Shown here in pieces: positions 1 to 64,000 of a stretch of 64,000 nucleotides of DNA. Source of the DNA: a virus. A program made the translations under genes and the position numbers. Position 1 is the first letter of the stretch, and every line of letters begins with the position of its first letter. The notes under the pieces were generated by a model. The model made no database searches. It worked only from the letters and a program-made list of their open reading frames with translations, and was not told the origin of the DNA. The stretch lies in IMG/VR virus record IMGVR_UViG_3300046516_001541, positions 1 through 64,000 of that record, one strand, 5' to 3'.

Positions 1-15
1 TGGCTTTGTTGTCAT
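1..15 (-). CDS. First codons of a gene running off the left edge
   Basis: An ATG at 15-13 overlaps the TGA (14-12) of the 43-codon gene upstream in the ATGA arrangement used throughout this arm. Only five codons (MTTKP) lie in the window, so no function can be given. The evidence is the coupling pattern alone. Confidence 0.4.
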
Positions 16-143
16 GGATAGCGCCTCCCATGTCGACCGAGGCGAAGACTCGTCAACCATTGAGCGCGCGTGCGTGCGCGTTCCCGCAGGATCTCGTTCC
101 ACGATGGACGATGTCTCCAATGGGCATTACCGGTGTCTCCCAT
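12..143 (-). CDS. Small basic protein, 43 aa, unknown
   Basis: The ORF begins with ATG at 143, about 9 nt after an AGAGGA Shine-Dalgarno sequence, and ends in a TGA that overlaps the next ATG at 15. The peptide is rich in Arg, Trp and His (starts MGDTGNAHWRHRPSW) and has no membrane segment. It follows the Fn3-like gene by 33 nt in the same unit driven from the promoter at 791-818. I do not recognise it. The ribosome-binding site plus the ATGA coupling are the reasons to call it. Confidence 0.5.
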   Translation of the reverse strand: MGDTGNAHWRHRPSWNEILRERARTRAQWLTSLRLGRHGRRYP

Positions 144-176
144 GATTTGATGTCCTCTATTTCGGAAAGATACTGA

Positions 177-431
177 TCAGACGCTGGCAGACAGCGCGCT
201 CTCGACGCCGTCCGACTGGTAGCTGGTGACGCGGTAATACCAGCGTCCGCCCCCATCGATGAGGGTGACATACAGATCCGTTTTGTTCGGATCCGGAATC
301 TCTGCTACCAGACCCATGACATGAGCATATGGTGATCGAGCGCGATAGAGTCGATAACCGGCGATGTCAGTCATTGGCGAGCCGTCCGTGCGCAGAACAG
401 GACGATCCCAACGCAAGGTTCCTGCCATCAT
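177..431 (-). CDS. Small Fn3-like domain protein, 84 aa
   Basis: The start ATG (431) overlaps the TGA of the upstream secreted-protein gene (ATGATGG), so the two are translationally coupled. The whole protein looks like one fibronectin-III-type beta-sandwich: a tryptophan and DG loop near the N-terminus (RWDRPVLRTDG), the DIAGYRLYRA strand, then WYYRVTSYQSDGVES, which matches the usual Y-x-V-x-A/S-x-D/N-x-x-G end of an Fn3 fold. It has no signal peptide of its own. A second Fn3-like protein lies on the other strand at 5638-6372. Role unknown; adhesion or binding is only an inference. Confidence 0.6.
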   Translation of the reverse strand: MMAGTLRWDRPVLRTDGSPMTDIAGYRLYRARSPYAHVMGLVAEIPDPNKTDLYVTLIDGGGRWYYRVTSYQSDGVESALSASV

Positions 432-760
432 TTCGGAAATACCGCGAGCCGCGGCAGCGAGTCTCGATCGAGGAAACGCTCCATACTGATGTGAGCGCAG
501 CCTTCGACCTTGAATTTCTGGCCTTTCGGCGCCGGACAGATGGTGACCTCTTTGCCGTCGCGGGCCCAACAACTGGCTTGATAACCGACGCTGATGAAAT
601 AGGCATTCTTCCAGCCGTATTGCTCGACGGCCTTGCACGTGCCGGTCGCGACGTCGCTCAGCACGTACATCACGGGACCGGTGTCGTACACCGCGAAGAT
701 GCGAGCCTGGGCGGCGATGGGCAGGAGGGCCGCGGCGGCGAAGACGACAAGACGTTTCAT
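428..760 (-). CDS. Secreted small protein, 110 aa
   Basis: The N-terminus MKRLVVFAAAALLPIAAQA is a clear Sec signal peptide with an AxA-type cleavage site after about residue 19. The mature part of about 90 residues has four cysteines, suggesting periplasmic disulphides, and no lipobox. It is the first gene after the operator-promoter at 791-818 and overlaps the Fn3-like gene by 4 nt. I do not recognise a family. Export by a phage gene suggests a role at the cell envelope, which is inference. Confidence 0.65.
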   Translation of the reverse strand: MKRLVVFAAAALLPIAAQARIFAVYDTGPVMYVLSDVATGTCKAVEQYGWKNAYFISVGYQASCWARDGKEVTICPAPKGQKFKVEGCAHISMERFLDRDSLPRLAVFPK

Positions 761-790
761 GACAGAGGTTCCTTGGTAGCAATAGAGCGC

Positions 791-818
791 ATTCTACGCA
801 TTACTGCGTAGATAACAA
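791..818 (-). promoter_or_regulatory. Promoter with palindromic operator in its spacer (copy 1)
   Basis: Read on the minus strand: -35 TTGTTA (818-813), 16-bp spacer, -10 TAGAAT (796-791). The perfect inverted repeat TACGCA-TTAC-TGCGTA (795-810) fills the spacer and reaches into the -10. It sits 35 nt before the gene at 760. Four more sites with the same geometry lie at 2031, 2831, 3142 and 3916. Confidence 0.75.
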
Positions 819-823
819 GTGCG

Positions 824-1183
824 CTATTTCACGGATTCGAAGGTGCCACTTGGATCATTTGCGAAAGCGACTGCGGACTCACGAGCCTTCTGCCGATCGT
901 CACCGATCCGACGCCGCAAGCCTTCGATATGGAGGCTATCCAGGCGGTACTTGCCGGCCTGCCGAAAGTTGTTCACGCGATACCAGAATTTGTGCACGCT
1001 ATCCGTCATTTTGTGGCACATCCTCCACACAGTGACGCCGCCTTCGAGCGCCGACAGTTCGGCGCACGCGCTGGCCAAATTCCCTTGAGCCTGCTCAATC
1101 AGCATCAGGGCGCGGTCGACGCGCATTTTCGCGGCTGCCTTGAGTTGCTCGGGTGTCAATACAACTTGAGTTGAATCGTTCAA
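824..1183 (-). CDS. Hypothetical protein, about 119 aa
   Basis: An ORF of balanced, mostly helical composition. I prefer the TTG at 1183: it overlaps the previous TGA as TTGA and has AGGAGAG about 6 nt upstream. An ATG at 1198 would extend it by five residues but has no ribosome-binding site. It is the last gene of the unit read from the promoter at 2031-2058 and ends just before the next promoter. No family recognised. Confidence 0.6.
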   Translation of the reverse strand: MNDSTQVVLTPEQLKAAAKMRVDRALMLIEQAQGNLASACAELSALEGGVTVWRMCHKMTDSVHKFWYRVNNFRQAGKYRLDSLHIEGLRRRIGDDRQKARESAVAFANDPSGTFESVK

Positions 1184-1377
1184 AATTCTCTCCTGCATTT
1201 GGCTATCGCGCGTTCAGCGGCGTTGATGCCGCGTTGACCGCCTAGGTAACTACGGGCCGCGGCTTTGTCGTGCGCCAGACCTTCAAAACCTTCGCTCGCA
1301 CAAGCGATCAAGGCTTTCAGTTCGGCTGCAGTCAACTTGATCAACTTTGAGCGCATACGATTCATCGTATCGTTCAC
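1180..1377 (-). CDS. Hypothetical protein, 65 aa
   Basis: Starts at a GTG (1377) overlapping the TGA of the zinc-ribbon gene (GTGA). The peptide is basic and helical (KLTAAELKALIACASEGFEG early on). An internal ATG 12 nt downstream is an alternative start. Unknown function within a chain of overlapping genes. Confidence 0.55.
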   Translation of the reverse strand: MNDTMNRMRSKLIKLTAAELKALIACASEGFEGLAHDKAAARSYLGGQRGINAAERAIAKCRREF

Positions 1378-1580
1378 AAACCTCTTCCATGTTTCCAGGG
1401 TGTGCTATCTGCACGGCACCACGGGCATTGCGTGATGACAGCACCGTTGCAGCGGATCAGATTGTTGATCTGCGGATACGATGTGCCGCAAGTAACACAC
1501 GTATGATGAATGTCAGGTCCCGCTACGCCGAGCCGAAGTCCCCAGCCCGACTGCAACATCAATTGTCCGGCGATATTCAT
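1374..1580 (-). CDS. Zinc-ribbon miniprotein, 68 aa
   Basis: Start ATG (1580) overlaps the TGA of the 59-aa gene upstream. Residues about 28-58 hold two pairs of cysteines, CVTCG and CPWC, about 25 residues apart: a classic four-Cys zinc ribbon. Nothing else is recognisable. One of many such proteins in this window; a nucleic-acid or protein adaptor role is inference. Confidence 0.6.
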   Translation of the reverse strand: MNIAGQLMLQSGWGLRLGVAGPDIHHTCVTCGTSYPQINNLIRCNGAVITQCPWCRADSTPWKHGRGL

Positions 1581-1756
1581 CGAATGGCACCGTTGGTGGC
1601 GTCGATCGCGGCGTAAAGGAACGCCTGATAGCGAGCGATCCAAATCCGGCAGAGGTCGCGGCGCTCCGCGTTTTTCTCGCGAATCGCGCGGGTCAACTCG
1701 TCGATCCAGTAGTTGAGACTGGCCTGCAGCGAAACAATTGTGGGTAGCGCGTGCAT
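1577..1756 (-). CDS. Hypothetical protein, 59 aa
   Basis: Found by following the overlap chain: ATG at 1756 overlaps the preceding stop (TGATG) and its own TGA overlaps the next ATG (ATGA at 1577-1580). The sequence begins MHALPTIVSLQASLNYW and is a likely helical hairpin rich in Arg and Trp (TRAIREKNAERRDLCRIW). No family recognised. Confidence 0.55.
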   Translation of the reverse strand: MHALPTIVSLQASLNYWIDELTRAIREKNAERRDLCRIWIARYQAFLYAAIDATNGAIR

Positions 1757-2001
1757 CAGCCGGCCTGCCGGCGGAACTGGTAGGTCGACTCGATCGGCAT
1801 CGGGGCTGCGAAGACCAGCGCCGCAATCAGGTCACTCTTGCGACCGTGGGAGGCAGCGCGCGCGGCAATCGCGGCTTTCACTTCGAGGTCCGCAGCGCGC
1901 TGGGACAATGCCATCTGCACAATGGGATCATTGGCGATACCCTGGCAGGCTGTGGCGTGGGCCGCGGCTCGGGACTGGACGAATTCTTGCTCGGTCATCA
2001 T
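1756..2001 (-). CDS. Hypothetical protein, 81 aa
   Basis: First gene after the promoter at 2031-2058. The start is the ATG at 2001, with GGAG nine nt upstream; a second ATG follows at once (MMTEQEF). The open frame reaches back to 2082, but the operator lies inside that extension, so a longer start is excluded. The protein is Ala-rich and helical. Function unknown. Confidence 0.6.
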   Translation of the reverse strand: MMTEQEFVQSRAAAHATACQGIANDPIVQMALSQRAADLEVKAAIAARAASHGRKSDLIAALVFAAPMPIESTYQFRRQAG

Positions 2002-2030
2002 TGCGTTCGACTCCGTATTCAGTGATGAGG

Positions 2031-2058
2031 AGTCTACGCAAATCTGCGGATTAGTGAA
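2031..2058 (-). promoter_or_regulatory. Promoter with operator in its spacer (copy 2)
   Basis: Minus strand: -35 TTCACT, 16-bp spacer, -10 TAGACT. The operator is TACGCA-AATC-TGCGGA (2035-2050), one mismatch from a perfect palindrome, and the -35 is the poorest of the five. It drives the overlapping genes from 2001 to 824. Confidence 0.65.
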
Positions 2059-2075
2059 GTGATGGAGATCACAAA

Positions 2076-2276
2076 TCAGCACGGGAGTGCCTTCCCGACC
2101 TCGATCGCCTTGTCGACCGCTGCTTCGCCGACGATTGCATACTTTGCAAGCGCATCGTAATCACCCTCCAACAGTTGATAACCGGAATGGACGGCAAATT
2201 CGTCAAAAATTTGACGTTTGATCACAAGATTGTGGCCTTCATTTTCGGTTATGAACCAAGCTCCGTACGTTTTCAT
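2076..2276 (-). CDS. Hypothetical protein, 66 aa
   Basis: ATG at 2276 overlaps the stop of the Cys-rich gene upstream. Sequence starts MKTYGAWFITENEGHN and is mildly acidic and soluble. Last gene of the unit read from the promoter at 2831-2858. No family recognised. Confidence 0.6.
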   Translation of the reverse strand: MKTYGAWFITENEGHNLVIKRQIFDEFAVHSGYQLLEGDYDALAKYAIVGEAAVDKAIEVGKALPC

Positions 2277-2590
2277 AAGTTGGATCCGGCTCCGTGATTC
2301 TTACCGCCGCACGAGCATTCGCAGTTGTGGCCTTTGGCGTTCAGGCAACGCGCGTCACACTTGTGCAGCGACGGGTTTTTCTTGAAGTAGATGACGCGGT
2401 CGACCGGCTGCGAACCGGTACCGTCGAATTTGTAGGGCACGTCAGCCGCGAAGCCGATCAGCTTGCTGAAACTGTCATCGCGCAGACCTTTGACGCCTGG
2501 AAACAGCGCGGCAAAACGTTCGTTGCGGACCGTCGCGCGGCGCAGCTCGGTGCCATCGGCGGCGAAGTAGATTGTGCGTGCGGTGGCCAT
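2273..2590 (-). CDS. Protein with C-terminal cysteine cluster, 105 aa
   Basis: About 75 residues of ordinary soluble sequence are followed by a dense Cys/His cluster near the C-terminus (KCDARCLNAKGHNCECSCGG), enough ligands for one or two metal ions. It begins only 3 nt after the previous gene ends. I do not recognise the family; metal binding is inferred from residue spacing. Confidence 0.6.
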   Translation of the reverse strand: MATARTIYFAADGTELRRATVRNERFAALFPGVKGLRDDSFSKLIGFAADVPYKFDGTGSQPVDRVIYFKKNPSLHKCDARCLNAKGHNCECSCGGKNHGAGSNL

Positions 2591-2593
2591 GTT

Positions 2594-2788
2594 CTACAGC
2601 CGTCCTACTTTGTGGGACGGCATACCGCCATCAATCTGAGGCACTACCAACACGTTGCTGATGCCAGCCTTGCGATCAGCGATTTCCTTCACCATTACAT
2701 CGTTACCGTTGCCTTCGGTCACAAAGGCTTCAAGTTGGGCCAGCGTGTAACTGGGATACTTGCGATTCGATTTGTGTGCTGCGTCCAT
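2594..2788 (-). CDS. Hypothetical protein, 64 aa
   Basis: First gene after the promoter at 2831-2858, with a purine-rich GGAAAAAACGAAG leader before the ATG at 2788. Starts MDAAHKSNRKYPSYTLAQLE. A middle segment (LEAFVTEGNGNDVMVKEI) recalls small phage proteins with a short helix-turn-helix-like region, but this is too weak to assign. Confidence 0.6.
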   Translation of the reverse strand: MDAAHKSNRKYPSYTLAQLEAFVTEGNGNDVMVKEIADRKAGISNVLVVPQIDGGMPSHKVGRL

Positions 2789-2830
2789 CTTCGTTTTTTC
2801 CGGTTTCCGTTGCGTGATTCAGTGATTTGT

Positions 2831-2858
2831 ATTCTACGCAGTTCTGCGTAGACCGCAA
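2831..2858 (-). promoter_or_regulatory. Promoter with palindromic operator in its spacer (copy 3)
   Basis: Minus strand: -35 TTGCGG (2858-2853), 16-bp spacer, -10 TAGAAT (2836-2831). Perfect inverted repeat TACGCA-GTTC-TGCGTA at 2835-2850. Drives the genes from 2788 to 2076. Confidence 0.7.
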
Positions 2859-2875
2859 ATGAACGAAGTCACAGT

Positions 2876-3106
2876 TCACATCAAAACGTACCGAGACATG
2901 GAATTCTGCTCGACGTCCTGCCACGCGCGGACCGCAGCCATCCATGCCGCGTGAAACTCCATATACGAATCGCCAACGCAATCCGGATCGGTCGTAGCGA
3001 AGTCCCAGGTAGCCTTCGCGAAGGCAATGGACTTGTCGGCTTCGACCATGCGAGCTGCTTTCTGGCGGCGGATGCGGCGAATGATCTTCTCGGCTGCGGT
3101 CATCAT
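2876..3106 (-). CDS. Hypothetical protein, 76 aa
   Basis: The start is set at the ATG pair (MMTAAEK, 3106). A GTG at 3118 is possible, but it lies closer to the predicted transcription start of the promoter at 3142-3169. The N-terminal third is strongly basic (IIRRIRRQKAARM), the rest neutral with several Trp. Function unknown. Confidence 0.6.
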   Translation of the reverse strand: MMTAAEKIIRRIRRQKAARMVEADKSIAFAKATWDFATTDPDCVGDSYMEFHAAWMAAVRAWQDVEQNSMSRYVLM

Positions 3107-3141
3107 GGTCGGTCTCACTCAATGCGTTGTCGTTGAGGAGC

Positions 3142-3169
3142 AGTATACGCAAATTTGCGTAGATAACAA
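3142..3169 (-). promoter_or_regulatory. Promoter with palindromic operator in its spacer (copy 4)
   Basis: Minus strand: -35 TTGTTA (3169-3164), 16-bp spacer, -10 TATACT (3147-3142), the best -10 of the set. Perfect inverted repeat TACGCA-AATT-TGCGTA at 3146-3161. Like copies 1 and 5, the -35 is preceded by a conserved CGCTTGTTAT-like run. Confidence 0.75.
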
Positions 3170-3179
3170 GCGTTCCAGT

Positions 3180-3551
3180 TCACAGTTCCGATTGCGGCAT
3201 AGAGGCTCCGCTCGGTTGCTCTTCGGCGCCTGCGATGGGATCAATTTGATAACCGGACAAATCAACTCCTTGCGCCAGATCCGGGAATAGCCGGACTGCC
3301 TGTATTGCGCATGTACCGCCCTCCTCTTCCTGCGCATCAGCGGGAACGGTAGCCCATGCGTTGCTACCTGACTCCTGAAAATGATCCAGGGCCATGCGCA
3401 TAGCTTTTTGACGGCTCGTGGGCAAAGCTTTGTCGAAATTGACTCTGTAATAGATCATCGCGTTGATGATGTCGAAGATGTCGATATGAGCCGGTACGCG
3501 GAGGGTGCACCGATAGAGACCGTCTTTACGCTTCGTTGGTTTGATGCGCAT
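3180..3551 (-). CDS. Hypothetical protein, 123 aa
   Basis: I take the ATG at 3551 (MRIKPTKRKDGLYRCTLRVP), which follows the previous stop at 3577 by 25 nt. The frame is open further upstream, but that part overlaps the preceding gene. The N-terminal 40 residues resemble a small beta-rich domain; the C-terminal third is acidic and Gly/Pro-rich, probably disordered. Unknown function. Confidence 0.55.
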   Translation of the reverse strand: MRIKPTKRKDGLYRCTLRVPAHIDIFDIINAMIYYRVNFDKALPTSRQKAMRMALDHFQESGSNAWATVPADAQEEEGGTCAIQAVRLFPDLAQGVDLSGYQIDPIAGAEEQPSGASMPQSEL

Positions 3552-3576
3552 GATTTGCAAATAGGCTAACTGCGAC

Positions 3577-3777
3577 TCATAACGTCTTCCAACGCCTGGA
3601 CAGGTCGATGATTTCAACATCGAACTGGATAGCCACTATTTCGATATCGGCATCTGTAACTGGATTAGCGGCGCTTCGGTTGAGCAAATCCCTTAGCGCA
3701 TCAATCAACTTGTATTGATATGCGAGCCGTTTATCAGCGGCTAACCGTTGCCGAGCACTTTTGTGGGTGGCAGCCAT
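3577..3777 (-). CDS. Hypothetical protein, 66 aa
   Basis: ATG at 3777 follows the stop of the 31-aa gene by 7 nt. Starts MAATHKSARQRLAADKRLAY: basic and helical at the N-terminus, acidic near the C-terminus (DADIEIVAIQFDVEIIDLS). Second gene of the unit read from the promoter at 3916-3943. No family recognised. Confidence 0.6.
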   Translation of the reverse strand: MAATHKSARQRLAADKRLAYQYKLIDALRDLLNRSAANPVTDADIEIVAIQFDVEIIDLSRRWKTL

Positions 3778-3784
3778 TGGCCCA

Positions 3785-3880
3785 TCACTTCCACAACAGC
3801 CGGCTGTAGGTCGGCAGGCGCGCGGCCAGGCGCGCTTCCATGACGGCAGCGATCAGAGAGATACGAATTTCAGTGCTCAT
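3785..3880 (-). CDS. Very small protein, 31 aa
   Basis: First ORF downstream of the operator-promoter at 3916-3943: ATG at 3880, stop at 3785. The peptide begins MSTEIRISLIAAVMEARL and looks like a short amphipathic helix with a basic end. The ribosome-binding site is weak (GGGAAC about 9 nt upstream). Position right behind a promoter and tight spacing to the next gene are the evidence. Confidence 0.45.
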   Translation of the reverse strand: MSTEIRISLIAAVMEARLAARLPTYSRLLWK

Positions 3881-3915
3881 GTCGGCGGTTCCCAAGTTGA
3901 TTTAACGTGGGGTCA

Positions 3916-3943
3916 ATTCTACGCAAATCTGCGTATATAACAA
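3916..3943 (-). promoter_or_regulatory. Promoter with palindromic operator in its spacer (copy 5)
   Basis: Minus strand: -35 TTGTTA (3943-3938), 16-bp spacer, -10 TAGAAT (3921-3916). Perfect inverted repeat TACGCA-AATC-TGCGTA at 3920-3935. It lies directly behind the stop of the HTH gene, so the regulator gene and the first operator are adjacent. Confidence 0.75.
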
Positions 3944-3961
3944 GCGAACCACTTCACAGTT

Positions 3962-4375
3962 CTAACCGGCTATTTGCACAGCTTCCGCGAAAGTCTCCGG
4001 CCGCTGGGCTTCCGGATCCAATGCCTGGATGATCTGCTTGAGCAGCAAACAGGGATCGATCTCCATTCCATCGCATATTTTGCAGTAAAGCAGGACCGAT
4101 GGGGCTCGTTCACCACGCTCGACTTTGTAAATTGAACCCTGATGTACGCCAGCCAGCCTAGCCAATCCAGGGCGGCTCAATTTCTTGTCTTTCCGCGCGG
4201 TCTGCATGACTCGACCAACAATTTTGCTCTGCACTCTTTTGACCGGGTCTCGGCTCATTCGCATTTGGATGAATTCCGCATAGATGAAATAGACATGGCG
4301 CGCGATGTAGCCAATCGAGACCGAACGACACCGACTGGCGTAGTGCTCCAAACAGGCAGCCGGGGTGACTGCCAC
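3962..4375 (-). CDS. XRE/Cro-type HTH regulator, 137 aa
   Basis: Residues about 57-118 form an XRE-type helix-turn-helix domain: LSRPGLARLAGVHQGSIYKV holds helices 2 and 3, followed by the typical ERGERAPS turn. About 55 residues precede the domain. I keep the GTG start at 4375 because AGGAG lies nine nt upstream; an internal ATG (MRMSRDPVKR) is the alternative and would give a compact repressor. It follows csrA in one unit and is the only regulator next to the five TACGCA operators, so it is the natural candidate to bind them. That link is inference. Confidence 0.75.
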   Translation of the reverse strand: MAVTPAACLEHYASRCRSVSIGYIARHVYFIYAEFIQMRMSRDPVKRVQSKIVGRVMQTARKDKKLSRPGLARLAGVHQGSIYKVERGERAPSVLLYCKICDGMEIDPCLLLKQIIQALDPEAQRPETFAEAVQIAG

Positions 4376-4419
4376 GGTTCGCGTCTCCTCTCTACATCGC
4401 CGCCAAAGTTGAAATAGGT

Positions 4420-4635
4420 CTAACCGGACGCCGCGGACTCGGTCGGGCCGTCAGATGACGCCAATGCTTCCTGTTCTGCCTGAATGCGCAGGAAGATTTC
4501 CTCCCGGTGGACGGCTACATTCTGGGGCGCCGTGATGCCGATGCGCACTTGATTGCCTTTCACTCCCAGCACCATGACGCTGACGTCTGGCCCAATTCTC
4601 AGTATCTCGCCGACTCTTCTCGTCAAGATGAGCAT
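4420..4635 (-). CDS. csrA: CsrA/RsmA-family carbon storage regulator
   Basis: 71 residues, the usual CsrA size. The hallmark [15 protein letters not shown] start, the [13 protein letters not shown] beta strands and the [10 protein letters not shown] helix are all present, including Arg44 of the RNA-binding VHREE motif. CsrA dimers bind GGA motifs in RNA hairpin loops and change translation or stability of mRNAs. The C-terminal tail is short and Ser/Glu-rich. The ribosome-binding site AGGGAA lies 6-7 nt before the ATG. In a phage unit with an HTH regulator it could tune phage or host mRNAs. Family assignment is firm; target RNAs are unknown. Confidence 0.95.
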
Positions 4636-4766
4636 GTTTGTTCCCTTCCATAGTGGATAACAGTCAGCCCGACTTAATCATATTTGATGTAGCTCGTCAA
4701 CCAGATTGCATGATTTAACAGTAACGGTCCGACCGGGAACCTTCGTCTATTCGTGACGGATTAGAT
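4636..4766. promoter_or_regulatory. Divergent control region between csrA and the plus-strand operon
   Basis: Minus-strand genes leave to the left and plus-strand genes to the right, so at least two promoters must lie here. Visible elements: an imperfect inverted repeat TTGATG-tagct-CGTCAA (4684-4700), whose minus-strand copy reads TTGACG like a -35, and a copy of the TCGTGACGG motif at 4751-4759, the same element found before late genes. No convincing complete sigma-70 promoter was identified. Confidence 0.5.
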
Positions 4767-4966
4767 TGTGTCTCATTCTTGAGACTGGCAGACTCGCCAT
4801 CCAGCGCGCACATCATCACGACTCTAAGGTTTTCAAGCGCAGCAGCACAAAAACCTTTCCCGGGCGGCCGACATTGGTCTATTCGAACCTCATCGAAGGT
4901 AGTTCGACTCCTTTCTTCCGATGCGACCGATTGCTCGCCACCATCAGCGTCAATCAGTGCAGTTCC

Positions 4967-5398
4967 ATGTGGCTCGCAGCAAACGAGCGCAATTCGGAGA
5001 TTCGTCGTCAGTGCCGCGGCTGCCGCCTGGGCGCCGAGCATGCCGACCGCCCCGATGCCAACCTGTGCGATATCCATGGTGTGAAAATCTGCGCGCGATG
5101 CCAGAACGAGGCCTCGCGGCTGATCTGGGGCAATCTGTGTATCAGCTGTCAAAATAGACAGTATGAATTCGTGCGAGGTCGCAACGCGCGCGGCAAGCCG
5201 CTGATCAAATTGCGACCGCTCGAGCCGCGCCAGGTTACGGTCCGCGAAGGCTCGGCGGTGCGTGTCTATCGCTCGCCTCTCTCATCCAGCGTCGACGAGC
5301 TCCTCGTGGGCACGCTACGCGACGCCGCAAAGCGAGTGGCCTTCGGGTTCATCGGGTTCGCGCAGCGCTCCTTTTTGCGTCAGCAGTGTTTGTTCTGA
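4967..5398 (+). CDS. Zinc-ribbon protein, about 143 aa
   Basis: The C-terminal 140 residues look like a real protein. They hold three pairs of cysteines (CRGC, CARC, CISC) plus an isolated NLCDIHG, probably two metal sites in residues about 13-60, followed by a basic segment (RGRNARGKPLIKLRPLEPR) and a mixed tail. The start is uncertain: the ATG at 4967 has no ribosome-binding site, and the frame stays open back to a TTG at 4766. First gene of the plus-strand accessory operon. Possibly nucleic-acid binding; no family recognised. Confidence 0.55.
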   Translation: MWLAANERNSEIRRQCRGCRLGAEHADRPDANLCDIHGVKICARCQNEASRLIWGNLCISCQNRQYEFVRGRNARGKPLIKLRPLEPRQVTVREGSAVRVYRSPLSSSVDELLVGTLRDAAKRVAFGFIGFAQRSFLRQQCLF

Positions 5399-5410
5399 CA
5401 GGAGATTGAT

Positions 5411-5641
5411 ATGCCGTCATCGGATCGAGAGACGATCGTCTTCTACCGGCAGGATGATCCGCATGTCTTTCTGCCGCCGATACAGTCCGCGTCTCTCGAT
5501 GATGAGATGGAGAAGACCTATGACTCACTGCCGCGGGTCGTCCGTGTGCTCGTCCATTGGCGATTTCAAATCCGCTACCGCCTCGGCCTGGAACGGCTGA
5601 GCACCACTCTTCCCGTTTCGTCCGAAGGTGCCTCTCCATGA
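5411..5641 (+). CDS. Hypothetical protein, 76 aa
   Basis: Preceded by AGGAG six nt before the ATG, the best ribosome-binding site in this operon. Soluble, mixed charge, starting MPSSDRETIVFYRQDDPHVF. Its TGA overlaps the ATG of the secreted Fn3-like gene (ATGA). No family recognised. Confidence 0.65.
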   Translation: MPSSDRETIVFYRQDDPHVFLPPIQSASLDDEMEKTYDSLPRVVRVLVHWRFQIRYRLGLERLSTTLPVSSEGASP

Positions 5642-6372
5642 AAACCTGTCTTTACATATTGTTCGTTGCTCTGGCCGCTGCCGTCATGGCGGTCATTCCA
5701 CATCCCGCCGTTGCCCAAACGGTATTACTCACGCCAGACGTGCTCGTCTGCCCGGTCCCGCTGTGGCCCGCGCCCAGAGCAGCCTGTCCCAAACCGGCGA
5801 TTTTCAATCCCATTGCGACGGCCATGGCAGCGACGTATGCGGCAGGATCGGCCAACAAAACCGCTCCCATCTGGAATCACACTTACAGTGGCTATACGGC
5901 CACGGACGTACTGATCGCCTGCCCTGCGGGCGCGCAAGTCTCCGCAGACAGCACGAAGTGCATTTCCGGGGGAGCGGATGCGTCCGCGTTGGTCGTGAAG
6001 TCACAGATACCGGCTTTCATGTTGAAAGCCTCGCAACCGGTCATCCCGCCGATAGTGCCGCCGCCGGCCATTCCGGCGACGAAGGACTATTCCTTTTCGT
6101 GGGGCCCGCCGCTGACCAACTTGGACGGTACGGTGCTCACAAATCTGACCGGCTATTTGATTTCGAACGCTACCAGTAGTATCGGACCGTTTCTGACGTG
6201 GAACATGGTTGGCAGCGGCGTGACCACGTACACCTACAAGGCGCTGTCGACGGCTATCCCGCAATGCTTTGCGATCGCCGGATTCAGCTCCTCAAACGGT
6301 GCCGGCGCTCCGCTCGTGTTCTGTCAACCCAGCCTCATGACCGCTCCGGGCCCCGTCACCAAGGTAAATTGA
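5638..6372 (+). CDS. Secreted Fn3-like protein, 244 aa
   Basis: ATG at 5638 overlaps the previous stop. The first 27 residues are a Sec signal peptide (KTCLYILFVALAAAVMAV, then HPAVAQ as cleavage site). After a linker with a PVIPPIVPPPAIPAT stretch, residues about 155-240 look like one fibronectin-III-type domain: YSFSWGPP, LTNLTGYLI, TYTYKAL and CFAIAGFSSSNGAG. The six cysteines fit an oxidised periplasmic or surface protein. It is coupled by overlap to the hydrolase gene that follows. The same pairing of a secreted protein and an Fn3 fold occurs at 177-760 on the other strand. Role unknown. Confidence 0.65.
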   Translation: MKTCLYILFVALAAAVMAVIPHPAVAQTVLLTPDVLVCPVPLWPAPRAACPKPAIFNPIATAMAATYAAGSANKTAPIWNHTYSGYTATDVLIACPAGAQVSADSTKCISGGADASALVVKSQIPAFMLKASQPVIPPIVPPPAIPATKDYSFSWGPPLTNLDGTVLTNLTGYLISNATSSIGPFLTWNMVGSGVTTYTYKALSTAIPQCFAIAGFSSSNGAGAPLVFCQPSLMTAPGPVTKVN

Positions 6373-6890
6373 TGATCACGCTGCAATATATTGGCGGGAA
6401 CAATCTGACCTCGCGCGCGATCGGCTGGTTCAGCGCGGGGCATCTATCGCACGTCGACGTCGTCATGCCGACTGGGGCATTGCTGGGCGCACGTTCAGAG
6501 ACCTATCACAACCGAGCAGGGGACATCTCTCTCTCGATTCCGCCAGGCGTGCGCATTCGGCCGGCGAACTATGTGGGCCATCCGAAAACCGTGGTCCGAT
6601 TTTCCATTGCGGCCACGGAAGATCAGGAAAGGATATTTTACGACTTCCTGAGCCGACAATTGGGTCGACCCTACGATTATGAGGCCATTCTGGGCTTCGT
6701 CTTCGACCGTGATTGGCGCGAAACCGACAGCTGGATTTGTTCTGAGCTCGTCATGGCCGCGCTGGAAAAGGCCGGAATCATTCCGGGGCTCTATCTCCCC
6801 GCGAACCGAATCACTCCGGTCGCTTCCGCGCTGGCAATCAGCATGATCTGCAACGGTCTCACGGTCTCACGCAACTTAACCACTGCCTAG
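6372..6890 (+). CDS. Permuted NlpC/P60-like (YiiX/YaeF-type) cysteine hydrolase, 172 aa
   Basis: The stop and start overlap as TGATG. The pattern fits circularly permuted papain-fold hydrolases: histidine in GHLSHVDVVMP near residue 28 and nucleophile cysteine in SWICSELVMAALEKAG near residue 120, with RPYDYEAILGF between. Members of this group cleave peptide, amide or thioester bonds; phage versions may act on cell wall or lipids. It has no signal peptide and sits in an accessory operon, away from the M15 endolysin at 62.6 kb. Family call is by motif order; the substrate is unknown. Confidence 0.65.
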   Translation: MITLQYIGGNNLTSRAIGWFSAGHLSHVDVVMPTGALLGARSETYHNRAGDISLSIPPGVRIRPANYVGHPKTVVRFSIAATEDQERIFYDFLSRQLGRPYDYEAILGFVFDRDWRETDSWICSELVMAALEKAGIIPGLYLPANRITPVASALAISMICNGLTVSRNLTTA

Positions 6891-6906
6891 TCACGAGGGA
6901 ATCCCT

Positions 6907-7134
6907 ATGGTCGACGATCAAACGAGCACCATTCAGAGATTGACCGAGCAGCTCAGCAAGCTCACGGCGGTGCATGCTACGGTCCGCAAGCAATCTGAGA
7001 CGCGGCGCCTGGCGTTGCATGCTGCCGCTGATAGCCTGGAAGGACTTGCGCGCAATCCCAATCTCGTGGGCCAGAAATTCACGGATGCGCTCCTCAGCGT
7101 GGCTACGAATGCGCGCAAGTCTGCCGCCGGCTAA
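6907..7134 (+). CDS. Small helical protein, 75 aa
   Basis: GAGGGAA lies about 6 nt before the ATG. The sequence is almost wholly predicted helix with heptad-like spacing (IQRLTEQLSKLTAVHATV), so a short coiled coil is likely. Between the hydrolase and a Cys-rich miniprotein. Function unknown. Confidence 0.6.
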   Translation: MVDDQTSTIQRLTEQLSKLTAVHATVRKQSETRRLALHAAADSLEGLARNPNLVGQKFTDALLSVATNARKSAAG

Positions 7135-7147
7135 AATAGTGCCTTCC

Positions 7148-7339
7148 ATGATCGACATGAGCATGAAGCACGATTTGCCGATGCGGTATGGCAATTGTTT
7201 GTGTAGCTGTCATGTGGCCCCGACCACACCGCATGCGATTCCGTGCTGCAGCCCGCAGACCGAGCGCCTGATCGGTGAGTGCCCGCTCTGCGGCATGATC
7301 AACCAACATTCAGCGTTTTGCCCGAGAAACCGGACATGA
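7148..7339 (+). CDS. Cysteine-rich miniprotein, 63 aa
   Basis: Starts MIDMSMKHDLPMRYGN and holds eight Cys and four His, with CLCSCH, PCC and CPLCG...H...FC clusters, enough for two zinc sites. Its TGA overlaps the next ATG (ATGA at 7336). Probably a structural zinc-binding module; no family recognised. Confidence 0.6.
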   Translation: MIDMSMKHDLPMRYGNCLCSCHVAPTTPHAIPCCSPQTERLIGECPLCGMINQHSAFCPRNRT

Positions 7340-7704
7340 TAGACAGTCCGGTGATCAGCGGGCTGATGGTCATCATGGCGCTGCTCCCGCTGTTCGATGC
7401 CTTCGATCGGTTGTTTGCGCGGACCGCGATGCGTATTGATGGGAGTAATGGCGCGGTACTTTGGCCCGACCGCTGGATTGCCTGGGGCATCATCTACAAT
7501 GTGCAGTTGCTTCCCGGGCCACCGCGGGAAATACGATTTTTTCATCTGTATCTACCGATTCGGACGTGGGGTTTGATCAGCGCTCCCTGGACTCCTCCCA
7601 ATGCTCGCGTATATGGGCTGCGCGGTCACCGGCTGCAATGGATCGAACGTTGTACCGACAATCCTTATCTTGGCTGGCGCATTGAACCGAGTTTGAACTC
7701 ATGA
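7336..7704 (+). CDS. Protein with one N-terminal membrane segment, 122 aa
   Basis: Coupled by overlap to genes on both sides. Residues about 5-22 (PVISGLMVIMALLPLFDAF) are hydrophobic enough for one membrane helix, followed by a basic, Trp-rich domain (WPDRWIAWGIIYNVQLLPG). No lipobox and no signal cleavage site. Unknown function. Confidence 0.6.
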   Translation: MIDSPVISGLMVIMALLPLFDAFDRLFARTAMRIDGSNGAVLWPDRWIAWGIIYNVQLLPGPPREIRFFHLYLPIRTWGLISAPWTPPNARVYGLRGHRLQWIERCTDNPYLGWRIEPSLNS

Positions 7705-8600
7705 CACACACATACGCATTGTTGGAATTGAGCCAAGTCGCCTACGATGAAATTGCCGCAAAGCTCCGAACTGCCGGCTACGATCACGTGTTCGATAATG
7801 ATGAACCTGGCGCGACGATTGACATGCACGGCATCGGCGTGGAGCCGGATCCAAAAGCAGAGACCATGATCATCTTCGGCGTGAGATATTCGCTCTCACT
7901 GTTCCGCCACTTAGCATTCGCAACAATCGGCAGTACATTTCGCATCGTTGGGCGCAAAACCGATGTTGGCCAAACTACGGTTGATTTGCAGTCGCTTCCC
8001 GATCCGCATCCTGAGACTGGCTGGGTCATCGACAACGGCCGGCTGCCACCGGACACGCGATATCGATTCATGAACGAGGTCGGTCTCGTCGACTGGACCG
8101 GTGATCTCGATCAAGCGCTACGCTTCGCGCGGCGCATTGATGCGGAAAATTTCAGTAAGCAGGATGAAGAGGCATGGTGCATTACCAAACATCAATGGAT
8201 TCCGAAGGAGGCCACTCCTTCGGATGAAGTGCGAACCGCAATCAGCAACTCGATTGCACAATCAAAGGAGCCAAACATGTTTTTGACCATTTCCAAAACC
8301 GGCACGAAGACTGACGTCATCGAGCAGATTCAGGCCGAGACGACCAACGTTCCAGTCCCTCATCTCGAGACGGCGATTCGCAAAGCGATCGCTCAGCACG
8401 TAAAGGAATTCGCTGATCCTGGCGTTCCGGTCAGCGTCACGGCCTCGATTTCCGTGACCTACGGCGTTGCACTGGATACGGACGGAAAGGAAATCCCAGC
8501 GCACAAGGCCCATGAGAAGCATGCCGCCGCGGCGCCGGCCACCGCTGCGCAGGATGCGACCGCCCCGAAAGCCCCAGACGACGAGACCGGCGCATTCTGA
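7701..8600 (+). CDS. Hypothetical protein, 299 aa, possible internal start
   Basis: Two parts are visible: residues 1-190, soluble and mixed alpha/beta, and residues about 193-299, ending in an Ala/Pro-rich linker and the acidic tip DDETGAF. An in-frame ATG at 8277 has AAGGAG six nt upstream, so a shorter 107-aa product may be made as well. The acidic tail ending in Phe loosely recalls SSB-type tails, but no other link supports that. No family recognised. Confidence 0.6.
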   Translation: MTHTYALLELSQVAYDEIAAKLRTAGYDHVFDNDEPGATIDMHGIGVEPDPKAETMIIFGVRYSLSLFRHLAFATIGSTFRIVGRKTDVGQTTVDLQSLPDPHPETGWVIDNGRLPPDTRYRFMNEVGLVDWTGDLDQALRFARRIDAENFSKQDEEAWCITKHQWIPKEATPSDEVRTAISNSIAQSKEPNMFLTISKTGTKTDVIEQIQAETTNVPVPHLETAIRKAIAQHVKEFADPGVPVSVTASISVTYGVALDTDGKEIPAHKAHEKHAAAAPATAAQDATAPKAPDDETGAF

Positions 8601-8613
8601 CACCAAGGGTGCT

Positions 8614-8877
8614 ATGGCGAATCCGGATCCCGTCTGGCGACTCGAGCCACATTGTTGCCGTGTTTGTTTTGGACGCATTCTAAGTCGACCGCACGGCACG
8701 CCAGTGCTGCGCATCTTCCGATGCGCTGACTGCGGGCTCGAAAAGGAGGGTCATCAAGCGAGCGCATTGTGCGCGTGCGGCGTCAAGTTGAATGCGCGCA
8801 ATGCGTCAATCCGGTGTCAGTTGAACGATCGACCGACACCAGAATTCCCGTTCGAGATTTGCGCGCGCCAGGCGTGA
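8614..8877 (+). CDS. Zinc-ribbon protein, 87 aa
   Basis: Three cysteine pairs, CCRVC, CADCG and CACG, are spread over residues about 11-55, and a fourth Cys follows in SIRCQL. Starts MANPDPVWRLEPH. Last gene of the accessory operon before the terminator at 8980-9016. A zinc-binding adaptor is likely; the partner is unknown. Confidence 0.6.
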   Translation: MANPDPVWRLEPHCCRVCFGRILSRPHGTPVLRIFRCADCGLEKEGHQASALCACGVKLNARNASIRCQLNDRPTPEFPFEICARQA

Positions 8878-8979
8878 GTTTCACGTGGAACATGGCTATG
8901 ATGATCCCTCGGACCTCCAGCCCTGGCGGGTAAAAGGTTCGCGATTGATGCTCGACCTTGTTGGATCTCGGTGACACTG

Positions 8980-9016
8980 AAGGCCTGGGGTAGCTGTCAG
9001 CTCTCCGGGCCTTTTT
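8980..9016 (+). terminator. Rho-independent terminator of the accessory operon
   Basis: Outer stem AAGGCC (8980-8985) pairs with GGCCTT (9008-9013), with an inner AGCT-gtc-AGCT hairpin, followed at once by a run of five T. It lies about 100 bp past the last gene of the 4967-8877 operon. Confidence 0.7.
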
Positions 9017-9065
9017 CATTCCGAGGCGGTCCGGTATAGTGCCGCTCATACTAAACCACGAAGCT

Positions 9066-9180
9066 GTAAAAAAGGTTGTGGCGGACTGCATGATGTGGTC
9101 CGCCACAATCGCCGTACCAGACCGATGGCACGGTAGGCTGCCTCAGAATCGCCATGGAAGCCGGTATTCGTTCTGAGGCT
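9066..9180. other. Hairpin-rich gap before the metallopeptidase gene
   Basis: The 328-bp gap 8878-9205 holds no credible ORF. Beyond the terminator it has a perfect 11-bp stem TTGTGGCGGAC/GTCCGCCACAA (9076-9086 with 9098-9108) and a 9-bp stem GCCTCAGAA/TTCTGAGGC (9140-9148 with 9171-9179). On the minus strand the first hairpin is followed by CCTTTTTTAC and would work as a terminator there. On the plus strand both stems would form the leader of the gene at 9206, and the second loop contains AUGGA, a CsrA-type core. Structured leader, small RNA or minus-strand terminator remain open. Confidence 0.5.
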
Positions 9181-9205
9181 GCGGCCAGATGCATCATTTT
9201 CGAGT

Positions 9206-9808
9206 ATGCTCTGGAGCATGGAACCGCTAGCGGCCCAGGCCCCCACAATTCCCCACTCCTTGGCTGACGAAGGCGCCTACGCCAGTCCGCCGGCTCGGCT
9301 GCATCCCGCCGTGATCGCGCGGCGTCTATTCCTTCTGCCAGAACATGAGCATCTCGGCGTCGGTGAAGCGGCGATCGAATGGCTCCTCAAACGCGATGAG
9401 AAGATCAAAGGCGGCCGGCAGATCCTGGGCACCGCGCATATACCCCGGGTCCAGGGCGAGCTCAATCCGTGTTTCGAATGGCTGCTCGAAAGCCTCTTCG
9501 GCCACGTGCCAGACTTCCTGATCGTCCTCGATCGCAACTTCTGGTTCGGCGCGACGCCGATACAGCGGGAGATTCTGTGCTACCACGAACTCACGCATTG
9601 CATCCATAAAAAGGACGTGTTTGGGGATCCGCTGTATGACGAGAACGATCGGCCGCGCTGGGGTTTGAGGGGTCACGATGTCGAAGAATTCACGTCCGTT
9701 GTCCGGCGATATGGCGCATGGAACGCTGACTTGGAATCCTTCCTCTCGGCAGCTCAGGCGCACGCTACAGACGCACGGCTTGCGTCAATCACTGCAGATC
9801 GCGATTGA
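9206..9808 (+). CDS. Putative phage metallopeptidase, 200 aa
   Basis: A gluzincin-like signature is present: HELTHC (HExxH, about residues 130-134), then GLRGHDVEEF about 25 residues on as the likely third zinc ligand plus conserved acid. This matches the family usually named putative phage metallopeptidase, common beside terminase genes. Starts at 9206 and 9218 (MEPLAAQ) are both possible; GGAG sits only one base before the second. The target is unknown; head maturation and host-protein cleavage are equally open. Confidence 0.75.
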   Translation: MLWSMEPLAAQAPTIPHSLADEGAYASPPARLHPAVIARRLFLLPEHEHLGVGEAAIEWLLKRDEKIKGGRQILGTAHIPRVQGELNPCFEWLLESLFGHVPDFLIVLDRNFWFGATPIQREILCYHELTHCIHKKDVFGDPLYDENDRPRWGLRGHDVEEFTSVVRRYGAWNADLESFLSAAQAHATDARLASITADRD

Positions 9809-10523
9809 ACGGGCGCAGCGCGAGACAGAGCGACTGGAGGCACGGGAGGCCAATCCACTCACGCGATTGACGGCATCCGAATATTTCGATTTGCGCAAAC
9901 AGGTGCGCGTCGACGTCGAGTCATATCTCTTCGAGCATGGTCCGGATGACGTCACGAAAGACATGGTGGCGCGCTGGTGCGGCGAGGCGACCAAAGCCTG
10001 TCTGAAGGACATGGTGAATGGAATCGTCGCCAATGATCCGCCTTCGCCGGAAGTGCTCGAGCGGGCCCGCGCGCGGATCCAACAGAAAATGGGCGACGGT
10101 CTGCACCAGCGCGCGCAGGAAGCGCGTACCAATGGAACGCACGGCATTGCCCAGCATGTGCCCGCGGCGCCTTCACCGTATTACATCGCCAAGCACGGCG
10201 TGGCTGAGCTCGACAAGCTCGACATCTTCGTCGAGTTGAACAAGCTTTTCCACGATGCCAATTTGATGCGCTCCGCGTCGATTCGTGTCGATCCGAATGG
10301 CGTCGAAAAAGTCATGAATCCGCGCACCTTCGACAAGTCGATTTCCAGGCGCCTCGAAATCCTGGCGACCTCGCTCACGACGCAAAAAGAGCTGTGGGAC
10401 CTGCAGCGGATGGAGGCATTCTACGGCACCATCATCGAGACGATCGCCGCCGCGGCGCCGGACGTGGCCCAGGAGATTCAGCGTCGGCTGTCGGTGCTCA
10501 ACATACATGTGGGAATGACGTGA
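9678..10523 (+). CDS. Hypothetical helical protein upstream of terminase, 281 aa
   Basis: The ATG at 9678 has GAGGGG five nt upstream but overlaps the metallopeptidase gene by 131 bp; an ATG at 9712 is the next choice. The protein is mainly helical and charged throughout (IERAQRETERLEAREAN; VLERARARIQQKMGDG) with no membrane segment. Its place just before the large terminase would suit a small terminase or packaging accessory, but no motif supports that. Its stop overlaps the next start as GTGA. Confidence 0.6.
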   Translation: MSKNSRPLSGDMAHGTLTWNPSSRQLRRTLQTHGLRQSLQIAIERAQRETERLEAREANPLTRLTASEYFDLRKQVRVDVESYLFEHGPDDVTKDMVARWCGEATKACLKDMVNGIVANDPPSPEVLERARARIQQKMGDGLHQRAQEARTNGTHGIAQHVPAAPSPYYIAKHGVAELDKLDIFVELNKLFHDANLMRSASIRVDPNGVEKVMNPRTFDKSISRRLEILATSLTTQKELWDLQRMEAFYGTIIETIAAAAPDVAQEIQRRLSVLNIHVGMT

Positions 10524-10690
10524 AATTCATCATTATCGGCAGCATCGTGATGTTCGCCATCGGCTACGCCTGGATGCAGACAGCGAAAAATCAGCTCAAC
10601 ATCAATATCGGATTCGCGATCATGGGAATCGGCTTTGTCGGGATTGGTCTCACGGCAGCCCTTTTTCTGCATTCCGTGGATCTTTTATAA
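10520..10690 (+). CDS. Small two-TM membrane protein, 56 aa (holin candidate)
   Basis: GTG at 10520 overlaps the previous TGA. Two hydrophobic stretches, residues 2-19 (KFIIIGSIVMFAIGYAW) and about 30-52 (IGFAIMGIGFVGIGLTAALF), are joined by a short polar loop. Size and two-helix topology fit a small holin or a membrane anchor. It is far from the spanins and M15 gene, so the holin idea is weak. Confidence 0.6.
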   Translation: MKFIIIGSIVMFAIGYAWMQTAKNQLNINIGFAIMGIGFVGIGLTAALFLHSVDLL

Positions 10691-10706
10691 CAATGAGGAA
10701 ATCAAC

Positions 10707-11276
10707 ATGGTCAAAGTCAAAGAATTGCCGCGATACAAATGTCACAAGGTCGTGCACGCGCTGATGATCAAGGAAGCCACAACAGTTACGCCATGCACTA
10801 TTACACCAGTGGATAACAGATATCCGCCATTCATCGTCGATCCGAAATTGTTTTCACGCTACATGCCATCGCCTGGCGACTACTACGTGGTATATGAAGA
10901 TGGGTATGCCAGCTTCAGCCCCAAAAAAGCCTTCGAGGAAGGCTATGCGCGATTCGAGCCAGCCCCGGTGACGCCGCGGCCCACGATCGCCGAACTGGAA
11001 ACCATTCTCCGAGATACCAATTCGCCGCCAGTCGAAATCACGCCGGCCGGCGAGGTCGTGAATAGCGGACTGCGCGAAAGCATTCGATTCGCGATCAACA
11101 GCACCAACGCCGAGAACGGCAGCAACACGGCGGATTACATCCTGGCCGACTATCTGGTGTCGTGCCTCGCGGCGTTTGATCGGGCTGTCGTCGCGCGAAC
11201 AAGGCATGCACTTCCCAACGCGAATCTTTCGAAGGCGTGGAACGAGGCGAATCAATCGCCAATTGACCTAAAATGA
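10707..11276 (+). CDS. Protein with C-terminal Acb2/Tad1-like hairpin domain, 189 aa
   Basis: GAGGAA lies about 6 nt before the ATG. Residues 1-75 form an N-terminal domain seen in many phage proteins, ending in GDYYVVYEDGYASFSPKKAF. Residues about 119-167 match the Acb2/Tad1-type hairpin family: LRESIRFAINS, then AENGSNTADYILADYLVSC and LAAFDRAVVAR. Characterised Acb2 and Tad1 proteins bind the cyclic nucleotide signals of CBASS and Thoeris and so block abortive immunity. Binding here is inferred from sequence likeness; the usual Pro in SNTPD is Ala in this copy. It may also be a structural or regulatory relative. Confidence 0.65.
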   Translation: MVKVKELPRYKCHKVVHALMIKEATTVTPCTITPVDNRYPPFIVDPKLFSRYMPSPGDYYVVYEDGYASFSPKKAFEEGYARFEPAPVTPRPTIAELETILRDTNSPPVEITPAGEVVNSGLRESIRFAINSTNAENGSNTADYILADYLVSCLAAFDRAVVARTRHALPNANLSKAWNEANQSPIDLK

Positions 11277-11283
11277 ACGACGC

Positions 11284-11520
11284 ATGAGAAAGCTGACGCT
11301 CTACCGTGACGATTCGACGACCCAGGTCGTGTTTGAAAACGTCAAACACTTCTTCTGGACCGCCGGCAATTCGATGCTCTCGATCGCGCAATATACGGAT
11401 CTGGAGACCGGCGAGCATCGATACATCCACTGGCCGCGCGAGCGATTCTGCTGGTTCAAGGATGAACCGCAACCGGATCCGGCGCCTGCGGCGCCGCGCA
11501 AACATGCGTCCGTCAAGTAA
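11284..11520 (+). CDS. Small protein before terminase, 78 aa
   Basis: Starts MRKLTLYRDDSTTQVVFENV, a small beta-rich fold with a Trp-rich middle and a Pro/Ala tail. Overlaps the terminase start by 17 bp. No family recognised; packaging-related by position only. Confidence 0.6.
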   Translation: MRKLTLYRDDSTTQVVFENVKHFFWTAGNSMLSIAQYTDLETGEHRYIHWPRERFCWFKDEPQPDPAPAAPRKHASVK

Positions 11521-13546
11521 GCGGCGATTGCCGGATTACGAGCATGGGCTCAAAATCGCCTTGGGGCGCCTGGAGTCGCGGACCGGCTTCAAGGTCGCGG
11601 CCAAGTCGGTCATTCCGGATGAGATGACGTTCCGCCAATGGTGCGAGCAGCTCGGCGCCGAGGGCATGAAGGTCGACGGCTTCCCATTCAAGTTGTCCGA
11701 TCGGCCGGCGATGCAATGGGTATACGACCAGATCCCGACCACGATCGAGGAAGCCTTCAAGCGCATGCTCGTGATCATGAAGTGTGCCCAGGTCGGGTTC
11801 ACTGTCATGGAAATGCTGGCGGCGATTTACTGCGCGCTCAAGTTTGATCCTTGCAAGGTCGGGCTCTACCTGCCGGATATGAAGTTGGCGTCCGCAAAAT
11901 CCACGGAACGCTTTCTTCCGATCATCCGCAGCATGCCGGTCGCCTATGAGCGGCTGAAGGCCTCGCGCGTTGAGCCGGATGGCACCGAGACGCGCAAGCG
12001 TGGCGAAGGCAATGTCATGATCCGCAGCATGGGGGATAGCCGGTTCCATTTCCTGTGGACGTCTGGCGTGGCGATGACCGAGTCATTCCCGATGGACGTG
12101 GTGACGTTCGATGAAGTGCAGGAAATGGCGCCTGGCGACATCGAGAAGACGCAGGAGCGCCTATCAGCTAGCCGCATGCGCTACACACTGATGGGCTCAA
12201 CCGCGAACTGGCCCGATGCTGATATTCACTTCTGGTATCAGCGCGGGACTCAGCACCAGTTCCATACTGAGTGTCCGACATGCCGCAAGAGCGTGGTACT
12301 CGATGAATACTTTCCGGATTGCATCGGCTACGACGGAACCCTGCAAGAATACCGGTATGTCTGCCAGCACTGCCGCGGGTGGATCGACGATTCCCAACGC
12401 GGCGAATGGCGCGCAAAGAATCCTGACGCACGCTTCGTGAGCCTGCATTTCCCGCAATTCCTCTCCCCGACCATCTCCGCGCGCGACATCATCGAGTCAT
12501 ACAACACCGCGGAGGACATGAAGAATTTCTACAACCGCAAGCTCGGCAAACCGTATACCGATCCCAGTCAGGTCCCGGTCAATCTGGAGATGCTGAACGA
12601 CTGCGCGGCTCGAGGCATGGCCGCCGGCCTGAAATGGAAACAGCGCGCGACGGGCACGTTCATGGGGGTCGACCAGATGGGCGCCTTCAACGTGATCATC
12701 CTCAAAGAGCGCATGCCGGACGGTCATCAGGCGGTCATTCACCTCGAGTACGTATACGACTCGGATCCGTTCCAGCGCACGACTCAGCTGATGGAGCTCT
12801 ATGGCGTCCTTTGTTGCGTCGTCGAGACGCTGCCGAACTACAACGACGCGAAGCGCTTTGCTCAGCGCCACCGCGGCAAAGTGTTTCTAGCGCATTACGG
12901 CGACATAGAAGACGAGATGATGCGCTGGGGCGACATGCCCCGCCTGGGTACGTCCGAGCGGCGGACCAGCGAGGAGGAGCGCGATCGCTATACGGTGAAA
13001 CTGGATCAGTACAAGTGCATGCAGGTCAGCATGGCGCGCTTCCAAAAGGGGCTCTGCCTGTTCCCGGATCCGGCCGGCATCGTGCAGGAGATCATCGATA
13101 AGGGACAGAAAAGGATGTCCCAGGTCTGCAAGGAAATCGCGTTCCTGCACTTCACGAAAACAGCGCTGATCACCGAGAAGGATGACGAGCAGAAGAAATA
13201 CCGGCGCAAGGTCGTCAAGGTCGGTATCGACCCTCACACCAGCTACGCGAACATGCTCTGTGACGTCGCGTGGGCCCGTGCATATGGGACTGGTCAGTTC
13301 ATCCTACCCACAGGCGCTGCCGAATCGAATAAGACGCAGGCGATCGTACAGAAGACGATGCCAGGCCTGCCCAAGCAGGTTGTCGAGATGATTCAGGAGA
13401 CACCGGCCGGCGAGGTCTGCGGCAACTGCACGGCGTTCAATAAGAAGACGGGCCAATGCGCCGAGCGGCAGCTCATTGTGATGGCCCGGGATCCGGGCTG
13501 CATGTTTTTTGTTCAAGCGACCACGCCGCTGCCGCCAGCTCGATAG
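11504..13546 (+). CDS. Terminase large subunit, GpA type, 680 aa
   Basis: DNA-packaging motor and nuclease. The Walker-A-like KCAQVGFT lies near residue 93, as KSARVGYS does in lambda GpA. A Cys4 zinc insertion follows (CPTC near 257, CQHC near 288), typical of GpA. The RNase-H-like nuclease core begins at TFMGVDQMGAF near 388. The C-terminus carries another cluster (CGNC...QC...GC, about 638-665). Start ATG 11504 overlaps the preceding gene; the frame is open further upstream but that part is shadow. Assignment is firm at family level. Confidence 0.9.
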   Translation: MRPSSKRRLPDYEHGLKIALGRLESRTGFKVAAKSVIPDEMTFRQWCEQLGAEGMKVDGFPFKLSDRPAMQWVYDQIPTTIEEAFKRMLVIMKCAQVGFTVMEMLAAIYCALKFDPCKVGLYLPDMKLASAKSTERFLPIIRSMPVAYERLKASRVEPDGTETRKRGEGNVMIRSMGDSRFHFLWTSGVAMTESFPMDVVTFDEVQEMAPGDIEKTQERLSASRMRYTLMGSTANWPDADIHFWYQRGTQHQFHTECPTCRKSVVLDEYFPDCIGYDGTLQEYRYVCQHCRGWIDDSQRGEWRAKNPDARFVSLHFPQFLSPTISARDIIESYNTAEDMKNFYNRKLGKPYTDPSQVPVNLEMLNDCAARGMAAGLKWKQRATGTFMGVDQMGAFNVIILKERMPDGHQAVIHLEYVYDSDPFQRTTQLMELYGVLCCVVETLPNYNDAKRFAQRHRGKVFLAHYGDIEDEMMRWGDMPRLGTSERRTSEEERDRYTVKLDQYKCMQVSMARFQKGLCLFPDPAGIVQEIIDKGQKRMSQVCKEIAFLHFTKTALITEKDDEQKKYRRKVVKVGIDPHTSYANMLCDVAWARAYGTGQFILPTGAAESNKTQAIVQKTMPGLPKQVVEMIQETPAGEVCGNCTAFNKKTGQCAERQLIVMARDPGCMFFVQATTPLPPAR

Positions 13547-13820
13547 CTGTCAAAGGGGGCTTGCCTTCTTTGCAGAACGAACAGCCTGCATGCGCCGCGA
13601 ATAAACGGCCATGGGCGAAACATTGCCATATTGCCCAATTCTTCGGTTCCGTCGTCTGATCCGCTGCGCGCCTCTCCTGCAACTCGATCAGTGCTAACCG
13701 CACTTCGGCGATGCGTTTGCATGGTCTCGCTTTCGGCGAGAGTGATATCGTATAAAAATCCAACAAGCCGCCAATGCGTTCGTCGGTAATGCGTTCGCTC
13801 GGAAGTTGGTCATCACTCAT
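13473..13820 (-). CDS. Hypothetical protein, 115 aa, overlapping the terminase end
   Basis: Convergent with the terminase and sharing 74 bp with its 3' end. Start ATG 13820 overlaps the upstream TGA. N-terminus MSDDQLPSERITDERIGGLL resembles many short phage proteins; a FAHGRLFAAHAGCSFC segment has two close cysteines. Last gene of the long minus-strand cluster. If it were to end earlier it would need a different frame, so the overlap appears real. Confidence 0.6.
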   Translation of the reverse strand: MSDDQLPSERITDERIGGLLDFYTISLSPKARPCKRIAEVRLALIELQERRAADQTTEPKNWAIWQCFAHGRLFAAHAGCSFCKEGKPPLTAIELAAAAWSLEQKTCSPDPGPSQ

Positions 13821-13954
13821 GATTGCATCCGTCTCGCGATTACAAGCCGTTTGGCCGCCAGATATTGGTCAAGCAACCGTCGATAGTGGATCAGCCCGCG
13901 CGCATATCCCCATTTGCGTTTGCAACCGAGGATGTGTCCGCGGTACCGGCGCAT
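13817..13954 (-). CDS. Small basic protein, 45 aa
   Basis: ATG at 13954; TGA overlaps the next ATG (ATGA, 13817-13820). Strongly basic and aromatic (MRRYRGHILGCKRKWGYAR), ending VIARRMQS. No known family. Called because of the ATGA coupling and lack of any other gene here. Confidence 0.5.
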   Translation of the reverse strand: MRRYRGHILGCKRKWGYARGLIHYRRLLDQYLAAKRLVIARRMQS

Positions 13955-13992
13955 GACCCAATCTGGCGAGGGGTGAGGATGTGTGTAGGGAA

Positions 13993-14214
13993 TCACCTCA
14001 CATATCCAGCGGCTCGACGAGCCGCATCCTCATGGCGAGCCCTGAACTGTTCATACTGCTGGGGATTACAGTATCTGCATGGCCACATTTCCTTATGCAT
14101 GTGCAGTTTGGCGTTTGGCAAGTGTTCAGCCAATACGGCGATTTCCTGTAGGGTGCTGTCCAGTATAACCACGGATTCCAGTCCCCTCACGCAGTGCTGA
14201 TTACCGCACTTCAT
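13993..14214 (-). CDS. Cysteine-containing protein, 73 aa
   Basis: A GGAGAGGT run sits right before the ATG at 14214. CxxxxC at the N-terminus (CGNQHC) and CRYC in the second half could form one zinc site (CGNQHC...H..H...CRYC). Basic C-terminus. Unknown function. Confidence 0.55.
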   Translation of the reverse strand: MKCGNQHCVRGLESVVILDSTLQEIAVLAEHLPNAKLHMHKEMWPCRYCNPQQYEQFRARHEDAARRAAGYVR

Positions 14215-14229
14215 ACCTCTCCCCCGTTC

Positions 14230-14658
14230 TCAGGTAGTCGCCGCAATCGCGCAGCGCTCCGGCGAGCAGTTGCGGATGCAGGGAGTTTTGGTCACGGGAC
14301 ACGCGAAAGCGTGCAGAGCGCCGCACGTGCGCGGATCGTGAGCCTCGTTGTGATCGATGCAGTAGTGGGATTCGGAGGCTTTCTGAGCGCACGCGATAAA
14401 CACCGGTTCCCAAAAGCCATAACGGACGAGGTCGGGCTTCACGGTAGTAAAACGCCACTCGCCGAAACTGTTCTGACATCGCCACGCAACTGGCTGTTGT
14501 TCGCTCGTCTCGAGAGCGTTGGCTTCGAGCGCAGCGGCGTACCCATTCAGCCAGGCAGCATCAGAGCCGTTGGCTGGCTCACGATTGAACCTCGCTACGA
14601 ATGCATTGCCAGCCTGCACGGCGTTGCTCTGTTTTGAGGTGCGAGCAACTTCATTCAT
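14230..14658 (-). CDS. Hypothetical protein with Cys-rich C-terminus, 142 aa
   Basis: Start at ATG 14658 (MNEVARTSKQSNAV), which overlaps the previous TGA. Residues 15-45 include an FNREPANGSDAAWLNGY stretch; the C-terminal 45 residues hold nine Cys and several His (CIDHNEAHDPRTC, CPVTKTPCIRNCSPERC). The first codons are nearly repeated at 15666, where the copy stops after 14 codons. No family recognised. Confidence 0.6.
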   Translation of the reverse strand: MNEVARTSKQSNAVQAGNAFVARFNREPANGSDAAWLNGYAAALEANALETSEQQPVAWRCQNSFGEWRFTTVKPDLVRYGFWEPVFIACAQKASESHYCIDHNEAHDPRTCGALHAFACPVTKTPCIRNCSPERCAIAATT

Positions 14659-15017
14659 GGCGTCGGCTCCGGACAGGTGCAAGGTTGATTCCGATATCCT
14701 TGGCCTGACTCTGGATGACGCAGGCATGTCGAGCGTTTTACTGGACTCAGCGTTGAGTCGAAGCGGGCATTCTTCAGGTAGTTCCACGGCAATGCGTTGT
14801 TGATATGCGACCATCGATGCGTGAATTCGCCATTGCTCATCTGAATCAGGAAGTGCTCCACGTTGTCATAGCGCACGCCTAGCGAGCGCCAGGCCATCGG
14901 GACGGCTTTGGAGGGATCGCCTTCGCATGGTCCAGGCGGTACATCGTCGTGAGGTATCGCGCAGTGTACGCAGGGGTCACCGTAATGGTGAAGCTCATCC
15001 GATGTGAGCGTGCTCAT
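14655..15017 (-). CDS. Hypothetical protein, 120 aa
   Basis: ATG at 15017 overlaps the stop of the gene before it. N-terminal CVHCAIPHDDVPPGPCEG is a compact Cys/His cluster; the middle (MAWRSLGVRYDNVEHFLIQM) looks globular. Both ends overlap neighbours by 4 nt. Unknown function. Confidence 0.6.
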   Translation of the reverse strand: MSTLTSDELHHYGDPCVHCAIPHDDVPPGPCEGDPSKAVPMAWRSLGVRYDNVEHFLIQMSNGEFTHRWSHINNALPWNYLKNARFDSTLSPVKRSTCLRHPESGQGYRNQPCTCPEPTP

Positions 15018-15250
15018 GGCTTGTTCATCCTGATTTTGATGATCACTTCCTCGCCCGCGGTCATCTGGTCCCACTTGAGCTCACATACCTGTAGGAGCAT
15101 TTCGAGAGCGTGAGCGTCATCGTCGGTCACGAAGACGTCGAAGTCTTTCATCGGGGAAGGCTCTATTTCCCACTTGTGAGTACCGGGCGCGTGGTCGCAG
15201 CCCTCGGTACAGTCCATCTCATCTTCGGGGGTGAGTGTTCGGTCAGTCAT
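15014..15250 (-). CDS. Acidic protein, 78 aa
   Basis: Starts MTDRTLTPEDEMDCTEGCDH and keeps a strongly acidic first half; the second half (LLQVCELKWDQMTAGEEVII) is helical then beta. ATG at 15250 overlaps the upstream stop by 8 nt. No family recognised. Confidence 0.6.
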   Translation of the reverse strand: MTDRTLTPEDEMDCTEGCDHAPGTHKWEIEPSPMKDFDVFVTDDDAHALEMLLQVCELKWDQMTAGEEVIIKIRMNKP

Positions 15251-15641
15251 AATCGTCGCCCCAGTCGTTGTCGTAGCGGGCTAATTCCTCGCTAGCTTCG
15301 TCGTTCCGTCGTTTGATACACCCGCCACAGACCCGATAGACTGGGCCGCCCATGCCTTCGTCGTAGTCGCGAGCGTCGCGCAAATCGGTCGCTTCCCGTT
15401 CGCACCAATCGCAAACACCCGTCCGAGCTTCAGGGCTGCGCCGGTACTCCCGAAGTTTGTCCAAGCATTCCTGGCAGTAGTCACCAAACTCACAGCCGAA
15501 GGAGTCAGTTTCGCCCTGAATGCGTGCCACGGCCTTTCGGTTGGGGTGGTCATCGCACCTCGCACCTTCCGGTAATGTGTGGCTACTGTAGGGCAGCGTT
15601 CCGACTGGGCCCCGTGAGATGTCAGCCACGGTTGTTCTCAT
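15243..15641 (-). CDS. Conserved phage-type zinc-ribbon protein, 132 aa
   Basis: Holds a Cys series spread over the whole protein: CDDHP, GCEFGDYCQEC, GVCDWC and VCGGC. The block GVCDWCEREATDLRDARDYD followed by GPVYRVCGGC is familiar from many uncharacterised phage proteins. I set the start at ATG 15641 (MRTTVADISRG); a TTG at 15656 is possible. Probably a double zinc ribbon of unknown role. Confidence 0.6.
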   Translation of the reverse strand: MRTTVADISRGPVGTLPYSSHTLPEGARCDDHPNRKAVARIQGETDSFGCEFGDYCQECLDKLREYRRSPEARTGVCDWCEREATDLRDARDYDEGMGGPVYRVCGGCIKRRNDEASEELARYDNDWGDDYD

Positions 15642-15666
15642 CTGCAGTGCGAGCAACGTCGTTCAT
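15622..15666 (-). other. 14-codon ORF repeating the start of the gene at 14658
   Basis: ATG 15666 overlaps the upstream TGA (ATGA). The peptide MNDVARTADENNRG mirrors MNEVARTSKQ at 14658, and the flanking bases match too (GTCGCC/GACGCC before ATG). It stops after 14 codons inside the next gene. It may be a leader peptide coupling translation to the gene at 15641, or the remnant of a duplicated gene. Confidence 0.4.
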
Positions 15667-16556
15667 GGCGACTCCCTCGGCACTCCCAGATTGACCACTC
15701 GCACAACCTGACCATTCGGACTGTGCAGTTCAATTTGATCCGGTGGACTTGTCGGATCTTCTACGATCAGGATCGGAATACCGAGAAGTTGCTCTGCGGT
15801 TTTCCGATATGGTTGTTCGTGCTCGACACCTCCCAGCGCTTCGGAGATGGGGCCAGGGCGAAGATTCTCGGCGAGGTTGCGCAGCGCCTCATTCTCGGCG
15901 GCCATCACTCCTATAGTTCGAAGTGCGTCCGTGCAAGCGCGCGCAGTCTCCAATCGAGCCTCACGGAGCTCGTCGCGCAACTTTGCAATCTCTGCCTTTC
16001 GCAACTCGATCTTGCCAATCGCCTCTTTCAGAGCGGGCGCGAGATCAGTATGGAATGGTTGCTTTGAGGCTGAGGCGCGCACGCGCAATTGCTCAATCTC
16101 GTCTGGGCTGAAGCATCGCAGCTCCTGGGGCCGTGAAGACTCGTTCCTAACCGAATCCTCACCTACGGTTGTGGCCCCAGGAGTTGCAACCTGTTCGGCG
16201 TCGATTTCTTCGACCTGACCGCCGCAATGACCGCAGTAGTCCAGTAGTTCCAAACCGCTCGACAAATAGAATTCATGGCCGCAATCACTCAGCCACAATG
16301 AACCGCCGAGCTCGGCCTGAGTGTAACGGCAGATTTTCGCTTGCACGACAGCGGATTCCGGCTTCTCGAAGATCGAGCCAGCCAACTGAATCGAATGCGG
16401 CAACATCACGGGAATGATCCCCGTCGGCGCCAGATAGTCGCGCAGCGCCATCATCAGCGATCGATGCTCGTTATCATCGGAAGTCACATTGAAAAACACG
16501 ACATCGCCAGGCTTCGCGGCGCGCAGAACGGTGATCTTCAGGTCGTCGGCGGTCAT
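15663..16556 (-). CDS. Hypothetical protein with Cys site and coiled coil, 297 aa
   Basis: Largest gene of the minus cluster. Residues 1-90 are globular; a CGHEF...CGHCGG pair (about 92-112) may bind zinc; residues about 165-235 form a long charged helix (IGKIELRKAEIAKLRDELRE), likely a coiled coil. Start 16556 overlaps the upstream TGA. No family recognised. Confidence 0.6.
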   Translation of the reverse strand: MTADDLKITVLRAAKPGDVVFFNVTSDDNEHRSLMMALRDYLAPTGIIPVMLPHSIQLAGSIFEKPESAVVQAKICRYTQAELGGSLWLSDCGHEFYLSSGLELLDYCGHCGGQVEEIDAEQVATPGATTVGEDSVRNESSRPQELRCFSPDEIEQLRVRASASKQPFHTDLAPALKEAIGKIELRKAEIAKLRDELREARLETARACTDALRTIGVMAAENEALRNLAENLRPGPISEALGGVEHEQPYRKTAEQLLGIPILIVEDPTSPPDQIELHSPNGQVVRVVNLGVPRESP

Positions 16557-16801
16557 TGCACGACCGCTTCTAAAGCGTAGCGCGTGATGGCGTAGGGCCC
16601 GCGGCAGCCGACTCCAGGCTGACCAAAGATCGCATTGCCTTTGGTCAGTTGCTGAAATGATTGCCGCATGACCTGAGTCAGCGCGTTATGGAATTCCAAC
16701 GCGCCGGTCTCAATCTCTCCGGTCGTGGTCCATGTCTGACCTTCCGCGCCATCGCCGATCATCCGGGCGGCGGTGCCTTCGACTGTCCATTTGTATTTCA
16801 T
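16553..16801 (-). CDS. Hypothetical protein, 82 aa
   Basis: Start ATG 16801 (MKYKWTVEGTAARM), two nt past the stop of the small membrane gene. The sequence looks like a single small alpha/beta domain; FGQPGVGCRGPY is a distinctive loop. Its TGA overlaps the next ATG. Similar uncharacterised proteins are common in phages, but I give no function. Confidence 0.6.
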   Translation of the reverse strand: MKYKWTVEGTAARMIGDGAEGQTWTTTGEIETGALEFHNALTQVMRQSFQQLTKGNAIFGQPGVGCRGPYAITRYALEAVVQ

Positions 16802-16802
16802 A

Positions 16803-16943
16803 TCAGCCCCGATCTTGATTGATGTTGTTTCCCCAGATGGCCAGAAACACGCCAAGCGACGCGATCCAACCGCCTTTCCAGGCCACAAGCGCGATGCCCG
16901 CGAGACCAATGGCCAATCCGCCGAATGCTTTGAACCAGCGCAT
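16803..16943 (-). CDS. Small membrane protein, 46 aa
   Basis: ATG at 16943 shares a base with the ssb stop (TGATG). Residues about 5-22 and 25-40 are hydrophobic (GGLAIGLAGIALVAW; WIASLGVFLAIWG), giving one or two membrane helices. Unknown role. Several other one-TM peptides in this cluster are placed the same way. Confidence 0.55.
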   Translation of the reverse strand: MRWFKAFGGLAIGLAGIALVAWKGGWIASLGVFLAIWGNNINQDRG

Positions 16944-17410
16944 CAAAACGGGATATCTTCATCGAAGTCATCGCCATGGCCGCCACCAGATTGGTGCGAT
17001 GGCTGAGTCCGCTGCTGCTGGCGTGGCGCTCCGCCGGCCGAGGTGCCCTGTCCGGCATCTCCTTCCCTCGGCTTGCTACCGAGCATCTGCATGTTGGAAC
17101 AGATGATTTCCGTCTTGTAGCGATCTTTCCCGGTGTCTTTATCCTGCCACTTGCGCGTGGAGAGTTTGCCTTCGATGAATACCTGCGATCCTTTCTTGAG
17201 GTATTCGCCGCAGATTTTGGCGAGAGGACCGAATGCAGAGATGCTGTGCCATTCAGTCTTTTCCACCTTGTCGCCTGTTTCTTTGTTCTTCCATGATTCG
17301 CCGGTCGCGATGCTGAAGTTGCAGACCGTCTCGCCGCTGGGGAGCGCGCGGGACTCCGGATCGCGGCCTAGGCGACCGATCAGCATGACTCGGTTGAGAT
17401 CGTTGGCCAT
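16943..17410 (-). CDS. ssb: Single-stranded DNA-binding protein
   Basis: 155 residues. OB-fold hallmarks of bacterial SSB are present: [14 protein letters not shown] at the N-terminus, [15 protein letters not shown], and [20 protein letters not shown] Gly/Gln-rich linker leads to the acidic tip DDFDEDIPF, which recruits SSB partners. It protects ssDNA in replication and recombination. Start overlaps the upstream stop (TAATG). The only replication-type gene seen in the window. Confidence 0.95.
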
Positions 17411-17895
17411 TATTTCCCGTTCTCTTTCAGAAGTTGTGCCAATTGCTGCGGGTCAAACAGTCGATCGAACTGCTTTTTATCGCCGAATACGCTCGCGCAC
17501 GTCATCTTTTCATGTGTGCCGAGCATTACCCGGCCTTTCTCGTCCACGATTTCGCCCCTGCTCGGAAAGGTCTGCAGGTTCTCTTGGCAATCGGCCAGAG
17601 AAGTATAAAGCAACACGCCTGATGGCGGCGGAAAATTGTCGGGACATAGCCCGCTGCAATATGCAATCTGAACGTAGATCAGGCTATCTGCCGTTCTGTT
17701 TGGTTCGGTCAGAGTTATGCCATTTTTCAGGGCTGACGGTGCAGCGAGTTCCAATTTATTGGTAGCCGGAAGGTAAGGGCGAGTACCCCAGGATTTACTA
17801 TCACTAGGTCCCACAACCTGCTTGGATGGAACATAGTGAATGATCAGTATTGTCCCAACAACGCCAATTACAAACATTACAATTAGAAAGCGCAT
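17410..17895 (-). CDS. Exported or membrane-anchored protein, 161 aa (paralogue A)
   Basis: N-terminal residues 2-19 ([18 protein letters not shown]) form a signal or anchor helix. Residues about 74-110 contain [20 protein letters not shown] and [14 protein letters not shown], closely repeated in the next gene. Four cysteines suggest disulphides outside the cytoplasm. Family unknown; the pair is discussed in the findings. Confidence 0.6.
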
Positions 17896-17908
17896 GGCGA
17901 CCTCTATT

Positions 17909-18130
17909 TTACGGCGTTGCCGGATGACTAAGTAACTTGTCGGCCGGGGCCACCGCAGAGCATGTTTGCTTCATTTTGATATTTGGAACATTTGGCAGGG
18001 GGTTCGAGGCAGCGTTCCCCTGGAGTTTCGCGGCGTCGCAAGCAGCCTGCGAAGTGAAAAGGAATACGCTGGGCGGCGGCAAAGTAGGCACGCACAGTCC
18101 GGTACAGTACATAATCAGGACGTAGAGCAT
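17909..18130 (-). CDS. Small protein, 73 aa (paralogue B)
   Basis: Starts MLYVLIMYCTGLCVPTLPPP at 18130, overlapping the upstream stop by 16 bp. It aligns with residues about 74-145 of the neighbour at 17410: same YC-x-G-x-C, PPPS, TS and later Cys, then MKQTC against MTC. It lacks the neighbour's signal segment, so either the hydrophobic start serves as one or it stays in the cell. Confidence 0.55.
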   Translation of the reverse strand: MLYVLIMYCTGLCVPTLPPPSVFLFTSQAACDAAKLQGNAASNPLPNVPNIKMKQTCSAVAPADKLLSHPATP

Positions 18131-18702
18131 GATGACCTCGATTCTTTGATCTTGTTTGCGAACGTATTCCAGGCGTCCGTATCTTGCCGCGCGACGAATA
18201 CGACTTGGTCGCCGATCGTCCAATCGACCTGATTCAGACCGCCAGGGAAGGTAAACGAGACGCGCGCCGGATGGCGATATCCATTGGTGGACATGATCTT
18301 GATCCCGGGCCACCGATGATATGCGAGCGTCGCAGCCATTTCTCCGCGGCACAGCTCATAAAGTCGATCGGTCCGGAATTCTTCCTGACAGCGCGGCGAG
18401 CAGAACACGTGAGCGCCGGCATAGACCGGGTCTAAAACGATCGGCTCGCCGTCACTATCCTCGGGATCCCGGCAAATTCGTTGCTGGCACTGCATGCACT
18501 GAAACCACCATCCGTGCTCGACGAGCACTGGATCCGGAACCTGGGGCGCGTATTCATCAAAAGCCGGATACCGGTTGCATTCGACATCGCTGAATTCCGC
18601 ATTGAGCTCGTTGGCACCGTTGCGGCGCGCGACCACATTGTGCAGGGCGAATTCGACGCAACAGCCGTCTCCGTGGACCTCGCGCACGATGTAGGCTTTC
18701 AC
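18115..18702 (-). CDS. Conserved phage-type protein with Cys motif, 195 aa
   Basis: GTG start at 18702 overlaps the previous TGA. Block VLVEHGWWFQCMQCQQRIC near the middle and VFCSPRCQEEFR 40 residues on make a probable zinc site, of the type seen in uncharacterised phage proteins. The opening KAYIVREVHGDGC also looks conserved. Function unknown. Confidence 0.6.
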   Translation of the reverse strand: MKAYIVREVHGDGCCVEFALHNVVARRNGANELNAEFSDVECNRYPAFDEYAPQVPDPVLVEHGWWFQCMQCQQRICRDPEDSDGEPIVLDPVYAGAHVFCSPRCQEEFRTDRLYELCRGEMAATLAYHRWPGIKIMSTNGYRHPARVSFTFPGGLNQVDWTIGDQVVFVARQDTDAWNTFANKIKESRSSCSTS

Positions 18703-19016
18703 GATGGCGGCTCCGATGGAATGATCGCGACCGGTTCGGGAGGGCGCTTTCCTGCCGAAGATTCCCAGTTGATATCTGGGTATTCCAGCTGCAGTGCATT
18801 TAGCAAAGACGGAATCGAATCGCACAACGAGCCGATGCACGCTTTCGTCCGCAGCCATGAATCGTCGGTCACTGCTTGATGCAAATGCATGGCCTGAATG
18901 GCGACCGTGGCCATGGCGCATTCGAGGCTCAACTGTTGCTCGCGGCATTCATTGCGAAAGCGCCTCAGTGCCGCGACTGACACGAGACGAGAATGCTTGC
19001 CGCGCTGTCTGCTCAC
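18699..19016 (-). CDS. Hypothetical protein, 105 aa
   Basis: GTG at 19016 overlaps the stop of the 28-aa membrane peptide (GTGA) and its own TGA overlaps the next GTG. Starts MSRQRGKHSRLVSVAALRRF, basic then helical, Pro-rich end. No family recognised. Confidence 0.55.
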   Translation of the reverse strand: MSRQRGKHSRLVSVAALRRFRNECREQQLSLECAMATVAIQAMHLHQAVTDDSWLRTKACIGSLCDSIPSLLNALQLEYPDINWESSAGKRPPEPVAIIPSEPPS

Positions 19017-19099
19017 TTTTTGTGTTTGAGCCAGACGATCCAGGCGACAAGAGCGCAAAACGCGACCATTGCGAGAGCATCAGGCCAACCCATGTTCAT
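19013..19099 (-). CDS. Single-TM peptide, 28 aa
   Basis: ATG at 19099 overlaps the TGA of the gene upstream; its own TGA overlaps the next GTG. The peptide MNMGWPDALAMVAFCALV continues into a WIVWL stretch and ends KHKK: one membrane helix with basic cytoplasmic end. Called on coupling at both ends. Confidence 0.5.
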   Translation of the reverse strand: MNMGWPDALAMVAFCALVAWIVWLKHKK

Positions 19100-19323
19100 T
19101 TTTTAGCTCCGGTTTCCAAATTCTCGCCGCACATCGGACAGAACAGGGCGAGCAGCGTGGCCGGTGGCGCTCCCTTTTTTCCTTTCCTCGGATCGACTTT
19201 CGAGGTCCGGATTCCGATTCCGTCCGAGGATTTCATGCGGCTGTCAAACACGATGATGGGCTCGATACGAGTGTTATGTTCGGCCAATTTCTTGTTGGCG
19301 ACGGCGATGCATCTATGAGGCAT
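19096..19323 (-). CDS. Zinc-knuckle protein, 75 aa
   Basis: Starts MPHRCIAVANKKLAEHNTRI; a CPMCGENL pair near the C-terminus gives half a zinc ribbon, with Cys and His early in the protein as possible partners. Middle segment is basic (KVDPRKGKKG). Unknown function. Confidence 0.55.
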   Translation of the reverse strand: MPHRCIAVANKKLAEHNTRIEPIIVFDSRMKSSDGIGIRTSKVDPRKGKKGAPPATLLALFCPMCGENLETGAKK

Positions 19324-19329
19324 TTTTAG

Positions 19330-19929
19330 TTATCCAGGCACGGTTTGAACGGTGGCTTTCGACAAATCGTATTGCCGAATTCCCCACGCGATCGCGTAAC
19401 AGCACCAGATGAACCGGTGAGTGTATTCGCTGAAGTTGCATTCCCAACTTTCTTGGAAAGGGTGGCGTTTCTCATATTTGAAGTCAAACATGGCCTGACG
19501 TGCCGGATGTTCTCCGTCCTGTGAATAATTGAGCACTTCATCCTTGATGCGATCGCGCAACTCATCGTCCGCTTCCACATCATCGAGCCATTCTTTTACG
19601 TGAGACTCTAACTTCTCAGACGAATATTCATAGTGGCCATCAGTCTTGCTCGTGGCTTCGAGCTTTTCGCTCCAATATCCTTCATTGATCCGCAGCGGCC
19701 CAGCTTCCTTGCCGCGGAAGAATTGGAACATGTCATCGATCCGGCTGAAGACGTAGCAGCCCATATCGCCGGAGTAACACAGGTAGTGCGGATAGGTGAC
19801 GACATCGAAGTGCATATGACCACTGCCAGGAATGGCGAAGTGTAGGTGCCGGTATACTCCGTCATCGCGCAGCACGGTCATTGCGTGTTTGCCCACGTCT
19901 TTCAGGAAGCTCTCTTCAGTCACTTTCAC
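19330..19929 (-). CDS. Conserved phage-type hypothetical protein, 199 aa
   Basis: GTG at 19929 (MKVTEESFLKDVGKH) just overlaps the previous gene; a GTG two codons on is equally possible. The block HLHFAIPGSGHMHFDVVTYP followed by YSGDMGCYVFSRIDDMFQFF is familiar from uncharacterised proteins of many tailed phages. Several His and one Cys could form an active site, but none is established. Confidence 0.65.
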   Translation of the reverse strand: MKVTEESFLKDVGKHAMTVLRDDGVYRHLHFAIPGSGHMHFDVVTYPHYLCYSGDMGCYVFSRIDDMFQFFRGKEAGPLRINEGYWSEKLEATSKTDGHYEYSSEKLESHVKEWLDDVEADDELRDRIKDEVLNYSQDGEHPARQAMFDFKYEKRHPFQESWECNFSEYTHRFIWCCYAIAWGIRQYDLSKATVQTVPG

Positions 19930-20212
19930 GTTGTTCGCCTGCGCTGTGCGATGGCAGTTCTCGACGTGCAACCTTCTCTCCGCAGCGCTTACACTTGCGC
20001 CACTTCTTGCTGATCGCTCGGGTACCGAAGCCACACTTCGGACACATCGCACCCATATAGACCAACATCAATAGGAAAGCTTCCAAATGCTTTTCGTTGG
20101 CCAGAGAAAAACGCTCATCCATTGGGAGCGGCTCCGGCGCAGAGGGGTACCCGTGTGAGGCATATATGCCACTGTCCGAGGAAATGCCAATCCATGCGCA
20201 ACGCTTTGTCAT
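19916..20212 (-). CDS. Zinc-ribbon protein, 98 aa
   Basis: CPKCGFG and CKRCGEK, 16 residues apart near the C-terminus, form a clear four-Cys zinc ribbon with a basic spacer (RAISKKWRK). The N-terminal half is neutral. Start at ATG 20212 is the first in frame. Unknown function. Confidence 0.6.
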   Translation of the reverse strand: MTKRCAWIGISSDSGIYASHGYPSAPEPLPMDERFSLANEKHLEAFLLMLVYMGAMCPKCGFGTRAISKKWRKCKRCGEKVARRELPSHSAGEQRESD

Positions 20213-20253
20213 GGGCAGGCGGGAGCAATCTCTGCGGCGGAGCCACGTTCAAA

Positions 20254-20592
20254 TTATCGTTTTTCGAACGCGATGCCGCCGCACTCACAAGGCGCGGGAC
20301 ATTTGACCGGTTCGGGAAATATGTGCACTTTCGCGCAGCTACAGCAGTACCAGCCCGTACTGAGCATCGGCGGTCGCGTGCCTGGCGGATAGATTTTGTC
20401 AGGCTCGCCGAGCAACGCGATGACCTCGGCTTTGGTTTTGGGCAGTGTCATGATTGTAGTCCCGGTTGCTCGCGCGCATACGGCTCGGCATACGAGCGCA
20501 TCGCTGATCGATGGATATTGCCACAGATAAAACTGACTCTTGCCACCATATGGAATGCGGCCGCAGCCTTTGCAGCGCTGATCTTTGGGCAC
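20254..20592 (-). CDS. Double zinc-ribbon protein, about 112 aa
   Basis: Cysteines occur as CKGC and CRAVC in the first half, CCSC and CPAPCECG in the second, suggesting two zinc modules. The start is uncertain: I take GTG 20592 (MPKDQRCKG), just after the previous stop; an internal ATG at 20451 would leave only the second module (65 aa). Unknown role. Confidence 0.5.
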   Translation of the reverse strand: MPKDQRCKGCGRIPYGGKSQFYLWQYPSISDALVCRAVCARATGTTIMTLPKTKAEVIALLGEPDKIYPPGTRPPMLSTGWYCCSCAKVHIFPEPVKCPAPCECGGIAFEKR

Positions 20593-20608
20593 GTTGGCCA
20601 GCGTGCGT

Positions 20609-21043
20609 TCAATCCTTCGCGCTGGGATGTTTGCTACTCCAGACAACTGTCTCGGTCGGCTTCGGCAGACCGCGCAAGTAACCATACTCAATTTGCCTGA
20701 ACGGTTCGCGGGAATACTCAGCCGGATTCGGTCGCATGCGCAATTGCTGGGCAATGCTGATCACAACAACCTCGAGCGGATGAGTCGGATCGATTTCACG
20801 GGCTATGGCATATTCTTTCATCTCCGTGATTGCAGTCGCAACCGCGGTGCCTTCGCCATGGTAATCGCTCAGCGTCTGAATATACTTGATAGTCTCTGTC
20901 CCTAACCGCACTTCGCATTTCGCCGAGATCTGCTCGAAGATGTAGTCGCGCACGATCACGACAGGCGGCGTCACATCTTCGATCGACACGAGTCTGCCGA
21001 CATGGCGAACGAATTCCCCGACCGCTGGCGGAATCTTGCTCAC
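20609..21043 (-). CDS. Hypothetical protein, 144 aa
   Basis: GTG at 21043 overlaps the stop of the previous gene (GTGA). Soluble alpha/beta composition, starting MSKIPPAVGEFVRHVGRLVS, with no Cys motif or membrane segment. No family recognised. Confidence 0.6.
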   Translation of the reverse strand: MSKIPPAVGEFVRHVGRLVSIEDVTPPVVIVRDYIFEQISAKCEVRLGTETIKYIQTLSDYHGEGTAVATAITEMKEYAIAREIDPTHPLEVVVISIAQQLRMRPNPAEYSREPFRQIEYGYLRGLPKPTETVVWSSKHPSAKD

Positions 21044-21222
21044 AACGTTGTGCTGGCGCGGCGCCAGATGTGGCGAAAGCCGACCTCGGCGCCGGTCCCC
21101 ACGGGCGCATCGCCGCTATCCAGGCATTCCTTTGATAGCTGCGCGATGAATTCCAGCGCGCTGCGCATGCGCTCGATGGTTTGCTCCGGCGTCTCTGCGG
21201 CGCGTTGGTTTTCAGTCCCCAT
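21040..21222 (-). CDS. Hypothetical protein, 60 aa
   Basis: ATG at 21222 (MGTENQRAAETPEQTIERM) overlaps the previous gene by 11 bp and ends in a GTGA overlap. One long helix is likely in the first 35 residues. The frame is open farther back, but that part is antisense-like shadow. Unknown function. Confidence 0.55.
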   Translation of the reverse strand: MGTENQRAAETPEQTIERMRSALEFIAQLSKECLDSGDAPVGTGAEVGFRHIWRRASTTL

Positions 21223-21538
21223 TGGCTTGCTCGACCAAATCCTTGGGCTGGACGATGACTTCCTTGCGACCTTCCCAAAGCAAGTTGTTCTTGTCGAGGT
21301 CAATGCCATGTTGCAATGCCAAGCGGATATTCTTCTGGAGGAGCCAGACGCGATGCTCGCTCTCAACCGCCTGGACGGCGTATCGAGCGACACCGACGCC
21401 AGTCAGGCGATCCGCCATATCGATATCCTTGATGGCCTGCAGCGCCAGGAGCAGTCCCCTGGTGACTCCCATGTCGACCAAATGATTGGGATCCGTGATG
21501 GGCAATTTCTGCGGGCTTGGATCATCCGGCTGTGGCAT
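21212..21538 (-). CDS. Hypothetical protein, 108 aa
   Basis: Starts MPQPDDPSPQKLPITDPN; the rest is mainly helical (LVDMGVTRGLLLALQAIKDI; VESEHRVWLLQKNIRLALQ). Overlaps neighbours by 17 and 11 bp. No motif recognised. Confidence 0.6.
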   Translation of the reverse strand: MPQPDDPSPQKLPITDPNHLVDMGVTRGLLLALQAIKDIDMADRLTGVGVARYAVQAVESEHRVWLLQKNIRLALQHGIDLDKNNLLWEGRKEVIVQPKDLVEQANGD

Positions 21539-21773
21539 TCGTGTTGCTCCGATTGTTAGTTGCAGTGACGGTCACGCGGTCAAGAAGGTAATAACCCCTG
21601 ACGTTTTCGAGATGGATGACCGGATAGCCAGCATTGCAGACGTATGCGGCGCTGGTTGTTTCTGTCCTTTCAATCTGACCGTTATCCCGTTTGAGAGATA
21701 CCTCGGTTCCGATTGGATTGGCCGCATTCCAGCGATCGCATGCGGCCTGGGCGCGCTTTTGTTTTCGGTTCAT
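21522..21773 (-). CDS. Conserved phage-type hypothetical protein, 83 aa
   Basis: I choose ATG 21773 (MNRKQKRAQAACDRWNAANP) because it overlaps the preceding TGA; an ATG three codons earlier exists. The pattern of a basic start, NxxNPIGTEVSLKRDNG, then AAYVCNAGYPVIHLENVRGY, recalls small phage proteins that fold as an SH3-like barrel. Role unknown. Confidence 0.6.
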   Translation of the reverse strand: MNRKQKRAQAACDRWNAANPIGTEVSLKRDNGQIERTETTSAAYVCNAGYPVIHLENVRGYYLLDRVTVTATNNRSNTNATAG

Positions 21774-22144
21774 TGGTGGCACTTCAGTGTATTAAACGCC
21801 TTGGAAATCGCCTGCCAGAATCGGCGGCTCGTATCATCCATTTTGTCAGGATGCGCAAGTGTGACGGTTCCGGTCTGCATGCTGACTCGTACTACCTCCC
21901 CTTGAGCATCAGAGAAGGTGAGAAAGCATTCGTACTTTTTGCAGTCATTTCCGAAATCGATTCGTGGCTGCGATAGAGTGGTACTGAATTTCCAGGGAGA
22001 TGCTTTCGAGTCGACCGGGGCGGCAGTGCGCAATTTCGACTGGCCAAGTAAGGATGCCGGCGGCAATTCCGCAGCATAAGCATGCAGTCTCCACCCGAAT
22101 AAGCCAGTGAGCATCAGGCTAGCCAAAATCGCGACCGGTTTCAC
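21770..22144 (-). CDS. Exported protein, 124 aa
   Basis: GTG at 22144 overlaps the previous TGA. N-terminal MKPVAILASLMLTGLFGW followed by HAYAAE is a Sec signal peptide. The mature part has a CKKYEC pair and later a Cys, so disulphides are likely. Third exported product of this minus cluster besides the pair at 17410-18130. No family recognised. Confidence 0.6.
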   Translation of the reverse strand: MKPVAILASLMLTGLFGWRLHAYAAELPPASLLGQSKLRTAAPVDSKASPWKFSTTLSQPRIDFGNDCKKYECFLTFSDAQGEVVRVSMQTGTVTLAHPDKMDDTSRRFWQAISKAFNTLKCHQ

Positions 22145-22527
22145 GGGATCCACCCTGGCACCTCCAGTTGATCAATGACTGTCCACGTCTCTTCGCAATA
22201 TTGGCAGCGCTTGCCATGGCACTCGTCGCACTTCGCCGCCAGCGTCATGAGAGTCGTGCGCGCGAGAAAGATCCGGGCGACCGCCGCTGTCTGGACATGT
22301 TGGCGATATTCGAGCCAGCGGTCCGAATCCTCGGCAGTCGAGAGGAACATGCCAGGGATCTTCCCGCTCGGCTGCTGCGGCCATGGCGGTAACAGAGGCG
22401 TTCCCGCGACCGTCGGAGCGGTTTGCCTGGCCATGCATCGCTGAGCCTCGAGGCATTTGTCCGGATAATCACAACCACCGCGCCAGATGCACGATACGCC
22501 AGGCGGCGGTTTAGTCGTAGTCGACAT
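22141..22527 (-). CDS. Cys-rich hypothetical protein, 128 aa
   Basis: Start ATG 22527 (MSTTTKPPPGVSCIWRGGC). Cysteines cluster at both ends: CIWRGGCDYPDKCLEAQRC and CDECHGKRCQYCEE. The second resembles a zinc hook/DnaJ-like CxxCxGxxCxxC. Overlaps both neighbours. Unknown function. Confidence 0.6.
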   Translation of the reverse strand: MSTTTKPPPGVSCIWRGGCDYPDKCLEAQRCMARQTAPTVAGTPLLPPWPQQPSGKIPGMFLSTAEDSDRWLEYRQHVQTAAVARIFLARTTLMTLAAKCDECHGKRCQYCEETWTVIDQLEVPGWIP

Positions 22528-22756
22528 GACCGGCCGTCTCCTCGCCGTCTGATGGCTCGTCTCCGTCGTCAGTGGCGTCGGACATTGATTCGTCAGCCGC
22601 ACCTTCAGGATCGTCTTCAAAACTGTCGTGCAGATCCTCCAAATCGGTGGAATTCGCTATCGCATCAGCATCAACCTGGCTGCAGTGGAAATGATCAATG
22701 AGTCGTGTCTTGAAACGATGCATCCACTCTTCTTCGTTGAACGAAGTATCAGCCAT
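22511..22756 (-). CDS. Acidic protein, 81 aa
   Basis: Starts MADTSFNEEEWMHRFKTRL; from residue about 35 the chain is almost all Asp, Glu, Ser and Gly (EDDPEGAADESMSDATDDGD), likely disordered. Such acidic phage proteins can mimic DNA or act as anti-restriction factors, but nothing specific supports it here. Confidence 0.6.
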   Translation of the reverse strand: MADTSFNEEEWMHRFKTRLIDHFHCSQVDADAIANSTDLEDLHDSFEDDPEGAADESMSDATDDGDEPSDGEETAGHVDYD

Positions 22757-22988
22757 TTTCCCACTCCTTTTGAATGCGATCGGCTTCCGTCGTCAGCGCC
22801 CTCGCGCGCTCCGTATGCCATTTGCTGGAATCGGCCATGTCCATCCCGTCCGCCTCAGTAGCCCAGCAATCGTGCATATCGGCCAAAGCGCGCAGCACTC
22901 TCGGATTTTTGGACGCCTTTTTCAGTTCGCGTTCTGTGAGCTCGAACGCGGGAACGGCAGCGGGCGCGGTTGGCGAAACGTCAGCCAT
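22749..22988 (-). CDS. Helical hypothetical protein, 79 aa
   Basis: Starts MADVSPTAPAAVPAFELTER; the rest is a charged helical bundle (ELKKASKNPRVLRALADMHD). Start shares bases with the previous stop (TAATG). No family recognised. Confidence 0.6.
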   Translation of the reverse strand: MADVSPTAPAAVPAFELTERELKKASKNPRVLRALADMHDCWATEADGMDMADSSKWHTERARALTTEADRIQKEWENG

Positions 22989-23308
22989 TAGTGAACCTTT
23001 TGTTTGCAGGGGAATTTGAACGATCGAGGATCGTCAATTCGGCCGGCGGTCGTGACCATGGCGCGTTGCCCACATTCATCACAAGTTACAATGTAGATCC
23101 CGCAACGCACGGCCGGATAGGGCAAATCAACCTTACATGCCCGCGTCGATCCATGACTCGTGTCGACATCGACACCGGTCGGGAGTGCTGGATTGGCTGG
23201 GGACTGGGCGGTCCGGACTTTATCGAGCCAAATTATTTTGAACGCCAAACAGCACTCCTTGATTGCCTGCCCGCGCGCCTGCGGTTTACAGACCTTTCGT
23301 CCGACCAA
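22988..23308 (-). CDS. Zinc-binding hypothetical protein, up to 106 aa
   Basis: The C-terminal 40 residues (GIYIVTCDECGQRAMVTTAG, ending FKFPCKQKVH) resemble a common phage zinc-ribbon pattern. The start is uncertain: the TTG at 23308 lacks a ribosome-binding site and the upstream gene ends 47 nt earlier. Unknown function. Confidence 0.5.
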   Translation of the reverse strand: MVGRKVCKPQARGQAIKECCLAFKIIWLDKVRTAQSPANPALPTGVDVDTSHGSTRACKVDLPYPAVRCGIYIVTCDECGQRAMVTTAGRIDDPRSFKFPCKQKVH

Positions 23309-23355
23309 GGTACCGATAGGTTTACTTAGCCGTTCGGCGCGCGGGCGGGACTCGG

Positions 23356-23553
23356 TTAGTTCCCAGACAGAAACCCTTCAGCCTGTTCGATATTGATTAT
23401 CCACAAAACAGCGTATTCCACAAGCGCCGGAATTGGCACGACTCCGGTCTCATACCGGAATAGGTCAAATACATCGATTTGCAGACGGGCCGCCAGTTCG
23501 GCGTGCGTCGATTTAGAATCCGCAAGCAACATGCGGAATTCGCTGGCGATCAT
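23356..23553 (-). CDS. Cro/C1-like HTH-type protein, 65 aa
   Basis: ATG 23553 follows GAGG and the stop of the TM peptide by a few bases. The segment HAELAARLQIDVFDLFRYET followed by GVVPIPALVEYAVLWI has the spacing of a small XRE-like helix-turn-helix protein. Possibly a second regulator of the phage; weak assignment. Confidence 0.5.
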   Translation of the reverse strand: MIASEFRMLLADSKSTHAELAARLQIDVFDLFRYETGVVPIPALVEYAVLWIINIEQAEGFLSGN

Positions 23554-23555
23554 GG

Positions 23556-23660
23556 TCAATCCATTTCCTCGCGCCACCATTCCGCGCATAGTATGAAGAT
23601 CGCCACCGAACCGAGGAGGATCGCCTCGAGCAGCATGTGTTGCCACAACGGACTCATCAT
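23556..23660 (-). CDS. Single-TM peptide, 34 aa
   Basis: ATG pair at 23660/23657 with GAGGAA six nt upstream and an ATGA overlap with the previous stop. Begins MMSPLWQHMLLEAILLG, crosses the membrane once (LLGSVAIFILCAEWW) and ends in acidic residues. Role unknown. Confidence 0.5.
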   Translation of the reverse strand: MMSPLWQHMLLEAILLGSVAIFILCAEWWREEMD

Positions 23661-24250
23661 GGTTCCTCGCCGGCTGATTCCTTGACGCCAGTGTGACCGG
23701 TCAGTGTCGGCGTGAATGTGCCAGTCCGCAGGCCCGGGGCCGATGGATCCAAATAGACGTCATGCGATCCCGCCGGCAGGCCTGGCGCATATATGCAAGC
23801 AGCCGAGCATTCCCCGTTCTCGTCGATGATCAGGTTGGCAATCGGAGCCTGGGGCCCAATCGCCGTTTTGGCTTGCAACGTCGGACAGTTCTGCTCCGGT
23901 TCGGCGTGGCGCTGCTGGCAGATGGAGCAGGGCGGAATCGGCGCGAAGCCTTCCGATAGTTGCGCGATTTGGTCGATGTCTTCCGGGAGTACTCGACTGC
24001 GCGTGGCGAGTTTGTGAATCTCCCAGAGCCGATCGCTCCTGAAGTCCGCTCGCGTTTCGAGAGCAACTCGTTCTTGTTGCTGCACCTCAGAGCCAATATT
24101 CGCAAGTATCCATTGCGCGAGAGCAACGGCCTCGCCGTGCCTTCTTGCATCCAACGCCAATTTCCGACAACATTCAGCGCGAATTTTAGTGAGCAACTCA
24201 TTTGAGGTTTTCTGGCGCTTTGTTCCCGTTGGGATGTGCTCACTTGTCAC
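23657..24250 (-). CDS. Hypothetical protein, 197 aa
   Basis: GTG start at 24250 with an excellent GGAGG six nt before it; start MTSEHIPTGTKRQKTSNELL. Residues 20-85 are helical, then CSICQQRH and two later Cys may bind metal; the C-terminal part is beta-rich. A competing frame in the same strand (GTG 24243) looks like shadow. No family recognised. Confidence 0.6.
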   Translation of the reverse strand: MTSEHIPTGTKRQKTSNELLTKIRAECCRKLALDARRHGEAVALAQWILANIGSEVQQQERVALETRADFRSDRLWEIHKLATRSRVLPEDIDQIAQLSEGFAPIPPCSICQQRHAEPEQNCPTLQAKTAIGPQAPIANLIIDENGECSAACIYAPGLPAGSHDVYLDPSAPGLRTGTFTPTLTGHTGVKESAGEEP

Positions 24251-24434
24251 GGCTGGCCTCCGCAATCTTTTGCAACTTGTGTTCTTCCCACTGCTGATCA
24301 GACATGAGGGGTTGACGTAAAGCCGTGACGCCACTCTTCGTATGCGTCCAGCGCGCATAACCTTGGTGACTCGGATCCCAAATGAATCCAGCCGCCTCCA
24401 TGTCAATCGTTTCCGATGTGGGCCGTTTATCCAT
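24240..24434 (-). CDS. Hypothetical protein, 64 aa
   Basis: ATG 24434 (MDKRPTSETIDMEAAGFIWD) overlaps the upstream stop by 8 bp. GFIWDPSHQGYARWTHTKSG looks like a compact beta structure rich in aromatic residues. Unknown function. Confidence 0.55.
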   Translation of the reverse strand: MDKRPTSETIDMEAAGFIWDPSHQGYARWTHTKSGVTALRQPLMSDQQWEEHKLQKIAEASRDK

Positions 24435-24687
24435 CGACGCATGCCCAACAAGAATCGCCGTCATTATTGGTGTCAACTTTGGGCGGCCATGCCGCGACAT
24501 CTGCGCATTGAATATCCAAGTCCTGCATGCTCACGAGCATCGCCTGAATCTTCGTGGCCTCGTGATACTGATGATCCCGATTGCAACAATGCGCGAGTGC
24601 AATCAGGTCCTGACGCATCTCTTCGATCCGTTCTTTGACCGTCTGCGGTGTAGAGTGCTCATTGGGGTCGAGTGTTGTATCAGCCAT
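24427..24687 (-). CDS. Hypothetical protein, 86 aa
   Basis: ATG 24687 (MADTTLDPNEHSTPQTVKER) overlaps the previous gene by 8 bp. Predicted helical hairpin (ERIEEMRQDLIALAHCCNRD), acidic end with two Cys. No family recognised. Confidence 0.55.
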   Translation of the reverse strand: MADTTLDPNEHSTPQTVKERIEEMRQDLIALAHCCNRDHQYHEATKIQAMLVSMQDLDIQCADVAAWPPKVDTNNDGDSCWACVDG

Positions 24688-24943
24688 CGAAGTTGCTCCA
24701 TTCCTCTTCATCATAGTTGTCCTGGCACATGGATTCGTGCAACGTCTTAATAATCACGGCGGCGCTCACCAGCGATTGTGCGCGGACGAATTCATCATCC
24801 TCCATCAATAACTCGGCCATCCGCTGCATCTCGACGCGCCACTGGACGAGTTTGTCGGCGAACGTGATCTTCTTCTTTCGGCGTTTCGGCGTGCGCGTTT
24901 CGGCGTCGATCTTGGCTTTCGCAGGCCGCTTGGCGTCGCTCAT
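24680..24943 (-). CDS. Hypothetical protein, 87 aa
   Basis: Starts MSDAKRPAKAKIDAETRTPK with a basic block RRKKKIT, followed by a helical domain and an acidic end (DEEEWSNFDG). ATG overlaps the stop of the gene before. Unknown function. Confidence 0.55.
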   Translation of the reverse strand: MSDAKRPAKAKIDAETRTPKRRKKKITFADKLVQWRVEMQRMAELLMEDDEFVRAQSLVSAAVIIKTLHESMCQDNYDEEEWSNFDG

Positions 24944-25482
24944 GATTGGGGTTCTCCATCTTTCACCGAAGATGCACCGTGAACCGTGCAGGCCGAATCT
25001 CTTACGAGCCTTCCATTTTCACTGAAGTAACAGCCCCAACTGCACTGACCGGTCGGGCGCCTGATTAGGTCATTGCTGGCTTTCTGAGCGGTCACTTCGC
25101 CAGTACCGGCTGACATCGTTGCGCCGCAGCCATTCAGGCATGCATGCACCCGGCGAATCGCGCTCCATTCGTGCTCGCACGTCTCGTGCGAACTACGCAA
25201 CCGTGCAATCTCTGCGTCCCGCTCATCGAGCATACGGAGCAACTTCGAGCGGTGCCATGGTGCGTGACGAATTGCGTCGCCGGAATAAATGACACGTTCT
25301 GGCGGGACGCTGCGATCAGTCGAATTACTCGGCCAATCGAATCCGGTGTTGCGGCAGTCCTCGCGGATTTGTGCCAGCAAGGGGCTCTCCTTTGAGGTGC
25401 GTGTGCTATTGGGCACCGCACACTGGGTGCACTCTGTGTCGATACTGCCGTGAACGCACGTTGTCCATGATTTATTTTGCAC
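24940..25482 (-). CDS. Cys-rich hypothetical protein, 180 aa
   Basis: GTG 25482 with GAGAGGA eight nt upstream; starts MQNKSWTTCVHGSIDTECTQ. Nine Cys occur, including CVHG...CTQC and CLNGCG. A helix near residue 85 (LLRMLDERDAEIARLRSSHE) could be a short coiled coil. Unknown function. Confidence 0.55.
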   Translation of the reverse strand: MQNKSWTTCVHGSIDTECTQCAVPNSTRTSKESPLLAQIREDCRNTGFDWPSNSTDRSVPPERVIYSGDAIRHAPWHRSKLLRMLDERDAEIARLRSSHETCEHEWSAIRRVHACLNGCGATMSAGTGEVTAQKASNDLIRRPTGQCSWGCYFSENGRLVRDSACTVHGASSVKDGEPQS

Positions 25483-25654
25483 GTTGCATGTCCTCTCGCG
25501 CAGCGATAATCCGTGACTCACACTCGGATTTAATGTCTTCTAACATATCGATCCAAGCAACGATCGGTAGTGGTGGCCTCCCTTCGCGGTCAATGACCGT
25601 CATGACCCGTGTGACCTTGTCAGAGATATCCGTCTCCGATGTGGGCGTGCTCAT
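25472..25654 (-). CDS. Hypothetical protein, 60 aa
   Basis: ATG 25654 (MSTPTSETDISDKVTRVMTV) overlaps the TGA of the membrane gene (ATGA). Ends EDMQRAK. Small, soluble, mostly helical. No family recognised. Confidence 0.55.
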   Translation of the reverse strand: MSTPTSETDISDKVTRVMTVIDREGRPPLPIVAWIDMLEDIKSECESRIIAAREDMQRAK

Positions 25655-25854
25655 TTCCGTTTCACCTTGTGCAGATGGATTGCAACAGTCATTGCAACGA
25701 TGCCCATAAACCAACGATCTTCGGTCCCGCCACTCCACTTTGCGGCGAAAAATGCACTCCAATGCCAAATGAAGAATACGACGACAGATGCGGCAATATT
25801 TACGGAATGCTCGTGCCAAGAAGATTTCTCTTCGGTGGGCAACTCATCCAGCAC
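25651..25854 (-). CDS. Small membrane protein, 67 aa
   Basis: Two hydrophobic stretches: residues about 18-36 (NIAASVVVFFIWHWSAFFA) and 47-60 (WFMGIVAMTVAIHL), with a basic end KVKRK. Overlaps both neighbours. Possibly a second small holin-like or membrane effector; no evidence for role. Confidence 0.55.
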   Translation of the reverse strand: MLDELPTEEKSSWHEHSVNIAASVVVFFIWHWSAFFAAKWSGGTEDRWFMGIVAMTVAIHLHKVKRK

Positions 25855-26113
25855 GGCGTTTCTCCTTGGCCTGTTCCTCTTCCCACTTCAGACGAAACTT
25901 GAGACGAGCTGCGGCGATGTGGACGGCCTCACGCTCTTTGTACGTGCCTCCATGCCACCACGCCTGACGCATCGCCTTCAGCAATTTGCCAAGGTGTGTA
26001 TTGGGAGGATTCTCGCAAACTTCTCGTCCTCGAATCCAACTCTGGATATCGTCGGTATCGAAGGCCAGTAACGCGAATTCTGCAGCTTGGCGAACAGCCG
26101 TGTCATTTGCCAT
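25844..26113 (-). CDS. Hypothetical protein, 89 aa
   Basis: Starts MANDTAVRQAAEFALLAFDT and is a charged helical protein with several Trp (AMRQAWWHGGTYKEREAVHI). Overlaps neighbours by 11 bp. No family recognised. Confidence 0.6.
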   Translation of the reverse strand: MANDTAVRQAAEFALLAFDTDDIQSWIRGREVCENPPNTHLGKLLKAMRQAWWHGGTYKEREAVHIAAARLKFRLKWEEEQAKEKRRAG

Positions 26114-26345
26114 CGGATAGTTCCTGCCCGATCCTCTTCACGAGCCGTTGACGAGCTGCATCCGCCTGGGAGGAAGTAATCATTCGATGGAGAAAGCACG
26201 TCGTAATGGCATCGGCCACGTGTTGCCAGCGCTTCGCATCTTTCGCTTTCCAGCCGCTGATCCGGCCTTTGCGCAGTTGGTTGGCGATCCTATCTGCGAG
26301 GGCACCGAACGCGATCTGGAAGCGCTGTTTTGTCGCGTCTACCAT
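26103..26345 (-). CDS. Hypothetical protein, 80 aa
   Basis: ATG 26345 (MVDATKQRFQIAFGALADRI), overlapping the DUF6011-like gene by 7 bp. Basic and helical, could bind nucleic acid. Upstream open frame is shadow of the previous gene. No family recognised. Confidence 0.55.
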   Translation of the reverse strand: MVDATKQRFQIAFGALADRIANQLRKGRISGWKAKDAKRWQHVADAITTCFLHRMITSSQADAARQRLVKRIGQELSDGK

Positions 26346-27115
26346 TCCAATTTCCCCGCGCAAATTGGTCCGATCCCGCGTTCGATTGATTCGGCATCCT
26401 CCAGCCTTCGATTGCAAACGCCACAGCGGCCAACAAGCTTTCCGTAAGCTACCGACGCGGCGCGCGGATCCGCGATGATGGCGCGCAGCGCATCTTTGAT
26501 ATCGCCTGTGTACAACTTCCCAGGAGCCTGCCGACCGTACTTCTTCTGCTGGCCATACTCGGCACCGTCGCTGACGAAGATGAAACCGGACCATTTCGAC
26601 GGCGGCGTCGGGCGCTCAATCTTCACTTTCAATCGCGTCTCGCCATCCGGCACGGCGTAGAAACCTTCCGGGACCGACGACAGGTCAATGTCATTACCGT
26701 TGGGTTCGGCGCGAACGATCGCCGTCATGCGCTCAGCTGCGCGCGCGGCATCCTCGGCGAGAATCTTCCGGACCCCGACGACCTGTCCTGTCGTCAAGGG
26801 ACCTTCCTCGTATCGCCGCACAAGCGAACCGGCAAAGCTGTTGTGCGGCAGGTTGTCATAGATCCATTGAATGACATCGCGATGCGCTTCGATCCACGCA
26901 TTTTTGGCGGCAATTCGCTCGTGTTGTTGTTTCGAGATGCCGGCAGATTTACGCACTGGGCGCCTCGGCGATCCGCCTCGCGTAGCGGCGAATTCTACAG
27001 ACGTCTGCAGAAAGCTTTTCGGCGTCGGCTCGACGGTGGGCTCAGCGTCCAAATCGCCTTCGAGGTCATCGAATCCGGTCGACTTTTGCACGAGCGTGAT
27101 ATTGGCGAGTGGCAT
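26339..27115 (-). CDS. DUF6011-like protein, 258 aa
   Basis: First gene of the long minus cluster; AGGAG lies 10 nt before the ATG. The C-terminal 35 residues, GKLVGRCGVCNRRLEDAESI followed by ERGIGPICAGK, are the DUF6011 signature, a short Cys4-type module at the end of many phage and bacterial proteins. The central part (FYAVPDGETRLKVKIERP; IFVSDGAEYG) is beta-rich and recurs with DUF6011 in phages. Molecular role unknown. Confidence 0.7.
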   Translation of the reverse strand: MPLANITLVQKSTGFDDLEGDLDAEPTVEPTPKSFLQTSVEFAATRGGSPRRPVRKSAGISKQQHERIAAKNAWIEAHRDVIQWIYDNLPHNSFAGSLVRRYEEGPLTTGQVVGVRKILAEDAARAAERMTAIVRAEPNGNDIDLSSVPEGFYAVPDGETRLKVKIERPTPPSKWSGFIFVSDGAEYGQQKKYGRQAPGKLYTGDIKDALRAIIADPRAASVAYGKLVGRCGVCNRRLEDAESIERGIGPICAGKLEW

Positions 27116-27155
27116 CTTTTCCTGCTCCTTGACTGACGTTTCAGCCCATGCCTCA

Positions 27156-27184
27156 AATATAGAGCATTACTCAAAAAAGAGCAA
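27156..27184 (-). promoter_or_regulatory. Sigma-70-like promoter for the minus cluster
   Basis: Minus strand: -35 TTGCTC (27184-27179), 17-bp spacer, -10 TATATT (27161-27156), about 40 nt before the ATG at 27115. It has no TACGCA operator, so the long cluster is not under the same control as the left arm. It is the only promoter I can see for the whole 13.6-kb block. Confidence 0.6.
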
Positions 27185-27274
27185 GACGCGCGTCACATAC
27201 CGGAAAAGACACAATTTCTCCGCATTCTTACCCCATAAATACTGGATATATATGGGATAGACACATGCTCTAGA

Positions 27275-27302
27275 CCCCGGCCAGACCGGGGCCAGACCGG
27301 GG
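27275..27302. repeat. GC-rich tandem 11-mer with hairpin potential
   Basis: CCAGACCGGGG occurs twice in a row (27281-27291 and 27292-27302), preceded by CCCCGG (27275-27280) that can pair with either CCGGGG. It lies between the divergent promoters. A protein-binding site or terminator for leftward read-through is possible. Confidence 0.55.
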
Positions 27303-27309
27303 CACGAGG

Positions 27310-27325
27310 TCGTGACACCAGACTG
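27310..27325 (+). promoter_or_regulatory. TCGTGAC motif before the portal gene
   Basis: TCGTGACACCAGACTG begins exactly 21 nt before the portal ATG. Same element at the same distance before the genes at 33243, 45889 and 54071, and 22 nt before 39278. This copy lies in a divergent gap that must hold a rightward promoter. Confidence 0.5.
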
Positions 27326-27330
27326 CGGTC

Positions 27331-29064
27331 ATGAGCGAAACCCCCCGTTCCGTTGCGTTCGACGAGTCCGCCCCGGCATCCGAGCGGCTGGCGGCCCAAA
27401 CCGAGCTCACAAAATCCACGATGCCCACGATCACGGGAGACCTGATCCCGCGGTCGGACTTGGCGCCAGTCATCGATTTCATTACGCATCGCTTCGACGA
27501 AGCACAGATGGCGAAATCGCTGACCCGCAGCAATATCATCCCGTTCCCGTCTCAGGCGGTCGAACAGCGCAAGCCAGGCATGCAGTCGGTCTACCTCGAC
27601 GACATGCAACTCACTGTGATGGGGGATTATTACGAGCGGCCCAGCGTGTTCACGTTCGACAGCATGCGCTCGATGGTCGAACAGACGCCGATTCTGAACG
27701 CCGTGATCATGACGCGGATCCGGCAGGTTTCCCGGTTCTGCAAATTGTCGGATCCGGACTCGCCAGGCTTCCAGATCAAATTGCGCGACAAAGACGCAAA
27801 GGCGTCAAAGGCGGAACTGAAAGAGATCGACGTGCTGCAGGGCTTCTTCATCAACTGCGGCTGGGAGAGCAATCCGCGCAAGCGGTTGAAGTTGAAGCGC
27901 GATCACCTCTCTAACTTCATGGCGAAGCTGGTTCGTGATTCGCTGACCATGGACTCGACGCCGATCGAGACCGAATTCAAGCGCGATCGCAACCTGGGAA
28001 TGGACGGAATGTATGCCGTCGACGGCTCGACGATCCGTCTGTGTACGGAGCAGGGCTACCAGGGTGACGATGAAATTTTTGCGCTGCAGGTCATCCAGGG
28101 GCGCATTCGCGCGGCGTATACGCATGACGACCTCATTTATATACCGCGCAATCCGCGCACGGATGTCCTGTCGGCCGGCTACGGCCTGAGTGAGACCGAG
28201 CTCCTCATTCGCGTGGTGACCGGTTTCCTGAATGCGTTCAGTTACAACACGAAGTATTTCGACTCGAACGCGATTCCGAAAGGCATCCTGCATCTCTCCG
28301 GCAACTACACCGAAGAGGACATCAACGGGTTCAAGCGCTATTGGAACGCCATGGTCAAAGGCGTGGCCAATTGGTGGACGCTGCCGGTCATGGTCTCGAA
28401 GGATCAGGAATCGAAGGCCAATTTCGAGAACCTGGGCGCCGATGTCAACGAGATGATGTTTTCGAAATGGATGACGTTCCTGACGTCGATCGTCTGTGCG
28501 ATCTACGGCATGAGTCCAGAGGAAATCAACTTCGAGGCCTTCACGACCGGCAAGTCAAACCTATCGGGCAGTGACACCGAAGAGAAGATCGCGAATTCGA
28601 AGGACAGCGGCCTCGAGCCATTGCTGTCCTACTTCGAGAACATTTTCACCGATTACGTCGTCTCGGATTTCGCAGCGAAGTATGCATTCCACTGGACCGG
28701 TCGCGAGCAGGACGATCCCAAGCAAAGCTTCGAGGAAGTCAAATTATGCGGCACAGTGGACGAATTGCGCGCGGCCCGCGGCGAAGATCCCATCGATGGC
28801 GATTGGGGAAGCGCTCCGCTGAATCCGTCGCTCATTCCAGTATGGCAGGCTGAAAATCAGCCGCAGCCTGGCGGCTCCGAGCAGGAGAAGTTGTTGAATG
28901 GTGCTTTTCCGGCGCCGCAGCCTGGCGGCAAGCAGAAGGAGAAAACAACTCCGGATGACAAAAGCAAAAACCGCAAAGGCACTCCTCCCAAGAAACCCAA
29001 GGCGAAGGAGGTTGCGACGATGAGCAAGGCGTTTGGACTTCCCATTTACTACATCGAGACTTAA
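27331..29064 (+). CDS. Portal protein, 577 aa
   Basis: Typical phage portal layout: an N-terminal arm, then the core with PSVFTFDSMRSMVEQTPILN, the DGSTIRL and DDLIYIPRNPRTD elements, the stem-like region DINGFKRYWNAMVKGVANWW, and AIYGMSPEEINFE with the downstream S/T-rich loop (TGKSNLSGSDTEEKI). The C-terminal 90 residues are Pro/Gly/Lys-rich with two PQPGG repeats. Twelve copies form the DNA gate of the head and dock the terminase. The ribosome-binding site is weak. Confidence 0.85.
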   Translation: MSETPRSVAFDESAPASERLAAQTELTKSTMPTITGDLIPRSDLAPVIDFITHRFDEAQMAKSLTRSNIIPFPSQAVEQRKPGMQSVYLDDMQLTVMGDYYERPSVFTFDSMRSMVEQTPILNAVIMTRIRQVSRFCKLSDPDSPGFQIKLRDKDAKASKAELKEIDVLQGFFINCGWESNPRKRLKLKRDHLSNFMAKLVRDSLTMDSTPIETEFKRDRNLGMDGMYAVDGSTIRLCTEQGYQGDDEIFALQVIQGRIRAAYTHDDLIYIPRNPRTDVLSAGYGLSETELLIRVVTGFLNAFSYNTKYFDSNAIPKGILHLSGNYTEEDINGFKRYWNAMVKGVANWWTLPVMVSKDQESKANFENLGADVNEMMFSKWMTFLTSIVCAIYGMSPEEINFEAFTTGKSNLSGSDTEEKIANSKDSGLEPLLSYFENIFTDYVVSDFAAKYAFHWTGREQDDPKQSFEEVKLCGTVDELRAARGEDPIDGDWGSAPLNPSLIPVWQAENQPQPGGSEQEKLLNGAFPAPQPGGKQKEKTTPDDKSKNRKGTPPKKPKAKEVATMSKAFGLPIYYIET

Positions 29065-29069
29065 CTGAC

Positions 29070-29372
29070 ATGCAAATCGTTGATCCGGTGACAGGGAAAC
29101 CGAACCCACTCAAAGGTGTAGATGGGAGGCTGTCGACGACGCTGCCGCCGAATGCCTTCGCCATCACGCCAAGCGATGTCGCCATGTACGATCCGCCGAT
29201 ATCGGTCTGGGTGGGCGATGCCGGTACCGTGAATGTCGCGGTTGTGCCGTATGGGCTCAAAGGCGATAAGAGTGTGATTTTCCCGGCAACGCTGGGAATG
29301 ACGTTGCCTGTATTGTGCAAGCAAGTACTTTCGACCGGCACGACCGCCGCCACACTCCGCGGCCAGTTCTAA
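29070..29372 (+). CDS. Spike-base-like structural protein A, 100 aa
   Basis: Ends with MTLPVLCKQVLSTGTTAATL, similar to the last strand of phage and gene-transfer-agent spike base proteins (RVKRV-x-x-TGTTATG pattern). Starts MQIVDPVTGKPNPLKGVDGR. It is paralogous to the next gene. The likely fold is a small beta barrel on the virion surface or tail spike; placement next to fibre-like genes agrees. Confidence 0.55.
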   Translation: MQIVDPVTGKPNPLKGVDGRLSTTLPPNAFAITPSDVAMYDPPISVWVGDAGTVNVAVVPYGLKGDKSVIFPATLGMTLPVLCKQVLSTGTTAATLRGQF

Positions 29373-29376
29373 GCTC

Positions 29377-29772
29377 GTGACGTTGCAGCTCCTCGACCCG
29401 GTCAAGGGCGACCCACATCCGCCAAAAGGCGTCGATGGGCGCCTATCAACTTGTCAGATGCCAGATGCAGGGCTGCTCACTCCCGACGATATGGTCGTCT
29501 ACGACCCGCCGATTCGGTTGTGGATTGGTGACGCTGCCTCGTTGCTGGTGACTGTCGCTCCCTATGGCCGCGGCGGCGATGCGCTCGTGCAGTATCCGAC
29601 GAAACTCGGAATGACGATTCCGGTTCTCGTTAAACAGGTTAAGGCAACCGGGACCACAGCCACAATTTTGATCGGCCAGACGGCGTTCAAGCCGATGGTA
29701 CCGACCGGTCCGACCGCCGACTCAACGCTCATCACGGCGGACGACACAACAATTACCGCAGATAGTTTCTAG
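29377..29772 (+). CDS. Spike-base-like structural protein B, 131 aa
   Basis: Paralogue of the previous gene: KGVDGRLST, YDPPIRLWIGDA and MTIPVLVKQVKATGTTATIL match position by position. It adds about 30 residues at the C-terminus with a small repeat (DSTLITADDTTITADSF). Start is a GTG at 29377. Function as in paralogue A, by likeness only. Confidence 0.55.
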   Translation: MTLQLLDPVKGDPHPPKGVDGRLSTCQMPDAGLLTPDDMVVYDPPIRLWIGDAASLLVTVAPYGRGGDALVQYPTKLGMTIPVLVKQVKATGTTATILIGQTAFKPMVPTGPTADSTLITADDTTITADSF

Positions 29773-29782
29773 GGGTTTCCCA

Positions 29783-31654
29783 ATGCGCAAACTCTCCTTC
29801 CTGGCCAGCCTACTGCTGGTCGTGGCCGCCGCACAGGCAGCTCAGCAACCAGTTGCAACCGGGACCTCGGGCAATGACCATTCGGGCGATCCTTTGCGCA
29901 CGGCGTTCACGAAGCTCAACGCGAACGATGCCGAGCTCTATGGAAAATTCCCGGTCAGCGTGGCCAACGGCGGCACGGGCGCGACGACGCTCACAGGGGT
30001 ATTGAAAGGAAACGGCACCAGCGCGTTCACGGCGGCGACCGCGGCCAATCTCATCAGTCTATGGACGGGCAGCTGCTCCATCACAGTTCCGCTGCGCGGC
30101 GATGGCTCCTGCGGCACGCTGCCGGCGGCCAGCATCACGGGGCTTGCGACCGTTGCAACGTCGGGAAATGCCACTGATCTGAGTGCTGGCACTTTGGCGG
30201 CGGCCCGGGGCGGCGCTGGCACGATCACGGGCGCGCTGAAAGGCAACGGGAGTGGTGTCGTCTCGCAGGCGGCGTGCGCCGATCTCTCGAACGCTGCGGC
30301 CTCGTGTTCCATCGACGCGACGAATGCGACCAACATTGGATCCGGCACACTGCCGGCGGCCCAGCTCCCAGCGCTGACGGGGGACGTCACCACGACGGTT
30401 GGAACTGCGGCGACGACCGTCAAGCAGGTCCACAACAACGTCACCTCAATCAACAACGCTGTCTCACCCTACGCAGTTACGGCGACGGACTCGTTTATCT
30501 ATTGCGATGCTACGGCGGGAGCCGTAGTGATCAATTTGCCGGCGGCAACCGGGACTGGTCGAGACATTTCTTTCAAGAAAATCGATTCCACTGCGAACGC
30601 CTGCACACCAACACGGGCTGGATCGGACACTATTGATGGGGCAACCAGCTATTCGCTGACGGCTCAATATGCCGCATCGAAAATTACTGATGCGGCTTCT
30701 GCAGTCTGGTATCGCACGCATACGAATCAGTTGGGCGGCGATGTCATTGGCACGAGTACGGCGAATACGGTCGCGAAGGTCAATGGCAATACCCCGGGGG
30801 GTACTTGCACCAATCAGGCGGTCACATCGCTCAATTCGAGTGCAGTGCCGACGTGCACCACGCTGACTTCGGCCTACGTTGATACTTCAATCGCGCAGAC
30901 TGGCGCATCTAATAGCTTTACCGGTACCACACAGCAAATATCGAGCACCGAGCCGCGGTTGAAACTGAACCAGACGGGCGCGGGCACGGACCAGAAGCTA
31001 TGGGACATCGACGTTGCTTCGGGCGTACTGACCATCCGTACACGGACAGACGCAGACGGGGCGGGTGTCAACGTCCTGACGGTGACACGAGGGACGGGCA
31101 CGGCGGACTCCAATATCACGCTAGGTGACGCGACCGGTAACCCTACGTTTACCCTTGCGGGGACGAGTAACCTCAGTATCGGAGGCATCCTAAACACTAC
31201 TGGTGTGAGTTCATCAGGCTCCATCGGTGCAGCTAGGTTTAACGTCACCGCTGCTACGGTCGCGACCAACGGAATATATCTGTCAGGCACCAACACGGTG
31301 GGCATCTCGACCAATACCACTGCGCGCGGCACCGTAGATGCCAACGGAGCGCTCAACTGGAACAAGGCCATCGTTGCGGCGGGCACCAAGCCTACAGTGA
31401 CCGGCTGCTCAAATACCACAACCTTGGGCGGCGCTGTTGGTGGCTCATATCTCTCAGGTACAAGCGGGACTTGTACAGTGACAATCACCCTGCCGACCGG
31501 GCCAACCAATGGGTACGCATGCTTCGCACACGATGACACCACGGCGGCGGATTACACCCAATCGGCGATTGTGACTGCCACCACGACGCTGACTATCAGC
31601 GGAGCGACGGTCACTGGCGACAAGATCGTATGGGGCTGTCCTCTGGGATATTGA
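29783..31654 (+). CDS. Tail-fibre-like protein with signal peptide, 623 aa
   Basis: Residues 1-19 (MRKLSFLASLLLVVAAAQA) are a textbook Sec signal. Then come HSGDPLRTAFTKLNANDAEL, common at fibre N-termini, and repeats of the fibre type (VANGGTGATTLTGVLKGNGT; RGGAGTITGALKGNGSGVVS). The middle resembles a trimeric beta-structured shaft and the end (CFAHDDTTAADYTQSAIVTA) a receptor-type tip. A related protein with the same signal and repeats sits at 59724. A cleavable signal on a fibre is unusual. Confidence 0.65.
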   Translation: MRKLSFLASLLLVVAAAQAAQQPVATGTSGNDHSGDPLRTAFTKLNANDAELYGKFPVSVANGGTGATTLTGVLKGNGTSAFTAATAANLISLWTGSCSITVPLRGDGSCGTLPAASITGLATVATSGNATDLSAGTLAAARGGAGTITGALKGNGSGVVSQAACADLSNAAASCSIDATNATNIGSGTLPAAQLPALTGDVTTTVGTAATTVKQVHNNVTSINNAVSPYAVTATDSFIYCDATAGAVVINLPAATGTGRDISFKKIDSTANACTPTRAGSDTIDGATSYSLTAQYAASKITDAASAVWYRTHTNQLGGDVIGTSTANTVAKVNGNTPGGTCTNQAVTSLNSSAVPTCTTLTSAYVDTSIAQTGASNSFTGTTQQISSTEPRLKLNQTGAGTDQKLWDIDVASGVLTIRTRTDADGAGVNVLTVTRGTGTADSNITLGDATGNPTFTLAGTSNLSIGGILNTTGVSSSGSIGAARFNVTAATVATNGIYLSGTNTVGISTNTTARGTVDANGALNWNKAIVAAGTKPTVTGCSNTTTLGGAVGGSYLSGTSGTCTVTITLPTGPTNGYACFAHDDTTAADYTQSAIVTATTTLTISGATVTGDKIVWGCPLGY

Positions 31655-31657
31655 CAA

Positions 31658-33193
31658 ATGTTGGATTCCTGGGCACGGCCCTATTTAGATCCGCGCAAAC
31701 TAGGCGCGGTCATGGACGGCGTGACGGATGACACGCGCGCGGCAAATACCTGTCTGGCATATATCGGCACGACGCCAGCGGAAATCATGATCGACACGCC
31801 AATGAAATTGGCGACGCCACCCATATGGCCAAGCAATGTATATCTGCGATTCGTTGGTCAGGGAATGTTTGTCTATGACAATCCCTTGACGATAAATGGA
31901 ACCTGGCACGCTGGGCCTCAACAGATTTTCATGCCGACGAACGCAGCGGCCACCTTGTCTGGGCGTCCTCGTATCCCGGAGATATACACTGAATGGTTCG
32001 GGGCACCAGCCAACGGGATTGACGATGATTCGGTCGCCACGCTGTTGGCATTTAATGCATCGTCCATGATGGGTTATATCCCGGTAAAGCTACTTCCGAT
32101 TACCTATCGATGGGCTCAACAGATCCTGGGCGGCGGCACTCCTGCGGTCAACTTCTTTGGAGTCTCACTTCACGGAACATTGGGTACTATTGTGAACTGC
32201 GCGGGACTCGGTCCAGGCGTATCAGCGATCAAGTATCGAGGAGGTTCCGGCCGGACATGGTGCAGGATTCGAGTCACTGACATCGAGTTTGAAGGAGACG
32301 CCGATACTATCGCGGTCGAATTCTCAGGGCAGGATGGAGCGAAAGCATTCAACTGTCGATTTGGCGTTTCGGCAGAAGGCGTTAGGTTCAGCAACATAGA
32401 TACCGGGGCATTCACTGAGTACTCCACAGCGGAAGGTTGTCAATTTGACGACAGTTGCGTATTGCATATGAACTATGTCCGGACCAACGGGAATGACTCC
32501 TTCCACGGCTCCGGAATGGGACGGCGCTGCACCTCGAACCGTTCGGCTGGAAAGGTTGTGACCCACATCGGCCCTGGATGCAAAATCTACAACTCGCCAG
32601 TAGACGTCCAAGTGTGGGCAACAGGAGCAGTCACACTAATCCAGAACGACAGCACGTTACCCACATCTACCCACGGCCTTGTCACCTATGAAACATCGGA
32701 TCCAAACGTGCTGACGCTGGGAGCAGGCAACGCAATTGACTTCGTGGGCGATGTCATGGGTACAGGCATAGCAACCGCGGGAACCCTCACTCGAATGGAT
32801 GCGGCGATCATCAACGCCGACAGCAGCGTGACCGCCATGGGTGCCCGTAAATCATACAAAGCCGCACTGACGACCGGCGCAAACGTATTGCCTTCTTCCT
32901 TCGCCGGCAAGCATCGAGATATTGCCATTCAAATCGAAATGTCGAACTACGACTATCGATACACCCTGTCCGTAGATCCGAACGGATACGGCGGCGCGGG
33001 GAAAGTCACGATTCTGTCCACTGATTTGAGTATCAACAACGCTGGCTATGGAGCCCCGGTTCTGTCAGTAGATGCCGCGGGACATCTCGTACTCACTAAC
33101 GCGAATTGGCCGGCGACCGGCCTCCAATGCGTCTACAGCGAACGAGAAAACTCAGGCGGAGCGTTCCAAGAGCAACACGAACAGACGATATGA
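31658..33193 (+). CDS. Beta-helix tailspike-like protein, 511 aa
   Basis: The N-terminal LGAVMDGVTDDTRAANTCLA is the opening of pectate-lyase-like tailspikes (GAxxDGxTDDTxA). It continues with beta-helix-like repeats (IPEIYTEWFGAPANGIDDDS, a second turn of the same signature). No catalytic residues can be placed. Four nt after the fibre gene. Such proteins bind or degrade surface polysaccharide; the substrate is unknown. Confidence 0.7.
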   Translation: MLDSWARPYLDPRKLGAVMDGVTDDTRAANTCLAYIGTTPAEIMIDTPMKLATPPIWPSNVYLRFVGQGMFVYDNPLTINGTWHAGPQQIFMPTNAAATLSGRPRIPEIYTEWFGAPANGIDDDSVATLLAFNASSMMGYIPVKLLPITYRWAQQILGGGTPAVNFFGVSLHGTLGTIVNCAGLGPGVSAIKYRGGSGRTWCRIRVTDIEFEGDADTIAVEFSGQDGAKAFNCRFGVSAEGVRFSNIDTGAFTEYSTAEGCQFDDSCVLHMNYVRTNGNDSFHGSGMGRRCTSNRSAGKVVTHIGPGCKIYNSPVDVQVWATGAVTLIQNDSTLPTSTHGLVTYETSDPNVLTLGAGNAIDFVGDVMGTGIATAGTLTRMDAAIINADSSVTAMGARKSYKAALTTGANVLPSSFAGKHRDIAIQIEMSNYDYRYTLSVDPNGYGGAGKVTILSTDLSINNAGYGAPVLSVDAAGHLVLTNANWPATGLQCVYSERENSGGAFQEQHEQTI

Positions 33194-33221
33194 CTCTCGC
33201 GCAAAAATGATCAAGCCTCAG

Positions 33222-33237
33222 TCGTGACAGGATCATG
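33222..33237 (+). promoter_or_regulatory. TCGTGAC motif before the minor head gene
   Basis: TCGTGACAGGATCATG starts 21 nt before ATG 33243, in the 49-bp gap after the tailspike gene. Same spacing as the portal copy. Confidence 0.5.
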
Positions 33238-33242
33238 GCGCA

Positions 33243-34376
33243 ATGGCTCTCCTGATCGACCTGTCCGCCATTCCCGCTCATCAGACTGATGAGACGCTGG
33301 AGTTTCTGCACAAGGCCATTTCGAGCGACGGCGATGCCATCTGGGACGCGCATCCCGATCCGGCCGTCCGCAAGCTGATTGAGCTGTTCACGCAGCGCGG
33401 GCTACTGCGTTTGGACGGAGTCCAAAAAGAGGTCGAGACATGGTCGCGCGGCGCGCGCACGAGCCCCGGCATCCGACCGCCGCGGCCCGCTGGCGCGATG
33501 GAGCGCTGGGGGCCCGATGAATTGAAGCTGGTCCGGATCTACCTCGAGCGGTTGCCGCCTGCCCAGTGGACGCTCAACGATCACATGATGATGGTCGACT
33601 ACGTCGTACAGCGGTATTTGCCTTCTGAGGAGTTGAAGTCAGAAGCCGACTGGCTGGCCACACGATCGACGCTGATGGGACGTGTTCAGGCCAATCTGGA
33701 CCTGAAACTCAAGCAGGCCGAGAAGGTGGCCGCAGTCCTCCCGGTGACAGTGCCCGCAGCCTTAGAACAATTCCAAATGTCGCCAGCGCAGCGGCAGACG
33801 ATCGAGTATGCCTCGGCTCATGCCGCCGAAAATGTGAGGCAATTCAAGGAGGATACGCGCCACGCTTTACGTGCAGTCGTGGTTCGGCGCGCGCACGAAC
33901 GCGCGCTTGGCACGGAGCGCGGCTCGCTGCAGACCGAGCTCGTGGACCAGTTCGCGACGCTGAACCGGGACTGGCGGCGCATCGCCGTGACGGAAGCCGG
34001 CGAGGCGCTGAACCAGGGTCATATCGCCAGCCTGCCGCCAGGCTCCCAGGTGAAGCGCGTCGAACAGTATCGCGGCGCCTGCCCGTTCTGCCGATCGATC
34101 GACGGCGTGATCGCGACCGTCGTCGCGCCGGACGCGCCGGACAAAGACGGCAATACGCAAATCTGGGTGGGAAAAGACAACGTCGGGCGGTCCGCCGCGC
34201 CTCGCAAGCGCGTCGGCGATGCGCTCGTGCCACGCACGGCGGATGAAATGTGGTGGCTACCAGCGGGGCTCGCACATCCGCATTGCCGCGGGCGCTGGAT
34301 CAACACGATTCAGATGAAGGAAGGCGACGACCCAGACTTTCACAAATGGCTCGTGGCCACACTGGCACCGAAGTAG
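33243..34376 (+). CDS. Minor head protein, Mu gpF/SPP1 gp7 type, 377 aa
   Basis: The C-terminal third has the family signature: VKRVEQYRGACPFCRSIDGV, then a run to LPAGLAHPHCRGRWINT, where Cys and His probably hold a zinc ion. The N-terminal part is helical. Such proteins enter the prohead with the portal and may be injected with DNA. The position between tailspike and polyvalent genes is unusual but within the head block. Confidence 0.75.
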   Translation: MALLIDLSAIPAHQTDETLEFLHKAISSDGDAIWDAHPDPAVRKLIELFTQRGLLRLDGVQKEVETWSRGARTSPGIRPPRPAGAMERWGPDELKLVRIYLERLPPAQWTLNDHMMMVDYVVQRYLPSEELKSEADWLATRSTLMGRVQANLDLKLKQAEKVAAVLPVTVPAALEQFQMSPAQRQTIEYASAHAAENVRQFKEDTRHALRAVVVRRAHERALGTERGSLQTELVDQFATLNRDWRRIAVTEAGEALNQGHIASLPPGSQVKRVEQYRGACPFCRSIDGVIATVVAPDAPDKDGNTQIWVGKDNVGRSAAPRKRVGDALVPRTADEMWWLPAGLAHPHCRGRWINTIQMKEGDDPDFHKWLVATLAPK

Positions 34377-34385
34377 GAGACGATC

Positions 34386-35225
34386 ATGCCGCTGCTCGAA
34401 GGTTCCAGCGACGAAGTTATCAGCCACAACATCAAAGAGATGATGGATGCGGGACACCCGCAGGATCAGGCGATCGCCGCCGCATACCGAAAAGCAGGTC
34501 GTTCGAAGAAGGATCATGGGACTATGAAAAAATGCACTTTGTTCGTGAAATCGATGCTGGAAGCTCGCATCGAGGAACCTAGCGTCGCGGTCGCCATCGC
34601 GCGCGCCGAACTGGAAAAGGCGAATGAGGAAAGCAACAACGCGATCATGTTTGCCAACTCCGGCGTCAATGTGGCTGGCCAAAACAATAGCCAGGGACGC
34701 ACAGACCGAAAACCTACGGCGGCAGAAAAGGCAGCCGGCGACTACGATAAGCGCAAAGTCGCCTGGCAGGGACTGACGATTGCCATCGAGAACGAAGCGG
34801 GCAGTACGCGCAGCGGCACCAATCGCGACGGCGAAACGTGGTCGCAGAAAATGCCGTATGCCTATGGTGAGATTCAGCAGACCGAGGGCACGGATGGCGA
34901 TCCGGTCGACTGTTTCCTGGGACCTGACGAAGATGCGCAATTCGCCTACGTGGTGCATGCGCGCAAGGTCAATCGCTGGGATGAATTCGACGAAGACAAA
35001 GTCATGTTGAATTTCCCGACCGAAGAGTCGGCGGCGGCAGCGTTCCTCGAATGCTACAGCGACCCGCGCTTTCTGGGCCCGATCACGGCGATGCCGGTCA
35101 TCGAGTTTGTGCAGAAGGTTTCGAACACGAATGGTCGACCGACGATGATCAAGGCCATCGTTGCTAATAGCGCTGGGTTATTGGATGGCTTGCCACCCGT
35201 CTTTTTTTTTGCAAAGCGCACGTGA
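34386..35225 (+). CDS. Polyvalent head protein with InPase-like domain, 279 aa
   Basis: GGAG lies 7 nt before ATG 34386. Residues 1-38 ([20 protein letters not shown]...) are a short module common in phage head proteins. Residues about 120-245 match the inorganic-pyrophosphatase-like domain of polyvalent proteins: [52 protein letters not shown] and [11 protein letters not shown]. The DGDPVD acidic cluster would bind metal. Polyvalent proteins are thought to enter the host with DNA and protect it. Enzyme activity is unproved. Confidence 0.65.
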
Positions 35226-35563
35226 AGGGCTACACCCGGAAAAACGGAACTTACGTTCCGCCACATAACGACAATCGGAATGCCGCTATATCGACTAGTT
35301 CTGTCGAAAACATCGGGCGCTCTTTGATGCAGGCTGGCCATGATACGGCTGCACGCAAAAAACATATTGCCGATTTGTTATCCCATCATCCTGATGGATA
35401 TAAAACCGGGAAATGGGTTAAAGAGACTATCGCTGGCGATATATTTTGGACTAACGGAAAGAAATATATAACTAGCGGCCAACTGTTAGAAGAAGTTGGC
35501 ACTGCACTTGTCGGTTCTGGCGCGATAAGTCATTCAGCTTACTATGGCGAGAGCATCGAATGA
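35222..35563 (+). CDS. AT-rich small protein, 113 aa
   Basis: GTG start overlaps the previous TGA; the stop overlaps the next ATG (ATGA). Begins [20 protein letters not shown], a start often seen in small phage proteins. Base composition is clearly richer in A/T than the neighbours, and codon use differs, which suggests recent gain. No domain recognised. Confidence 0.55.
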
Positions 35564-38500
35564 GCGAAAAAGCCGTTCTATTCGCGATGCCGACCCACGT
35601 CAAAGGGTCGGTCGACAAGCATGGGCACGTCCGCGCTGGCCACATGTCCACGCGGCACAAGAAGATCGAGACGGCTCCCCCAGCGGAGCGCGTCGAGTCG
35701 ACGCTGGATAAATTCATCGTCTCGCACGGCGGCGCGGAGCATTTGCGCAAGACTCTGGACGAGATGACGGCGGAACAGCGCGCGAAACTCATCGATGCGA
35801 TGGCCTACGTCGGCGGCATCGAACATTCGGCAGTGCTCGACAAGCTCAGTATGCGCAAACCCGCAGCCGAGGACCGCCAAAAGCTCGTCGATCGCCTGGG
35901 CCGCGGCGTGGCCGGCGGTTTCATCGACGAGCAGGACAGCGGCGTCGTGCTCGAGACGTATGACAAGGAGGGTTCCCAGGTTGCGCTCAATACGCTGCGC
36001 GGCATTCTCAAACAGAAGAAGGAAGCCGCGACCCAAGCGCTCCCCGCCGAACCCGTTACCGCAACAGTGGCCGCGGCGGAAGCGCCTGGGACATCAGAGG
36101 ACGATCAGACCGCAGATGAAACAGTCGCACCAGCATCAATTCCAGTATTGAATCGCCTGAGAGACGATCCGGATTTGCGCGGCGGACTCGCGGGCATGAA
36201 GAATGAGACCGGCTGGGCCCAAGTCGGCGGCAAACTCATGCGCGATGCGGCGACGGATGCCGTCACGGGACGCACGATGTGGATCCCCAATGCCGAATGG
36301 TGGCCGGGGCGACCGAAGGGGCTCAAAGAGCACGAGGTGCACGCGGCGGTTGATAAGGCGCTTGCGGGGCAGAAGCTCAAAAAGCGCGAACTGGCCATGG
36401 TCACTTTCATGGCGCAGGTCCACGACGAGCGCCTGGCGATGGAGGCCACGCATGCCGAACTGAAGGAAGCCGTCTCGGATCTGGCCGAGCAACCGGCGCA
36501 GGCAGTTGACATAACAATTCTGACCAGTCGCGCGGGCGACCACGATCCGGATGCAACTGCGGCAGTGCTGGATTCCTGGGACGATGACAAACCGGAAACC
36601 ATTACTCGTATTCGAGGCGAACTTGAGAGGATAATCGGGAATGGACAAAAAACCCTCAACGTTGAAGCCGACAGTGGTGGAAAACCTGCGAAAGTTGAAC
36701 CTACATCGCCGGGTGCGCTCGACCTCTTCGGCCAAGACACGACCGCCGAACAAGCGCTAGCCGACGAGACTCGGCGCCGCGACGAAGCGCGATCGCCGAA
36801 TAAGGACGTTCCGCTCGAGACGGGCGATCCCGGTGATTTGTTCAGTCAGGCGCGTCGTCAGGTAGACATTGGCGACGCCGCTGCCGGTCCACAGGAAGGC
36901 GCAACCAAAACCGAGAACGGGATCGATTACGTGTTGCGTGATGGCCGCTGGCATCGCGTGGCCGGCGCCGCAGATGAAGCCGAACCGCCGCCGCCAGAAC
37001 CATCCGCGCAGGCGGCAGTCCTGACGCCATCCGATGGCGACGATCTGGATCCTAACAGTCCAAACTATCGATATCGGGACACCGGCTATGTCGGCGGCAG
37101 CCGCAAGGAACTGGCATCTCAGATGATTCGGCGCGCGGCCCGCACGGGGCAGCATGTCAGCGCGACTGATATCGACTGGGATGAAATCGAAAAGAATCCG
37201 CGCGAGGCAGCCGAACTCATCACGAAGAAGAACATTTTCGGCGATATCGATTGGACCGCGATGAGCCAAACCGAGATGGCGCCAGGGGCAGGCTTCATAC
37301 TGCAGAAGGTTTACGCCAGCGTTGCGCCGGATCCGAAGGAAGATACCGCACTCGGCCGGCGCGATTATGCGGTGGGGATCGACTCCCTGCGCAAGCGCCT
37401 CGAGGCGTGCAAGTCGGTCGACGAGGTCGCGAAGACGCTTGACGAAATTCAGGATGAGCGCGACGGCATCATTCTGACATCAGAGGAAGAGGCAACGTAT
37501 CTTGCCTATCGAGCCGCAGCCAAGGAGGAACAGGAGAAGGTTCGCGCGGTCGATGCGGCAGCGGATGCGCTTTATCAGACATATATGACCGCACAGACAT
37601 CAGCTTCGAGGTTGAAGTTTGACGTCGAGAAGCGTGTCATTCGGAAATGGAAGGTCTCGCCGGAAATGCAACAGCAGGCTGACGATGCCAAGGCTGAGGC
37701 AGCGGCGAAGATGGATACTTGGCGCAAGTATCGAGATGAGCAGGGAATGCAGGCGATCACGCATCAAACAAAAGAAAACGGGAGCATTTCATCTCGCTTT
37801 GAGTATCCCTACAAAAACAAACTGCATGATCTGCACGCGCGAATTGGCGCTCTACGCACGGCGACACAGGAACGCAACCGCGTAGAGAATCCGCTGACGC
37901 GAGCATGGAATGCGCTGGGCGACTCATTTAATGCGGTCGTCGACTATCGCCGGCACAAAGGATCCGAGGCGTTCGCGCGGCATCTGGCCACGGCGAAGGC
38001 TGGTCGCGTCAAAGATTGGGCGTGGGCGGAAAAGAAAGCAGGGGGCGAGCCGCGCAAGGCCTCCAAGCGCTCTACCTCATTCCAACTTCGAGTTGCGGAT
38101 AACTTCGAGCGTGAGGGTGGCCGAGCCGTCGCGGTAGATTCGACGTCGTCCCTGAAAGAGCATTTCGGGCTACGCGAGGTGCAGTCCGGCAACTGGGTAC
38201 TCGATGATCCAAACTCGGCAAAATTTCATGTTGAGCATTGCGCGAATGCGTTCGCTGACATGGCGGATATCCTGGGCATCCCAGATCAACAGGCGTCATT
38301 CAATGGACGTCTGGCGATGGCGTTCGGGGCCCGGGGCCGAGGGAAGGCAGGCGGTACAGTGGCTGCGGCCCATTACGAACCCGTTGAGCGCGTCATCAAT
38401 CTCACGAAGATGGCCGGCGGCGGCAGCCTGGCGCATGAGTGGTTTCACTTCGTCGACAACATCGTCAAGGAGGCGACGACCGGTGTCGGCTCCAGCGTCG

Positions 38501-39183
38501 ATGATTTTGCGACCGAGAATGCGGGCACGCTCGATGATCCGGATTTGAAAGCAGCTTTCGTCGGGCTGACTACGGCAATGATGGAGGGCCCACACCGCCG
38601 AACAGTCACGATGCAGTACACCGAGACTGAAGAGAAAATGGCCCATCAGAATATGCAGGGTCACTACGCAGGCAGCATTCGAGACAAAATCCGCAGCGCT
38701 ACTGGCGTGCAGAATGCGATTGATCAGGTGCAGGCCATGTACGCGCGCGGTGCATTCGGCAGCGTAGACAAGAAGAAGTCACAGAACACCCGCGATACGT
38801 GGAAGAAAATCGCCGCTATCCACCATGCCGGCAATGCCCAACGGGAAATCCGGTACGAGGTCGGCGCGGGGGTATCCATGTTTGCGCTCGAAGCTGTGCA
38901 ACTCGACCAAGGCGCCTCGGGCAAATACTGGTCACAGCCCAAGGAGATGGCCGCGCGCGCGTTCAGCAGCTTCATGCAGGACAAACTCGAAGGGGCCCAG
39001 CGTCGGAATACCTATCTGGTTTCCATGGCGGATAACCAAGTCTATAAAGCCATGGGCGAACCTCATCGGCCTTTCCCGGAAGGAGAGGAACGCAGCAGGG
39101 TCAATGCCGCTTTCGAGAGGCTGTTCACAGTTTTGCGTGAGCGGGACGTTCTCGCCAAAGCGCTTGAGCTGCTCGCCGCCTAG
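35560..39183 (+). CDS. Large polyvalent protein with LPD1-type domain, 1207 aa
   Basis: N-terminal region begins with the VKGSVDKHGHVRAGHMSTRH linker. Residues about 90-580 are low-complexity, acidic and Ala/Pro-rich. The C-terminal half has helices (about 610-800) and then an LPD1-type domain: NAFADMADILGIPDQQASFN, AFGARGRGK, AHYEPVERVINLTKMAGG and the zincin-like LAHEWFHFVDN, with HEWFH at residues 959-963. LPD1 proteins are phage or plasmid products thought to be delivered into the recipient. Peptidase activity is inferred from HExxH. Confidence 0.75.
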   Translation: MSEKAVLFAMPTHVKGSVDKHGHVRAGHMSTRHKKIETAPPAERVESTLDKFIVSHGGAEHLRKTLDEMTAEQRAKLIDAMAYVGGIEHSAVLDKLSMRKPAAEDRQKLVDRLGRGVAGGFIDEQDSGVVLETYDKEGSQVALNTLRGILKQKKEAATQALPAEPVTATVAAAEAPGTSEDDQTADETVAPASIPVLNRLRDDPDLRGGLAGMKNETGWAQVGGKLMRDAATDAVTGRTMWIPNAEWWPGRPKGLKEHEVHAAVDKALAGQKLKKRELAMVTFMAQVHDERLAMEATHAELKEAVSDLAEQPAQAVDITILTSRAGDHDPDATAAVLDSWDDDKPETITRIRGELERIIGNGQKTLNVEADSGGKPAKVEPTSPGALDLFGQDTTAEQALADETRRRDEARSPNKDVPLETGDPGDLFSQARRQVDIGDAAAGPQEGATKTENGIDYVLRDGRWHRVAGAADEAEPPPPEPSAQAAVLTPSDGDDLDPNSPNYRYRDTGYVGGSRKELASQMIRRAARTGQHVSATDIDWDEIEKNPREAAELITKKNIFGDIDWTAMSQTEMAPGAGFILQKVYASVAPDPKEDTALGRRDYAVGIDSLRKRLEACKSVDEVAKTLDEIQDERDGIILTSEEEATYLAYRAAAKEEQEKVRAVDAAADALYQTYMTAQTSASRLKFDVEKRVIRKWKVSPEMQQQADDAKAEAAAKMDTWRKYRDEQGMQAITHQTKENGSISSRFEYPYKNKLHDLHARIGALRTATQERNRVENPLTRAWNALGDSFNAVVDYRRHKGSEAFARHLATAKAGRVKDWAWAEKKAGGEPRKASKRSTSFQLRVADNFEREGGRAVAVDSTSSLKEHFGLREVQSGNWVLDDPNSAKFHVEHCANAFADMADILGIPDQQASFNGRLAMAFGARGRGKAGGTVAAAHYEPVERVINLTKMAGGGSLAHEWFHFVDNIVKEATTGVGSSVDDFATENAGTLDDPDLKAAFVGLTTAMMEGPHRRTVTMQYTETEEKMAHQNMQGHYAGSIRDKIRSATGVQNAIDQVQAMYARGAFGSVDKKKSQNTRDTWKKIAAIHHAGNAQREIRYEVGAGVSMFALEAVQLDQGASGKYWSQPKEMAARAFSSFMQDKLEGAQRRNTYLVSMADNQVYKAMGEPHRPFPEGEERSRVNAAFERLFTVLRERDVLAKALELLAA

Positions 39184-39210
39184 ATACTCAAATTCGATTC
39201 ACCCTCCTGG

Positions 39211-39237
39211 GGCCGTTGCTCTTTCCAATCAACGGCC
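39211..39237 (+). terminator. Hairpin after the polyvalent gene
   Basis: Perfect 8-bp stem GGCCGTTG (39211-39218) and CAACGGCC (39230-39237), loop of 11, followed by TATTCC. No T-run, so either a weak terminator or an RNA-processing or stability element. It lies just before a TCGTGAC motif. Confidence 0.55.
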
Positions 39238-39255
39238 TATTCCGATGTTTCGGTG

Positions 39256-39272
39256 TCGTGACGGTAGCCTGC
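39256..39272 (+). promoter_or_regulatory. TCGTGAC motif before the protease-like gene
   Basis: TCGTGACGGTAGCCTGC starts 22 nt before ATG 39278 and 19 nt after the hairpin. Together they look like the end of one transcription unit and the start of the next. Confidence 0.5.
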
Positions 39273-39277
39273 TCAGC

Positions 39278-40177
39278 ATGGACGGCGGCACTTTGCAGGC
39301 GGCGGGTAGCGATTTCATTTCGCTCTCGGGCATCTTTTGCAAGGCGATGCCGGCCGAAGAAGCCGGCGCGCGCATGTTGTATCTCGAAGCCTCCAACGAG
39401 ACGAAAGATCACCAGAATGAGCGAATCCTGCAGTCAGCGTTGGCCGACAGTAAGGATTTCTACCTGCGCCACGGCAATATCGACATTTCGCATTTCACGA
39501 TGATCGGGCTGAAACACAACATCCCGAATCATATGGAATACGAGATTGGCAAGCCGCGCGAGGTGGGCTTTCACACCGGCAAGACATTCGTCAAGGCCGA
39601 ACTGTATCAGGGCGCCAACGGTGGCACGTCAGCCCAGGCGCGCAACGCGGATATGGTCTGGGACTCCCTGACCAAGCAGCGCCCGCCGATGTCGTGGTTC
39701 CCGTCTGTCGGCGGCGGCATTTTGGACCGCGGGCCGGCTATCGACCCTGAGACGAAAACCAAGGTCATGGTCGTGAAGAAAGTGCGATGGGTCAATATTG
39801 GCCTGGACCGCACTCCGGTCAACATGACGGTCCCAGAAGCGTCGCTGACGCCGATCGGGACGTTCATGAAAAGCCTAGGCGCGATCGGCACGTTCGCGAA
39901 GACGCTGACGGCCGGCTACGGTACGGATTCGGCGCAACTATCCGGGGGCGCCGCGTTGCGCAAGCAATCGCTCCTCGGCGCGCCGGTCAACTATTTTGAT
40001 TTTCGTGATCGGCTCGCCAAACATTTGATAGCGGGCCGTGACCAGAATTTGGGCTCACATGAGTTGATCGACCATTCGATCAATGTGCTGCAGCTCGATC
40101 CCGCCAGCGCCAATCAATGGGTTGGGCGGTTCATGCGTGATCTCAATACCAGTCTGACCAATCGGAGTTTGTCATGA
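39278..40177 (+). CDS. Prohead protease-like protein with capsid-arm motif, 299 aa
   Basis: I start at ATG 39278 because the promoter-like motif at 39256 would lie inside a start at 39244. The protein resembles head-maturation protease-type phage proteins (YLEASNETKDHQNERILQSA; SHFTMIGLKHNI; VGFHTGKTFVKAELYQG), but I cannot place a Ser/His/Asp triad. Residues about 210-231 repeat the N-terminal arm of the capsid protein. Its stop overlaps the scaffold-like gene. Assignment is moderate. Confidence 0.55.
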   Translation: MDGGTLQAAGSDFISLSGIFCKAMPAEEAGARMLYLEASNETKDHQNERILQSALADSKDFYLRHGNIDISHFTMIGLKHNIPNHMEYEIGKPREVGFHTGKTFVKAELYQGANGGTSAQARNADMVWDSLTKQRPPMSWFPSVGGGILDRGPAIDPETKTKVMVVKKVRWVNIGLDRTPVNMTVPEASLTPIGTFMKSLGAIGTFAKTLTAGYGTDSAQLSGGAALRKQSLLGAPVNYFDFRDRLAKHLIAGRDQNLGSHELIDHSINVLQLDPASANQWVGRFMRDLNTSLTNRSLS

Positions 40178-40875
40178 GCAAAGTAGCTGCCGCAGTGGCT
40201 TCCGCCCTGGCTGTTGTCGCCAGTCCTTTCGACACGTTGCTCGGGGAACTCGACACGATGGCGAAGGCATTTCCGCCGAAAACTGACGCCGATGGCGATA
40301 AGGACGGCGACAAAAAGAAGTGCAAGCATGGCGTGGAGGGCTGCGAGAAGGAAGGCGATCACGAGCACGAAATGAAAAAGTCGTTCTCGATCACGCTGGC
40401 TGACGGCTCCGTGGTGGAAGTCGAAGATGGCGCCGCGATGCTGAAGGCGTTGTCGGATCGGTTCGATGCGTCCGAGGAAAAGGTGATTGGAACGCTGACA
40501 TCCGCTGTCGCCATCATCGGCAGTCAGGGCGCGCTGGTGAAGTCGCTGAGTGAGCAGCTGGCGACCCATGAAACGACCATTGGCGCACAGGCCACGATGA
40601 TCAAGTCGCTGCAGACGGACCTCGGCAAGCTCGCCTCGACCGGCGCGGGCCGCAAGGCTGTATTGACCGTGGCCGAACGCCGCACCGATACCGCGACAGC
40701 GGCGGTTGCAAAAAATGGCATGCCAGAAGGCGTGACGACCGAGCAGTTTTTCGCCAAGGCATTTGAGAAACAGGGCATGGGTAAGTTGACCGGCGCCGAT
40801 ATCTCGCTGGCCGAGACGTGCCTCAATAACGGTCACGCCATTCCCGACAATCTCGTCAGTCGCGTGCTGTCCTAA
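40174..40875 (+). CDS. Scaffold-like protein, 233 aa
   Basis: Between protease-like and capsid genes. An acidic/basic cluster (DADGDKDGDKKKCKHGVEGC with EKEGDHEHE) may bind metal; then a helical region (LSEQLATHETTIGAQATMIK) likely forms coiled coils, as in scaffolds. ATG overlaps the previous stop. Role assigned by position and composition. Confidence 0.55.
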   Translation: MSKVAAAVASALAVVASPFDTLLGELDTMAKAFPPKTDADGDKDGDKKKCKHGVEGCEKEGDHEHEMKKSFSITLADGSVVEVEDGAAMLKALSDRFDASEEKVIGTLTSAVAIIGSQGALVKSLSEQLATHETTIGAQATMIKSLQTDLGKLASTGAGRKAVLTVAERRTDTATAAVAKNGMPEGVTTEQFFAKAFEKQGMGKLTGADISLAETCLNNGHAIPDNLVSRVLS

Positions 40876-40937
40876 CGGCGCGCGCCTCCTAACTTCAGCA
40901 GCAACGTCACACTCAAAAATCCCAGAGGAACACTGAA

Positions 40938-42413
40938 ATGTTCAATCCGACAATTTTCCCCCAACTTGCCAATGGCGCTTCCGCCACAGGGGCACTGGGG
41001 CTCGATCAGGTGGCCGAGCTGCAGAAGGCGTTGACCGTAGGCTACGGCACGGACGTCTCGACGCTGTCCGGCGGCGCGGCTTTCCGGATCCAGTCGCTGG
41101 ATCGGACCATGATGGCCACGATTCAGGAGAACAAGCACTTTCGCCTGTTCAACGAGCTCGCCAAGCAGCCGGCGACCGCGACCGTCGACGAATGGACGGA
41201 GCAGTCGAGTGTCGGCGGATTCCTGGGCGGTTCGACCAACTCGGAAACCGGCACCATCGCTGCGGCGCAGGGTGTCTACAATCGGCGCGTCGGTCTGGTC
41301 AAGTACCTGATGACTCGCCGCGAGGTATCGTTCGTTTCCACGCTGGGCAACAACATTGTTCAGTCCGAGGCGATCGAGCAGCAGGCCGGCGCCAAGCAGC
41401 TGATTTCGGATGCGGAATTCCTGTCATTTTTCGGTGATTCGGCCGTGGTTCCGACCGAATTCGACGGCATCTTTGCCCAGCTTCAGGCGGGCGTGACGGC
41501 CGGTCAGGTGGATCCGCAGAACATCATCGACGCGGCGGGCGGCACGCTCTCCTCGATCAACTTCGTCAATCAGGCGGCGGCCCAGGTGAGTGGATACGGC
41601 AACTTTGGCCAGCCCACTCATATCTTCACGTCGCAGCTCGTGCAGGCAGACTTCGATACCGGCCTGGATCCGGCGTTCCGTGTGCCTCTGACGGACGTGC
41701 CAGGCGGCGGCATTCAGCTGGGTTCGCCGGTCAAGGGTATCCGCACTTCCTGGGGCGACATCCGGACCGAGCCGGACGTGTTCATTCAGGATGAGAAAAA
41801 CCTCCGTCCGTTCGAAGCGGACTTCCCGACGATCGCCGCGGCGAATGCTGCGCTGGCACCGACACTGGCGGTCGATGCGTCCGTGACGGATGCATCCTCA
41901 AATTTCCTGGCCGCGACGGCAGGGAACTACTATTGGGGCGTGACCGGCCTCAATGCGGCGGGCCAGTCGACCATCGTAAAGACGGCACAGACCGCAGTAG
42001 CGGCGGGCAAGAAGGTGACTCTCACCATCACACGCTCGGGTGGCGCGCAGGAAACGGGCTACGCGATCTATCGCTCGCGCCTCAATGGCACGAATGGCAC
42101 GACCGATTTCCGGCTCATCAAGCGGATTCCGCTGGTCGGCGCGACGACTCCCTATGTCGATTTCAACGTCGATCTCCCGGGCACGACCAAGGCATTCATC
42201 CTGAATCTGATGCCTGGCGATTCGGCGATCACATGGCGGCAACTGTTGCCCATGCTGAAATTCCCGCTGTACCCGACCGTTGCTGCGACCATTCCGTGGG
42301 CGCAGTTGATGTTCGGTTATCTGCGGCTCAGCAAGCGCAAGCACCACGCGATCATCAAAAACATCGTTCCGACGAATTCCGTCTGGAAGCCATATGGTCT
42401 GATCGCGACCTGA
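40938..42413 (+). CDS. Major capsid protein with Fn3-like insertion, 491 aa
   Basis: AGAGGAA lies about 8 nt before the ATG. The N-arm carries LTVGYGTDVSTLSGGAAFRI (32-51), like the GG-x-A-x-R-x-ESL arms of many large phage capsid proteins, then HK97-like segments. Residues about 310-410 form an inserted beta domain of Fn3 type (GNYYWGVTGLNAAGQS; ETGYAIYRSRLNG; TPYVDFN), probably displayed on the shell. The C-terminus (KHHAIIKNIVPTNSVWKPYG) is conserved-looking. Position and length support capsid. Confidence 0.8.
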   Translation: MFNPTIFPQLANGASATGALGLDQVAELQKALTVGYGTDVSTLSGGAAFRIQSLDRTMMATIQENKHFRLFNELAKQPATATVDEWTEQSSVGGFLGGSTNSETGTIAAAQGVYNRRVGLVKYLMTRREVSFVSTLGNNIVQSEAIEQQAGAKQLISDAEFLSFFGDSAVVPTEFDGIFAQLQAGVTAGQVDPQNIIDAAGGTLSSINFVNQAAAQVSGYGNFGQPTHIFTSQLVQADFDTGLDPAFRVPLTDVPGGGIQLGSPVKGIRTSWGDIRTEPDVFIQDEKNLRPFEADFPTIAAANAALAPTLAVDASVTDASSNFLAATAGNYYWGVTGLNAAGQSTIVKTAQTAVAAGKKVTLTITRSGGAQETGYAIYRSRLNGTNGTTDFRLIKRIPLVGATTPYVDFNVDLPGTTKAFILNLMPGDSAITWRQLLPMLKFPLYPTVAATIPWAQLMFGYLRLSKRKHHAIIKNIVPTNSVWKPYGLIAT

Positions 42414-42433
42414 GAGCGGGCTGGCTCAAAAAT

Positions 42434-42461
42434 GATGGGCATCCTAGAATGGGTGCCCATC
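42434..42461 (+). terminator. Hairpin after the capsid gene
   Basis: GATGGGCA (42434-42441) pairs with TGCCCATC (42454-42461), loop of 12, preceded by an A-run and followed by TTCTGC. Likely an attenuator or terminator that sets capsid mRNA apart from downstream genes. Confidence 0.6.
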
Positions 42462-42480
42462 TTCTGCGGAGAATCTCGCC

Positions 42481-42945
42481 ATGGCGAAAGTTATTTGCAC
42501 GCTGCCGAACGCCTCGACGGAAATCAATGGCGTCAAGTTTGTGAGCCACAAACTCGGCATGATCTCCGAAGACGTCGACGATGAGGTTGCCACCGGATTC
42601 GCGACGATTCAGGGGTATCACCACTACGACCCGAAGACGAAGGGTATCATCGCTCCTGCCGGACCTGCGACAGCGGAAACCGCCGGCGCGGGTAGCGCTG
42701 GAGCCGAGCTCGGCATTTCGCCGCTGCTACCCACTCCTGAGTCACTGGCCGCTGCAGCTGCGGCGTTCACTCCTGTGGCGCGCGGACAATTGATTGATCT
42801 GTTGGTCGCGCAGCAGAAGGCGAAGCCGGCTGCGCCCGCGTCCCCGCCAAAACTCGATCCCAAGGTTCCGCCAGCTACTACAGGCGCCGGAGCCAAAACC
42901 GCTCCTGCAGCCGGCACAGGCGGCGCACCGAATCCCACGTTCTAA
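42481..42945 (+). CDS. Head-associated hypothetical protein, 154 aa
   Basis: First 55 residues (MAKVICTLPNASTEINGVKF...) form a small beta-rich domain. The rest is Ala/Pro/Gly-rich, likely disordered, with one helix (RGQLIDLLVAQQKAK). GGAG lies 12 nt before the ATG. Follows capsid, as decoration or neck proteins often do; no family recognised. Confidence 0.6.
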   Translation: MAKVICTLPNASTEINGVKFVSHKLGMISEDVDDEVATGFATIQGYHHYDPKTKGIIAPAGPATAETAGAGSAGAELGISPLLPTPESLAAAAAAFTPVARGQLIDLLVAQQKAKPAAPASPPKLDPKVPPATTGAGAKTAPAAGTGGAPNPTF

Positions 42946-42963
42946 CTTTCTGGAGTACTGATC

Positions 42964-43194
42964 ATGGCGCGCGACCTCATTCATGAACTGGATCACATGG
43001 AGCCTGCCGCATTCCATGTGAAATTGGGTGTAATGCTCCAGAAGATCATCACGAACCAGAACACCATTCTGGCCAAGTTGGATGGCATTGGCGCAGCAGC
43101 CAACATTGCGGCGGTCAATGCGGCGGCGGGCACAACCAATGTTGCGACACTGGCGCAGCCGGACCTGATCGCACTGGGATTGACTGCCGGCTGA
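42964..43194 (+). CDS. Hypothetical protein, 76 aa
   Basis: Starts MARDLIHELDHMEPAAFHVK; the first half is helical (FHVKLGVMLQKIITNQNTIL), the second Ala-rich. GGAG precedes the ATG. Placed between head and neck genes; likely a minor virion or assembly protein. Confidence 0.6.
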   Translation: MARDLIHELDHMEPAAFHVKLGVMLQKIITNQNTILAKLDGIGAAANIAAVNAAAGTTNVATLAQPDLIALGLTAG

Positions 43195-43217
43195 TCTCGC
43201 GCACTGACATGCGACCC

Positions 43218-43256
43218 GGGCCCGCCGCCGAATCAAAACCGGTCGGTGGGCCTTTC
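43218..43256 (+). terminator. Terminator-like hairpin
   Basis: GGCCCGCCGCCG pairs with CGGTCGGTGGGCC (one G-T pair and one bulge), loop AATCAAAA, followed by TTTCCATTT. A good rho-independent shape 19 bp before the next gene. Confidence 0.65.
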
Positions 43257-43274
43257 CATTTCTGAGCGAGTGAT

Positions 43275-44390
43275 ATGACTGCAACCATCATCATTGGGCA
43301 GGCCGAAAGTCTATCCGCGACTGTCTCGGTCAATGGCACGGCGGTTGCGATCGATACCGCTGCCTCAGTGAGCGCCAGTCTCGTGTCCATTGATGGGCGC
43401 ACGGTACTGCTCAGCGTTCGCGCGTGCAACCATACGGCAGCTGGCGCCAATTGGCCTACAGGCATTGTGGTGACTGCTTTCACTGCACTCGAGACGGCTA
43501 CTCTGACGGCCGGACCGCCGGATGCCATGCTCGTGCTGCAGGGCCCGGGTTTCGTCAAGCGCTTCCGGGTGCATGTCGAAGATCTGGCCGACGTCCCGCG
43601 CTCACTCCTGTTCGTGCGCGACATCATCATCGATGAGTTGCGCCAGGATCAGCTCATTCTGATGGCTCAGACCTTTTTCCCTGGTCTGACGCTGACGGAT
43701 GATTTTCTGTGGTCGACGGTCCAGGCGGCCGAATCCGAAGTCGCGCGCACTCTGCGCGTGCCTCTGGTGCCAACGCAATTTTTCGCCAATCCGCCGACGA
43801 GCGATCAAATCGCCGCAGTGCCCGTGGGCATGCCGTATGCGGTGGATGCGGCCTATGATTATGAGCCGGACTTTTTCACAGGCGAGAAATGGGGTTTTCT
43901 CGTACTGCGCAAAAAGCCGCTGATCAGCGTGAGCTTGATCCGCTTCGTCTATCCGGCTCCGACCATCGGCTTTTATGACATCCCGGCTGACTGGCTGCGC
44001 ATCGACCGGAAGTATGCGCATATTCGATTTGTGCCGGCGAGCTCGCCGTTCGTGGCACCGCTCAATGCGTTCATCTTGCAGGCGCTCGGCGGTGGCCGCA
44101 CGATCCCGTTTGCGATCGAATGTACCTACATCGCAGGCATCACGGATCCGTGGGGCACCTATCCGGAACTGATCGACGCCATCAAGAAAACGGCCATCCT
44201 CAAAATCATCGAGAACGGCTTTTTGCCGCAGTCTGGATCAATCAGTGCAGACGGTCTCTCGCAGTCGATGTCGATCGACATGAAGGCATACCGGGACGGC
44301 ATCAACAATATTCTGAACGGGCCGCCTGGCGCGAATGGCGGTCTCATGACGGCGATTCATGGGATCCGAACGTCTGCGCTAGGCAACTGA
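43275..44390 (+). CDS. Head-tail connector-like protein, 371 aa
   Basis: Residues 1-110 form a beta domain (MTATIIIGQAESLSATVSVN...) of Ig-like type. Residues about 130-371 look like gp6-type connectors: WSTVQAAESEVARTLRVPLV, the WGFLVLRKKPL and YDIPADWLRIDRKYAHIRF strands and the PELIDAIKKTAILKIIENGF helix. It follows the head genes and precedes a neck-type protein. Confidence 0.65.
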   Translation: MTATIIIGQAESLSATVSVNGTAVAIDTAASVSASLVSIDGRTVLLSVRACNHTAAGANWPTGIVVTAFTALETATLTAGPPDAMLVLQGPGFVKRFRVHVEDLADVPRSLLFVRDIIIDELRQDQLILMAQTFFPGLTLTDDFLWSTVQAAESEVARTLRVPLVPTQFFANPPTSDQIAAVPVGMPYAVDAAYDYEPDFFTGEKWGFLVLRKKPLISVSLIRFVYPAPTIGFYDIPADWLRIDRKYAHIRFVPASSPFVAPLNAFILQALGGGRTIPFAIECTYIAGITDPWGTYPELIDAIKKTAILKIIENGFLPQSGSISADGLSQSMSIDMKAYRDGINNILNGPPGANGGLMTAIHGIRTSALGN

Positions 44391-44391
44391 C

Positions 44392-45036
44392 ATGCGTCTG
44401 AATCCTGCGGCCTTCAACGCTTTTCTCTCGGGCAACATTGGCCAGAACATGAACTGGCGCAAAGGAAATGCCTGCCCGTGTTTCAATCCTCAGAGTGGCG
44501 CGGCCATTCCCGGACATCCTCTGTGTGCCGGTAAAGGCTGGATTTGGGATGCGCCGATCGCCGCGAAAGCAGGCATGACGCAGCAAAAAGTGAGTCGTGA
44601 ATGGGCCCAGATGGGGCAATGGGAAGCGGGCGATGCGATTCTGACAATTCCCTCTGATTCTACAATGTACGAGCAAGCTGGCCGGTTTGATCGTATCGAA
44701 TTGTTGAATTCGACCGATGTGTTCAAACTCATGCTGAAACGTGGATCCAACGACCGCATTTTGCTACCGGTCGTCAAATTCATCCGGGTTTTCTGGTTGG
44801 ATCCAAACGACAATCAGACCATGATCGATGGTGGATTGCCTGTGATCGATGTCAGTGGGAATCTGACATGGCCCAACAATGACGGACCTCCCACTGGCTT
44901 GCAATACAGTATTTCCGGTATCCGCTATACCGACTACTTCATCTGGTACAACCTGCCCAGCGACCGCAATGAGCATTTCGGCGCGGCGCTGCCGAAAAAA
45001 TTGCTGATGCGCAGGTTCGATCTATTCGGGCGCTAG
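44392..45036 (+). CDS. Neck/head-closure-type protein, 214 aa
   Basis: N-terminal Cys motif NACPCFNPQSGAAIPGHPLC followed by AGKGWIW resembles phage structural proteins that close the connector. The remaining residues are beta-rich. Its stop overlaps the stop of the inverted gene at 45033. Function by position. Confidence 0.6.
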   Translation: MRLNPAAFNAFLSGNIGQNMNWRKGNACPCFNPQSGAAIPGHPLCAGKGWIWDAPIAAKAGMTQQKVSREWAQMGQWEAGDAILTIPSDSTMYEQAGRFDRIELLNSTDVFKLMLKRGSNDRILLPVVKFIRVFWLDPNDNQTMIDGGLPVIDVSGNLTWPNNDGPPTGLQYSISGIRYTDYFIWYNLPSDRNEHFGAALPKKLLMRRFDLFGR

Positions 45037-45839
45037 GCGCCGAGCGTCCGCCGCAGCGCCTCGACAAACACTTTTTCAGCCAGCGGGCGCATGTTCGTGG
45101 TGACACATTCAGCTATGTGCAATCCAGGCTGCGGCGGCAGAATCCATTTTGCCGAACCTTCCATCATCGTCCTGAAGGTCATATGAGAGGAGTGACGTCC
45201 GCCGCCAGGCGTTGTGGTGTCGAAGCGCACCATCGACGCATAGATGTCCGTGGCGTGGAATTCCTTCAGCTTCGGCGCCAATCCCGCCGGCAGGCGACCG
45301 CCCCACTGATATGAGCGCGTGGCGACGGTCCGCATTTGGCGCTGGCCGGTGACGCTGGCGTGCATCGCGGCGGGGCGCGTGCCTTGTCCGGTGACTCGAG
45401 ATGGCGTGAGCTCGCGCGCTTGCGCGTAAATACTCGCCGGCATGGCCTGACCACCGTCAGCACCAGGCACATTGTGCCGAAATGGAATGATCAGGTACTT
45501 TTTGCCGTTCTTGAACTGCCGCGTCTTCTGGCTCGTCTGGAGCATCTGCTTGAGGTCGTAGGCAGGGCGACCATTCTCGATCGCCTCATCCTGTTCGTAG
45601 ATTGATTGCACCTCGGCGCTGAATGGTCCGGTCGATTTCCACGTGATGCCCGCGGCGTACTTGTCCTTTTCGCCGCTCCATAGATTCGTGCGCTGGACGG
45701 CCTCCTGCCAGTTCGATGTCATCTGCTGGGCGACAGCCCGGACGGCCTGACCGAGCAACGGGAATACTTGCTCATTTATGATGTTCTCTGTCGCGGCCAT
45801 GATGCCGGACAGATCAATCGAGATTCGGAAATCAGCCAT
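45033..45839 (-). CDS. Inverted neck/tail-completion-type protein, 268 aa
   Basis: The only minus-strand gene in the 27-63 kb morphogenesis block. Translation MADFRISIDLSGIMAATENI with NEQVFPLLGQAVRAVAQQMT has the look of HK97 gp10-like or Mu gpG-type tail completion proteins, with an aromatic core and basic, helical first half. Start is ATG 45839; the frame continues upstream, but that part lies across the gap and the next gene. Plus-strand alternatives here are poor shadows. It probably needs its own promoter in the 49-bp gap 45840-45888. Confidence 0.7.
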   Translation of the reverse strand: MADFRISIDLSGIMAATENIINEQVFPLLGQAVRAVAQQMTSNWQEAVQRTNLWSGEKDKYAAGITWKSTGPFSAEVQSIYEQDEAIENGRPAYDLKQMLQTSQKTRQFKNGKKYLIIPFRHNVPGADGGQAMPASIYAQARELTPSRVTGQGTRPAAMHASVTGQRQMRTVATRSYQWGGRLPAGLAPKLKEFHATDIYASMVRFDTTTPGGGRHSSHMTFRTMMEGSAKWILPPQPGLHIAECVTTNMRPLAEKVFVEALRRTLGA

Positions 45840-45867
45840 CCGAGCAGTATGCCGTCTCGTCTTTGAG

Positions 45868-45884
45868 TCGTGACAGCAGCATGA
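45868..45884 (+). promoter_or_regulatory. TCGTGAC motif in the gap between divergent genes
   Basis: TCGTGACAGCAGCATGA begins 21 nt before ATG 45889. The gap lies between two diverging genes, so a rightward promoter must be here or transcription has to cross the inverted gene. Strongest argument that the motif is transcriptional. Confidence 0.55.
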
Positions 45885-45888
45885 CCCC

Positions 45889-46731
45889 ATGATTAACGCG
45901 ATCGCGCCGCTCGCCGTAGGGAATGCGGTCCAAATTGTCGTGGAGCTGCCGGCTACGGCAGTGCATTGGCGCATTTTGCGCAATACGACAGGCGTCTTTC
46001 CTGCTTTCAATGATGCGCTGTCGACGCTCGTGCACGATGCGAATGACGGCGATCCATTGCAGTTTCTGGATGCCTCGAATCTGGTCAACGGTACGCTGTA
46101 CTACTACCAGGGATTTTACTGGGACGGTGCAGCGTGGACCACGGACAGTGCAGCGGTCACAGTCACTCCGGCGACGACGTATCTTGATGACAGCGCGGAC
46201 GCGCAGACCGTGGTGCGTGATCGCTTGGATGTTGGTATCGCGGCGGAGATTGCTCGCGGCGCGCTCAGTCCGATTGCCGGTTTGATCAAAGTATTGTTGG
46301 CTCCTCCTGTGTTTGAGGACACGGCATTCCCCTGCATTTCAGTGCATATGAAAAACGAAGCGCCACTTAACCGAGCGCTCGGCGAAGATATCGCCAACGA
46401 TCAACTCGACACTTTGACCGGCCTGTATGACGATCACGAAGGTTGGGCCGCAAAAACTCAATTGGATGTGATCGGCTGGTCGCTGAATGCAGATGAGCGC
46501 GTTCAGCTTCGGAAAGCGATTCGCCGTGTCATGGCTGCCAATCTCGGCGTATTTGATGAGGCGTTGCTACTGCAGGTCGAATTCAGTCAGTCGGACATCG
46601 AGGATTTTTCGACCTACAATGCGCCTGTGTATGAAACCGTAGGCGTGTTCACTTGTGTGACACCGATCGCCGTGAATGTGCCAGGCCCCGCGATCACGAC
46701 CGTCGACAGCACTGTCATTCCCATCAACTGA
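45889..46731 (+). CDS. Tail-terminator-like protein with Fn3-like N-terminus, 280 aa
   Basis: Residues 1-95 look like an Fn3-type domain: VHWRILRNTTG, LVNGTLYYYQGFYWDGAAWT. Residues about 100-260 resemble gpU-like tail terminators of myoviruses (AEIARGALSPIAGLIKVLLA; FPCISVHMKNEAPLNRALGE; YETVGVFTCVTPIAVNV). Located just before the sheath. Assignment moderate. Confidence 0.6.
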   Translation: MINAIAPLAVGNAVQIVVELPATAVHWRILRNTTGVFPAFNDALSTLVHDANDGDPLQFLDASNLVNGTLYYYQGFYWDGAAWTTDSAAVTVTPATTYLDDSADAQTVVRDRLDVGIAAEIARGALSPIAGLIKVLLAPPVFEDTAFPCISVHMKNEAPLNRALGEDIANDQLDTLTGLYDDHEGWAAKTQLDVIGWSLNADERVQLRKAIRRVMAANLGVFDEALLLQVEFSQSDIEDFSTYNAPVYETVGVFTCVTPIAVNVPGPAITTVDSTVIPIN

Positions 46732-46741
46732 GGTATTTCCA

Positions 46742-46963
46742 ATGACCGGTGAAACAGCGCAAGAAGTCGCGCCAGAAACAGAGACCGAAACGACCGCCAC
46801 GATTCCGCTGGGCGAGTTTTGCGCTTCACTGTCTGCGCATGACAAGCGCGTCGAGCTCATCGCCGGTTTCCATTCGGACGAGTTGCGCGAAAACCGTCTG
46901 CACGATATTGAGTCCGCGTATCACGAGCGCTTCGCAGCGTTCGCCGAACGTCCGGTAAAGTGA
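46742..46963 (+). CDS. Hypothetical protein, 73 aa
   Basis: Starts MTGETAQEVAPETETETTAT, an acidic N-terminal stretch, then a helical region (ELIAGFHSDELRENRLHDIE) ending in KRVE-like basic residues. Small assembly factor by position; no family recognised. Confidence 0.6.
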   Translation: MTGETAQEVAPETETETTATIPLGEFCASLSAHDKRVELIAGFHSDELRENRLHDIESAYHERFAAFAERPVK

Positions 46964-46973
46964 GGGACTGACC

Positions 46974-48719
46974 ATGGCTGTCTTTTTCAATGGGCAATTG
47001 TTGGTTTCTCCGACGACGGTTTCATTCGTCAATGATGCGGCACTCGCCAATCAGAATCTGACGGTTGGCAATGTCGTGGCCATCATCGGCGCATCCACCG
47101 GAGGCCAGCCGAATACGGGGCTCGTCTTCGGCGATCCGAATGTCGCGGCGAGCGTGCTTCAAAGCGGTGAGCTGCTCACTGCCGTGCAGAAGTGTTTCGC
47201 ACCGAGCGCTGATACAGGCGGTCCCACGACGGTCATTGCCGTGCGCGTCAATCCTGCGGTGCAGGCGGCTTTGGTTCTGTCGGATGTATCACCGACACCC
47301 GTTATCAACTTGGTCTCGACCGATTACGGGCTGTATACCAACCAGATCAAAGTCAAAATCGAGACTGGTTCGACCGCTGGCAAAAAGATCACGACGCAGC
47401 TCGGAAACAATTTCTACGTTCAGGACAACATCCAGCGGCGCACCTTCCAGATCCAGTACACCGGCGGCCAAGCTACCGCGAGTATGACGATCAACGGCAC
47501 GACACTTACTGTGTTCGCGCCGAATGGCACCCCTATTGCGGTCGTCGACCTCGCCACCTATCCGACTGTCGCGCAAGTTGTCGATCGACTCAATGCAGTG
47601 GCCGGTATCGTGGCATCGATTCTCGATGGCAACAACAACGCGGCTACCCTGAACGCGCTTGATTACGTGACGGCAGTCGACATCAAAACGGCTCCGGTCA
47701 CGGCGTTGGCCAACCTGCAGGCCATCGTCGACTACTTCAATGGTCTGGCCGAAGGCTTCGTTACTGCCACGCGCGTGGCGGCGGTCGGAACGCTGCCGGT
47801 GAATATCCCTTTCACGTTCCTGGCCGGCGGATCGGATGGCACGATCACGAACACACAATGGGCCAATGCGCTGACGACGCTGCAATCCGCTGCCACTCCG
47901 GCGCCTGGCGCGGTCGGCATCGATCCGCAATGGATCGTTCCGATTTCATCGGATCCGGCGATCGCCGCCATGGTCGACGCGCATGTCCAATTCATGTCGA
48001 CGATTGGCAAGAAGGAGCGCCGCGCGATTTGCGGAACGGCACTCGGCACCACGGACGCGGCAGCGATTGCGGCGGCAAAGGCGATCAACAGTGACCGCAC
48101 GTCACTCGTGCATCTGGGCTACTACGATTACAACGCGGCCGGCGCGCTGACACTGTATTCCCCGTATCTCACGGCAGCTGCCGTGGCTGGGGCATTCTCA
48201 GGCGTGGGCCCAGGTACGCCGCTCACGAACAAGACGCTCAATCTGCGCGGCATCGAACGGAATCTCAAGAATCCGATCGATACGGATCCGCTGATCCTGG
48301 GCGGCGTCTTTGCGATCGAGAATACGCCGAATGGATATAAGGTCGTCAAATCGATTTCGACGTGGTTGGTAGATACCAACTTCTATCGCGTGGAAGTCTC
48401 GACAGGCGTCGCAGGCGACTTTGTTGCGCGCAATCTGCGCAATGCGCTCGATCCTCTGCGCGGAAGCAAGAGCGATCCGTTGCTCTTGTCCCAGGCGGCC
48501 AGCCGCACGGCATCCATCTGCACGCTTCTCGCCGTCCCGGAGCCGAACGGTCCCGGTGTCTTGGTCGGAAATGCCGCCAATCCGCCATTCAAGAATATTA
48601 CGGCATCGATTGTGGGAGACGTCTTGTCGGTAAGCGTGCAGGCGTCTCTCGTGATTCCCAACAACTACATTTTGATCACCATTGCCGCTGTACCATTTAG
48701 CGGCTCGGTTTCGGCCTGA
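46974..48719 (+). CDS. Tail sheath protein, 581 aa
   Basis: GAGG lies eight nt before the ATG. Length and layout fit phage contractile sheath proteins. N-terminal MAVFFNGQLLVSPTTVSFVN; an Asn/Thr-rich variable middle; then the conserved C-terminal part with GVFAIENTPNGYKVVKSIST, WLVDTNFYRVEVSTGVAGDF and a final strand array. Defines the phage as contractile. Assignment by layout and neighbour (tube). Confidence 0.8.
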   Translation: MAVFFNGQLLVSPTTVSFVNDAALANQNLTVGNVVAIIGASTGGQPNTGLVFGDPNVAASVLQSGELLTAVQKCFAPSADTGGPTTVIAVRVNPAVQAALVLSDVSPTPVINLVSTDYGLYTNQIKVKIETGSTAGKKITTQLGNNFYVQDNIQRRTFQIQYTGGQATASMTINGTTLTVFAPNGTPIAVVDLATYPTVAQVVDRLNAVAGIVASILDGNNNAATLNALDYVTAVDIKTAPVTALANLQAIVDYFNGLAEGFVTATRVAAVGTLPVNIPFTFLAGGSDGTITNTQWANALTTLQSAATPAPGAVGIDPQWIVPISSDPAIAAMVDAHVQFMSTIGKKERRAICGTALGTTDAAAIAAAKAINSDRTSLVHLGYYDYNAAGALTLYSPYLTAAAVAGAFSGVGPGTPLTNKTLNLRGIERNLKNPIDTDPLILGGVFAIENTPNGYKVVKSISTWLVDTNFYRVEVSTGVAGDFVARNLRNALDPLRGSKSDPLLLSQAASRTASICTLLAVPEPNGPGVLVGNAANPPFKNITASIVGDVLSVSVQASLVIPNNYILITIAAVPFSGSVSA

Positions 48720-48735
48720 TTAGGAGGCGGTAGAC

Positions 48736-49170
48736 ATGGCTCAACAGAACCTCAGAACCCGGTCAGGCAATCGAATCATCGTCACGTTTGATTCGAAGAA
48801 GATCGGGCTCATCCAGAACGTGCGCATGAGTGACGATTACGCGCCGGATCCGGCCTCGGGCATCGGCGATATCCACATACAGGAGTACGTGCCAACCGTG
48901 GCGCGGCACAATCTGAACGTGACATCCATGGTGCTGATCCGCGGCGCCATGCTGCAAGCGGGACTCATCCCGGAAAATGGCGACGGTGCGTTGTTGGGAC
49001 TCGTCTTCGACATCGAGAGCTTTGACAAGCAGACGGGCGACTTACTGCGCAAGTACACCGGTTGCTCGTATGCCAGCGGCGATCTCGAAATCAGCAAACA
49101 CACGATCGTCATGCAGTCCGGCACGTTCAATGCGCTGGATGTGAGCGGCCTGGGAGTGGGTGCGACCTGA
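48736..49170 (+). CDS. Tail tube protein, 144 aa
   Basis: AGGAGG precedes the ATG by ten nt. Directly after the sheath, as in myoviruses. A beta-rich protein (SGNRIIVTFDSKKIGLIQNV; GTFNALDVSGLGVG) of the size of gpFII/tube-like proteins. Role from position and composition. Confidence 0.7.
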   Translation: MAQQNLRTRSGNRIIVTFDSKKIGLIQNVRMSDDYAPDPASGIGDIHIQEYVPTVARHNLNVTSMVLIRGAMLQAGLIPENGDGALLGLVFDIESFDKQTGDLLRKYTGCSYASGDLEISKHTIVMQSGTFNALDVSGLGVGAT

Positions 49171-49535
49171 TGCCACGCGCTGCGAAAGAATCGGATTTTC
49201 CAGTCGACGTCGACGGTATCGGTCGCTTCAAATTCGCGCGTCGAGTGCAGAAAGACAGGTACTTGATCCGTACCTACTATTCCCAGATCACGAACGATCA
49301 TTGGCAGGAAGACGGCACAGTTGGTGACATGGAGGCGTTCATGCACGCGACCATTCACATACTCGTGGTAGAGCAACCGCAAGGATTTTCGATCGACGAG
49401 TTGGATCCTATCCTAGACGATGGTATCCAGCAGAAGATCGAAAAGGTTTTCATGGCCTTACGCCAAAAGGAGTTGTCTTTTCGCCCGCAAACTGAGAAAG
49501 GACAGTCAGGAGAAAGCGCGGGCGCTCCTCCATAG
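49170..49535 (+). CDS. Tail assembly chaperone, upstream frame (gpG-like), 121 aa
   Basis: Starts with ATG sharing the tube stop (TGATG). Position between tube and tape measure is where the tape chaperone lies. The C-terminal end (ALRQKELSFRPQTEKGQSGE) overlaps a second frame that lacks its own good start; see the next entry for the probable frameshift. Confidence 0.65.
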   Translation: MPRAAKESDFPVDVDGIGRFKFARRVQKDRYLIRTYYSQITNDHWQEDGTVGDMEAFMHATIHILVVEQPQGFSIDELDPILDDGIQQKIEKVFMALRQKELSFRPQTEKGQSGESAGAPP

Positions 49536-49743
49536 TTACGAGTGGCATTTTCGCCGTCGATACAACTTGCCACCAACTGATCCGCGATTTTTGGGCGCAA
49601 CTCAGGAGGATATGGCAACAGACTATTGGGCGCATTTCTACCACGAGAATCCGAACCAAGCGACCACTGAAATCGAGGATGAGGATTTCGATCTCGAGGA
49701 AATCAGGCGCAAGGCCGAAAGCGGGGAATGGGAGGAAATCTAG
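49468..49743 (+). CDS. Tail assembly chaperone, frameshift extension (gpT-like)
   Basis: This frame has no credible independent ribosome-binding site, but continues for 91 codons with a plausible protein end (WHFRRRYNLPPTDPRFLGAT; DEDFDLEEIRRKAESGEW). Entry from the upstream frame fits a -2 slip at CAA AAG G (49464-49470): tRNA-Lys re-pairs from AAG to AAA and reading continues AGG AGT TGT. A +1 slip at TTT C (49479 area) is an alternative. The fused product would be about 190 aa. Confidence 0.6.
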   Translation, partial: RSCLFARKLRKDSQEKARALLHSYEWHFRRRYNLPPTDPRFLGATQEDMATDYWAHFYHENPNQATTEIEDEDFDLEEIRRKAESGEWEEI

Positions 49744-49746
49744 TTC

Positions 49747-51852
49747 ATGTCAATCAAGATCCCCGTCGATGCCGATGTCCGCGGCGTTCAAAAGCAGGTT
49801 GAGCAGCTCAGCAAGACCATCGAGAAGGCCAACCGCACGAAGTGGACGCCGATCGATGCGCCGGCCATTGATCGGGAGGCGCGGCGCGTACAGGAATCCT
49901 TCAAGCGCATCTATGGTGGCCAAAGCATTCAGGATGTTCGGGACGGTTACACTCCGCCACCACGGACTCAAGGCGGCCGAGGTGGCGTCGCAGGCGGCGG
50001 TGGCGGTCGTGGCGGCAATCGCGGATTCGGTCTATTTGACACGGTCGGTCGCCAGTTCACGAGCGGCGTCGGTGGCGGCTTTCAGAGCATAGGCAGCTAC
50101 GCCGCTCGAGGAGCTCAGGAAGCCGGCGGCGGATTTTTCGGTGGCACCGCTGGCTTCTTGCGCGGAGGCGTCATCGGTGCCGCGGCCTTCGGCGCCTACA
50201 AACTCGGCTCGGCGGTCACTGAAGGTTATGACATGTCGAAGGACCGCGCTGGCAACGCGGACCTGCTCAAGCGTCAGATGGGGGATATCGGCGTCAGCTT
50301 TGAACGGCTGAAGTCCTACGCTGACAAATTGGCCGATGGGCTCGGCATCAATAGTAACGAGTTTATCAAGCTCGAAAGCAGCCTTCAGAAGCTCTCCCGG
50401 ACCGTCGAATCGCCTGAATCGCTGGGCGCGGCTACGGCGTTAGGCGTCGGGATCTCGCGGTCATACGGTCTCGATGCGGGCGCTGGCGGCAACTTCTTGG
50501 GCGGCATGCGCAACATCGATCCGAAACAGAACAATCGCGAGCTCGCGCTGATCCTTGCCGACACGATCGCGCGCAGCGGCATGAATGCGCGGGCCGACGA
50601 GGTCATGCAGGCGATTCTGAGTTTCACCGCGGCGACCACGCGCATGAGCCTGTCTCCTGGGAACGTCGCAGCATTCGGCAATGCCTACGGTGGACTGCTG
50701 AGCACGCATCTGCCTGGCATGACTCCGGATACGGCTCAGGGGCTGCTCATGCAGGCAAATTCCGGCGTCATGAGCATGGGCGCCGGCGCCGGCGAGGCGG
50801 GCCGCGCATTCATGCTGTCGGCGTTCAATCGCCATGGCGTCATGAATCCCATCCAGGCGCAGGCGCTCGCCGAGGGCGGTCTCTTCGGTACCCGCGCTGG
50901 CGTTTTCGGCGGCGGCGCGATCAGTCAGTTCATGGGAGGAACCGGCGGCCTGGCGGGCGGGTCTGGCGCGAACGTCACCAATTTCGATGCGATCAAGCAG
51001 CAGCTGGGACGGATGGGCGGCAGCAAATGGATGCAGCTCGAAGGCGCGCAGCGGCTGTTTGGCGTGCAGTCACTATCTCAGGCGGCGGCGCTGATGAATC
51101 TGAATGTAGGCCAGGGCAACGGCCTCGTGGACTTGGTCCACTCCAATGGCCTGGATATCAACAAGATCAGCGCCTCGGGCATCTCGCGGCTGGGCGCGAT
51201 CGGCGCGGCCGGCACGAATACGGGCCAGCTATCGGCGATTTTCGAGGACATGAAAAAGTCCGGCGCGCTGAGTCCGGACGAAATCAAAACGGTCAGTTCT
51301 GCCGAGAAAGCCTCGCCGGCACAGTTCCGCGATGCGCTCGTGCAGGTTGCGGCCATGAAAGATCAGAGCGTCGATCAGGGTAGCGAGATTCGTACGCAGA
51401 CGGCAATTCTCGACGACATCAAGATCAATACCGGTGACAAACTCCTGACGCCGATGATCGCCATGAGCGACACCATCGTTGCCATGGCTGGTCGCGGGCC
51501 GCAGGCGACTGGCGATAAATTGATCAACATGAAAGAGGATGAGGCAGAGCAAAAAATCCATTCAATCACCGAGGAGCGCCGGAACGCCATTCTCAATCGA
51601 GGCGATTTGACCGCGAGACAACGCTGGGAGTTGGTCGATAAGCTCCAGGCAGAGGAGAGCGCGGCCATTGCCATGCAAGAAAAAGATCGGACTGCCGCAC
51701 TCCGTGGAGCACGCTCGCCGCTCGAAATCACGCTGCACAATAATGTCAATGTGAAGACATCGGACGGGAAAACAACTACGTCCTCGACGAGAACCAACAT
51801 CTCGCCACCCGCTGCCTCGGGCAGCAAGAGTGTGACCATTGCAACCCATTAG
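49747..51852 (+). CDS. Tape measure protein, 701 aa
   Basis: Follows the chaperone pair. Gly/Ala-rich helical protein with a GGRGGVAGGGGGRGG linker (about 78-92), hydrophobic membrane-like segments (FFGGTAGFLRGGVIGAAAFG) and a coiled-coil-like end. The length, at roughly 1.5 angstrom per residue, predicts a tail of about 100 nm (rule-of-thumb estimate). Confidence 0.8.
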   Translation: MSIKIPVDADVRGVQKQVEQLSKTIEKANRTKWTPIDAPAIDREARRVQESFKRIYGGQSIQDVRDGYTPPPRTQGGRGGVAGGGGGRGGNRGFGLFDTVGRQFTSGVGGGFQSIGSYAARGAQEAGGGFFGGTAGFLRGGVIGAAAFGAYKLGSAVTEGYDMSKDRAGNADLLKRQMGDIGVSFERLKSYADKLADGLGINSNEFIKLESSLQKLSRTVESPESLGAATALGVGISRSYGLDAGAGGNFLGGMRNIDPKQNNRELALILADTIARSGMNARADEVMQAILSFTAATTRMSLSPGNVAAFGNAYGGLLSTHLPGMTPDTAQGLLMQANSGVMSMGAGAGEAGRAFMLSAFNRHGVMNPIQAQALAEGGLFGTRAGVFGGGAISQFMGGTGGLAGGSGANVTNFDAIKQQLGRMGGSKWMQLEGAQRLFGVQSLSQAAALMNLNVGQGNGLVDLVHSNGLDINKISASGISRLGAIGAAGTNTGQLSAIFEDMKKSGALSPDEIKTVSSAEKASPAQFRDALVQVAAMKDQSVDQGSEIRTQTAILDDIKINTGDKLLTPMIAMSDTIVAMAGRGPQATGDKLINMKEDEAEQKIHSITEERRNAILNRGDLTARQRWELVDKLQAEESAAIAMQEKDRTAALRGARSPLEITLHNNVNVKTSDGKTTTSSTRTNISPPAASGSKSVTIATH

Positions 51853-53317
51853 AGACAGGCATCCGGCACTGTCGGTCAAGCTGATGAAAAATGTCGGGCG
51901 CACTGCTGTGGCAGGCAGTGTTCCGGTATCCGATCGCTTCGCCGGCACGCAAAACCGAACGATCGACCTCGCGCCATTCCTCGGAGACGGGGGCGGCGTG
52001 CGCGTATCAAAGTCCGTGCGCGCGGCGGCGGGCAACTTTACGGTGCATCTCACGGACGAAATCAAGCTCGATGCTCAGGACTCTCTCTATGGTCTGATTG
52101 AGCCGATGGACGTGATCGAAATTCGGATGGCCGGCGATGCATACAAGAATCCAACGCTTCCGATCATGATGCGCGGATTCGTCGGCAGTGTGCGCCGCGT
52201 GCAGTCGATGACCATGAACGGGCAGCCGCAGCGCAGTGTCATCATCACTGGTCACGACTACGGGAAGATTTGGCAGATATTGCAGATATTCTACATGCCC
52301 AATGTCCCGTCAACCGGCAACCTGATCACGAGCTTTCCGTTCTATGCCCGGTTCGGAATCACATTCAACATTGAACAGATGGGCACGTTTGTGGGAGAGG
52401 TTTTCGACAAGATCGTCAATCCCTATATAGTCAACATGGGGGATATCGGCGGCAATGCCGACACGTCGCCATTGCTGGAAATACAGCAAGATATTCAGGT
52501 TCTGCACGGCAAGGTTTCACCGTATGGAATCGGCTCCTGGGGCGGCGGATCCGTCTATGACTTGTTATCCTCCTTTGGAGATATCAAAGCGTGGAACGAA
52601 CTCTTCATCGAAGATCGCGAAGATGCACCTTATGTGGTGTATCGGCCGAATCCGTTCAAAACCGCGGACAGCAAAGAATTCATTCAGGAAATCATTGAGG
52701 ACGAGGCCCCGGCCGTCATCGATATCGATTTGACGGATGTTATCGGATATGACGTCGGTCGATCCGATGATGATGTGGCCAACTATTTCTGGGTGGATGC
52801 GCCTCGATTCATGTTGAATTACGACGAGACGATGCGCGCGTTCGCGTATTACGGGGCGCCGGATACCTTCTTCATCCAAAATTACGGCAACGTCGATCCG
52901 AAACTGTATGGCACACGCAAAATGCAAGTGTCAACCGATCAGGGCGGCGATGGCGAAAGCACCAATGGCAATGGCACGCCAGACGGTGCCCCGCGGCAAG
53001 ATGATCGAGATGCGCTGATCGGCTGGATGAATGAGCGCCGGCTGCAGCTCATTGCCCAGAACAAAGACAACGTCGTTTTCGAAAACGGCTCTTTCAATCT
53101 CAAAGGCAACGAGAACATTCGAGCCGGGACCTATTTGAGACTGACCCACGGCAACATGCAGTCCCTGTATTACGTGGTCGCTGTCAATCACGATTACAAG
53201 CCATTCGGTCATTTTATGACCAGCGCCCAGGTGGAACGCGGCACGGGATTTATCGACCGCGCCCAACAAGGCAGCGGCCTGGCGTCTCCATACTGGGCAG
53301 AAATCGCGCAGCCCTAA
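51839..53317 (+). CDS. Baseplate hub-type protein, 492 aa
   Basis: TTG start (51839) overlapping the tape-measure stop. First gene after the tape measure in the standard position of gpD/gp27-type hub proteins. Beta-rich N-terminal (VKLMKNVGRTAVAGSVPVSD), then VIITGHDYGKIWQILQIFYM and the NIRAGTYLRLTHGNMQSLYY hub signature. Supported by order with the spike that follows. Confidence 0.7.
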   Translation: MQPIRDRHPALSVKLMKNVGRTAVAGSVPVSDRFAGTQNRTIDLAPFLGDGGGVRVSKSVRAAAGNFTVHLTDEIKLDAQDSLYGLIEPMDVIEIRMAGDAYKNPTLPIMMRGFVGSVRRVQSMTMNGQPQRSVIITGHDYGKIWQILQIFYMPNVPSTGNLITSFPFYARFGITFNIEQMGTFVGEVFDKIVNPYIVNMGDIGGNADTSPLLEIQQDIQVLHGKVSPYGIGSWGGGSVYDLLSSFGDIKAWNELFIEDREDAPYVVYRPNPFKTADSKEFIQEIIEDEAPAVIDIDLTDVIGYDVGRSDDDVANYFWVDAPRFMLNYDETMRAFAYYGAPDTFFIQNYGNVDPKLYGTRKMQVSTDQGGDGESTNGNGTPDGAPRQDDRDALIGWMNERRLQLIAQNKDNVVFENGSFNLKGNENIRAGTYLRLTHGNMQSLYYVVAVNHDYKPFGHFMTSAQVERGTGFIDRAQQGSGLASPYWAEIAQP

Positions 53318-53320
53318 ACC

Positions 53321-54055
53321 ATGTTCCATTACTCAGACAGTCTGGCCATTGGGCAAGTCGTCGCGGTCTACCCGGAAGGCCAGTCGATCGATGTGCTCCT
53401 ATCCGACGATGGCACGCGACTCAGCAATGTGCAGGTCATGGTACCGACCGGCAGCTCAAGTACGGGCTATGTCGATCTACCCGACCCGGGGCTACCACTA
53501 GATGACTCGAGATGGGCTTTCGCGTCCAATCCAGAGCGCACCATCCGCGCCATCATCGCGTTCTATCGACAGAACCCGGTCTGCATCGGATTCCTGTTGC
53601 CCCAGGTGACGCAGGTCACATTCAAGCGGGCGAATTTTCGCGTCGATCGACATGCCTCAGACGTCTACACCACGATCGCCGATAACGGCGACTGCGAATT
53701 TTCGCATCCCAGCGGGATCTATTTGCGCATTGCAGTCAATCCAGCCCATGAGGATTTGACGGGGCTGGATTTCGACAAGAAATGGGCCATCGCCAGGAAC
53801 ACGGGCGGCGGCGTACACGTGCACTTGGCGGGACTGGGCGGCATGACCCTCGACGTCAATCCGGCCGGTCAGGTCGCGATCGTGGCGCCACTGGTGACCA
53901 TCAACGGCGTGACGATCGATGCCGGCGGCAATGTGCACACCACGGCGACCATAACGGGGGATACGGATGTGATCGCAGGCGGCATCAGCGGAAAGACGCA
54001 CAAGCATGGCGGCATCACGCGCGGCGGCGCGCTCACTGATCCGCCTTCGCCGTGA
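53321..54055 (+). CDS. Baseplate spike, gpV/gp5-type, 244 aa
   Basis: N-terminal OB-like domain (SLAIGQVVAVYPEGQSIDVL); Gly/Ile/Thr-rich beta-helix repeats (VTINGVTIDAGGNVHTTATI) and the C-terminal apex GKTHKHGGI, whose HxH histidines bind iron at the tip of P2/phi92 spikes. It pierces the outer membrane during contraction. The 3' end overlaps the TCGTGAC-type motif. Confidence 0.8.
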   Translation: MFHYSDSLAIGQVVAVYPEGQSIDVLLSDDGTRLSNVQVMVPTGSSSTGYVDLPDPGLPLDDSRWAFASNPERTIRAIIAFYRQNPVCIGFLLPQVTQVTFKRANFRVDRHASDVYTTIADNGDCEFSHPSGIYLRIAVNPAHEDLTGLDFDKKWAIARNTGGGVHVHLAGLGGMTLDVNPAGQVAIVAPLVTINGVTIDAGGNVHTTATITGDTDVIAGGISGKTHKHGGITRGGALTDPPSP

Positions 54056-54066
54056 CGGTAGCCTAG
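54050..54066 (+). promoter_or_regulatory. CCGTGAC motif before a baseplate gene
   Basis: CCGTGACGGTAGCCTAG starts 21 nt before ATG 54071, overlapping the end of the spike gene. One base differs from the TCGTGAC core of the other copies, but CGTGACGGTAGCCT is identical to the copy at 39257. Confidence 0.5.
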
Positions 54067-54070
54067 TCCC

Positions 54071-55264
54071 ATGGCCACCAAGCCCAAGCCTGTCATTGCC
54101 CCGCCGAGCTCACAGAAAGCGGCCGACCGTCCGATCAGCTTCATGCTGGTCGATCCGACTGCGCCGGATGTCATCTCGAAAAGCCGAACGATCACCCTCG
54201 CGATCCGTCCGCAGGAACTGACGCGCACGTCGCCATCGCGCATCACGACGAATCAGACGCTCGCGGGTGCCTGGTCCGACAATTTCGGCACTGGCATCGA
54301 CACCATTTCGATCGCCGGCCATACCGGCTGGCATCGATCCCAGGAAGGCACGCAAACTCCGGATGGTCTGGATCGCTTCAAGGCGCTCAAAAATCTGATT
54401 TATACCGACTGGCATTCACGCAAGCAGAACGCCATCAAGGCCGGACGGGATCCGGACCAAATCCAGTTGATTTTCGCCGACAAGCTCGACGACTTCGCGT
54501 GCGTGGTCTCGCCGCAGGTATTCGTGCTGCGCCGCTCGAAGGCGCAGCCGCTGTATGTGCAATATCAAATTCAGATGATCGTGTTGAGCGACATCATTGA
54601 TCCGATCAACGCGACGGCACCGAAATTGATCACCAATTCGCCGAGCGACCTGCAGGCGGCGGCGCTGAAGTCCCTGAATAAATCGACATTGAACCTGCAA
54701 AAATATGTGCAGGACATCCAGAATTTCATTGATAGCAAGATCGCGACACCGGTCAAAGCGTTCATGCTGACAACGGCGAAACTGTACACAACGGTCAGCA
54801 ACAACATCAATCAGGCCAGCGCGATTGCAGACGAGCTCGTGCACGTGGCGCATTTGACGGCCCAGGTCGGTTTGAATGTGTTTCGGACGGCGGCGGCGAT
54901 CGAGAACATTCCCAGTTTCGCGAAATTGCGGCTCATGCAGGTCGCTGGCGAGTACTCGAACATTTTCTGTGTGCTTCGCAATGCGTTCAATCAGCAAGCG
55001 TTCTACCCGGATTACTCGCCGCTCTATGGTTCCTCGAACTGCTCATCGACCAATGGCGGCGGGCCGCCGAGTCAATACGTAGATACGAATCCATTTTTCT
55101 CCGTGGTGCCTGCGAATCCGCCGCTGCCGGTGACCATCTCGACGAGCTCGTTGCAGGGTATGCAGACAGTTGCGTCTAATGACGTCGTTCAGTCCCCTCT
55201 CACAACGACCCAGATAGGCGGTTATTTGAACACGATCAACTCTGGTCTACAGGTCGCAGCATGA
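54071..55264 (+). CDS. Baseplate protein, 397 aa
   Basis: N-terminal ISFMLVDPTAPDVISKSRTI followed by LAIRPQELTRTSPSRITTNQ and DTISIAGHTGW is the kind of opening found in myovirus baseplate proteins ahead of gp25. Residues about 200-300 are helical. Ends overlapping the LysM/gp25 gene. Likely a wedge or LysM-hub adaptor; family only tentative. Confidence 0.6.
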   Translation: MATKPKPVIAPPSSQKAADRPISFMLVDPTAPDVISKSRTITLAIRPQELTRTSPSRITTNQTLAGAWSDNFGTGIDTISIAGHTGWHRSQEGTQTPDGLDRFKALKNLIYTDWHSRKQNAIKAGRDPDQIQLIFADKLDDFACVVSPQVFVLRRSKAQPLYVQYQIQMIVLSDIIDPINATAPKLITNSPSDLQAAALKSLNKSTLNLQKYVQDIQNFIDSKIATPVKAFMLTTAKLYTTVSNNINQASAIADELVHVAHLTAQVGLNVFRTAAAIENIPSFAKLRLMQVAGEYSNIFCVLRNAFNQQAFYPDYSPLYGSSNCSSTNGGGPPSQYVDTNPFFSVVPANPPLPVTISTSSLQGMQTVASNDVVQSPLTTTQIGGYLNTINSGLQVAA

Positions 55265-55902
55265 CGACCGTGTTTGACAAGCCGCTCAACGGATATCGCT
55301 TCGTCGATACGCAATTCGGCGATACGTTGCAGAAGATTGCCGCGCGCGAACTGGGAGACGCGGCGCGCTGGGGCGATTTGATTGCCTTCAACAATTTGGT
55401 TCCTCCCTATCTCACGGACGATCCTTCCCAGGTTAAACCTGACGTATTGCTGAACGGTAGCCAGATCCTTGTCCCGGCCGGCGCACCGGTCATTTCGACG
55501 ACGACGGATCCGACGCTCGTTTTCGAGACCGACTTGCAATTGATTCCCGTCTTTGGGACCGGCGCGGTGGGAGGACTGCTACAGGCCATCAATGGGGATT
55601 TCGCTGTCGTCTCAGGACGCGACAACTTGAGGCAGTTTCTGAAAAATCGCGTCGAGACCGAACGCGGCGAACTTATTTTTCACATGGAATATGGCTCGCT
55701 ATGTCGCTCAATGATTGGCGCAGGAAATGGCCCCACGACCGGATTGCTCGTTGCGCAGTATGCGAAAGCCTCTCTCCTGGCGGATGACCGCGTGTCTGAT
55801 GTTGATCAGGCGATCGCCACCATTACCGACGATGAAATCGATTTGCAGTTGGAGGTTATTCCAGTCGTCGGGCGACCCATTGAACTGACGGCGGCACCGT
55901 AG
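55261..55902 (+). CDS. LysM-gp25 fusion baseplate wedge, 213 aa
   Basis: Residues 1-75 form a LysM-like domain (VDTQFGDTLQKIAARELGDA; ARWGDLIAFNNL; GSQILVPAG), residues about 110-213 a gpW/gp25 wedge domain (DFAVVSGRDNLRQFLKNRVE; TERGELIFHMEYGS). LysM in phage baseplates serves as a protein adaptor or peptidoglycan contact. ATG overlaps the previous stop. Confidence 0.75.
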   Translation: MTTVFDKPLNGYRFVDTQFGDTLQKIAARELGDAARWGDLIAFNNLVPPYLTDDPSQVKPDVLLNGSQILVPAGAPVISTTTDPTLVFETDLQLIPVFGTGAVGGLLQAINGDFAVVSGRDNLRQFLKNRVETERGELIFHMEYGSLCRSMIGAGNGPTTGLLVAQYAKASLLADDRVSDVDQAIATITDDEIDLQLEVIPVVGRPIELTAAP

Positions 55903-55912
55903 AGGGCTCATC

Positions 55913-57028
55913 ATGGCTTTCCAGCTGAAGGATTTCGCGTCTATTACGGCCAGTATGTTGAACTGGATGAAGTCCGTTCAGACAAAGGTCACGGACTTCA
56001 ACATTGGCTCAATTGTCCGATCGATGCTGGAGGCATGCGCGACCGAGATCGACGAGTTTTACAAGCAGGCATTTATCGGACTGAAAGAAGCCATTCCAGT
56101 TTCGATATATACCTCTTTCAATTTTCCGGCCTTAGCCGCGACTCCGACGACCGGCCTGATTCGCATGATCCTCACCGCGCAAGGGGCTCCGGTGAATGTT
56201 GCGGCGGGAACCGTCTGGGTCCCTGGTAGCGGCGGCGTCAATTATACGCAGACGGCGACCGTCATCATCGCCATTGGCGCCACGTTTGCGGATATTCCTG
56301 TCGCAGCGGTCACGGCCGGCACGCTCGGCAATCTGCCATCCGGCACGACGTTCAGCCCATCTCCGGTCCCTACTGGCTTTACGAGCGCATCGAATCTCAC
56401 TTCATGGATCAACGGCATCGACGCGGAAAGCGCTGCCGATCAGAAAACGCGCTTCAATGCTTACATTTCGACGTTGGCCCGCGGCACGCCATCGGCAATT
56501 GCCTATGGTCTGACGACGGCTGTCATAACGGACAGCGGTGGCAACATCATTGAACGTGTCGTTTCTTCCGAGGTCGTGGAACCCTGGAAAACCGATCCGA
56601 CGCAGCCTGTCTCGCTGGTCAATGCCTACATACACAATGGCGTAGGCGCCACGTCCGGCGCGCTGGTGACACAGGCCCAGGCGGTCACCGATGGGTTTTA
56701 CGATGTCAGCGGAAATCCAGTGCCTGGCTGGAAAGCCGCAGGCGTCAAGGTGGTCGTGGCTGCGGCAGCGGAAAGTCCGCTGAATATCACAGGGGTATTG
56801 ACCGCGCTCCCAGGCTTTGATGAGCCGACCCTGATTGCTTTGGCAGTTCCGGCGCTCAATGCCTATCTGATACAACTGCCGATCGCCACCACGGCGCTAT
56901 ATGCGCAGCTCATCACGCTCGTGGAATCCATTCCAGGCGTTTACAACTTCGTGCTATCGACACCTACTGTTGATACTGCCGGAGTCGTGGGCCAGAAGAT
57001 CATGCCTGGAGCGATTACGATCACATGA
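55913..57028 (+). CDS. Baseplate J-type protein, 371 aa
   Basis: Follows gp25 as expected. Standard J layout: FNIGSIVRSMLEACATEIDE at the N-terminus, GLIRMILTAQGAPVNVAAGT, ESAADQKTRFNAYISTLARG and the C-terminal AVPALNAYLIQLPIATTALY. Connects wedges around the hub. Stop overlaps the next start. Confidence 0.8.
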   Translation: MAFQLKDFASITASMLNWMKSVQTKVTDFNIGSIVRSMLEACATEIDEFYKQAFIGLKEAIPVSIYTSFNFPALAATPTTGLIRMILTAQGAPVNVAAGTVWVPGSGGVNYTQTATVIIAIGATFADIPVAAVTAGTLGNLPSGTTFSPSPVPTGFTSASNLTSWINGIDAESAADQKTRFNAYISTLARGTPSAIAYGLTTAVITDSGGNIIERVVSSEVVEPWKTDPTQPVSLVNAYIHNGVGATSGALVTQAQAVTDGFYDVSGNPVPGWKAAGVKVVVAAAAESPLNITGVLTALPGFDEPTLIALAVPALNAYLIQLPIATTALYAQLITLVESIPGVYNFVLSTPTVDTAGVVGQKIMPGAITIT

Positions 57029-57591
57029 GTGTCACTATCGTCAATCTCACGGCCGGCGTCATCAGCGGGACGTCCGGATTCGCCTTGGCTGACACGACTA
57101 TTGCAGTTGCCAAGGGTGCCGCGTTTGGTGCTATCGCGCCTACAACGGTCGATGCTCAGAACATCGGCTCAATATTTTCGGATGGGGCGGGAGCGCCCGC
57201 AAGTAATCTAGTGATCACGGCTGGACAAGTAGGCAATCCTTGTTGTGCTTGCTGTCCGAATGTGACCGTAGGCTATTTGGATCCCACAGTTGGATTCATT
57301 GTATTGGGGTCGACAACGACCGCTGTTGTCAATGGGCATAATTTGCACGGGTTCAGTTGGACTACGGGCAGCGGCGATCTGGGCTTTATTCTGGAAGGGC
57401 ACTTGCCTCAGAACACATTTACATCCTTGGAAATTCACGACAGCGCGCTGGGCGATATCACGTTCACTTCAGCTGCCGCCACGTGGGCGCAGACCATGGC
57501 ACCAGATGGAATTACGCTCATTACGGTATGGTCGTGGGCAACTGGCCAGCCTTTCCACAACGGAACTACCTATCACACGAGCGTGACGTGA
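57025..57591 (+). CDS. Hypothetical tail-associated protein, 188 aa
   Basis: Beta-rich, Gly/Thr-rich, with GNPCCACCPNVTVGYLDP as an unusual cysteine cluster and HNLHGFSWTTGSGDL. Between baseplate J and the tail protein I-like gene. No family recognised. Confidence 0.6.
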   Translation: MSVTIVNLTAGVISGTSGFALADTTIAVAKGAAFGAIAPTTVDAQNIGSIFSDGAGAPASNLVITAGQVGNPCCACCPNVTVGYLDPTVGFIVLGSTTTAVVNGHNLHGFSWTTGSGDLGFILEGHLPQNTFTSLEIHDSALGDITFTSAAATWAQTMAPDGITLITVWSWATGQPFHNGTTYHTSVT

Positions 57592-57830
57592 TCCAACTAG
57601 ATCCCGTTTACGGTTTTTTGTATGACCCTGCGCAAATGCAGGATCCGGATTATTTTGCGAAACTGAATGAGCGCTACAAAGCTGGCACTGGCGTGCGGCT
57701 GCATTCGCACACGTGCAGCCTGTGTGGTCGTGTGATCACGCATACGCGCCTAGAGGCGCTCCGGGACGGAGAAAAATTATCGCATACATGTTGCGGTAAG
57801 GACGTTCGCTTCAAGCAGGCAGCCAACTAA
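57588..57830 (+). CDS. Zinc-binding miniprotein, 80 aa
   Basis: GTG 57588 overlaps the previous TGA. Residues about 35-70 contain HSHTCSLCGRVITHTRL and HTCCGKDVR, a compact Cys/His set fit for a zinc site. A surprising small protein inside the baseplate block. Unknown role. Confidence 0.55.
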   Translation: MIQLDPVYGFLYDPAQMQDPDYFAKLNERYKAGTGVRLHSHTCSLCGRVITHTRLEALRDGEKLSHTCCGKDVRFKQAAN

Positions 57831-57831
57831 C

Positions 57832-59304
57832 ATGGCGGCATCATTTGCATTTCAAGTCAAGACTTTAGATCCGACCGGGACTTTTCCGCCGGACGGATAT
57901 CTGGTCAGCATCGCGTTCACCGGCGACCCTGGCAATTACCTGCTCATGGGATCCGATGCGACGACATCCGTCGACGCGGCGAGTGACGGCAATTTTTATA
58001 AAACGTGGACATGGGCGGCGGCACATCTGCCGTTCACCTCGAATCCGTTCACGGCAACGACTGTTTATGCGGTCACGATCACAACGAGCACGATTCCGGA
58101 CGTCAGCAATGACACATTGGCCGACGCCACTGCAGATATTACAGGCGCTGGCTTCATCCTCGGCACTGTTGGATCCGCAACGAGCGCAACCGTCCCGGTC
58201 GGTTCCGTCATCAGCCAAAACCCGGTTGCGGATACTCCAGCCGCGCCAGGGGCTGCAGTCGATCTTGTCCTGTCGACGGGGCCCGCGGCGTCACTGATCT
58301 TCAAATTGACGCAGAAACTTCTCCTCAATCTGCACCGAGTCTTCGATAAGGATCCGTATCCACAGTTGGCATTGCGGCTCCAATATAACGGCAGTGCCAT
58401 GACATGGCAGATTGCGAATGGAATCCTGACAACTACGGTCACGGGAGGTAGCGGAAGCAATCAGGCGATCGCGCTCACGAATTTCACGATTGCCACGCTC
58501 GCGGACTTCCTGGCGACATTGCCTGGATATTCGGTTCCGTTTCAGGACGCTTCGACCTACGCGGATTTGTCGGCTCTGGTGCTGATCGATGGCACCAATA
58601 ATCTCAATACGTCGAATGGTGACCATATCTATGGTTACACGACGCTGCTCTGGGCCTACCTCGAGGCCAGCGGCTCGGAATTGGGTGCGGCCCAGGCGCA
58701 AATCCCTGAAATGCTCGAGCAGATGACGATTCCCACTGCCGACAATGAATGGGTGGACGAGCAAGGCAGTTATTTCAATGTGCCGCGAAATCCGGGCGAA
58801 CTAGACGTAGCTTACGGGCCGCGCATCATTTCTCAGGTGCTGCAGCCGCGTGGAAATAATGTGGCCATCGCCATGGCGATTCAGGCGGTCGCACCATTGG
58901 CCACCCGCGTGCGCGTCATTGATTCGATCAACGATCCGTTCGCGATCATTTACAACGGCCTGATCAATTTCAACGGGATCGCGCTCTTTGACGCTGGCGG
59001 CGGCGGTTCGCTCTATGGATTTTTCGACGTCGATTTCTCCTATGACTTTTCGACCGATATCATCGGGCAGCCAGCGTATATCGTACTCATCGAAAACACG
59101 GTTGAAGCATTCCGCGATGGCGGCACCGAGCTCAGGCTCATCATCTTCCGAAATTTGAATTCTACGACACTGATCGTCTCCGACTCTTTCATCGGAAACG
59201 TCAGAGTCATTGTCTATAACGATTTCAGCGGCCTGAATTTCAGACTGCTCGAAAATGGGCAGGTTCGCTTGTTGGAAAGCGGCGACGCACGCTTGCTGGA
59301 GTAG
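57832..59304 (+). CDS. Tail protein I-like with PASTA-like domain, 490 aa
   Basis: Residues about 87-150 look like a PASTA domain (IPDVSNDTLADATADITGAG; ISQNPVADTPAAPGAAVDLV). Residues about 270-370 resemble gpI-type tail proteins (VDEQGSYFNVPRNPGELDVA with YGPRIISQVL). The C-terminus has three RLLE repeats (FRLLENG, VRLLESG, ARLLE). PASTA domains bind peptidoglycan or beta-lactam-like ligands; here possibly a cell-wall contact. Confidence 0.65.
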   Translation: MAASFAFQVKTLDPTGTFPPDGYLVSIAFTGDPGNYLLMGSDATTSVDAASDGNFYKTWTWAAAHLPFTSNPFTATTVYAVTITTSTIPDVSNDTLADATADITGAGFILGTVGSATSATVPVGSVISQNPVADTPAAPGAAVDLVLSTGPAASLIFKLTQKLLLNLHRVFDKDPYPQLALRLQYNGSAMTWQIANGILTTTVTGGSGSNQAIALTNFTIATLADFLATLPGYSVPFQDASTYADLSALVLIDGTNNLNTSNGDHIYGYTTLLWAYLEASGSELGAAQAQIPEMLEQMTIPTADNEWVDEQGSYFNVPRNPGELDVAYGPRIISQVLQPRGNNVAIAMAIQAVAPLATRVRVIDSINDPFAIIYNGLINFNGIALFDAGGGGSLYGFFDVDFSYDFSTDIIGQPAYIVLIENTVEAFRDGGTELRLIIFRNLNSTTLIVSDSFIGNVRVIVYNDFSGLNFRLLENGQVRLLESGDARLLE

Positions 59305-59310
59305 TAATAA

Positions 59311-59739
59311 ATGGCCAATCAGAAAATCAGTACTCTACCAGCCGCGGCGGCTTTGGTTGGCACCGAGCTTCTCGAGCTGGTGCAAGGAGGCACCAACGTC
59401 AAATCGACAGTAGGCGCCATTGCTACCGAGATTGCGACTCCAACCTATTCGGCCGCAGCTCTCACCGGTACGGATAACGTAGTCCTGCCAGGCTCGGGCG
59501 ACTATGTTATTTCGGTGGATACCACGGCCGGTCCGATCACGTATACGGGATTTGTCGCGCAGCGAGACGGCCAGAAGCTTACGTTCAATTGCGCGGGCGC
59601 TAACAATCTGAATTTCTCACCTCGGACAACGTCCGCTGCTGGCAATCAGATGCAGGCATCAGGAATTTCGTCCATTGTCGAATTCGACAGCATCACATGG
59701 CAATATTCTCAAGGCGTAGGCAAATGGCTACAAATCTGA
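59311..59739 (+). CDS. Short fibre-like protein, 142 aa
   Basis: Starts MANQKISTLPAAAALVGTEL, the usual opening of phage tail-spike/fibre proteins (QKISxLPxAxxLTGxE). The remaining part (GDYVISVDTTAGPITYTGFV) is a beta-rich tip. Overlaps the next start by 16 bp. Confidence 0.65.
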   Translation: MANQKISTLPAAAALVGTELLELVQGGTNVKSTVGAIATEIATPTYSAAALTGTDNVVLPGSGDYVISVDTTAGPITYTGFVAQRDGQKLTFNCAGANNLNFSPRTTSAAGNQMQASGISSIVEFDSITWQYSQGVGKWLQI

Positions 59740-61493
59740 AAACTCTTCTTGCGAGTCTCGTTTTCTCGCTGATCGCCACATCAGCACTGGCCCAACAATA
59801 CAACCGGTTCGGGCCCGTCACGGGAGTCCTGAAAGGGAACGTCAGCTCGCCACAGACGTCCGCAGCGACGTCCGCCGACATCATTGGCCTCTGGACCGGG
59901 ACATGCTCAGCATCCACCTTTCTGCGTGGTGACGGGGCTTGTGCAGCTGGAGGCGTGCCCTCTGGCGCGGCCAATTTGGTATATGCGACGCCAAACGGAT
60001 CTTCTGGCAATGCCACTCTGAGGGCGCTCCTAGGAGCGGACCTGCCACCGATTAATTTGGCATCGACCGCGAATGGTGGCGTGCTGAGCACGAGCATCCT
60101 ACTCGGTACCAATGGCGGCACGAGCAACGGATTCTTTTCCATCACGGGGCCGGCGACCTCGCTGAAGACATTCACGTTCCCGAATGCTTCCGCGACTGTC
60201 CTCACTTCAAATACGCCAGTGACAGTTGCGCAAGGGGGCACGGGCGTCGCCACCTTGACAGCCAATAGCGTCCTGTTGGGTGAAGGGACCAGCAACGTTT
60301 CATCCGTGGCGCTGGGTGCGGATACGGTTCTGCGTGGCACCGCTTCGGCGGATCCAATAGCTGCGGCGGTCAATAATTGCGGCGATGCCACGCACGCGCT
60401 GTCATACAACACCACAACGCATGCTTTCGGTTGTCAGGCCATAACGTCCGGGGGCACAGGCACAGTCACCAGTGTCGCGGCCGGCACGGGTATTACCGCA
60501 AGCCCTAGTCCCATCGTAGGCAGCGGTACGATATCACTGGATCTAACCGCTACTAACACGTGGACTGGTCGGCAAACATTTAGCGGGGGATCCGGGGCGC
60601 CCGGCTATGTCACGGGTGCTGCGGCTGCAAGCGCATTATTTGAATTCGCTGGCAATGCTCAGACAGCGGGCACTACGTCCCTAGCCGTAGGACAGGACAC
60701 TAGTGGCGACGCGGCAATTATCCAACGGGCCAATCGTCAGTTATATCTCAGCACGAATGGCTCGCAACGAGTCACTGTCTCTGGTACGGGACGTATTAAC
60801 TTTCTTGCGCAGACATCGACTGGCGCGGCCGGCGCATCTTTCAATGGGCTCAACAACGCTGACACGGTGCTAGTGCAGAGTGGAACTACGACATCCCAAG
60901 GATTCGGACTGCGCGTACAGGCTGGCACCAACGCATCTGACTATTCGTTTCTAATAAATAATGCGAGTAACGGAACTACTCTATTTGAAGTGTTTGGCGA
61001 TGGCGGAACAGTCGTGGGTTCCCCGACCGGTGGATCACAGGGCGTTGGCACAGTCAACGCGACCGGCCTTTTCGTCAATGGTGCAGCTACTACCACTCAA
61101 ACATCAGGAACGTTCACTGGAACGCTGACTGGGATGACAGGAAGTGTCACTGCAACATTTAAATGGCGGAAAATAGGCGGTTCGCTAGTCACATTATTTC
61201 TGGCTACCGGAACGGACCTCACAGGAACATCAAATACTACGGCAATGACCCTAACGGGTTTGCCGGCGGCGATTCAGCCCGCAATCCAAGTTTGCTTTTA
61301 CAATGCCTCTGTCGAAGATAACGGTGGCAGTGAAGCGGCGAATAATTGCATTGCGGCCAGCGGCAGCACTGTCACATTCACGCCAGCCCAGGTCAATGCC
61401 GCTCCGGGAAAAGTAGTGGGTGGCGTCTTCACCGCCTCTGGCACCAAGGGCCTAACCGGTCCGTGGCAGATGATTTACGATCTCGGAAACTGA
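59724..61493 (+). CDS. Fibre-like protein with signal peptide, 589 aa
   Basis: Starts MATNLKTLLASLVFSLIATS followed by ALAQ: a Sec signal. Then fibre-type repeats (TPVTVAQGGTGVATLTANSV) and shaft sequence related to the protein at 29783 (GTCSASTFLRGDGACAAGG against GSCSITVPLRGDGSCGTLP). The end is a beta-rich tip. Second case of a fibre with signal. Confidence 0.65.
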   Translation: MATNLKTLLASLVFSLIATSALAQQYNRFGPVTGVLKGNVSSPQTSAATSADIIGLWTGTCSASTFLRGDGACAAGGVPSGAANLVYATPNGSSGNATLRALLGADLPPINLASTANGGVLSTSILLGTNGGTSNGFFSITGPATSLKTFTFPNASATVLTSNTPVTVAQGGTGVATLTANSVLLGEGTSNVSSVALGADTVLRGTASADPIAAAVNNCGDATHALSYNTTTHAFGCQAITSGGTGTVTSVAAGTGITASPSPIVGSGTISLDLTATNTWTGRQTFSGGSGAPGYVTGAAAASALFEFAGNAQTAGTTSLAVGQDTSGDAAIIQRANRQLYLSTNGSQRVTVSGTGRINFLAQTSTGAAGASFNGLNNADTVLVQSGTTTSQGFGLRVQAGTNASDYSFLINNASNGTTLFEVFGDGGTVVGSPTGGSQGVGTVNATGLFVNGAATTTQTSGTFTGTLTGMTGSVTATFKWRKIGGSLVTLFLATGTDLTGTSNTTAMTLTGLPAAIQPAIQVCFYNASVEDNGGSEAANNCIAASGSTVTFTPAQVNAAPGKVVGGVFTASGTKGLTGPWQMIYDLGN

Positions 61494-61517
61494 TCTCAAC
61501 TCAATTCAGAGAACACT

Positions 61518-62204
61518 ATGGCCACTCTCACCGAAACCAGTTCGTTTGACGCGACCATCAATCGTATCCTGACGACGGATCCCGTCCTGGGAGATGCCGC
61601 TACGGGAGCGGTGGCCAATCCTGCTAACCTGGGCCCGCAAGGGCTGACCAATCGCACGCGCTGGCTGTTTGATCAGAATACGGCGAATGTAGTCGCGATC
61701 AGCGCGATTGAGTCTGTGTTGCCGTCTTTGGCGCCATTGAATACGCCGGTTTTCACGGGGGCCCCGACCGCAACCACTCCGGGAACGCCGGACAACAGCA
61801 CGCGATTGGCAACCACGGCCTATGTACAGAACAACCTGGCCTCATATGCGCGTCTGAATTCGCCAAGTTTCACGGGTTTCCCGGTCGCGCCCATTGCGCC
61901 TTTGGGCGATAGCACTACGCAACTCGCTACTACAGCATTTGTCAATCGTGGCGGATCACTCGCGGCCACAGGCTGGCGAGAAAATCCGGACGGGACAATT
62001 GAACAGTGGGGGACGGCCAATCCGGCTGGCGGCGGTGTGACAGTCACGTTCCCCGTGACGTTTCCTAACGCATGTTATAACGTGGATGCTATTAGCATCG
62101 CTGGTGCAGCAGTGCAAACCTGGCTTGGCGCAACTCCCACGGCAAGCTCGTTCTCGTTGCATAATTCAGGCGGCACATCATTGTGGCGCGCTCTAGGAAA
62201 GTAA
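61518..62204 (+). CDS. Tail fibre, gp53-like C-terminus, 228 aa
   Basis: Two repeats of the fibre type, TPVFTGAPTATTPGTPDNST and PSFTGFPVAPIAPLGDSTTQ, each followed by ATTAYV/ATTAFV. The C-terminal ENPDGTIEQWGTANPAGGG is a gp53-like fibre tip. Likely receptor-binding. Confidence 0.75.
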   Translation: MATLTETSSFDATINRILTTDPVLGDAATGAVANPANLGPQGLTNRTRWLFDQNTANVVAISAIESVLPSLAPLNTPVFTGAPTATTPGTPDNSTRLATTAYVQNNLASYARLNSPSFTGFPVAPIAPLGDSTTQLATTAFVNRGGSLAATGWRENPDGTIEQWGTANPAGGGVTVTFPVTFPNACYNVDAISIAGAAVQTWLGATPTASSFSLHNSGGTSLWRALGK

Positions 62205-62205
62205 C

Positions 62206-62583
62206 ATGGCAACTGACAATGCGGATTTCACCATGTTTTACAGCGCTGGACGTCGCGGGTTTTTCCATGGCCGCTTGCACAAGACGGCCATGCCCGCAGA
62301 TGCCGTAGGAATCTCGGATGCCGATCATGCGGCACTGCTCGAGGCGCAGAATAATGGCCAAGAGATTGTGCCTGATGAGAATGGCTTGCCGGTTGCCCGC
62401 GATCCGACTATCACGATCGAGATGCAGCGAAGTGCGCTAAAAGGGCAAATTGCCCTGATCGAAAGTCAGCAGGGGCGCGCAATGCGTGAAGCGATAATCG
62501 GGATTCCTGGGGCTCTTGATCACCTCAAGACGATCCACAAGAAAATCGCGGATCTAGACGCACAGCTGGCGGCACTATCATGA
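62206..62583 (+). CDS. Tail fibre assembly-type protein, 125 aa
   Basis: Directly behind the fibre gene. FTMFYSAGRRGFFHGRLHKT at the N-terminus, NGLPVARDPTITIEMQRSAL and a helical end fit fibre-assembly chaperones (Tfa-like). Its stop overlaps the M15 start. Confidence 0.6.
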   Translation: MATDNADFTMFYSAGRRGFFHGRLHKTAMPADAVGISDADHAALLEAQNNGQEIVPDENGLPVARDPTITIEMQRSALKGQIALIESQQGRAMREAIIGIPGALDHLKTIHKKIADLDAQLAALS

Positions 62584-63044
62584 ATCGATATCTATCGCCA
62601 TCTTTCACGCTTGAGGAGCTTTCTTTTTCCCAGGTTGCCGCGCGCAAGGGCATCGACAATACGCCGAACGATTTTGAGATCGCGAATCTGACGCGACTTT
62701 GCGCCGAGATCCTCGAGCCTGGCCGGCTTCTGCTCGGTGTCCCGCTACATATCGACAGTGGCTTCCGGGCTGCTTTGGTCAATGCGGCAGTGGGTGGAGC
62801 TCGGAATAGTGCGCATCTGGATGGACGAGCTGCAGACTGCATCCCAATTGGGATCTCTCTCCAGGCGGCATTCGATCGTTTGCGGACATCGCAACTCCCC
62901 TACGACCAGATCATCATCGAGTGTAACGCCTGGATCCACTTGGCAATCGCGCCGACAGATGTTCCGCCGCGGCGTGAAGCGCTCGTGGCAAGCGGATATC
63001 CAGGCACTTGGACTTATCACGCTGTCATCAGCGCACCAGCATGA
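62580..63044 (+). CDS. Endolysin, peptidase M15 (D-Ala-D-Ala carboxypeptidase-like), 154 aa
   Basis: Full M15_3 signature: N-terminal YLSPSFTLEELSFSQVAARK; HIDSGFRAALVNAAVGGARN; zinc ligands His79, Asp86 (SAHLDGRAAD) and His120 (WIHLAI). It should cleave the peptide stems of peptidoglycan. Followed by spanins, so this is the lysis cassette. Confidence 0.85.
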   Translation: MNRYLSPSFTLEELSFSQVAARKGIDNTPNDFEIANLTRLCAEILEPGRLLLGVPLHIDSGFRAALVNAAVGGARNSAHLDGRAADCIPIGISLQAAFDRLRTSQLPYDQIIIECNAWIHLAIAPTDVPPRREALVASGYPGTWTYHAVISAPA

Positions 63045-63547
63045 TGCCGGCGATCGAATTGCGGCTGATCATATATGCCGTCCTATCACTGGGGCTGCTC
63101 GGGGGCGCCGGTTGGACTGGGTACAAAATCACGTCGATGCATTATGAGACTGTGATGGGCAAAGATCAGACTGCCCGGGACACAGCGGTTCAGACGGCGG
63201 AATTGAATGTGATCGCCCTACAAAAAGAGCGTGACACTCTCAAGCAACAGGTGGAGAAAGATCATGCGCTCATGGTGCAGACCGACGCTACTGCTCGCGA
63301 CGCTATCCTTGGCAGCGTGCGTGGGCTCGAAGACGCGCTACATCTCGGCGCCATGTCCAGACCAATGGATCATTCCGGAAAACCTGGCGGAGCCGGCGCA
63401 GGGACCAGCAGCAATAGCGAGATTTCAAATCTCATTGGACAACTTAACGACAGCTTTAAAGAAGCTCTCGCCGGTTGTCAGCACGATAGCACCGAGCTCA
63501 CCGGGATCCTCGCAATAGCGCCGAAAGCGCCAATTTCGATCAATTAG
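63041..63547 (+). CDS. Inner-membrane spanin, Rz-like, 168 aa
   Basis: ATG 63041 overlaps the M15 stop. Residues about 7-25 (LRLIIYAVLSLGLLGGAGW) form the N-in membrane helix, followed by a charged helical ectodomain (NVIALQKERDTLKQQVEKDH). The second spanin gene lies inside it. It joins inner and outer membranes at lysis. Confidence 0.75.
   Translation: MMPAIELRLIIYAVLSLGLLGGAGWTGYKITSMHYETVMGKDQTARDTAVQTAELNVIALQKERDTLKQQVEKDHALMVQTDATARDAILGSVRGLEDALHLGAMSRPMDHSGKPGGAGAGTSSNSEISNLIGQLNDSFKEALAGCQHDSTELTGILAIAPKAPISIN
63264..63518 (+). CDS. Outer-membrane lipoprotein spanin, Rz1-like, 84 aa
   Basis: Wholly nested in Rz in another frame. Starts MRSWCRPTLLLATLSLAACV with GGAG seven nt upstream; LSLAAC is a lipobox cleaved before Cys19. 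The mature part holds ISAPCPDQWIIPENLAEPAQ, the Pro-rich pattern of Rz1 proteins. Nested arrangement as in lambda. Confidence 0.8.
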   Translation: MRSWCRPTLLLATLSLAACVGSKTRYISAPCPDQWIIPENLAEPAQGPAAIARFQISLDNLTTALKKLSPVVSTIAPSSPGSSQ

Positions 63548-63864
63548 AATTCCGGATCCGCCAGCGGCGGCATCGGGGCGATTGGAGCAGATTTCGCCGC
63601 CACGGCGGCGGCCTGATGCTCAGCGAGGGCGCGTTCCATGGCTGGACCAAAGCGTTCACCGTAGAGACGGCGACCGCATGCCTGCCAGGTCTCGGGCTCC
63701 TTCTTCCCGTTCATGGCATTGCGTCGACCGTGCGGTGTCGTGGCGCCATAGCCCTTGGCGATGACGAATCGAGCGAAATGTTCGATTTGCGCCGGCCGAA
63801 ACTGTTCGTAGTAATCGCAGACATCAGCCAGCGTGAAAAGAGGTTTTCCGCCGCTCGGTTCCAT
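63544..63864 (-). CDS. Hypothetical protein, 106 aa
   Basis: Convergent with Rz, sharing 4 bp. I set the start at ATG 63864 (MEPSGGKPLFTLADVCDYYE) because it shares a base with the stop of the upstream gene (TGATG). A TTG at 63903 would lengthen it. Helical with Gly-rich middle (GYGATTPHGRRNAMNGKKEP). No family recognised. Confidence 0.6.
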   Translation of the reverse strand: MEPSGGKPLFTLADVCDYYEQFRPAQIEHFARFVIAKGYGATTPHGRRNAMNGKKEPETWQACGRRLYGERFGPAMERALAEHQAAAVAAKSAPIAPMPPLADPEF

Positions 63865-64000
63865 CAGACCGCCGGCGGCAATCTCGCGCGATATTGCGGG
63901 CAATTGCCCTGATGTCCTGGGCCTACTGGACCGTCATGTCCGCAGGAGCACAGAGACGCGCCGGCTTTCTCCGAAGCTCCATAGCTGGCGGGCAGCGTGC
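63864..64000 (-). CDS. C-terminal part of a Cys-containing protein, cut by the right edge
   Basis: The 44-residue end open to the window edge includes ASLCSCGHDGPVGPGHQGNC, a Cys/His cluster of zinc-ribbon type, and ends RARLPPAV. The TGA overlaps the ATG of the next gene. It continues the small-gene style of the other minus clusters. Confidence 0.5.
   Translation of the reverse strand, partial: TLPASYGASEKAGASLCSCGHDGPVGPGHQGNCPQYRARLPPAV

What the first reader, a model, noticed from the sequence alone, without database searches (positions are those of the whole stretch)
791..3943. Five promoters with the same palindrome filling a 16-bp spacer
At 795-810, 2035-2050, 2835-2850, 3146-3161 and 3920-3935 the palindrome TACGCA-N4-TGCGTA (one copy with one mismatch) lies exactly between a -35 (TTGTTA in three copies) and a TAGAAT/TATACT -10, spacer always 16 bp. 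Each is 18-35 nt past the end of the previous unit and heads one block of overlapping genes. It looks like a regulon with one repressor or activator, the natural candidate being the HTH protein at 3962-4375. A 16-bp spacer is short, so activation by distortion is also possible.
Basis: partly seen in the sequence, partly recalled or inferred. Interest (0 to 1): 0.75.

Follow-up and report, generated by a model that had tools for sequence, protein, structure and literature searches.

The report
Phage promoters with matching operator palindromes
A bacterial virus carries five, in fact six, promoters that each have the same 16-letter palindrome between their two promoter boxes, very likely the landing site of one viral repressor that switches all these genes together; five of them also share a second box that looks like the site of a host activator.

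Summary
TACGCA-N4-TGCGTA occurs at all five stated places (four exact, one with one mismatch). It lies on a minus-strand promoter each time, in a 13-26 nt gap after a stop codon. Forty simulated genomes of the same composition gave no copy, and it is the only repeated 6-N4-6 palindrome in the 80 kb record.

Two things were missed. First, a sixth exact copy lies outside the window at 67,814 of the record, between a divergent methyltransferase operon and an 80-aa Cro/CI-type (HTH_3) gene, again filling a promoter spacer. That protein is a better regulator candidate than the HTH at 3962-4375. Second, all five window promoters share (T/C)GTGA exactly 23 nt upstream of the palindrome. This reads as a CRP-like 16-mer centred at -41.5, the class II activator position. 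The phage has no CRP-type protein.

Best reading: a phage regulon with operators in promoter spacers, shut by one small repressor, possibly activated by a host CRP-type protein. The kind is known (compare SPbeta SPBRE/MrpR). In unrelated phages the same palindrome fills hicAB promoter spacers, so a ribbon-helix-helix binder cannot be excluded.

The parts
795..810 (-). operator palindrome 1 (exact); -35 TTGTTA 818-813, -10 TAGAAT 796-791
2035..2050 (-). operator palindrome 2 (one mismatch, TCCGCA-GATT-TGCGTA); -35 TTCACT 2058-2053, -10 TAGACT 2036-2031
2835..2850 (-). operator palindrome 3 (exact); -35 TTGCGG 2858-2853, -10 TAGAAT 2836-2831
3146..3161 (-). operator palindrome 4 (exact); -35 TTGTTA 3169-3164, -10 TATACT 3147-3142
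3920..3935 (-). operator palindrome 5 (exact); -35 TTGTTA 3943-3938, -10 TAGAAT 3921-3916
818..833 (-). CRP-like 16-mer CGTGA-N6-GCACT centred at -41.5 (3 mismatches to TGTGAN6TCACA); left half lies in the last codons of the preceding gene
2058..2073 (-). CRP-like 16-mer TGTGATCTCCATCACT centred at -41.5 (1 mismatch; one of only two such sites in 80 kb)
2858..2873 (-). CRP-like 16-mer TGTGACTTCGTTCATT centred at -41.5 (2 mismatches)
3169..3184 (-). CRP-like 16-mer TGTGAACTGGAACGCT centred at -41.5 (3 mismatches)
3943..3958 (-). CRP-like 16-mer TGTGAAGTGGTTCGCT centred at -41.5 (2 mismatches)
3180..3880 (-). unit of promoter 5: ORFs 3785-3880, 3577-3777, 3180-3551/3620; no Pfam family for the two scanned
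2876..3118 (-). unit of promoter 4: one small gene, no known Pfam family
2076..2788 (-). unit of promoter 3: ORFs 2594-2788, 2273-2590, 2076-2276
824..2025 (-). unit of promoter 2: overlapping small ORFs ending at 1756, 1577, 1374, 1180 and 824
428..760 (-). unit of promoter 1: 110-aa ORF with a signal-peptide-like start
3962..4375 (-).

Best explanation
These are promoters of a cluster of short minus-strand transcription units (and of a distant methyltransferase operon) in a tailed phage. They share one 16-bp operator set between -35 and -10. A dimeric repressor bound there blocks RNA polymerase at all six promoters at once. The most likely repressor is the 80-aa Cro/CI-type HTH_3 protein encoded at 67869-68111 of the same record. 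Its gene starts beside the sixth operator, with a near-leaderless start and its own -35 just outside the operator, so it could repress the other promoters while leaving its own open or even helped. In the five window promoters a CRP-like box centred at -41.5 may recruit a host CRP-type activator (class II), which would offset the poor -35 boxes. Shown: the sites, their fixed geometry, their restriction to promoters, the neighbouring HTH gene. Inferred: binding, repression, identity of the repressor (about 0.5), CRP activation (about 0.4), transcript starts.
For: Six palindromes in 80 kb, all at promoters in intergenic gaps, none elsewhere at 0-1 mismatch. Arms are nearly invariant while flanks diverge. 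Sites fill TTGTTA/TAGAAT-type spacers, and at copy six TTGACA-17-TACATT, abutting a divergent TTGTCA-17-TAGAAT that ends 8 nt before the HTH_3 gene's ATG. That gene is HTH_3 4.1e-10 and phrog_1468 transcriptional repressor 2.5e-11, and its model is an all-helical HTH fold with 434 Cro, P22 c2, HigA and C-proteins among weak matches. Only two HTH_3 proteins in the record. (T/C)GTGA lies 23 nt upstream of the palindrome in all five; all 5 columns conserved versus 2 of the next six; 0 of 5000 shuffles reach this block score. Copy 2, with no TTGTTA, has the best CRP match (1 mismatch). Palindrome and promoter are also in relative L006.
Against: No binding, transcript or host data. The five modules may share TGTGA by recent duplication rather than function. 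The right half of the CRP-like box fits poorly (GCACT, TCACT, TCATT, ACGCT, TCGCT), and in L006 the box is one base closer to the palindrome (-40.5). Copy six has no CRP-like box. The HTH_3 gene has no ortholog in 32 related records, so its link to the palindrome rests on adjacency alone. In other phages this palindrome is found at hicAB promoters, whose likely binder is a ribbon-helix-helix antitoxin. The structure model rests on a single sequence and the Foldseek E-values are above 0.03.
Confidence: 0.6

Rival explanations
1. The regulator is the HTH_3 protein at 3962-4375, encoded directly upstream of the cluster; it represses or activates the five promoters from its place at the head of the cluster.
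For: It is one of only two HTH_3 proteins in the record, lies directly upstream of promoter 5, and shows similarity to phage RstR and DicA repressor models below their cut-offs.
Against: No palindrome at its own promoter. The sixth copy is 64 kb away, beside the other HTH_3 gene. L006 has the palindrome promoter but no HTH_3 gene in its 10.5 kb.
Confidence: 0.2
2. The binder is neither HTH_3 protein but a small ribbon-helix-helix or other cryptic DNA-binding protein, of the phage or the host.
For: In unrelated phages the palindrome fills the promoter spacer of three hicAB pairs (HicB_lk_antitox 3.7e-15, 1.5e-8, 1.6e-13; L194, L183, L182), and TGCGTA/TACGCA repeats lie near a parA-like gene in L164.
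Against: No RHH_1 or HicB match in the record and only marginal tblastn. In L176 the same palindrome lies at the start of a CI-like HTH_3/S24 repressor gene, so HTH proteins can go with it too. The record is incomplete and tiny RHH proteins are easily missed.
Confidence: 0.25
3. The palindrome acts as an RNA hairpin (terminator or processing site) at the ends of transcription units rather than as a DNA site.
For: It could form a 6-8 bp stem with a tetraloop, and three of five copies fold better than most shuffles (z -3.0, -2.5, -1.6); it lies shortly after stop codons.
Against: No T run follows it and none of the four terminator-like hits falls on a palindrome. Copy 2 breaks a pair, and copy 4 folds no better than shuffles. 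Arms show no compensatory change. The last two bases are always the TA of a -10 box, and copy six lies between divergent genes, not after a gene.
Confidence: 0.05
4. The TGTGA block is not a CRP site: it belongs to a phage-encoded activator or has no function and is shared only because the promoter module was duplicated.
For: The right half of the box is weak in four copies; copy six and L131 lack it at this distance; the five modules are clearly related to each other.
Against: The six bases right after TGTGA and the flanks have diverged while TGTGA has not, its place relative to the stop codon varies from copy to copy so coding cannot explain it, and its centre is exactly at -41.5.
Confidence: 0.5

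Closest known systems
SPbeta repeated element (SPBRE) and its master repressor MrpR (PMC10516654)
   Same: One short motif at many intergenic promoter regions of a phage, bound by one phage repressor that shuts the units together.
   Different: MrpR is a recombinase-derived protein and SPBRE a 15-bp motif; here the motif is a 6-N4-6 palindrome always in the promoter spacer, and the candidate is a small Cro/CI-type HTH.
Mycobacteriophage repressors with stoperators (PMC9283540)
   Same: Repressor sites spread over a phage genome.
   Different: Stoperators are asymmetric sites that also stop elongation away from promoters; here every site is a promoter spacer.
Lambda-type CI/Cro switch (own knowledge)
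   Same: The sixth site lies between a divergent operon and a small HTH regulator gene with a nearly leaderless start.
   Different: One operator, not three; centre about -45.5 to the regulator's own predicted start, not -42; no cleavable C-terminal domain; no tyrosine integrase found in this incomplete record.
Class II CRP-dependent promoters (own knowledge); cAMP-CRP control of phage T1 promoters (PMC6737242)
   Same: TGTGA-N6-TCACA-like box at -41.5 next to a poor -35; precedent for host CRP acting on phage promoters.
   Different: In T1 cAMP-CRP represses pir, dam and recE; here activation is inferred, most boxes have a poor right half, and the host is unknown.
hicAB toxin-antitoxin promoters in other phages (L182, L183, L194)
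   Same: The same palindrome filling a sigma-70 spacer.
   Different: Single copy in the stretches held, in front of a toxin-antitoxin pair; no HicA/HicB here.

Membership tests
Multi-operator phage repressor regulon | Same motif at several promoters, absent from coding DNA | tested here: met
Multi-operator phage repressor regulon | Motif overlaps the promoter core so that binding would block polymerase | tested here: met
   (sequence only)
Multi-operator phage repressor regulon | Phage-encoded DNA-binding protein next to a copy of the motif | tested here: met
   HTH_3 gene at G000 67869-68111 beside copy six
Multi-operator phage repressor regulon | The protein binds the motif and represses | not testable with these tools
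   needs EMSA, footprint, reporter
Class II CRP-dependent promoter | Activator site centred at -41.5 | tested here: met
   all five window promoters for a predicted start 7 nt past the -10; L006 is at -40.5
Class II CRP-dependent promoter | Good match to TGTGA-N6-TCACA | tested here: inconclusive
   1, 2, 2, 3, 3 mismatches
Class II CRP-dependent promoter | CRP-type protein available | tested here: inconclusive
   none in the phage; host unknown, relatives infect gamma- and betaproteobacteria
MerR-type activation by DNA distortion | Overlong 19-20 bp spacer | tested here: not met
   spacer 16 (17 at copy six); a MerR protein was not searched for
hicAB promoter | hicA/hicB downstream or in the genome | tested here: not met
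Intrinsic terminator | G+C-rich stem followed by a T run | tested here: not met

The most novel reading that the evidence does not exclude
Each early promoter is a small two-input gate copied five times: a host CRP-cAMP box at -41.5 turns it on, a phage operator in the spacer turns it off. The phage would thus tie a whole block of early genes to the host's carbon status as well as to its own repressor.
Probability: 0.35. Interest if true: 0.6.

Novelty: new member of a known kind. Interest (0 to 1): 0.45.

Why it matters
It gives a regulon map for a large group of little-studied phages of about 80-95 kb, names a testable repressor and a testable host input, and shows that one palindrome recurs as a spacer operator in unrelated phages. 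If the CRP part holds, it would be a clear case of a phage reading host carbon status at many early promoters at once.

Tried and rejected
Close relatives of the 67.9-kb HTH protein: none in IMG/VR, two weak partial ones in GTDB genomes, partial ones in phages and plasmids, so operator-regulator co-variation could not be tested. Promoter-level patterns (TGTGA-N18-palindrome-NANT; TTGTTATN-palindrome) found nothing else in IMG/VR. The palindrome is not repeated in 32 related records and no other multi-copy palindrome was found in six related genomes. A PWM hit at 23396-23439 lies in coding DNA with a 3-mismatch palindrome and was set aside. Two near-identical IMG/VR contigs with three palindromes each (L158, L160) have them just after tRNA-like sequences and look unrelated. 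A literature search for the motif as a known operator gave nothing relevant. A structure model of the HTH at 3962-4375 was too poor to use. A search for CRP-like sites in the isolated relatives showed no comparable pattern.
Full report
What was checked. The genes of this stretch run on the minus strand, so the promoters read on the minus strand: TTGTTA-16-TAGAAT (copies 1 and 5), TTGTTA-16-TATACT (copy 4), TTGCGG-16-TAGAAT (copy 3) and TTCACT-16-TAGACT (copy 2). The last TA of the palindrome is the first TA of the -10 box. The gap to the preceding stop codon is 13 to 26 nt. In 40 Markov genomes of 80 kb no exact copy arose, and no 6-N4-6 palindrome reached three copies; here one has five exact copies. 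The only three consensus sigma-70 sites of 9/12 or better in 1-4900 are copies 1, 4 and 5; the number alone equals shuffles, the coincidence with the palindromes does not.

The sixth copy. The window is the first 64 kb of an 80,082-base virus record. A further exact copy lies at 67814-67829, between the minus-strand operon with a DNA methyltransferase (phrog_67, 1.6e-69) and a plus-strand gene for an 80-aa HTH_3 protein at 67869-68111. It fills TTGACA-17-TACATT of the minus-strand promoter and abuts TTGTCA-17-TAGAAT of the plus-strand promoter. The predicted start of the plus transcript is 2 nt before the ATG, so the mRNA would be almost leaderless, as for lambda cI from PRM (own knowledge). 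The operator would cover about -53 to -38 of that promoter, outside its core, while it covers the core of the methyltransferase promoter. This is the layout expected of a repressor gene that spares itself (inference).

The upstream element. Aligned without gaps on the palindrome, all five window promoters carry (T/C)GTGA exactly 23 nt before it. All five of these columns are conserved in at least four of five copies, while only two of the next six are; shuffled upstream sequences never reach this block score (0 of 5000). Read as TGTGA-N6-TCACA, the site is centred at -41.5 if transcription starts 7 nt past the -10 box, the class II position for CRP-type activators (own knowledge). Copy 2, which lacks TTGTTA, has the best match (one mismatch) and is one of only two such sites in the 80 kb. 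Right halves are poor in copies 1 and 4. The position of TGTGA relative to the stop codon differs from copy to copy (in copy 1 it lies in the last codons, in copy 4 it overlaps the stop, in the others it follows it), so coding constraint does not explain it. Recent duplication of the module remains a partial explanation. The phage has no cNMP-binding protein, so the activator would be the host's. No host is known; the nearest isolated relatives by large terminase infect Aeromonas, Pseudomonas, Yersinia, Enterobacter, Morganella and Bordetella.

Relatives. Contig L006, the nearest relative found (74% identical terminase), has the same palindrome once at 223-238 in front of a minus-strand gene, with TATAGT as -10 and AGTGA-N6-TCGCT one base nearer. 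No HTH_3 gene lies in its 10.5 kb. Thirty-two further related records have at most stray 1-mismatch copies, and neither the HTH gene nor the ATPase gene behind it is found there. The regulon thus seems particular to this phage and its close kin.

The palindrome elsewhere. A scan of IMG/VR for the palindrome plus a -10 box gave 47 and 43 stretches. Many lie inside genes, but in several unrelated phages it again fills a promoter spacer, with perfect TTGACA in L183, L192/L197 and L194. In L182, L183 and L194 the genes behind it are hicA and hicB (Pfam). In L176 it lies at the start of a CI-like HTH_3/S24 repressor gene with another HTH-like gene on the far side. L164 has TGCGTA/TACGCA repeats near a parA-like gene. 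So the palindrome is a recurring spacer operator, and both HTH and ribbon-helix-helix proteins are possible binders. In the present record no RHH_1 or HicB match was found.

Verdict. Observation confirmed and extended. A regulon with one binder is very likely (about 0.9). Repression is more likely than activation through the palindrome, because it covers the promoter core. The 67.9-kb HTH protein is the best single candidate (about 0.5), the HTH at 3962-4375 is weaker (about 0.2), and an unrecognised binder takes the rest. CRP-type class II activation of the five window promoters is a fair possibility (about 0.4). Nothing here was tested by experiment. The kind of system is known from SPbeta (PMC10516654) and, more loosely, stoperators (PMC9283540, abstract); host CRP acting on phage promoters has a precedent in T1, there as repression (PMC6737242).

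Noticed in passing
window 4420-4635 (-): CsrA-like regulator (PF02599 5.9e-22, phrog_9500 6.9e-29) next to the cluster; its RNA targets were not examined.
   Followed up: no
L005 14011-14241 (-), = G000 78011-78241: 76-aa HTH-like protein between helicase and a divergent exonuclease VIII gene, in the place where related phages (Aeromonas ST4, Pseudomonas Dolphis) have an annotated 'SaPI-like transcriptional repressor'; the gap holds other inverted repeats but not this palindrome.
   Followed up: partly
L182 6053, L183 6478, L194 4724: TACGCA-N4-TGCGTA fills the spacer of hicAB promoters in three phage contigs, which suggests it as a HicB operator type.
   Followed up: partly
L164 9000-9540: Dense TGCGTA/TACGCA repeats on both sides of a small gene next to a parA-like gene and a small possible ParB-like gene; looks like a partition site.
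   Followed up: partly
L158 925, 3274, 4412; L160 1895, 3033, 5382: The same palindrome directly after three tRNA-like sequences in an A+T-rich phage (two near-identical contigs); purpose unknown.
   Followed up: no
L131 1025-1044: Palindrome in TTGATG-16-TAGAAT after a C5 methyltransferase gene in an otherwise unexamined 47.7-kb contig, with TTTGA-N6-TCACA centred near -58.5.
   Followed up: partly
window 23356-23553 (-): Small ORF with HTH-like sequence (ASEFRMLLADSKSTHAELAARLQI) but no Pfam match; contains a 3-mismatch palindrome in coding DNA.
   Followed up: partly

What the first reader, a model, noticed from the sequence alone, without database searches (positions are those of the whole stretch)
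10707..11276. Candidate anti-CBASS/anti-Thoeris sponge domain fused to a phage N-terminal domain
Residues about 119-167 match the Acb2/Tad1 hairpin pattern (LRESIRFAINS...AENGSNTADYILADYL...CLAAFDRAV). Known members sequester cyclic nucleotide immune signals. Here the domain sits at the C-terminus of a longer protein, next to a two-TM protein and the terminase. The characteristic P after SNT is replaced by A.
Basis: partly seen in the sequence, partly recalled or inferred. Interest (0 to 1): 0.75.

Follow-up and report, generated by a model that had tools for sequence, protein, structure and literature searches.

The report
Two-domain phage protein, possible immune-signal sponge
A virus of bacteria carries a small two-part protein whose tail belongs to an unnamed family common in phages; it is not the Acb2/Tad1 family it was taken for, but its front part is found elsewhere joined to four known families that blunt bacterial antiviral alarm signals, so it is a testable candidate for a new one.

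Summary
The ORF is real: window 10707-11276 (+), 189 aa, with an SD sequence. The C-terminal motif is real and conserved, but it is not the Acb2/Tad1 hairpin. PF24729 gives no match to it or to its relatives. A control alignment of PF24729 members finds the solved Acb2, Vs.4 and Tad1 chains, whereas the profile of the window's family finds none, and profile-profile probability is 0.1-0.4%. The tail belongs to an unnamed phage family (phrog_18819/phrog_31227, "SNT domain", consensus FRKELExLINRxSxENGSNTPDFILAEYLxxCLxAFDKAVxxREKWYG; 89 distinct ORFs fetched), mostly free-standing proteins of 55-100 aa. The window copy departs at signature positions: P to A in 1 of 75, and W-Y-G missing.

The stronger lead is the N-terminal half ("YCHK domain"), predicted to resemble the phage L decoration protein. 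In other phages this domain is fused to Tad2-like, Acb4 (PF13876), true Acb2_Tad1_hairpin and Tad5 domains. A second, independent YCHK-SNT fusion exists (L296).

Best reading: a modular phage accessory protein and a candidate member of a new counter-defence (signal sponge) family. Ligand binding and anti-defence activity are untested.

The parts
10695..10699 (+). Shine-Dalgarno-like GAGGA, 7 nt before the ATG
   Evidence: sequence
10707..11276 (+). Two-domain phage protein, 189 aa (P0001)
   Evidence: homologs of both halves
10719..10955 (+). N-terminal 'YCHK' domain (about residues 5-83), consensus MPRYKCHKxVxALKI...GGYYVVYEDGYxSFSPxxAFEEGY; predicted beta-rich fold resembling phage L decoration protein
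   Evidence: phrog_11049 E 2e-18; family of 98 distinct ORFs; AF2 pLDDT 86 and Foldseek PDB top hit 6e3c, probability 1.00, E 1.8e-3
10980..11057 (+). 'TIAELE...PVEITPAGEV' linker module (about residues 92-117); recurs before SNT domains without YCHK and after YCHK without SNT
   Evidence: L015/L217, L016/L218, L031/L219, L131; predicted helix plus short strands
11061..11207 (+). C-terminal 'SNT' domain (residues 119-167), predicted helix-loop-helix; P to A in the SNTPD motif, WYG absent
   Evidence: phrog_18819 E 3.4e-7, phrog_31227 E 1.4e-5; 75-member column counts; AF2 model with helices at residues 122-132 and 143-168
10520..10690 (+). Upstream 56-aa ORF with two hydrophobic stretches (neighbour, not shown to belong)
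   Evidence: no Pfam match above cut-off
11489..13546 (+). Terminase large subunit (neighbour); closest named relatives Aeromonas phage ST4 and Pseudomonas phages Touem01, Dolphis, Jeremy
   Evidence: phrog_675 E 2.3e-86; tblastn

Best explanation
The protein is a modular phage accessory protein made of three shuffled pieces: a decoration-protein-like YCHK domain, a short TIAELE linker and a C-terminal SNT helical-hairpin domain. The SNT domain is a family of its own, not Acb2/Tad1. The most likely role is counter-defence. By analogy with the other YCHK fusions (Tad2-like, Acb4, Acb2, Tad5), the SNT domain would oligomerise and bind a nucleotide-type immune signal through its conserved loop (N..S.EN.S.TPD), keeping it from the host effector. 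The YCHK domain would serve as a shared adaptor or oligomerisation part. Shown: the ORF, both families, the fusions and the absence of PF24729. Inferred: ligand binding, oligomerisation, target system and the role of YCHK.
For: YCHK is fused to Tad2-like PF11195 in four distinct proteins (L013, L119, L184, L189), to Acb4/PF13876 in L009 and L202, to Acb2_Tad1_hairpin PF24729 in L213 (Caulobacter phage Jess A, E 4.5e-17) and to Tad5 PF25190 in L208 (E 1.9e-25); L134 is a further Acb4 fusion by a home-built profile. That is 9 of 18 YCHK proteins with a real extension of 45 aa or more. PHROG families 872 and 9467 have the YCHK+Tad2 and YCHK+PF13876 layout. PF13876 was shown to be a CBASS-signal sponge family (PMC11722364). 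A survey of 399 bacterial genomes gave one strong YCHK hit, and it was a YCHK-PF13876 fusion. Separate Acb4 genes lie near YCHK genes (L014, L164, L175, L184), and Acb2 genes near YCHK (L001, L198) and SNT (L104) genes. A second independent YCHK-SNT fusion exists (L296). SNT is small and carried mainly by phages, and its polar loop is nearly invariant.
Against: No direct evidence of ligand binding or of any defence phenotype. SNT itself has not been seen fused to a known sponge domain; its link to sponges runs only through YCHK. One SNT is fused to a topoisomerase-like protein (L027), and half of the YCHK extensions have no known counter-defence domain. The window copy lacks the near-invariant P and the WYG, so it could be altered or decayed. 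No fold match was found for SNT. The fusion sample is not unbiased. Small accessory domains are shuffled freely in phages, so sharing a partner need not mean sharing a function.
Confidence: 0.4

Rival explanations
1. Virion or capsid accessory protein: the YCHK domain works like the phage L Dec protein and holds the SNT part on the capsid; the SNT part has some other role in the virion.
For: Foldseek PDB top hit for YCHK is the phage L decoration protein 6e3c (probability 1.00, E 1.8e-3, TMq 0.60). Some relatives are annotated 'capsid decoration protein'. The window gene lies beside the terminase.
Against: Several YCHK genes in annotated phages lie outside structural clusters (next to primase, SSB, DNA methyltransferase or DNA polymerase genes). 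The known fusion partners are signal-binding families.
Confidence: 0.22
2. Unrelated early or takeover function: SNT is a general protein-protein or nucleic-acid interaction module of phages, not tied to immune signals.
For: SNT proteins occur in varied contexts and one is fused to a topoisomerase-like protein (L027). Some neighbours are replication genes. No known domain other than that one was found fused directly to SNT.
Against: Two independent fusions to YCHK, whose known partners are mostly anti-Thoeris/CBASS families.
Confidence: 0.28
3. A very divergent Acb2/Tad1 hairpin.
For: Similar size and a predicted two-helix arrangement. Foldseek lists Tad1 7uav among 28 weak hits with the highest (but low) probability, 0.09.
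Against: No PF24729 match. hhalign probability 0.1-0.4%, global score within the range of column-shuffled controls. The R, T and M positions invariant in the PF24729 alignment and its GYR..L start are missing.
Confidence: 0.05
4. A decaying gene: the P and WYG are lost because the SNT part no longer works in this fusion.
For: The window copy departs at positions conserved in 59-74 of 75 members.
Against: The frame is intact, the SD site is good, the rest of the SNT core (N, E-N-G-S-N-T, D, L, C-L, F, R) is kept, and identity to the nearest relative L217 is 71%.
Confidence: 0.05

Closest known systems
phrog_18819 / phrog_31227 (unknown function), e.g. gp45 of Arthrobacter phage Circum, QXV74222.1 of Rhizobium phage RHEph12
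   Same: Same C-terminal domain by sequence
   Different: Those proteins have no YCHK domain; their function is unknown; they keep the TPD proline
YCHK fusions: phrog_872 (YCHK+Tad2-like), phrog_9467 (YCHK+PF13876), Caulobacter phage Jess A gp016 (YCHK+PF24729)
   Same: Same N-terminal domain and overall layout
   Different: The C-terminal domain is a known signal-sponge family rather than SNT
Acb2/Tad1 hairpin (PF24729; Acb2 8ixz, Vs.4 7uq2, Tad1 7uav)
   Same: Small phage helical hairpin; plausible similar role
   Different: No detectable sequence or significant fold relation; key motif residues absent
Acb4 (PF13876, Phage_gp49_66)
   Same: Known CBASS sponge that shares the YCHK partner
   Different: Different domain; hhalign probability to SNT 1.1%
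Phage L decoration protein Dec (6e3c)
   Same: Predicted fold of the YCHK domain
   Different: Only 23% identity; no evidence of capsid binding here

Membership tests
Acb2/Tad1 hairpin (PF24729) | Profile match above the curated cut-off (27 bits) | tested here: not met
   No match for P0001 or relatives; the same profile finds true members elsewhere
Acb2/Tad1 hairpin (PF24729) | Profile-profile or PDB sequence relation to Acb2/Tad1 | tested here: not met
   hhalign 0.1-0.4%; PDB search with A3 finds no Acb2/Tad1, control A2 does
Acb2/Tad1 hairpin (PF24729) | Conserved GYR..L start and R......T......M core | tested here: not met
   Compare A2 with A3
Acb2/Tad1 hairpin (PF24729) | Two-helix hairpin fold like the solved structures | tested here: inconclusive
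   Helix-loop-helix predicted, pTM 0.40; best Tad1 match E 9.3, probability 0.09
Acb2/Tad1 hairpin (PF24729) | Binding of cGAMP, cA3 or gcADPR; hexamer | not testable with these tools
   Needs purified protein
SNT domain (phrog_18819/31227) | Profile match and conserved N..S.ENGS.T.D..LA..L..CL core | tested here: met
SNT domain (phrog_18819/31227) | SNTP proline and C-terminal WYG | tested here: not met
   Window has A and lacks WYG in register; a displaced W after an insertion is possible
YCHK domain (phrog_11049/872) | HK.V.A..I and G.Y.V.Y.DGY.S.SP...FE.GY core | tested here: met
Nucleotide-signal sponge (functional class) | Sequesters an immune nucleotide signal | not testable with these tools
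   Only indirect, by shared fusion partner

The most novel reading that the evidence does not exclude
SNT is an undescribed family of nucleotide-immune-signal sponges widespread in phages. The decoration-protein-like YCHK domain is a common adaptor that phages fuse to many different sponges (Tad2, Acb4, Acb2, Tad5, SNT), and can be used as a bait to find more.
Probability: 0.35. Interest if true: 0.75.

Novelty: new variant of a known kind. Interest (0 to 1): 0.5.

Why it matters
If SNT proteins are sponges, a family seen in 89 distinct fetched ORFs, with no Pfam or NCBIfam match found, becomes a ready set of anti-CBASS/anti-Thoeris candidates. The YCHK domain would then point to other unknown sponge families, such as crAss001_48 and the unnamed extensions. 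If not, the YCHK fusions still raise a testable question: why would a decoration-like fold be attached repeatedly to signal sponges?

Tried and rejected
PF24729 on the protein, its relatives and the whole record: no match. PDB by sequence: nothing relevant. hhalign with small and large alignments: unrelated. L185's C-terminal tail looked SNT-like by eye (GSTPEWLLAHDWI) but scores 1.3 bits, so dropped. RyR and DUF2829 annotations on YCHK relatives: DUF2829 is a separate C-terminal Tad2-like domain, and a protein annotated RyR has no Pfam RyR match. One mixed alignment misaligned the two domains, so the halves were modelled apart. Literature: no hit for the motif letters, for PF25190/PF21825/PGDYG or for Tad5. 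YCHK extension counts exclude L167 and L014, where the profile covered only part of the domain. The rough Fisher value (p about 1e-11 to 1e-14) uses an estimated background gene number and is indicative only.

Full report
OBSERVATION. The ORF at 10707-11276 (+) encodes 189 aa. GAGGA at 10695-10699 lies 7 nt before the ATG. The window is part of a virus record of 80,082 bases. Its terminase is closest to Aeromonas phage ST4 (63% identity) and the Pseudomonas phages Touem01, Dolphis and Jeremy; Dolphis itself carries a gene with the same N-terminal domain.

C-TERMINAL DOMAIN. Residues 119-167 match phrog_18819 (E 3.4e-7) and phrog_31227 (E 1.4e-5), both of unknown function. No Pfam or NCBIfam model matches the protein, and no Pfam model matches six relatives even at E<=10. 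Scans of viral contigs gave up to 110 relatives per scan, and 89 distinct ORFs were recovered. Over 75 aligned members, N14, E19, S22, T24 and D26 are invariant, P25 is present in 74, R47 in 74 and W50 in 70. Most members are free-standing proteins of 55-100 aa. The window copy is the single member with A for P, and it lacks the WYG in register; a displaced W after an insertion is possible.

NOT ACB2/TAD1. PF24729 was run as a positive control and found 7 of 299 genomes. Its members read GYRELSxEExxLMNxxKxxG...R.lslgkTnlqqGfMWavRxvAkP, and their alignment finds the solved Acb2, Vs.4 and Tad1. The SNT alignment finds none of them. hhalign gives 0.1-0.4%, against 99.8-100% for split-family controls, and the global score lies within the range of column-shuffled controls. 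AlphaFold predicts helices at residues 122-132 and 143-168, but with pTM 0.40. Foldseek finds nothing at E<1; Tad1 7uav appears at E 9.3, probability 0.09. This is a faint hint that cannot be used as evidence.

N-TERMINAL DOMAIN. Residues 5-83 belong to a large phage family (phrog_11049, phrog_872), here called YCHK, with 98 distinct ORFs. The AlphaFold model is good (pLDDT 86, pTM 0.72). Its best PDB match is the phage L decoration protein (probability 1.00, E 1.8e-3). Structure matches among viral proteins include ones annotated MazG, RyR and nicotinate ribosyltransferase.

FUSION PARTNERS OF YCHK. 20 distinct YCHK ORFs have 45 aa or more after the domain; two are profile artefacts (L167, L014). 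Of the remaining 18, nine carry a known anti-Thoeris or anti-CBASS family. These are Tad2-like in L013, L119, L184 and L189; PF13876 in L009, L202 and, by a home-built profile, L134; Acb2_Tad1_hairpin in L213; and Tad5 at the front of L208, which is also a MazG protein. PF13876 is the family of the tetrameric CBASS sponge Acb4 (PMC11722364). PHROG profiles 872 and 9467 have these two-domain layouts. In a sample of 399 bacterial genomes, the one strong YCHK hit was the PF13876 fusion in L202. Klebsiella phages LASTA and ZX1 carry YCHK with crAss001_48, a family whose role I could not find. A second YCHK-SNT fusion, with intact P and W, is L296. Separate Acb4 or Acb2 genes also lie near YCHK genes in several loci, and one Acb2 gene lies beside an SNT gene in L104.

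MECHANISM. From this the most likely function is counter-defence by binding a nucleotide immune signal. The SNT loop would be the binding site and the YCHK part an adaptor. Shown: domains, fusions, absence of Acb2/Tad1 membership by sequence. Inferred: everything about ligand, oligomer and target. The decoration-protein resemblance leaves a capsid-tether rival open, and free shuffling of small accessory domains leaves an unrelated function open.

VERDICT. Right gene and right motif; wrong family name; the functional class remains possible on different evidence.

Noticed in passing
L213:2501-3067 (Caulobacter phage Jess A gp016): YCHK domain fused to a true Acb2_Tad1_hairpin (PF24729, E 4.5e-17), annotated only as hypothetical protein: a likely unrecognised anti-CBASS/Thoeris gene.
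   Followed up: partly
L208:2509-3693 (Vibrio phage MAR10, MazG pyrophosphatase): The annotated MazG protein starts with a Tad5 domain (PF25190, E 1.9e-25), followed by a YCHK-like stretch.
   Followed up: partly
L207:3001-3876 and L214:2501-3025 (Klebsiella phages LASTA, ZX1): YCHK fused to crAss001_48 (PF21825); in LASTA with a second domain between them. crAss001_48 may be another counter-defence family.
   Followed up: no
L027:1010-2722: SNT domain at the C-terminus of a protein with a eukaryotic-type topoisomerase I core (PF01028, E 7e-14).
   Followed up: no
L104:1959-2198 and SNT gene at 2480: A stand-alone Acb2_Tad1_hairpin gene sits just upstream of an SNT gene.
   Followed up: partly
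window 10980-11057; L015, L016/L218, L031, L131: Short TIxELExIL...P(V/I)EITPxGEV module that recurs with SNT, with YCHK or inside YCHK (L004, L182).
   Followed up: partly
window 9206-9808: Phage metallopeptidase (PF18894, E 3e-25), while PHROG phrog_513 calls the same protein a transposase: conflicting labels.
   Followed up: no
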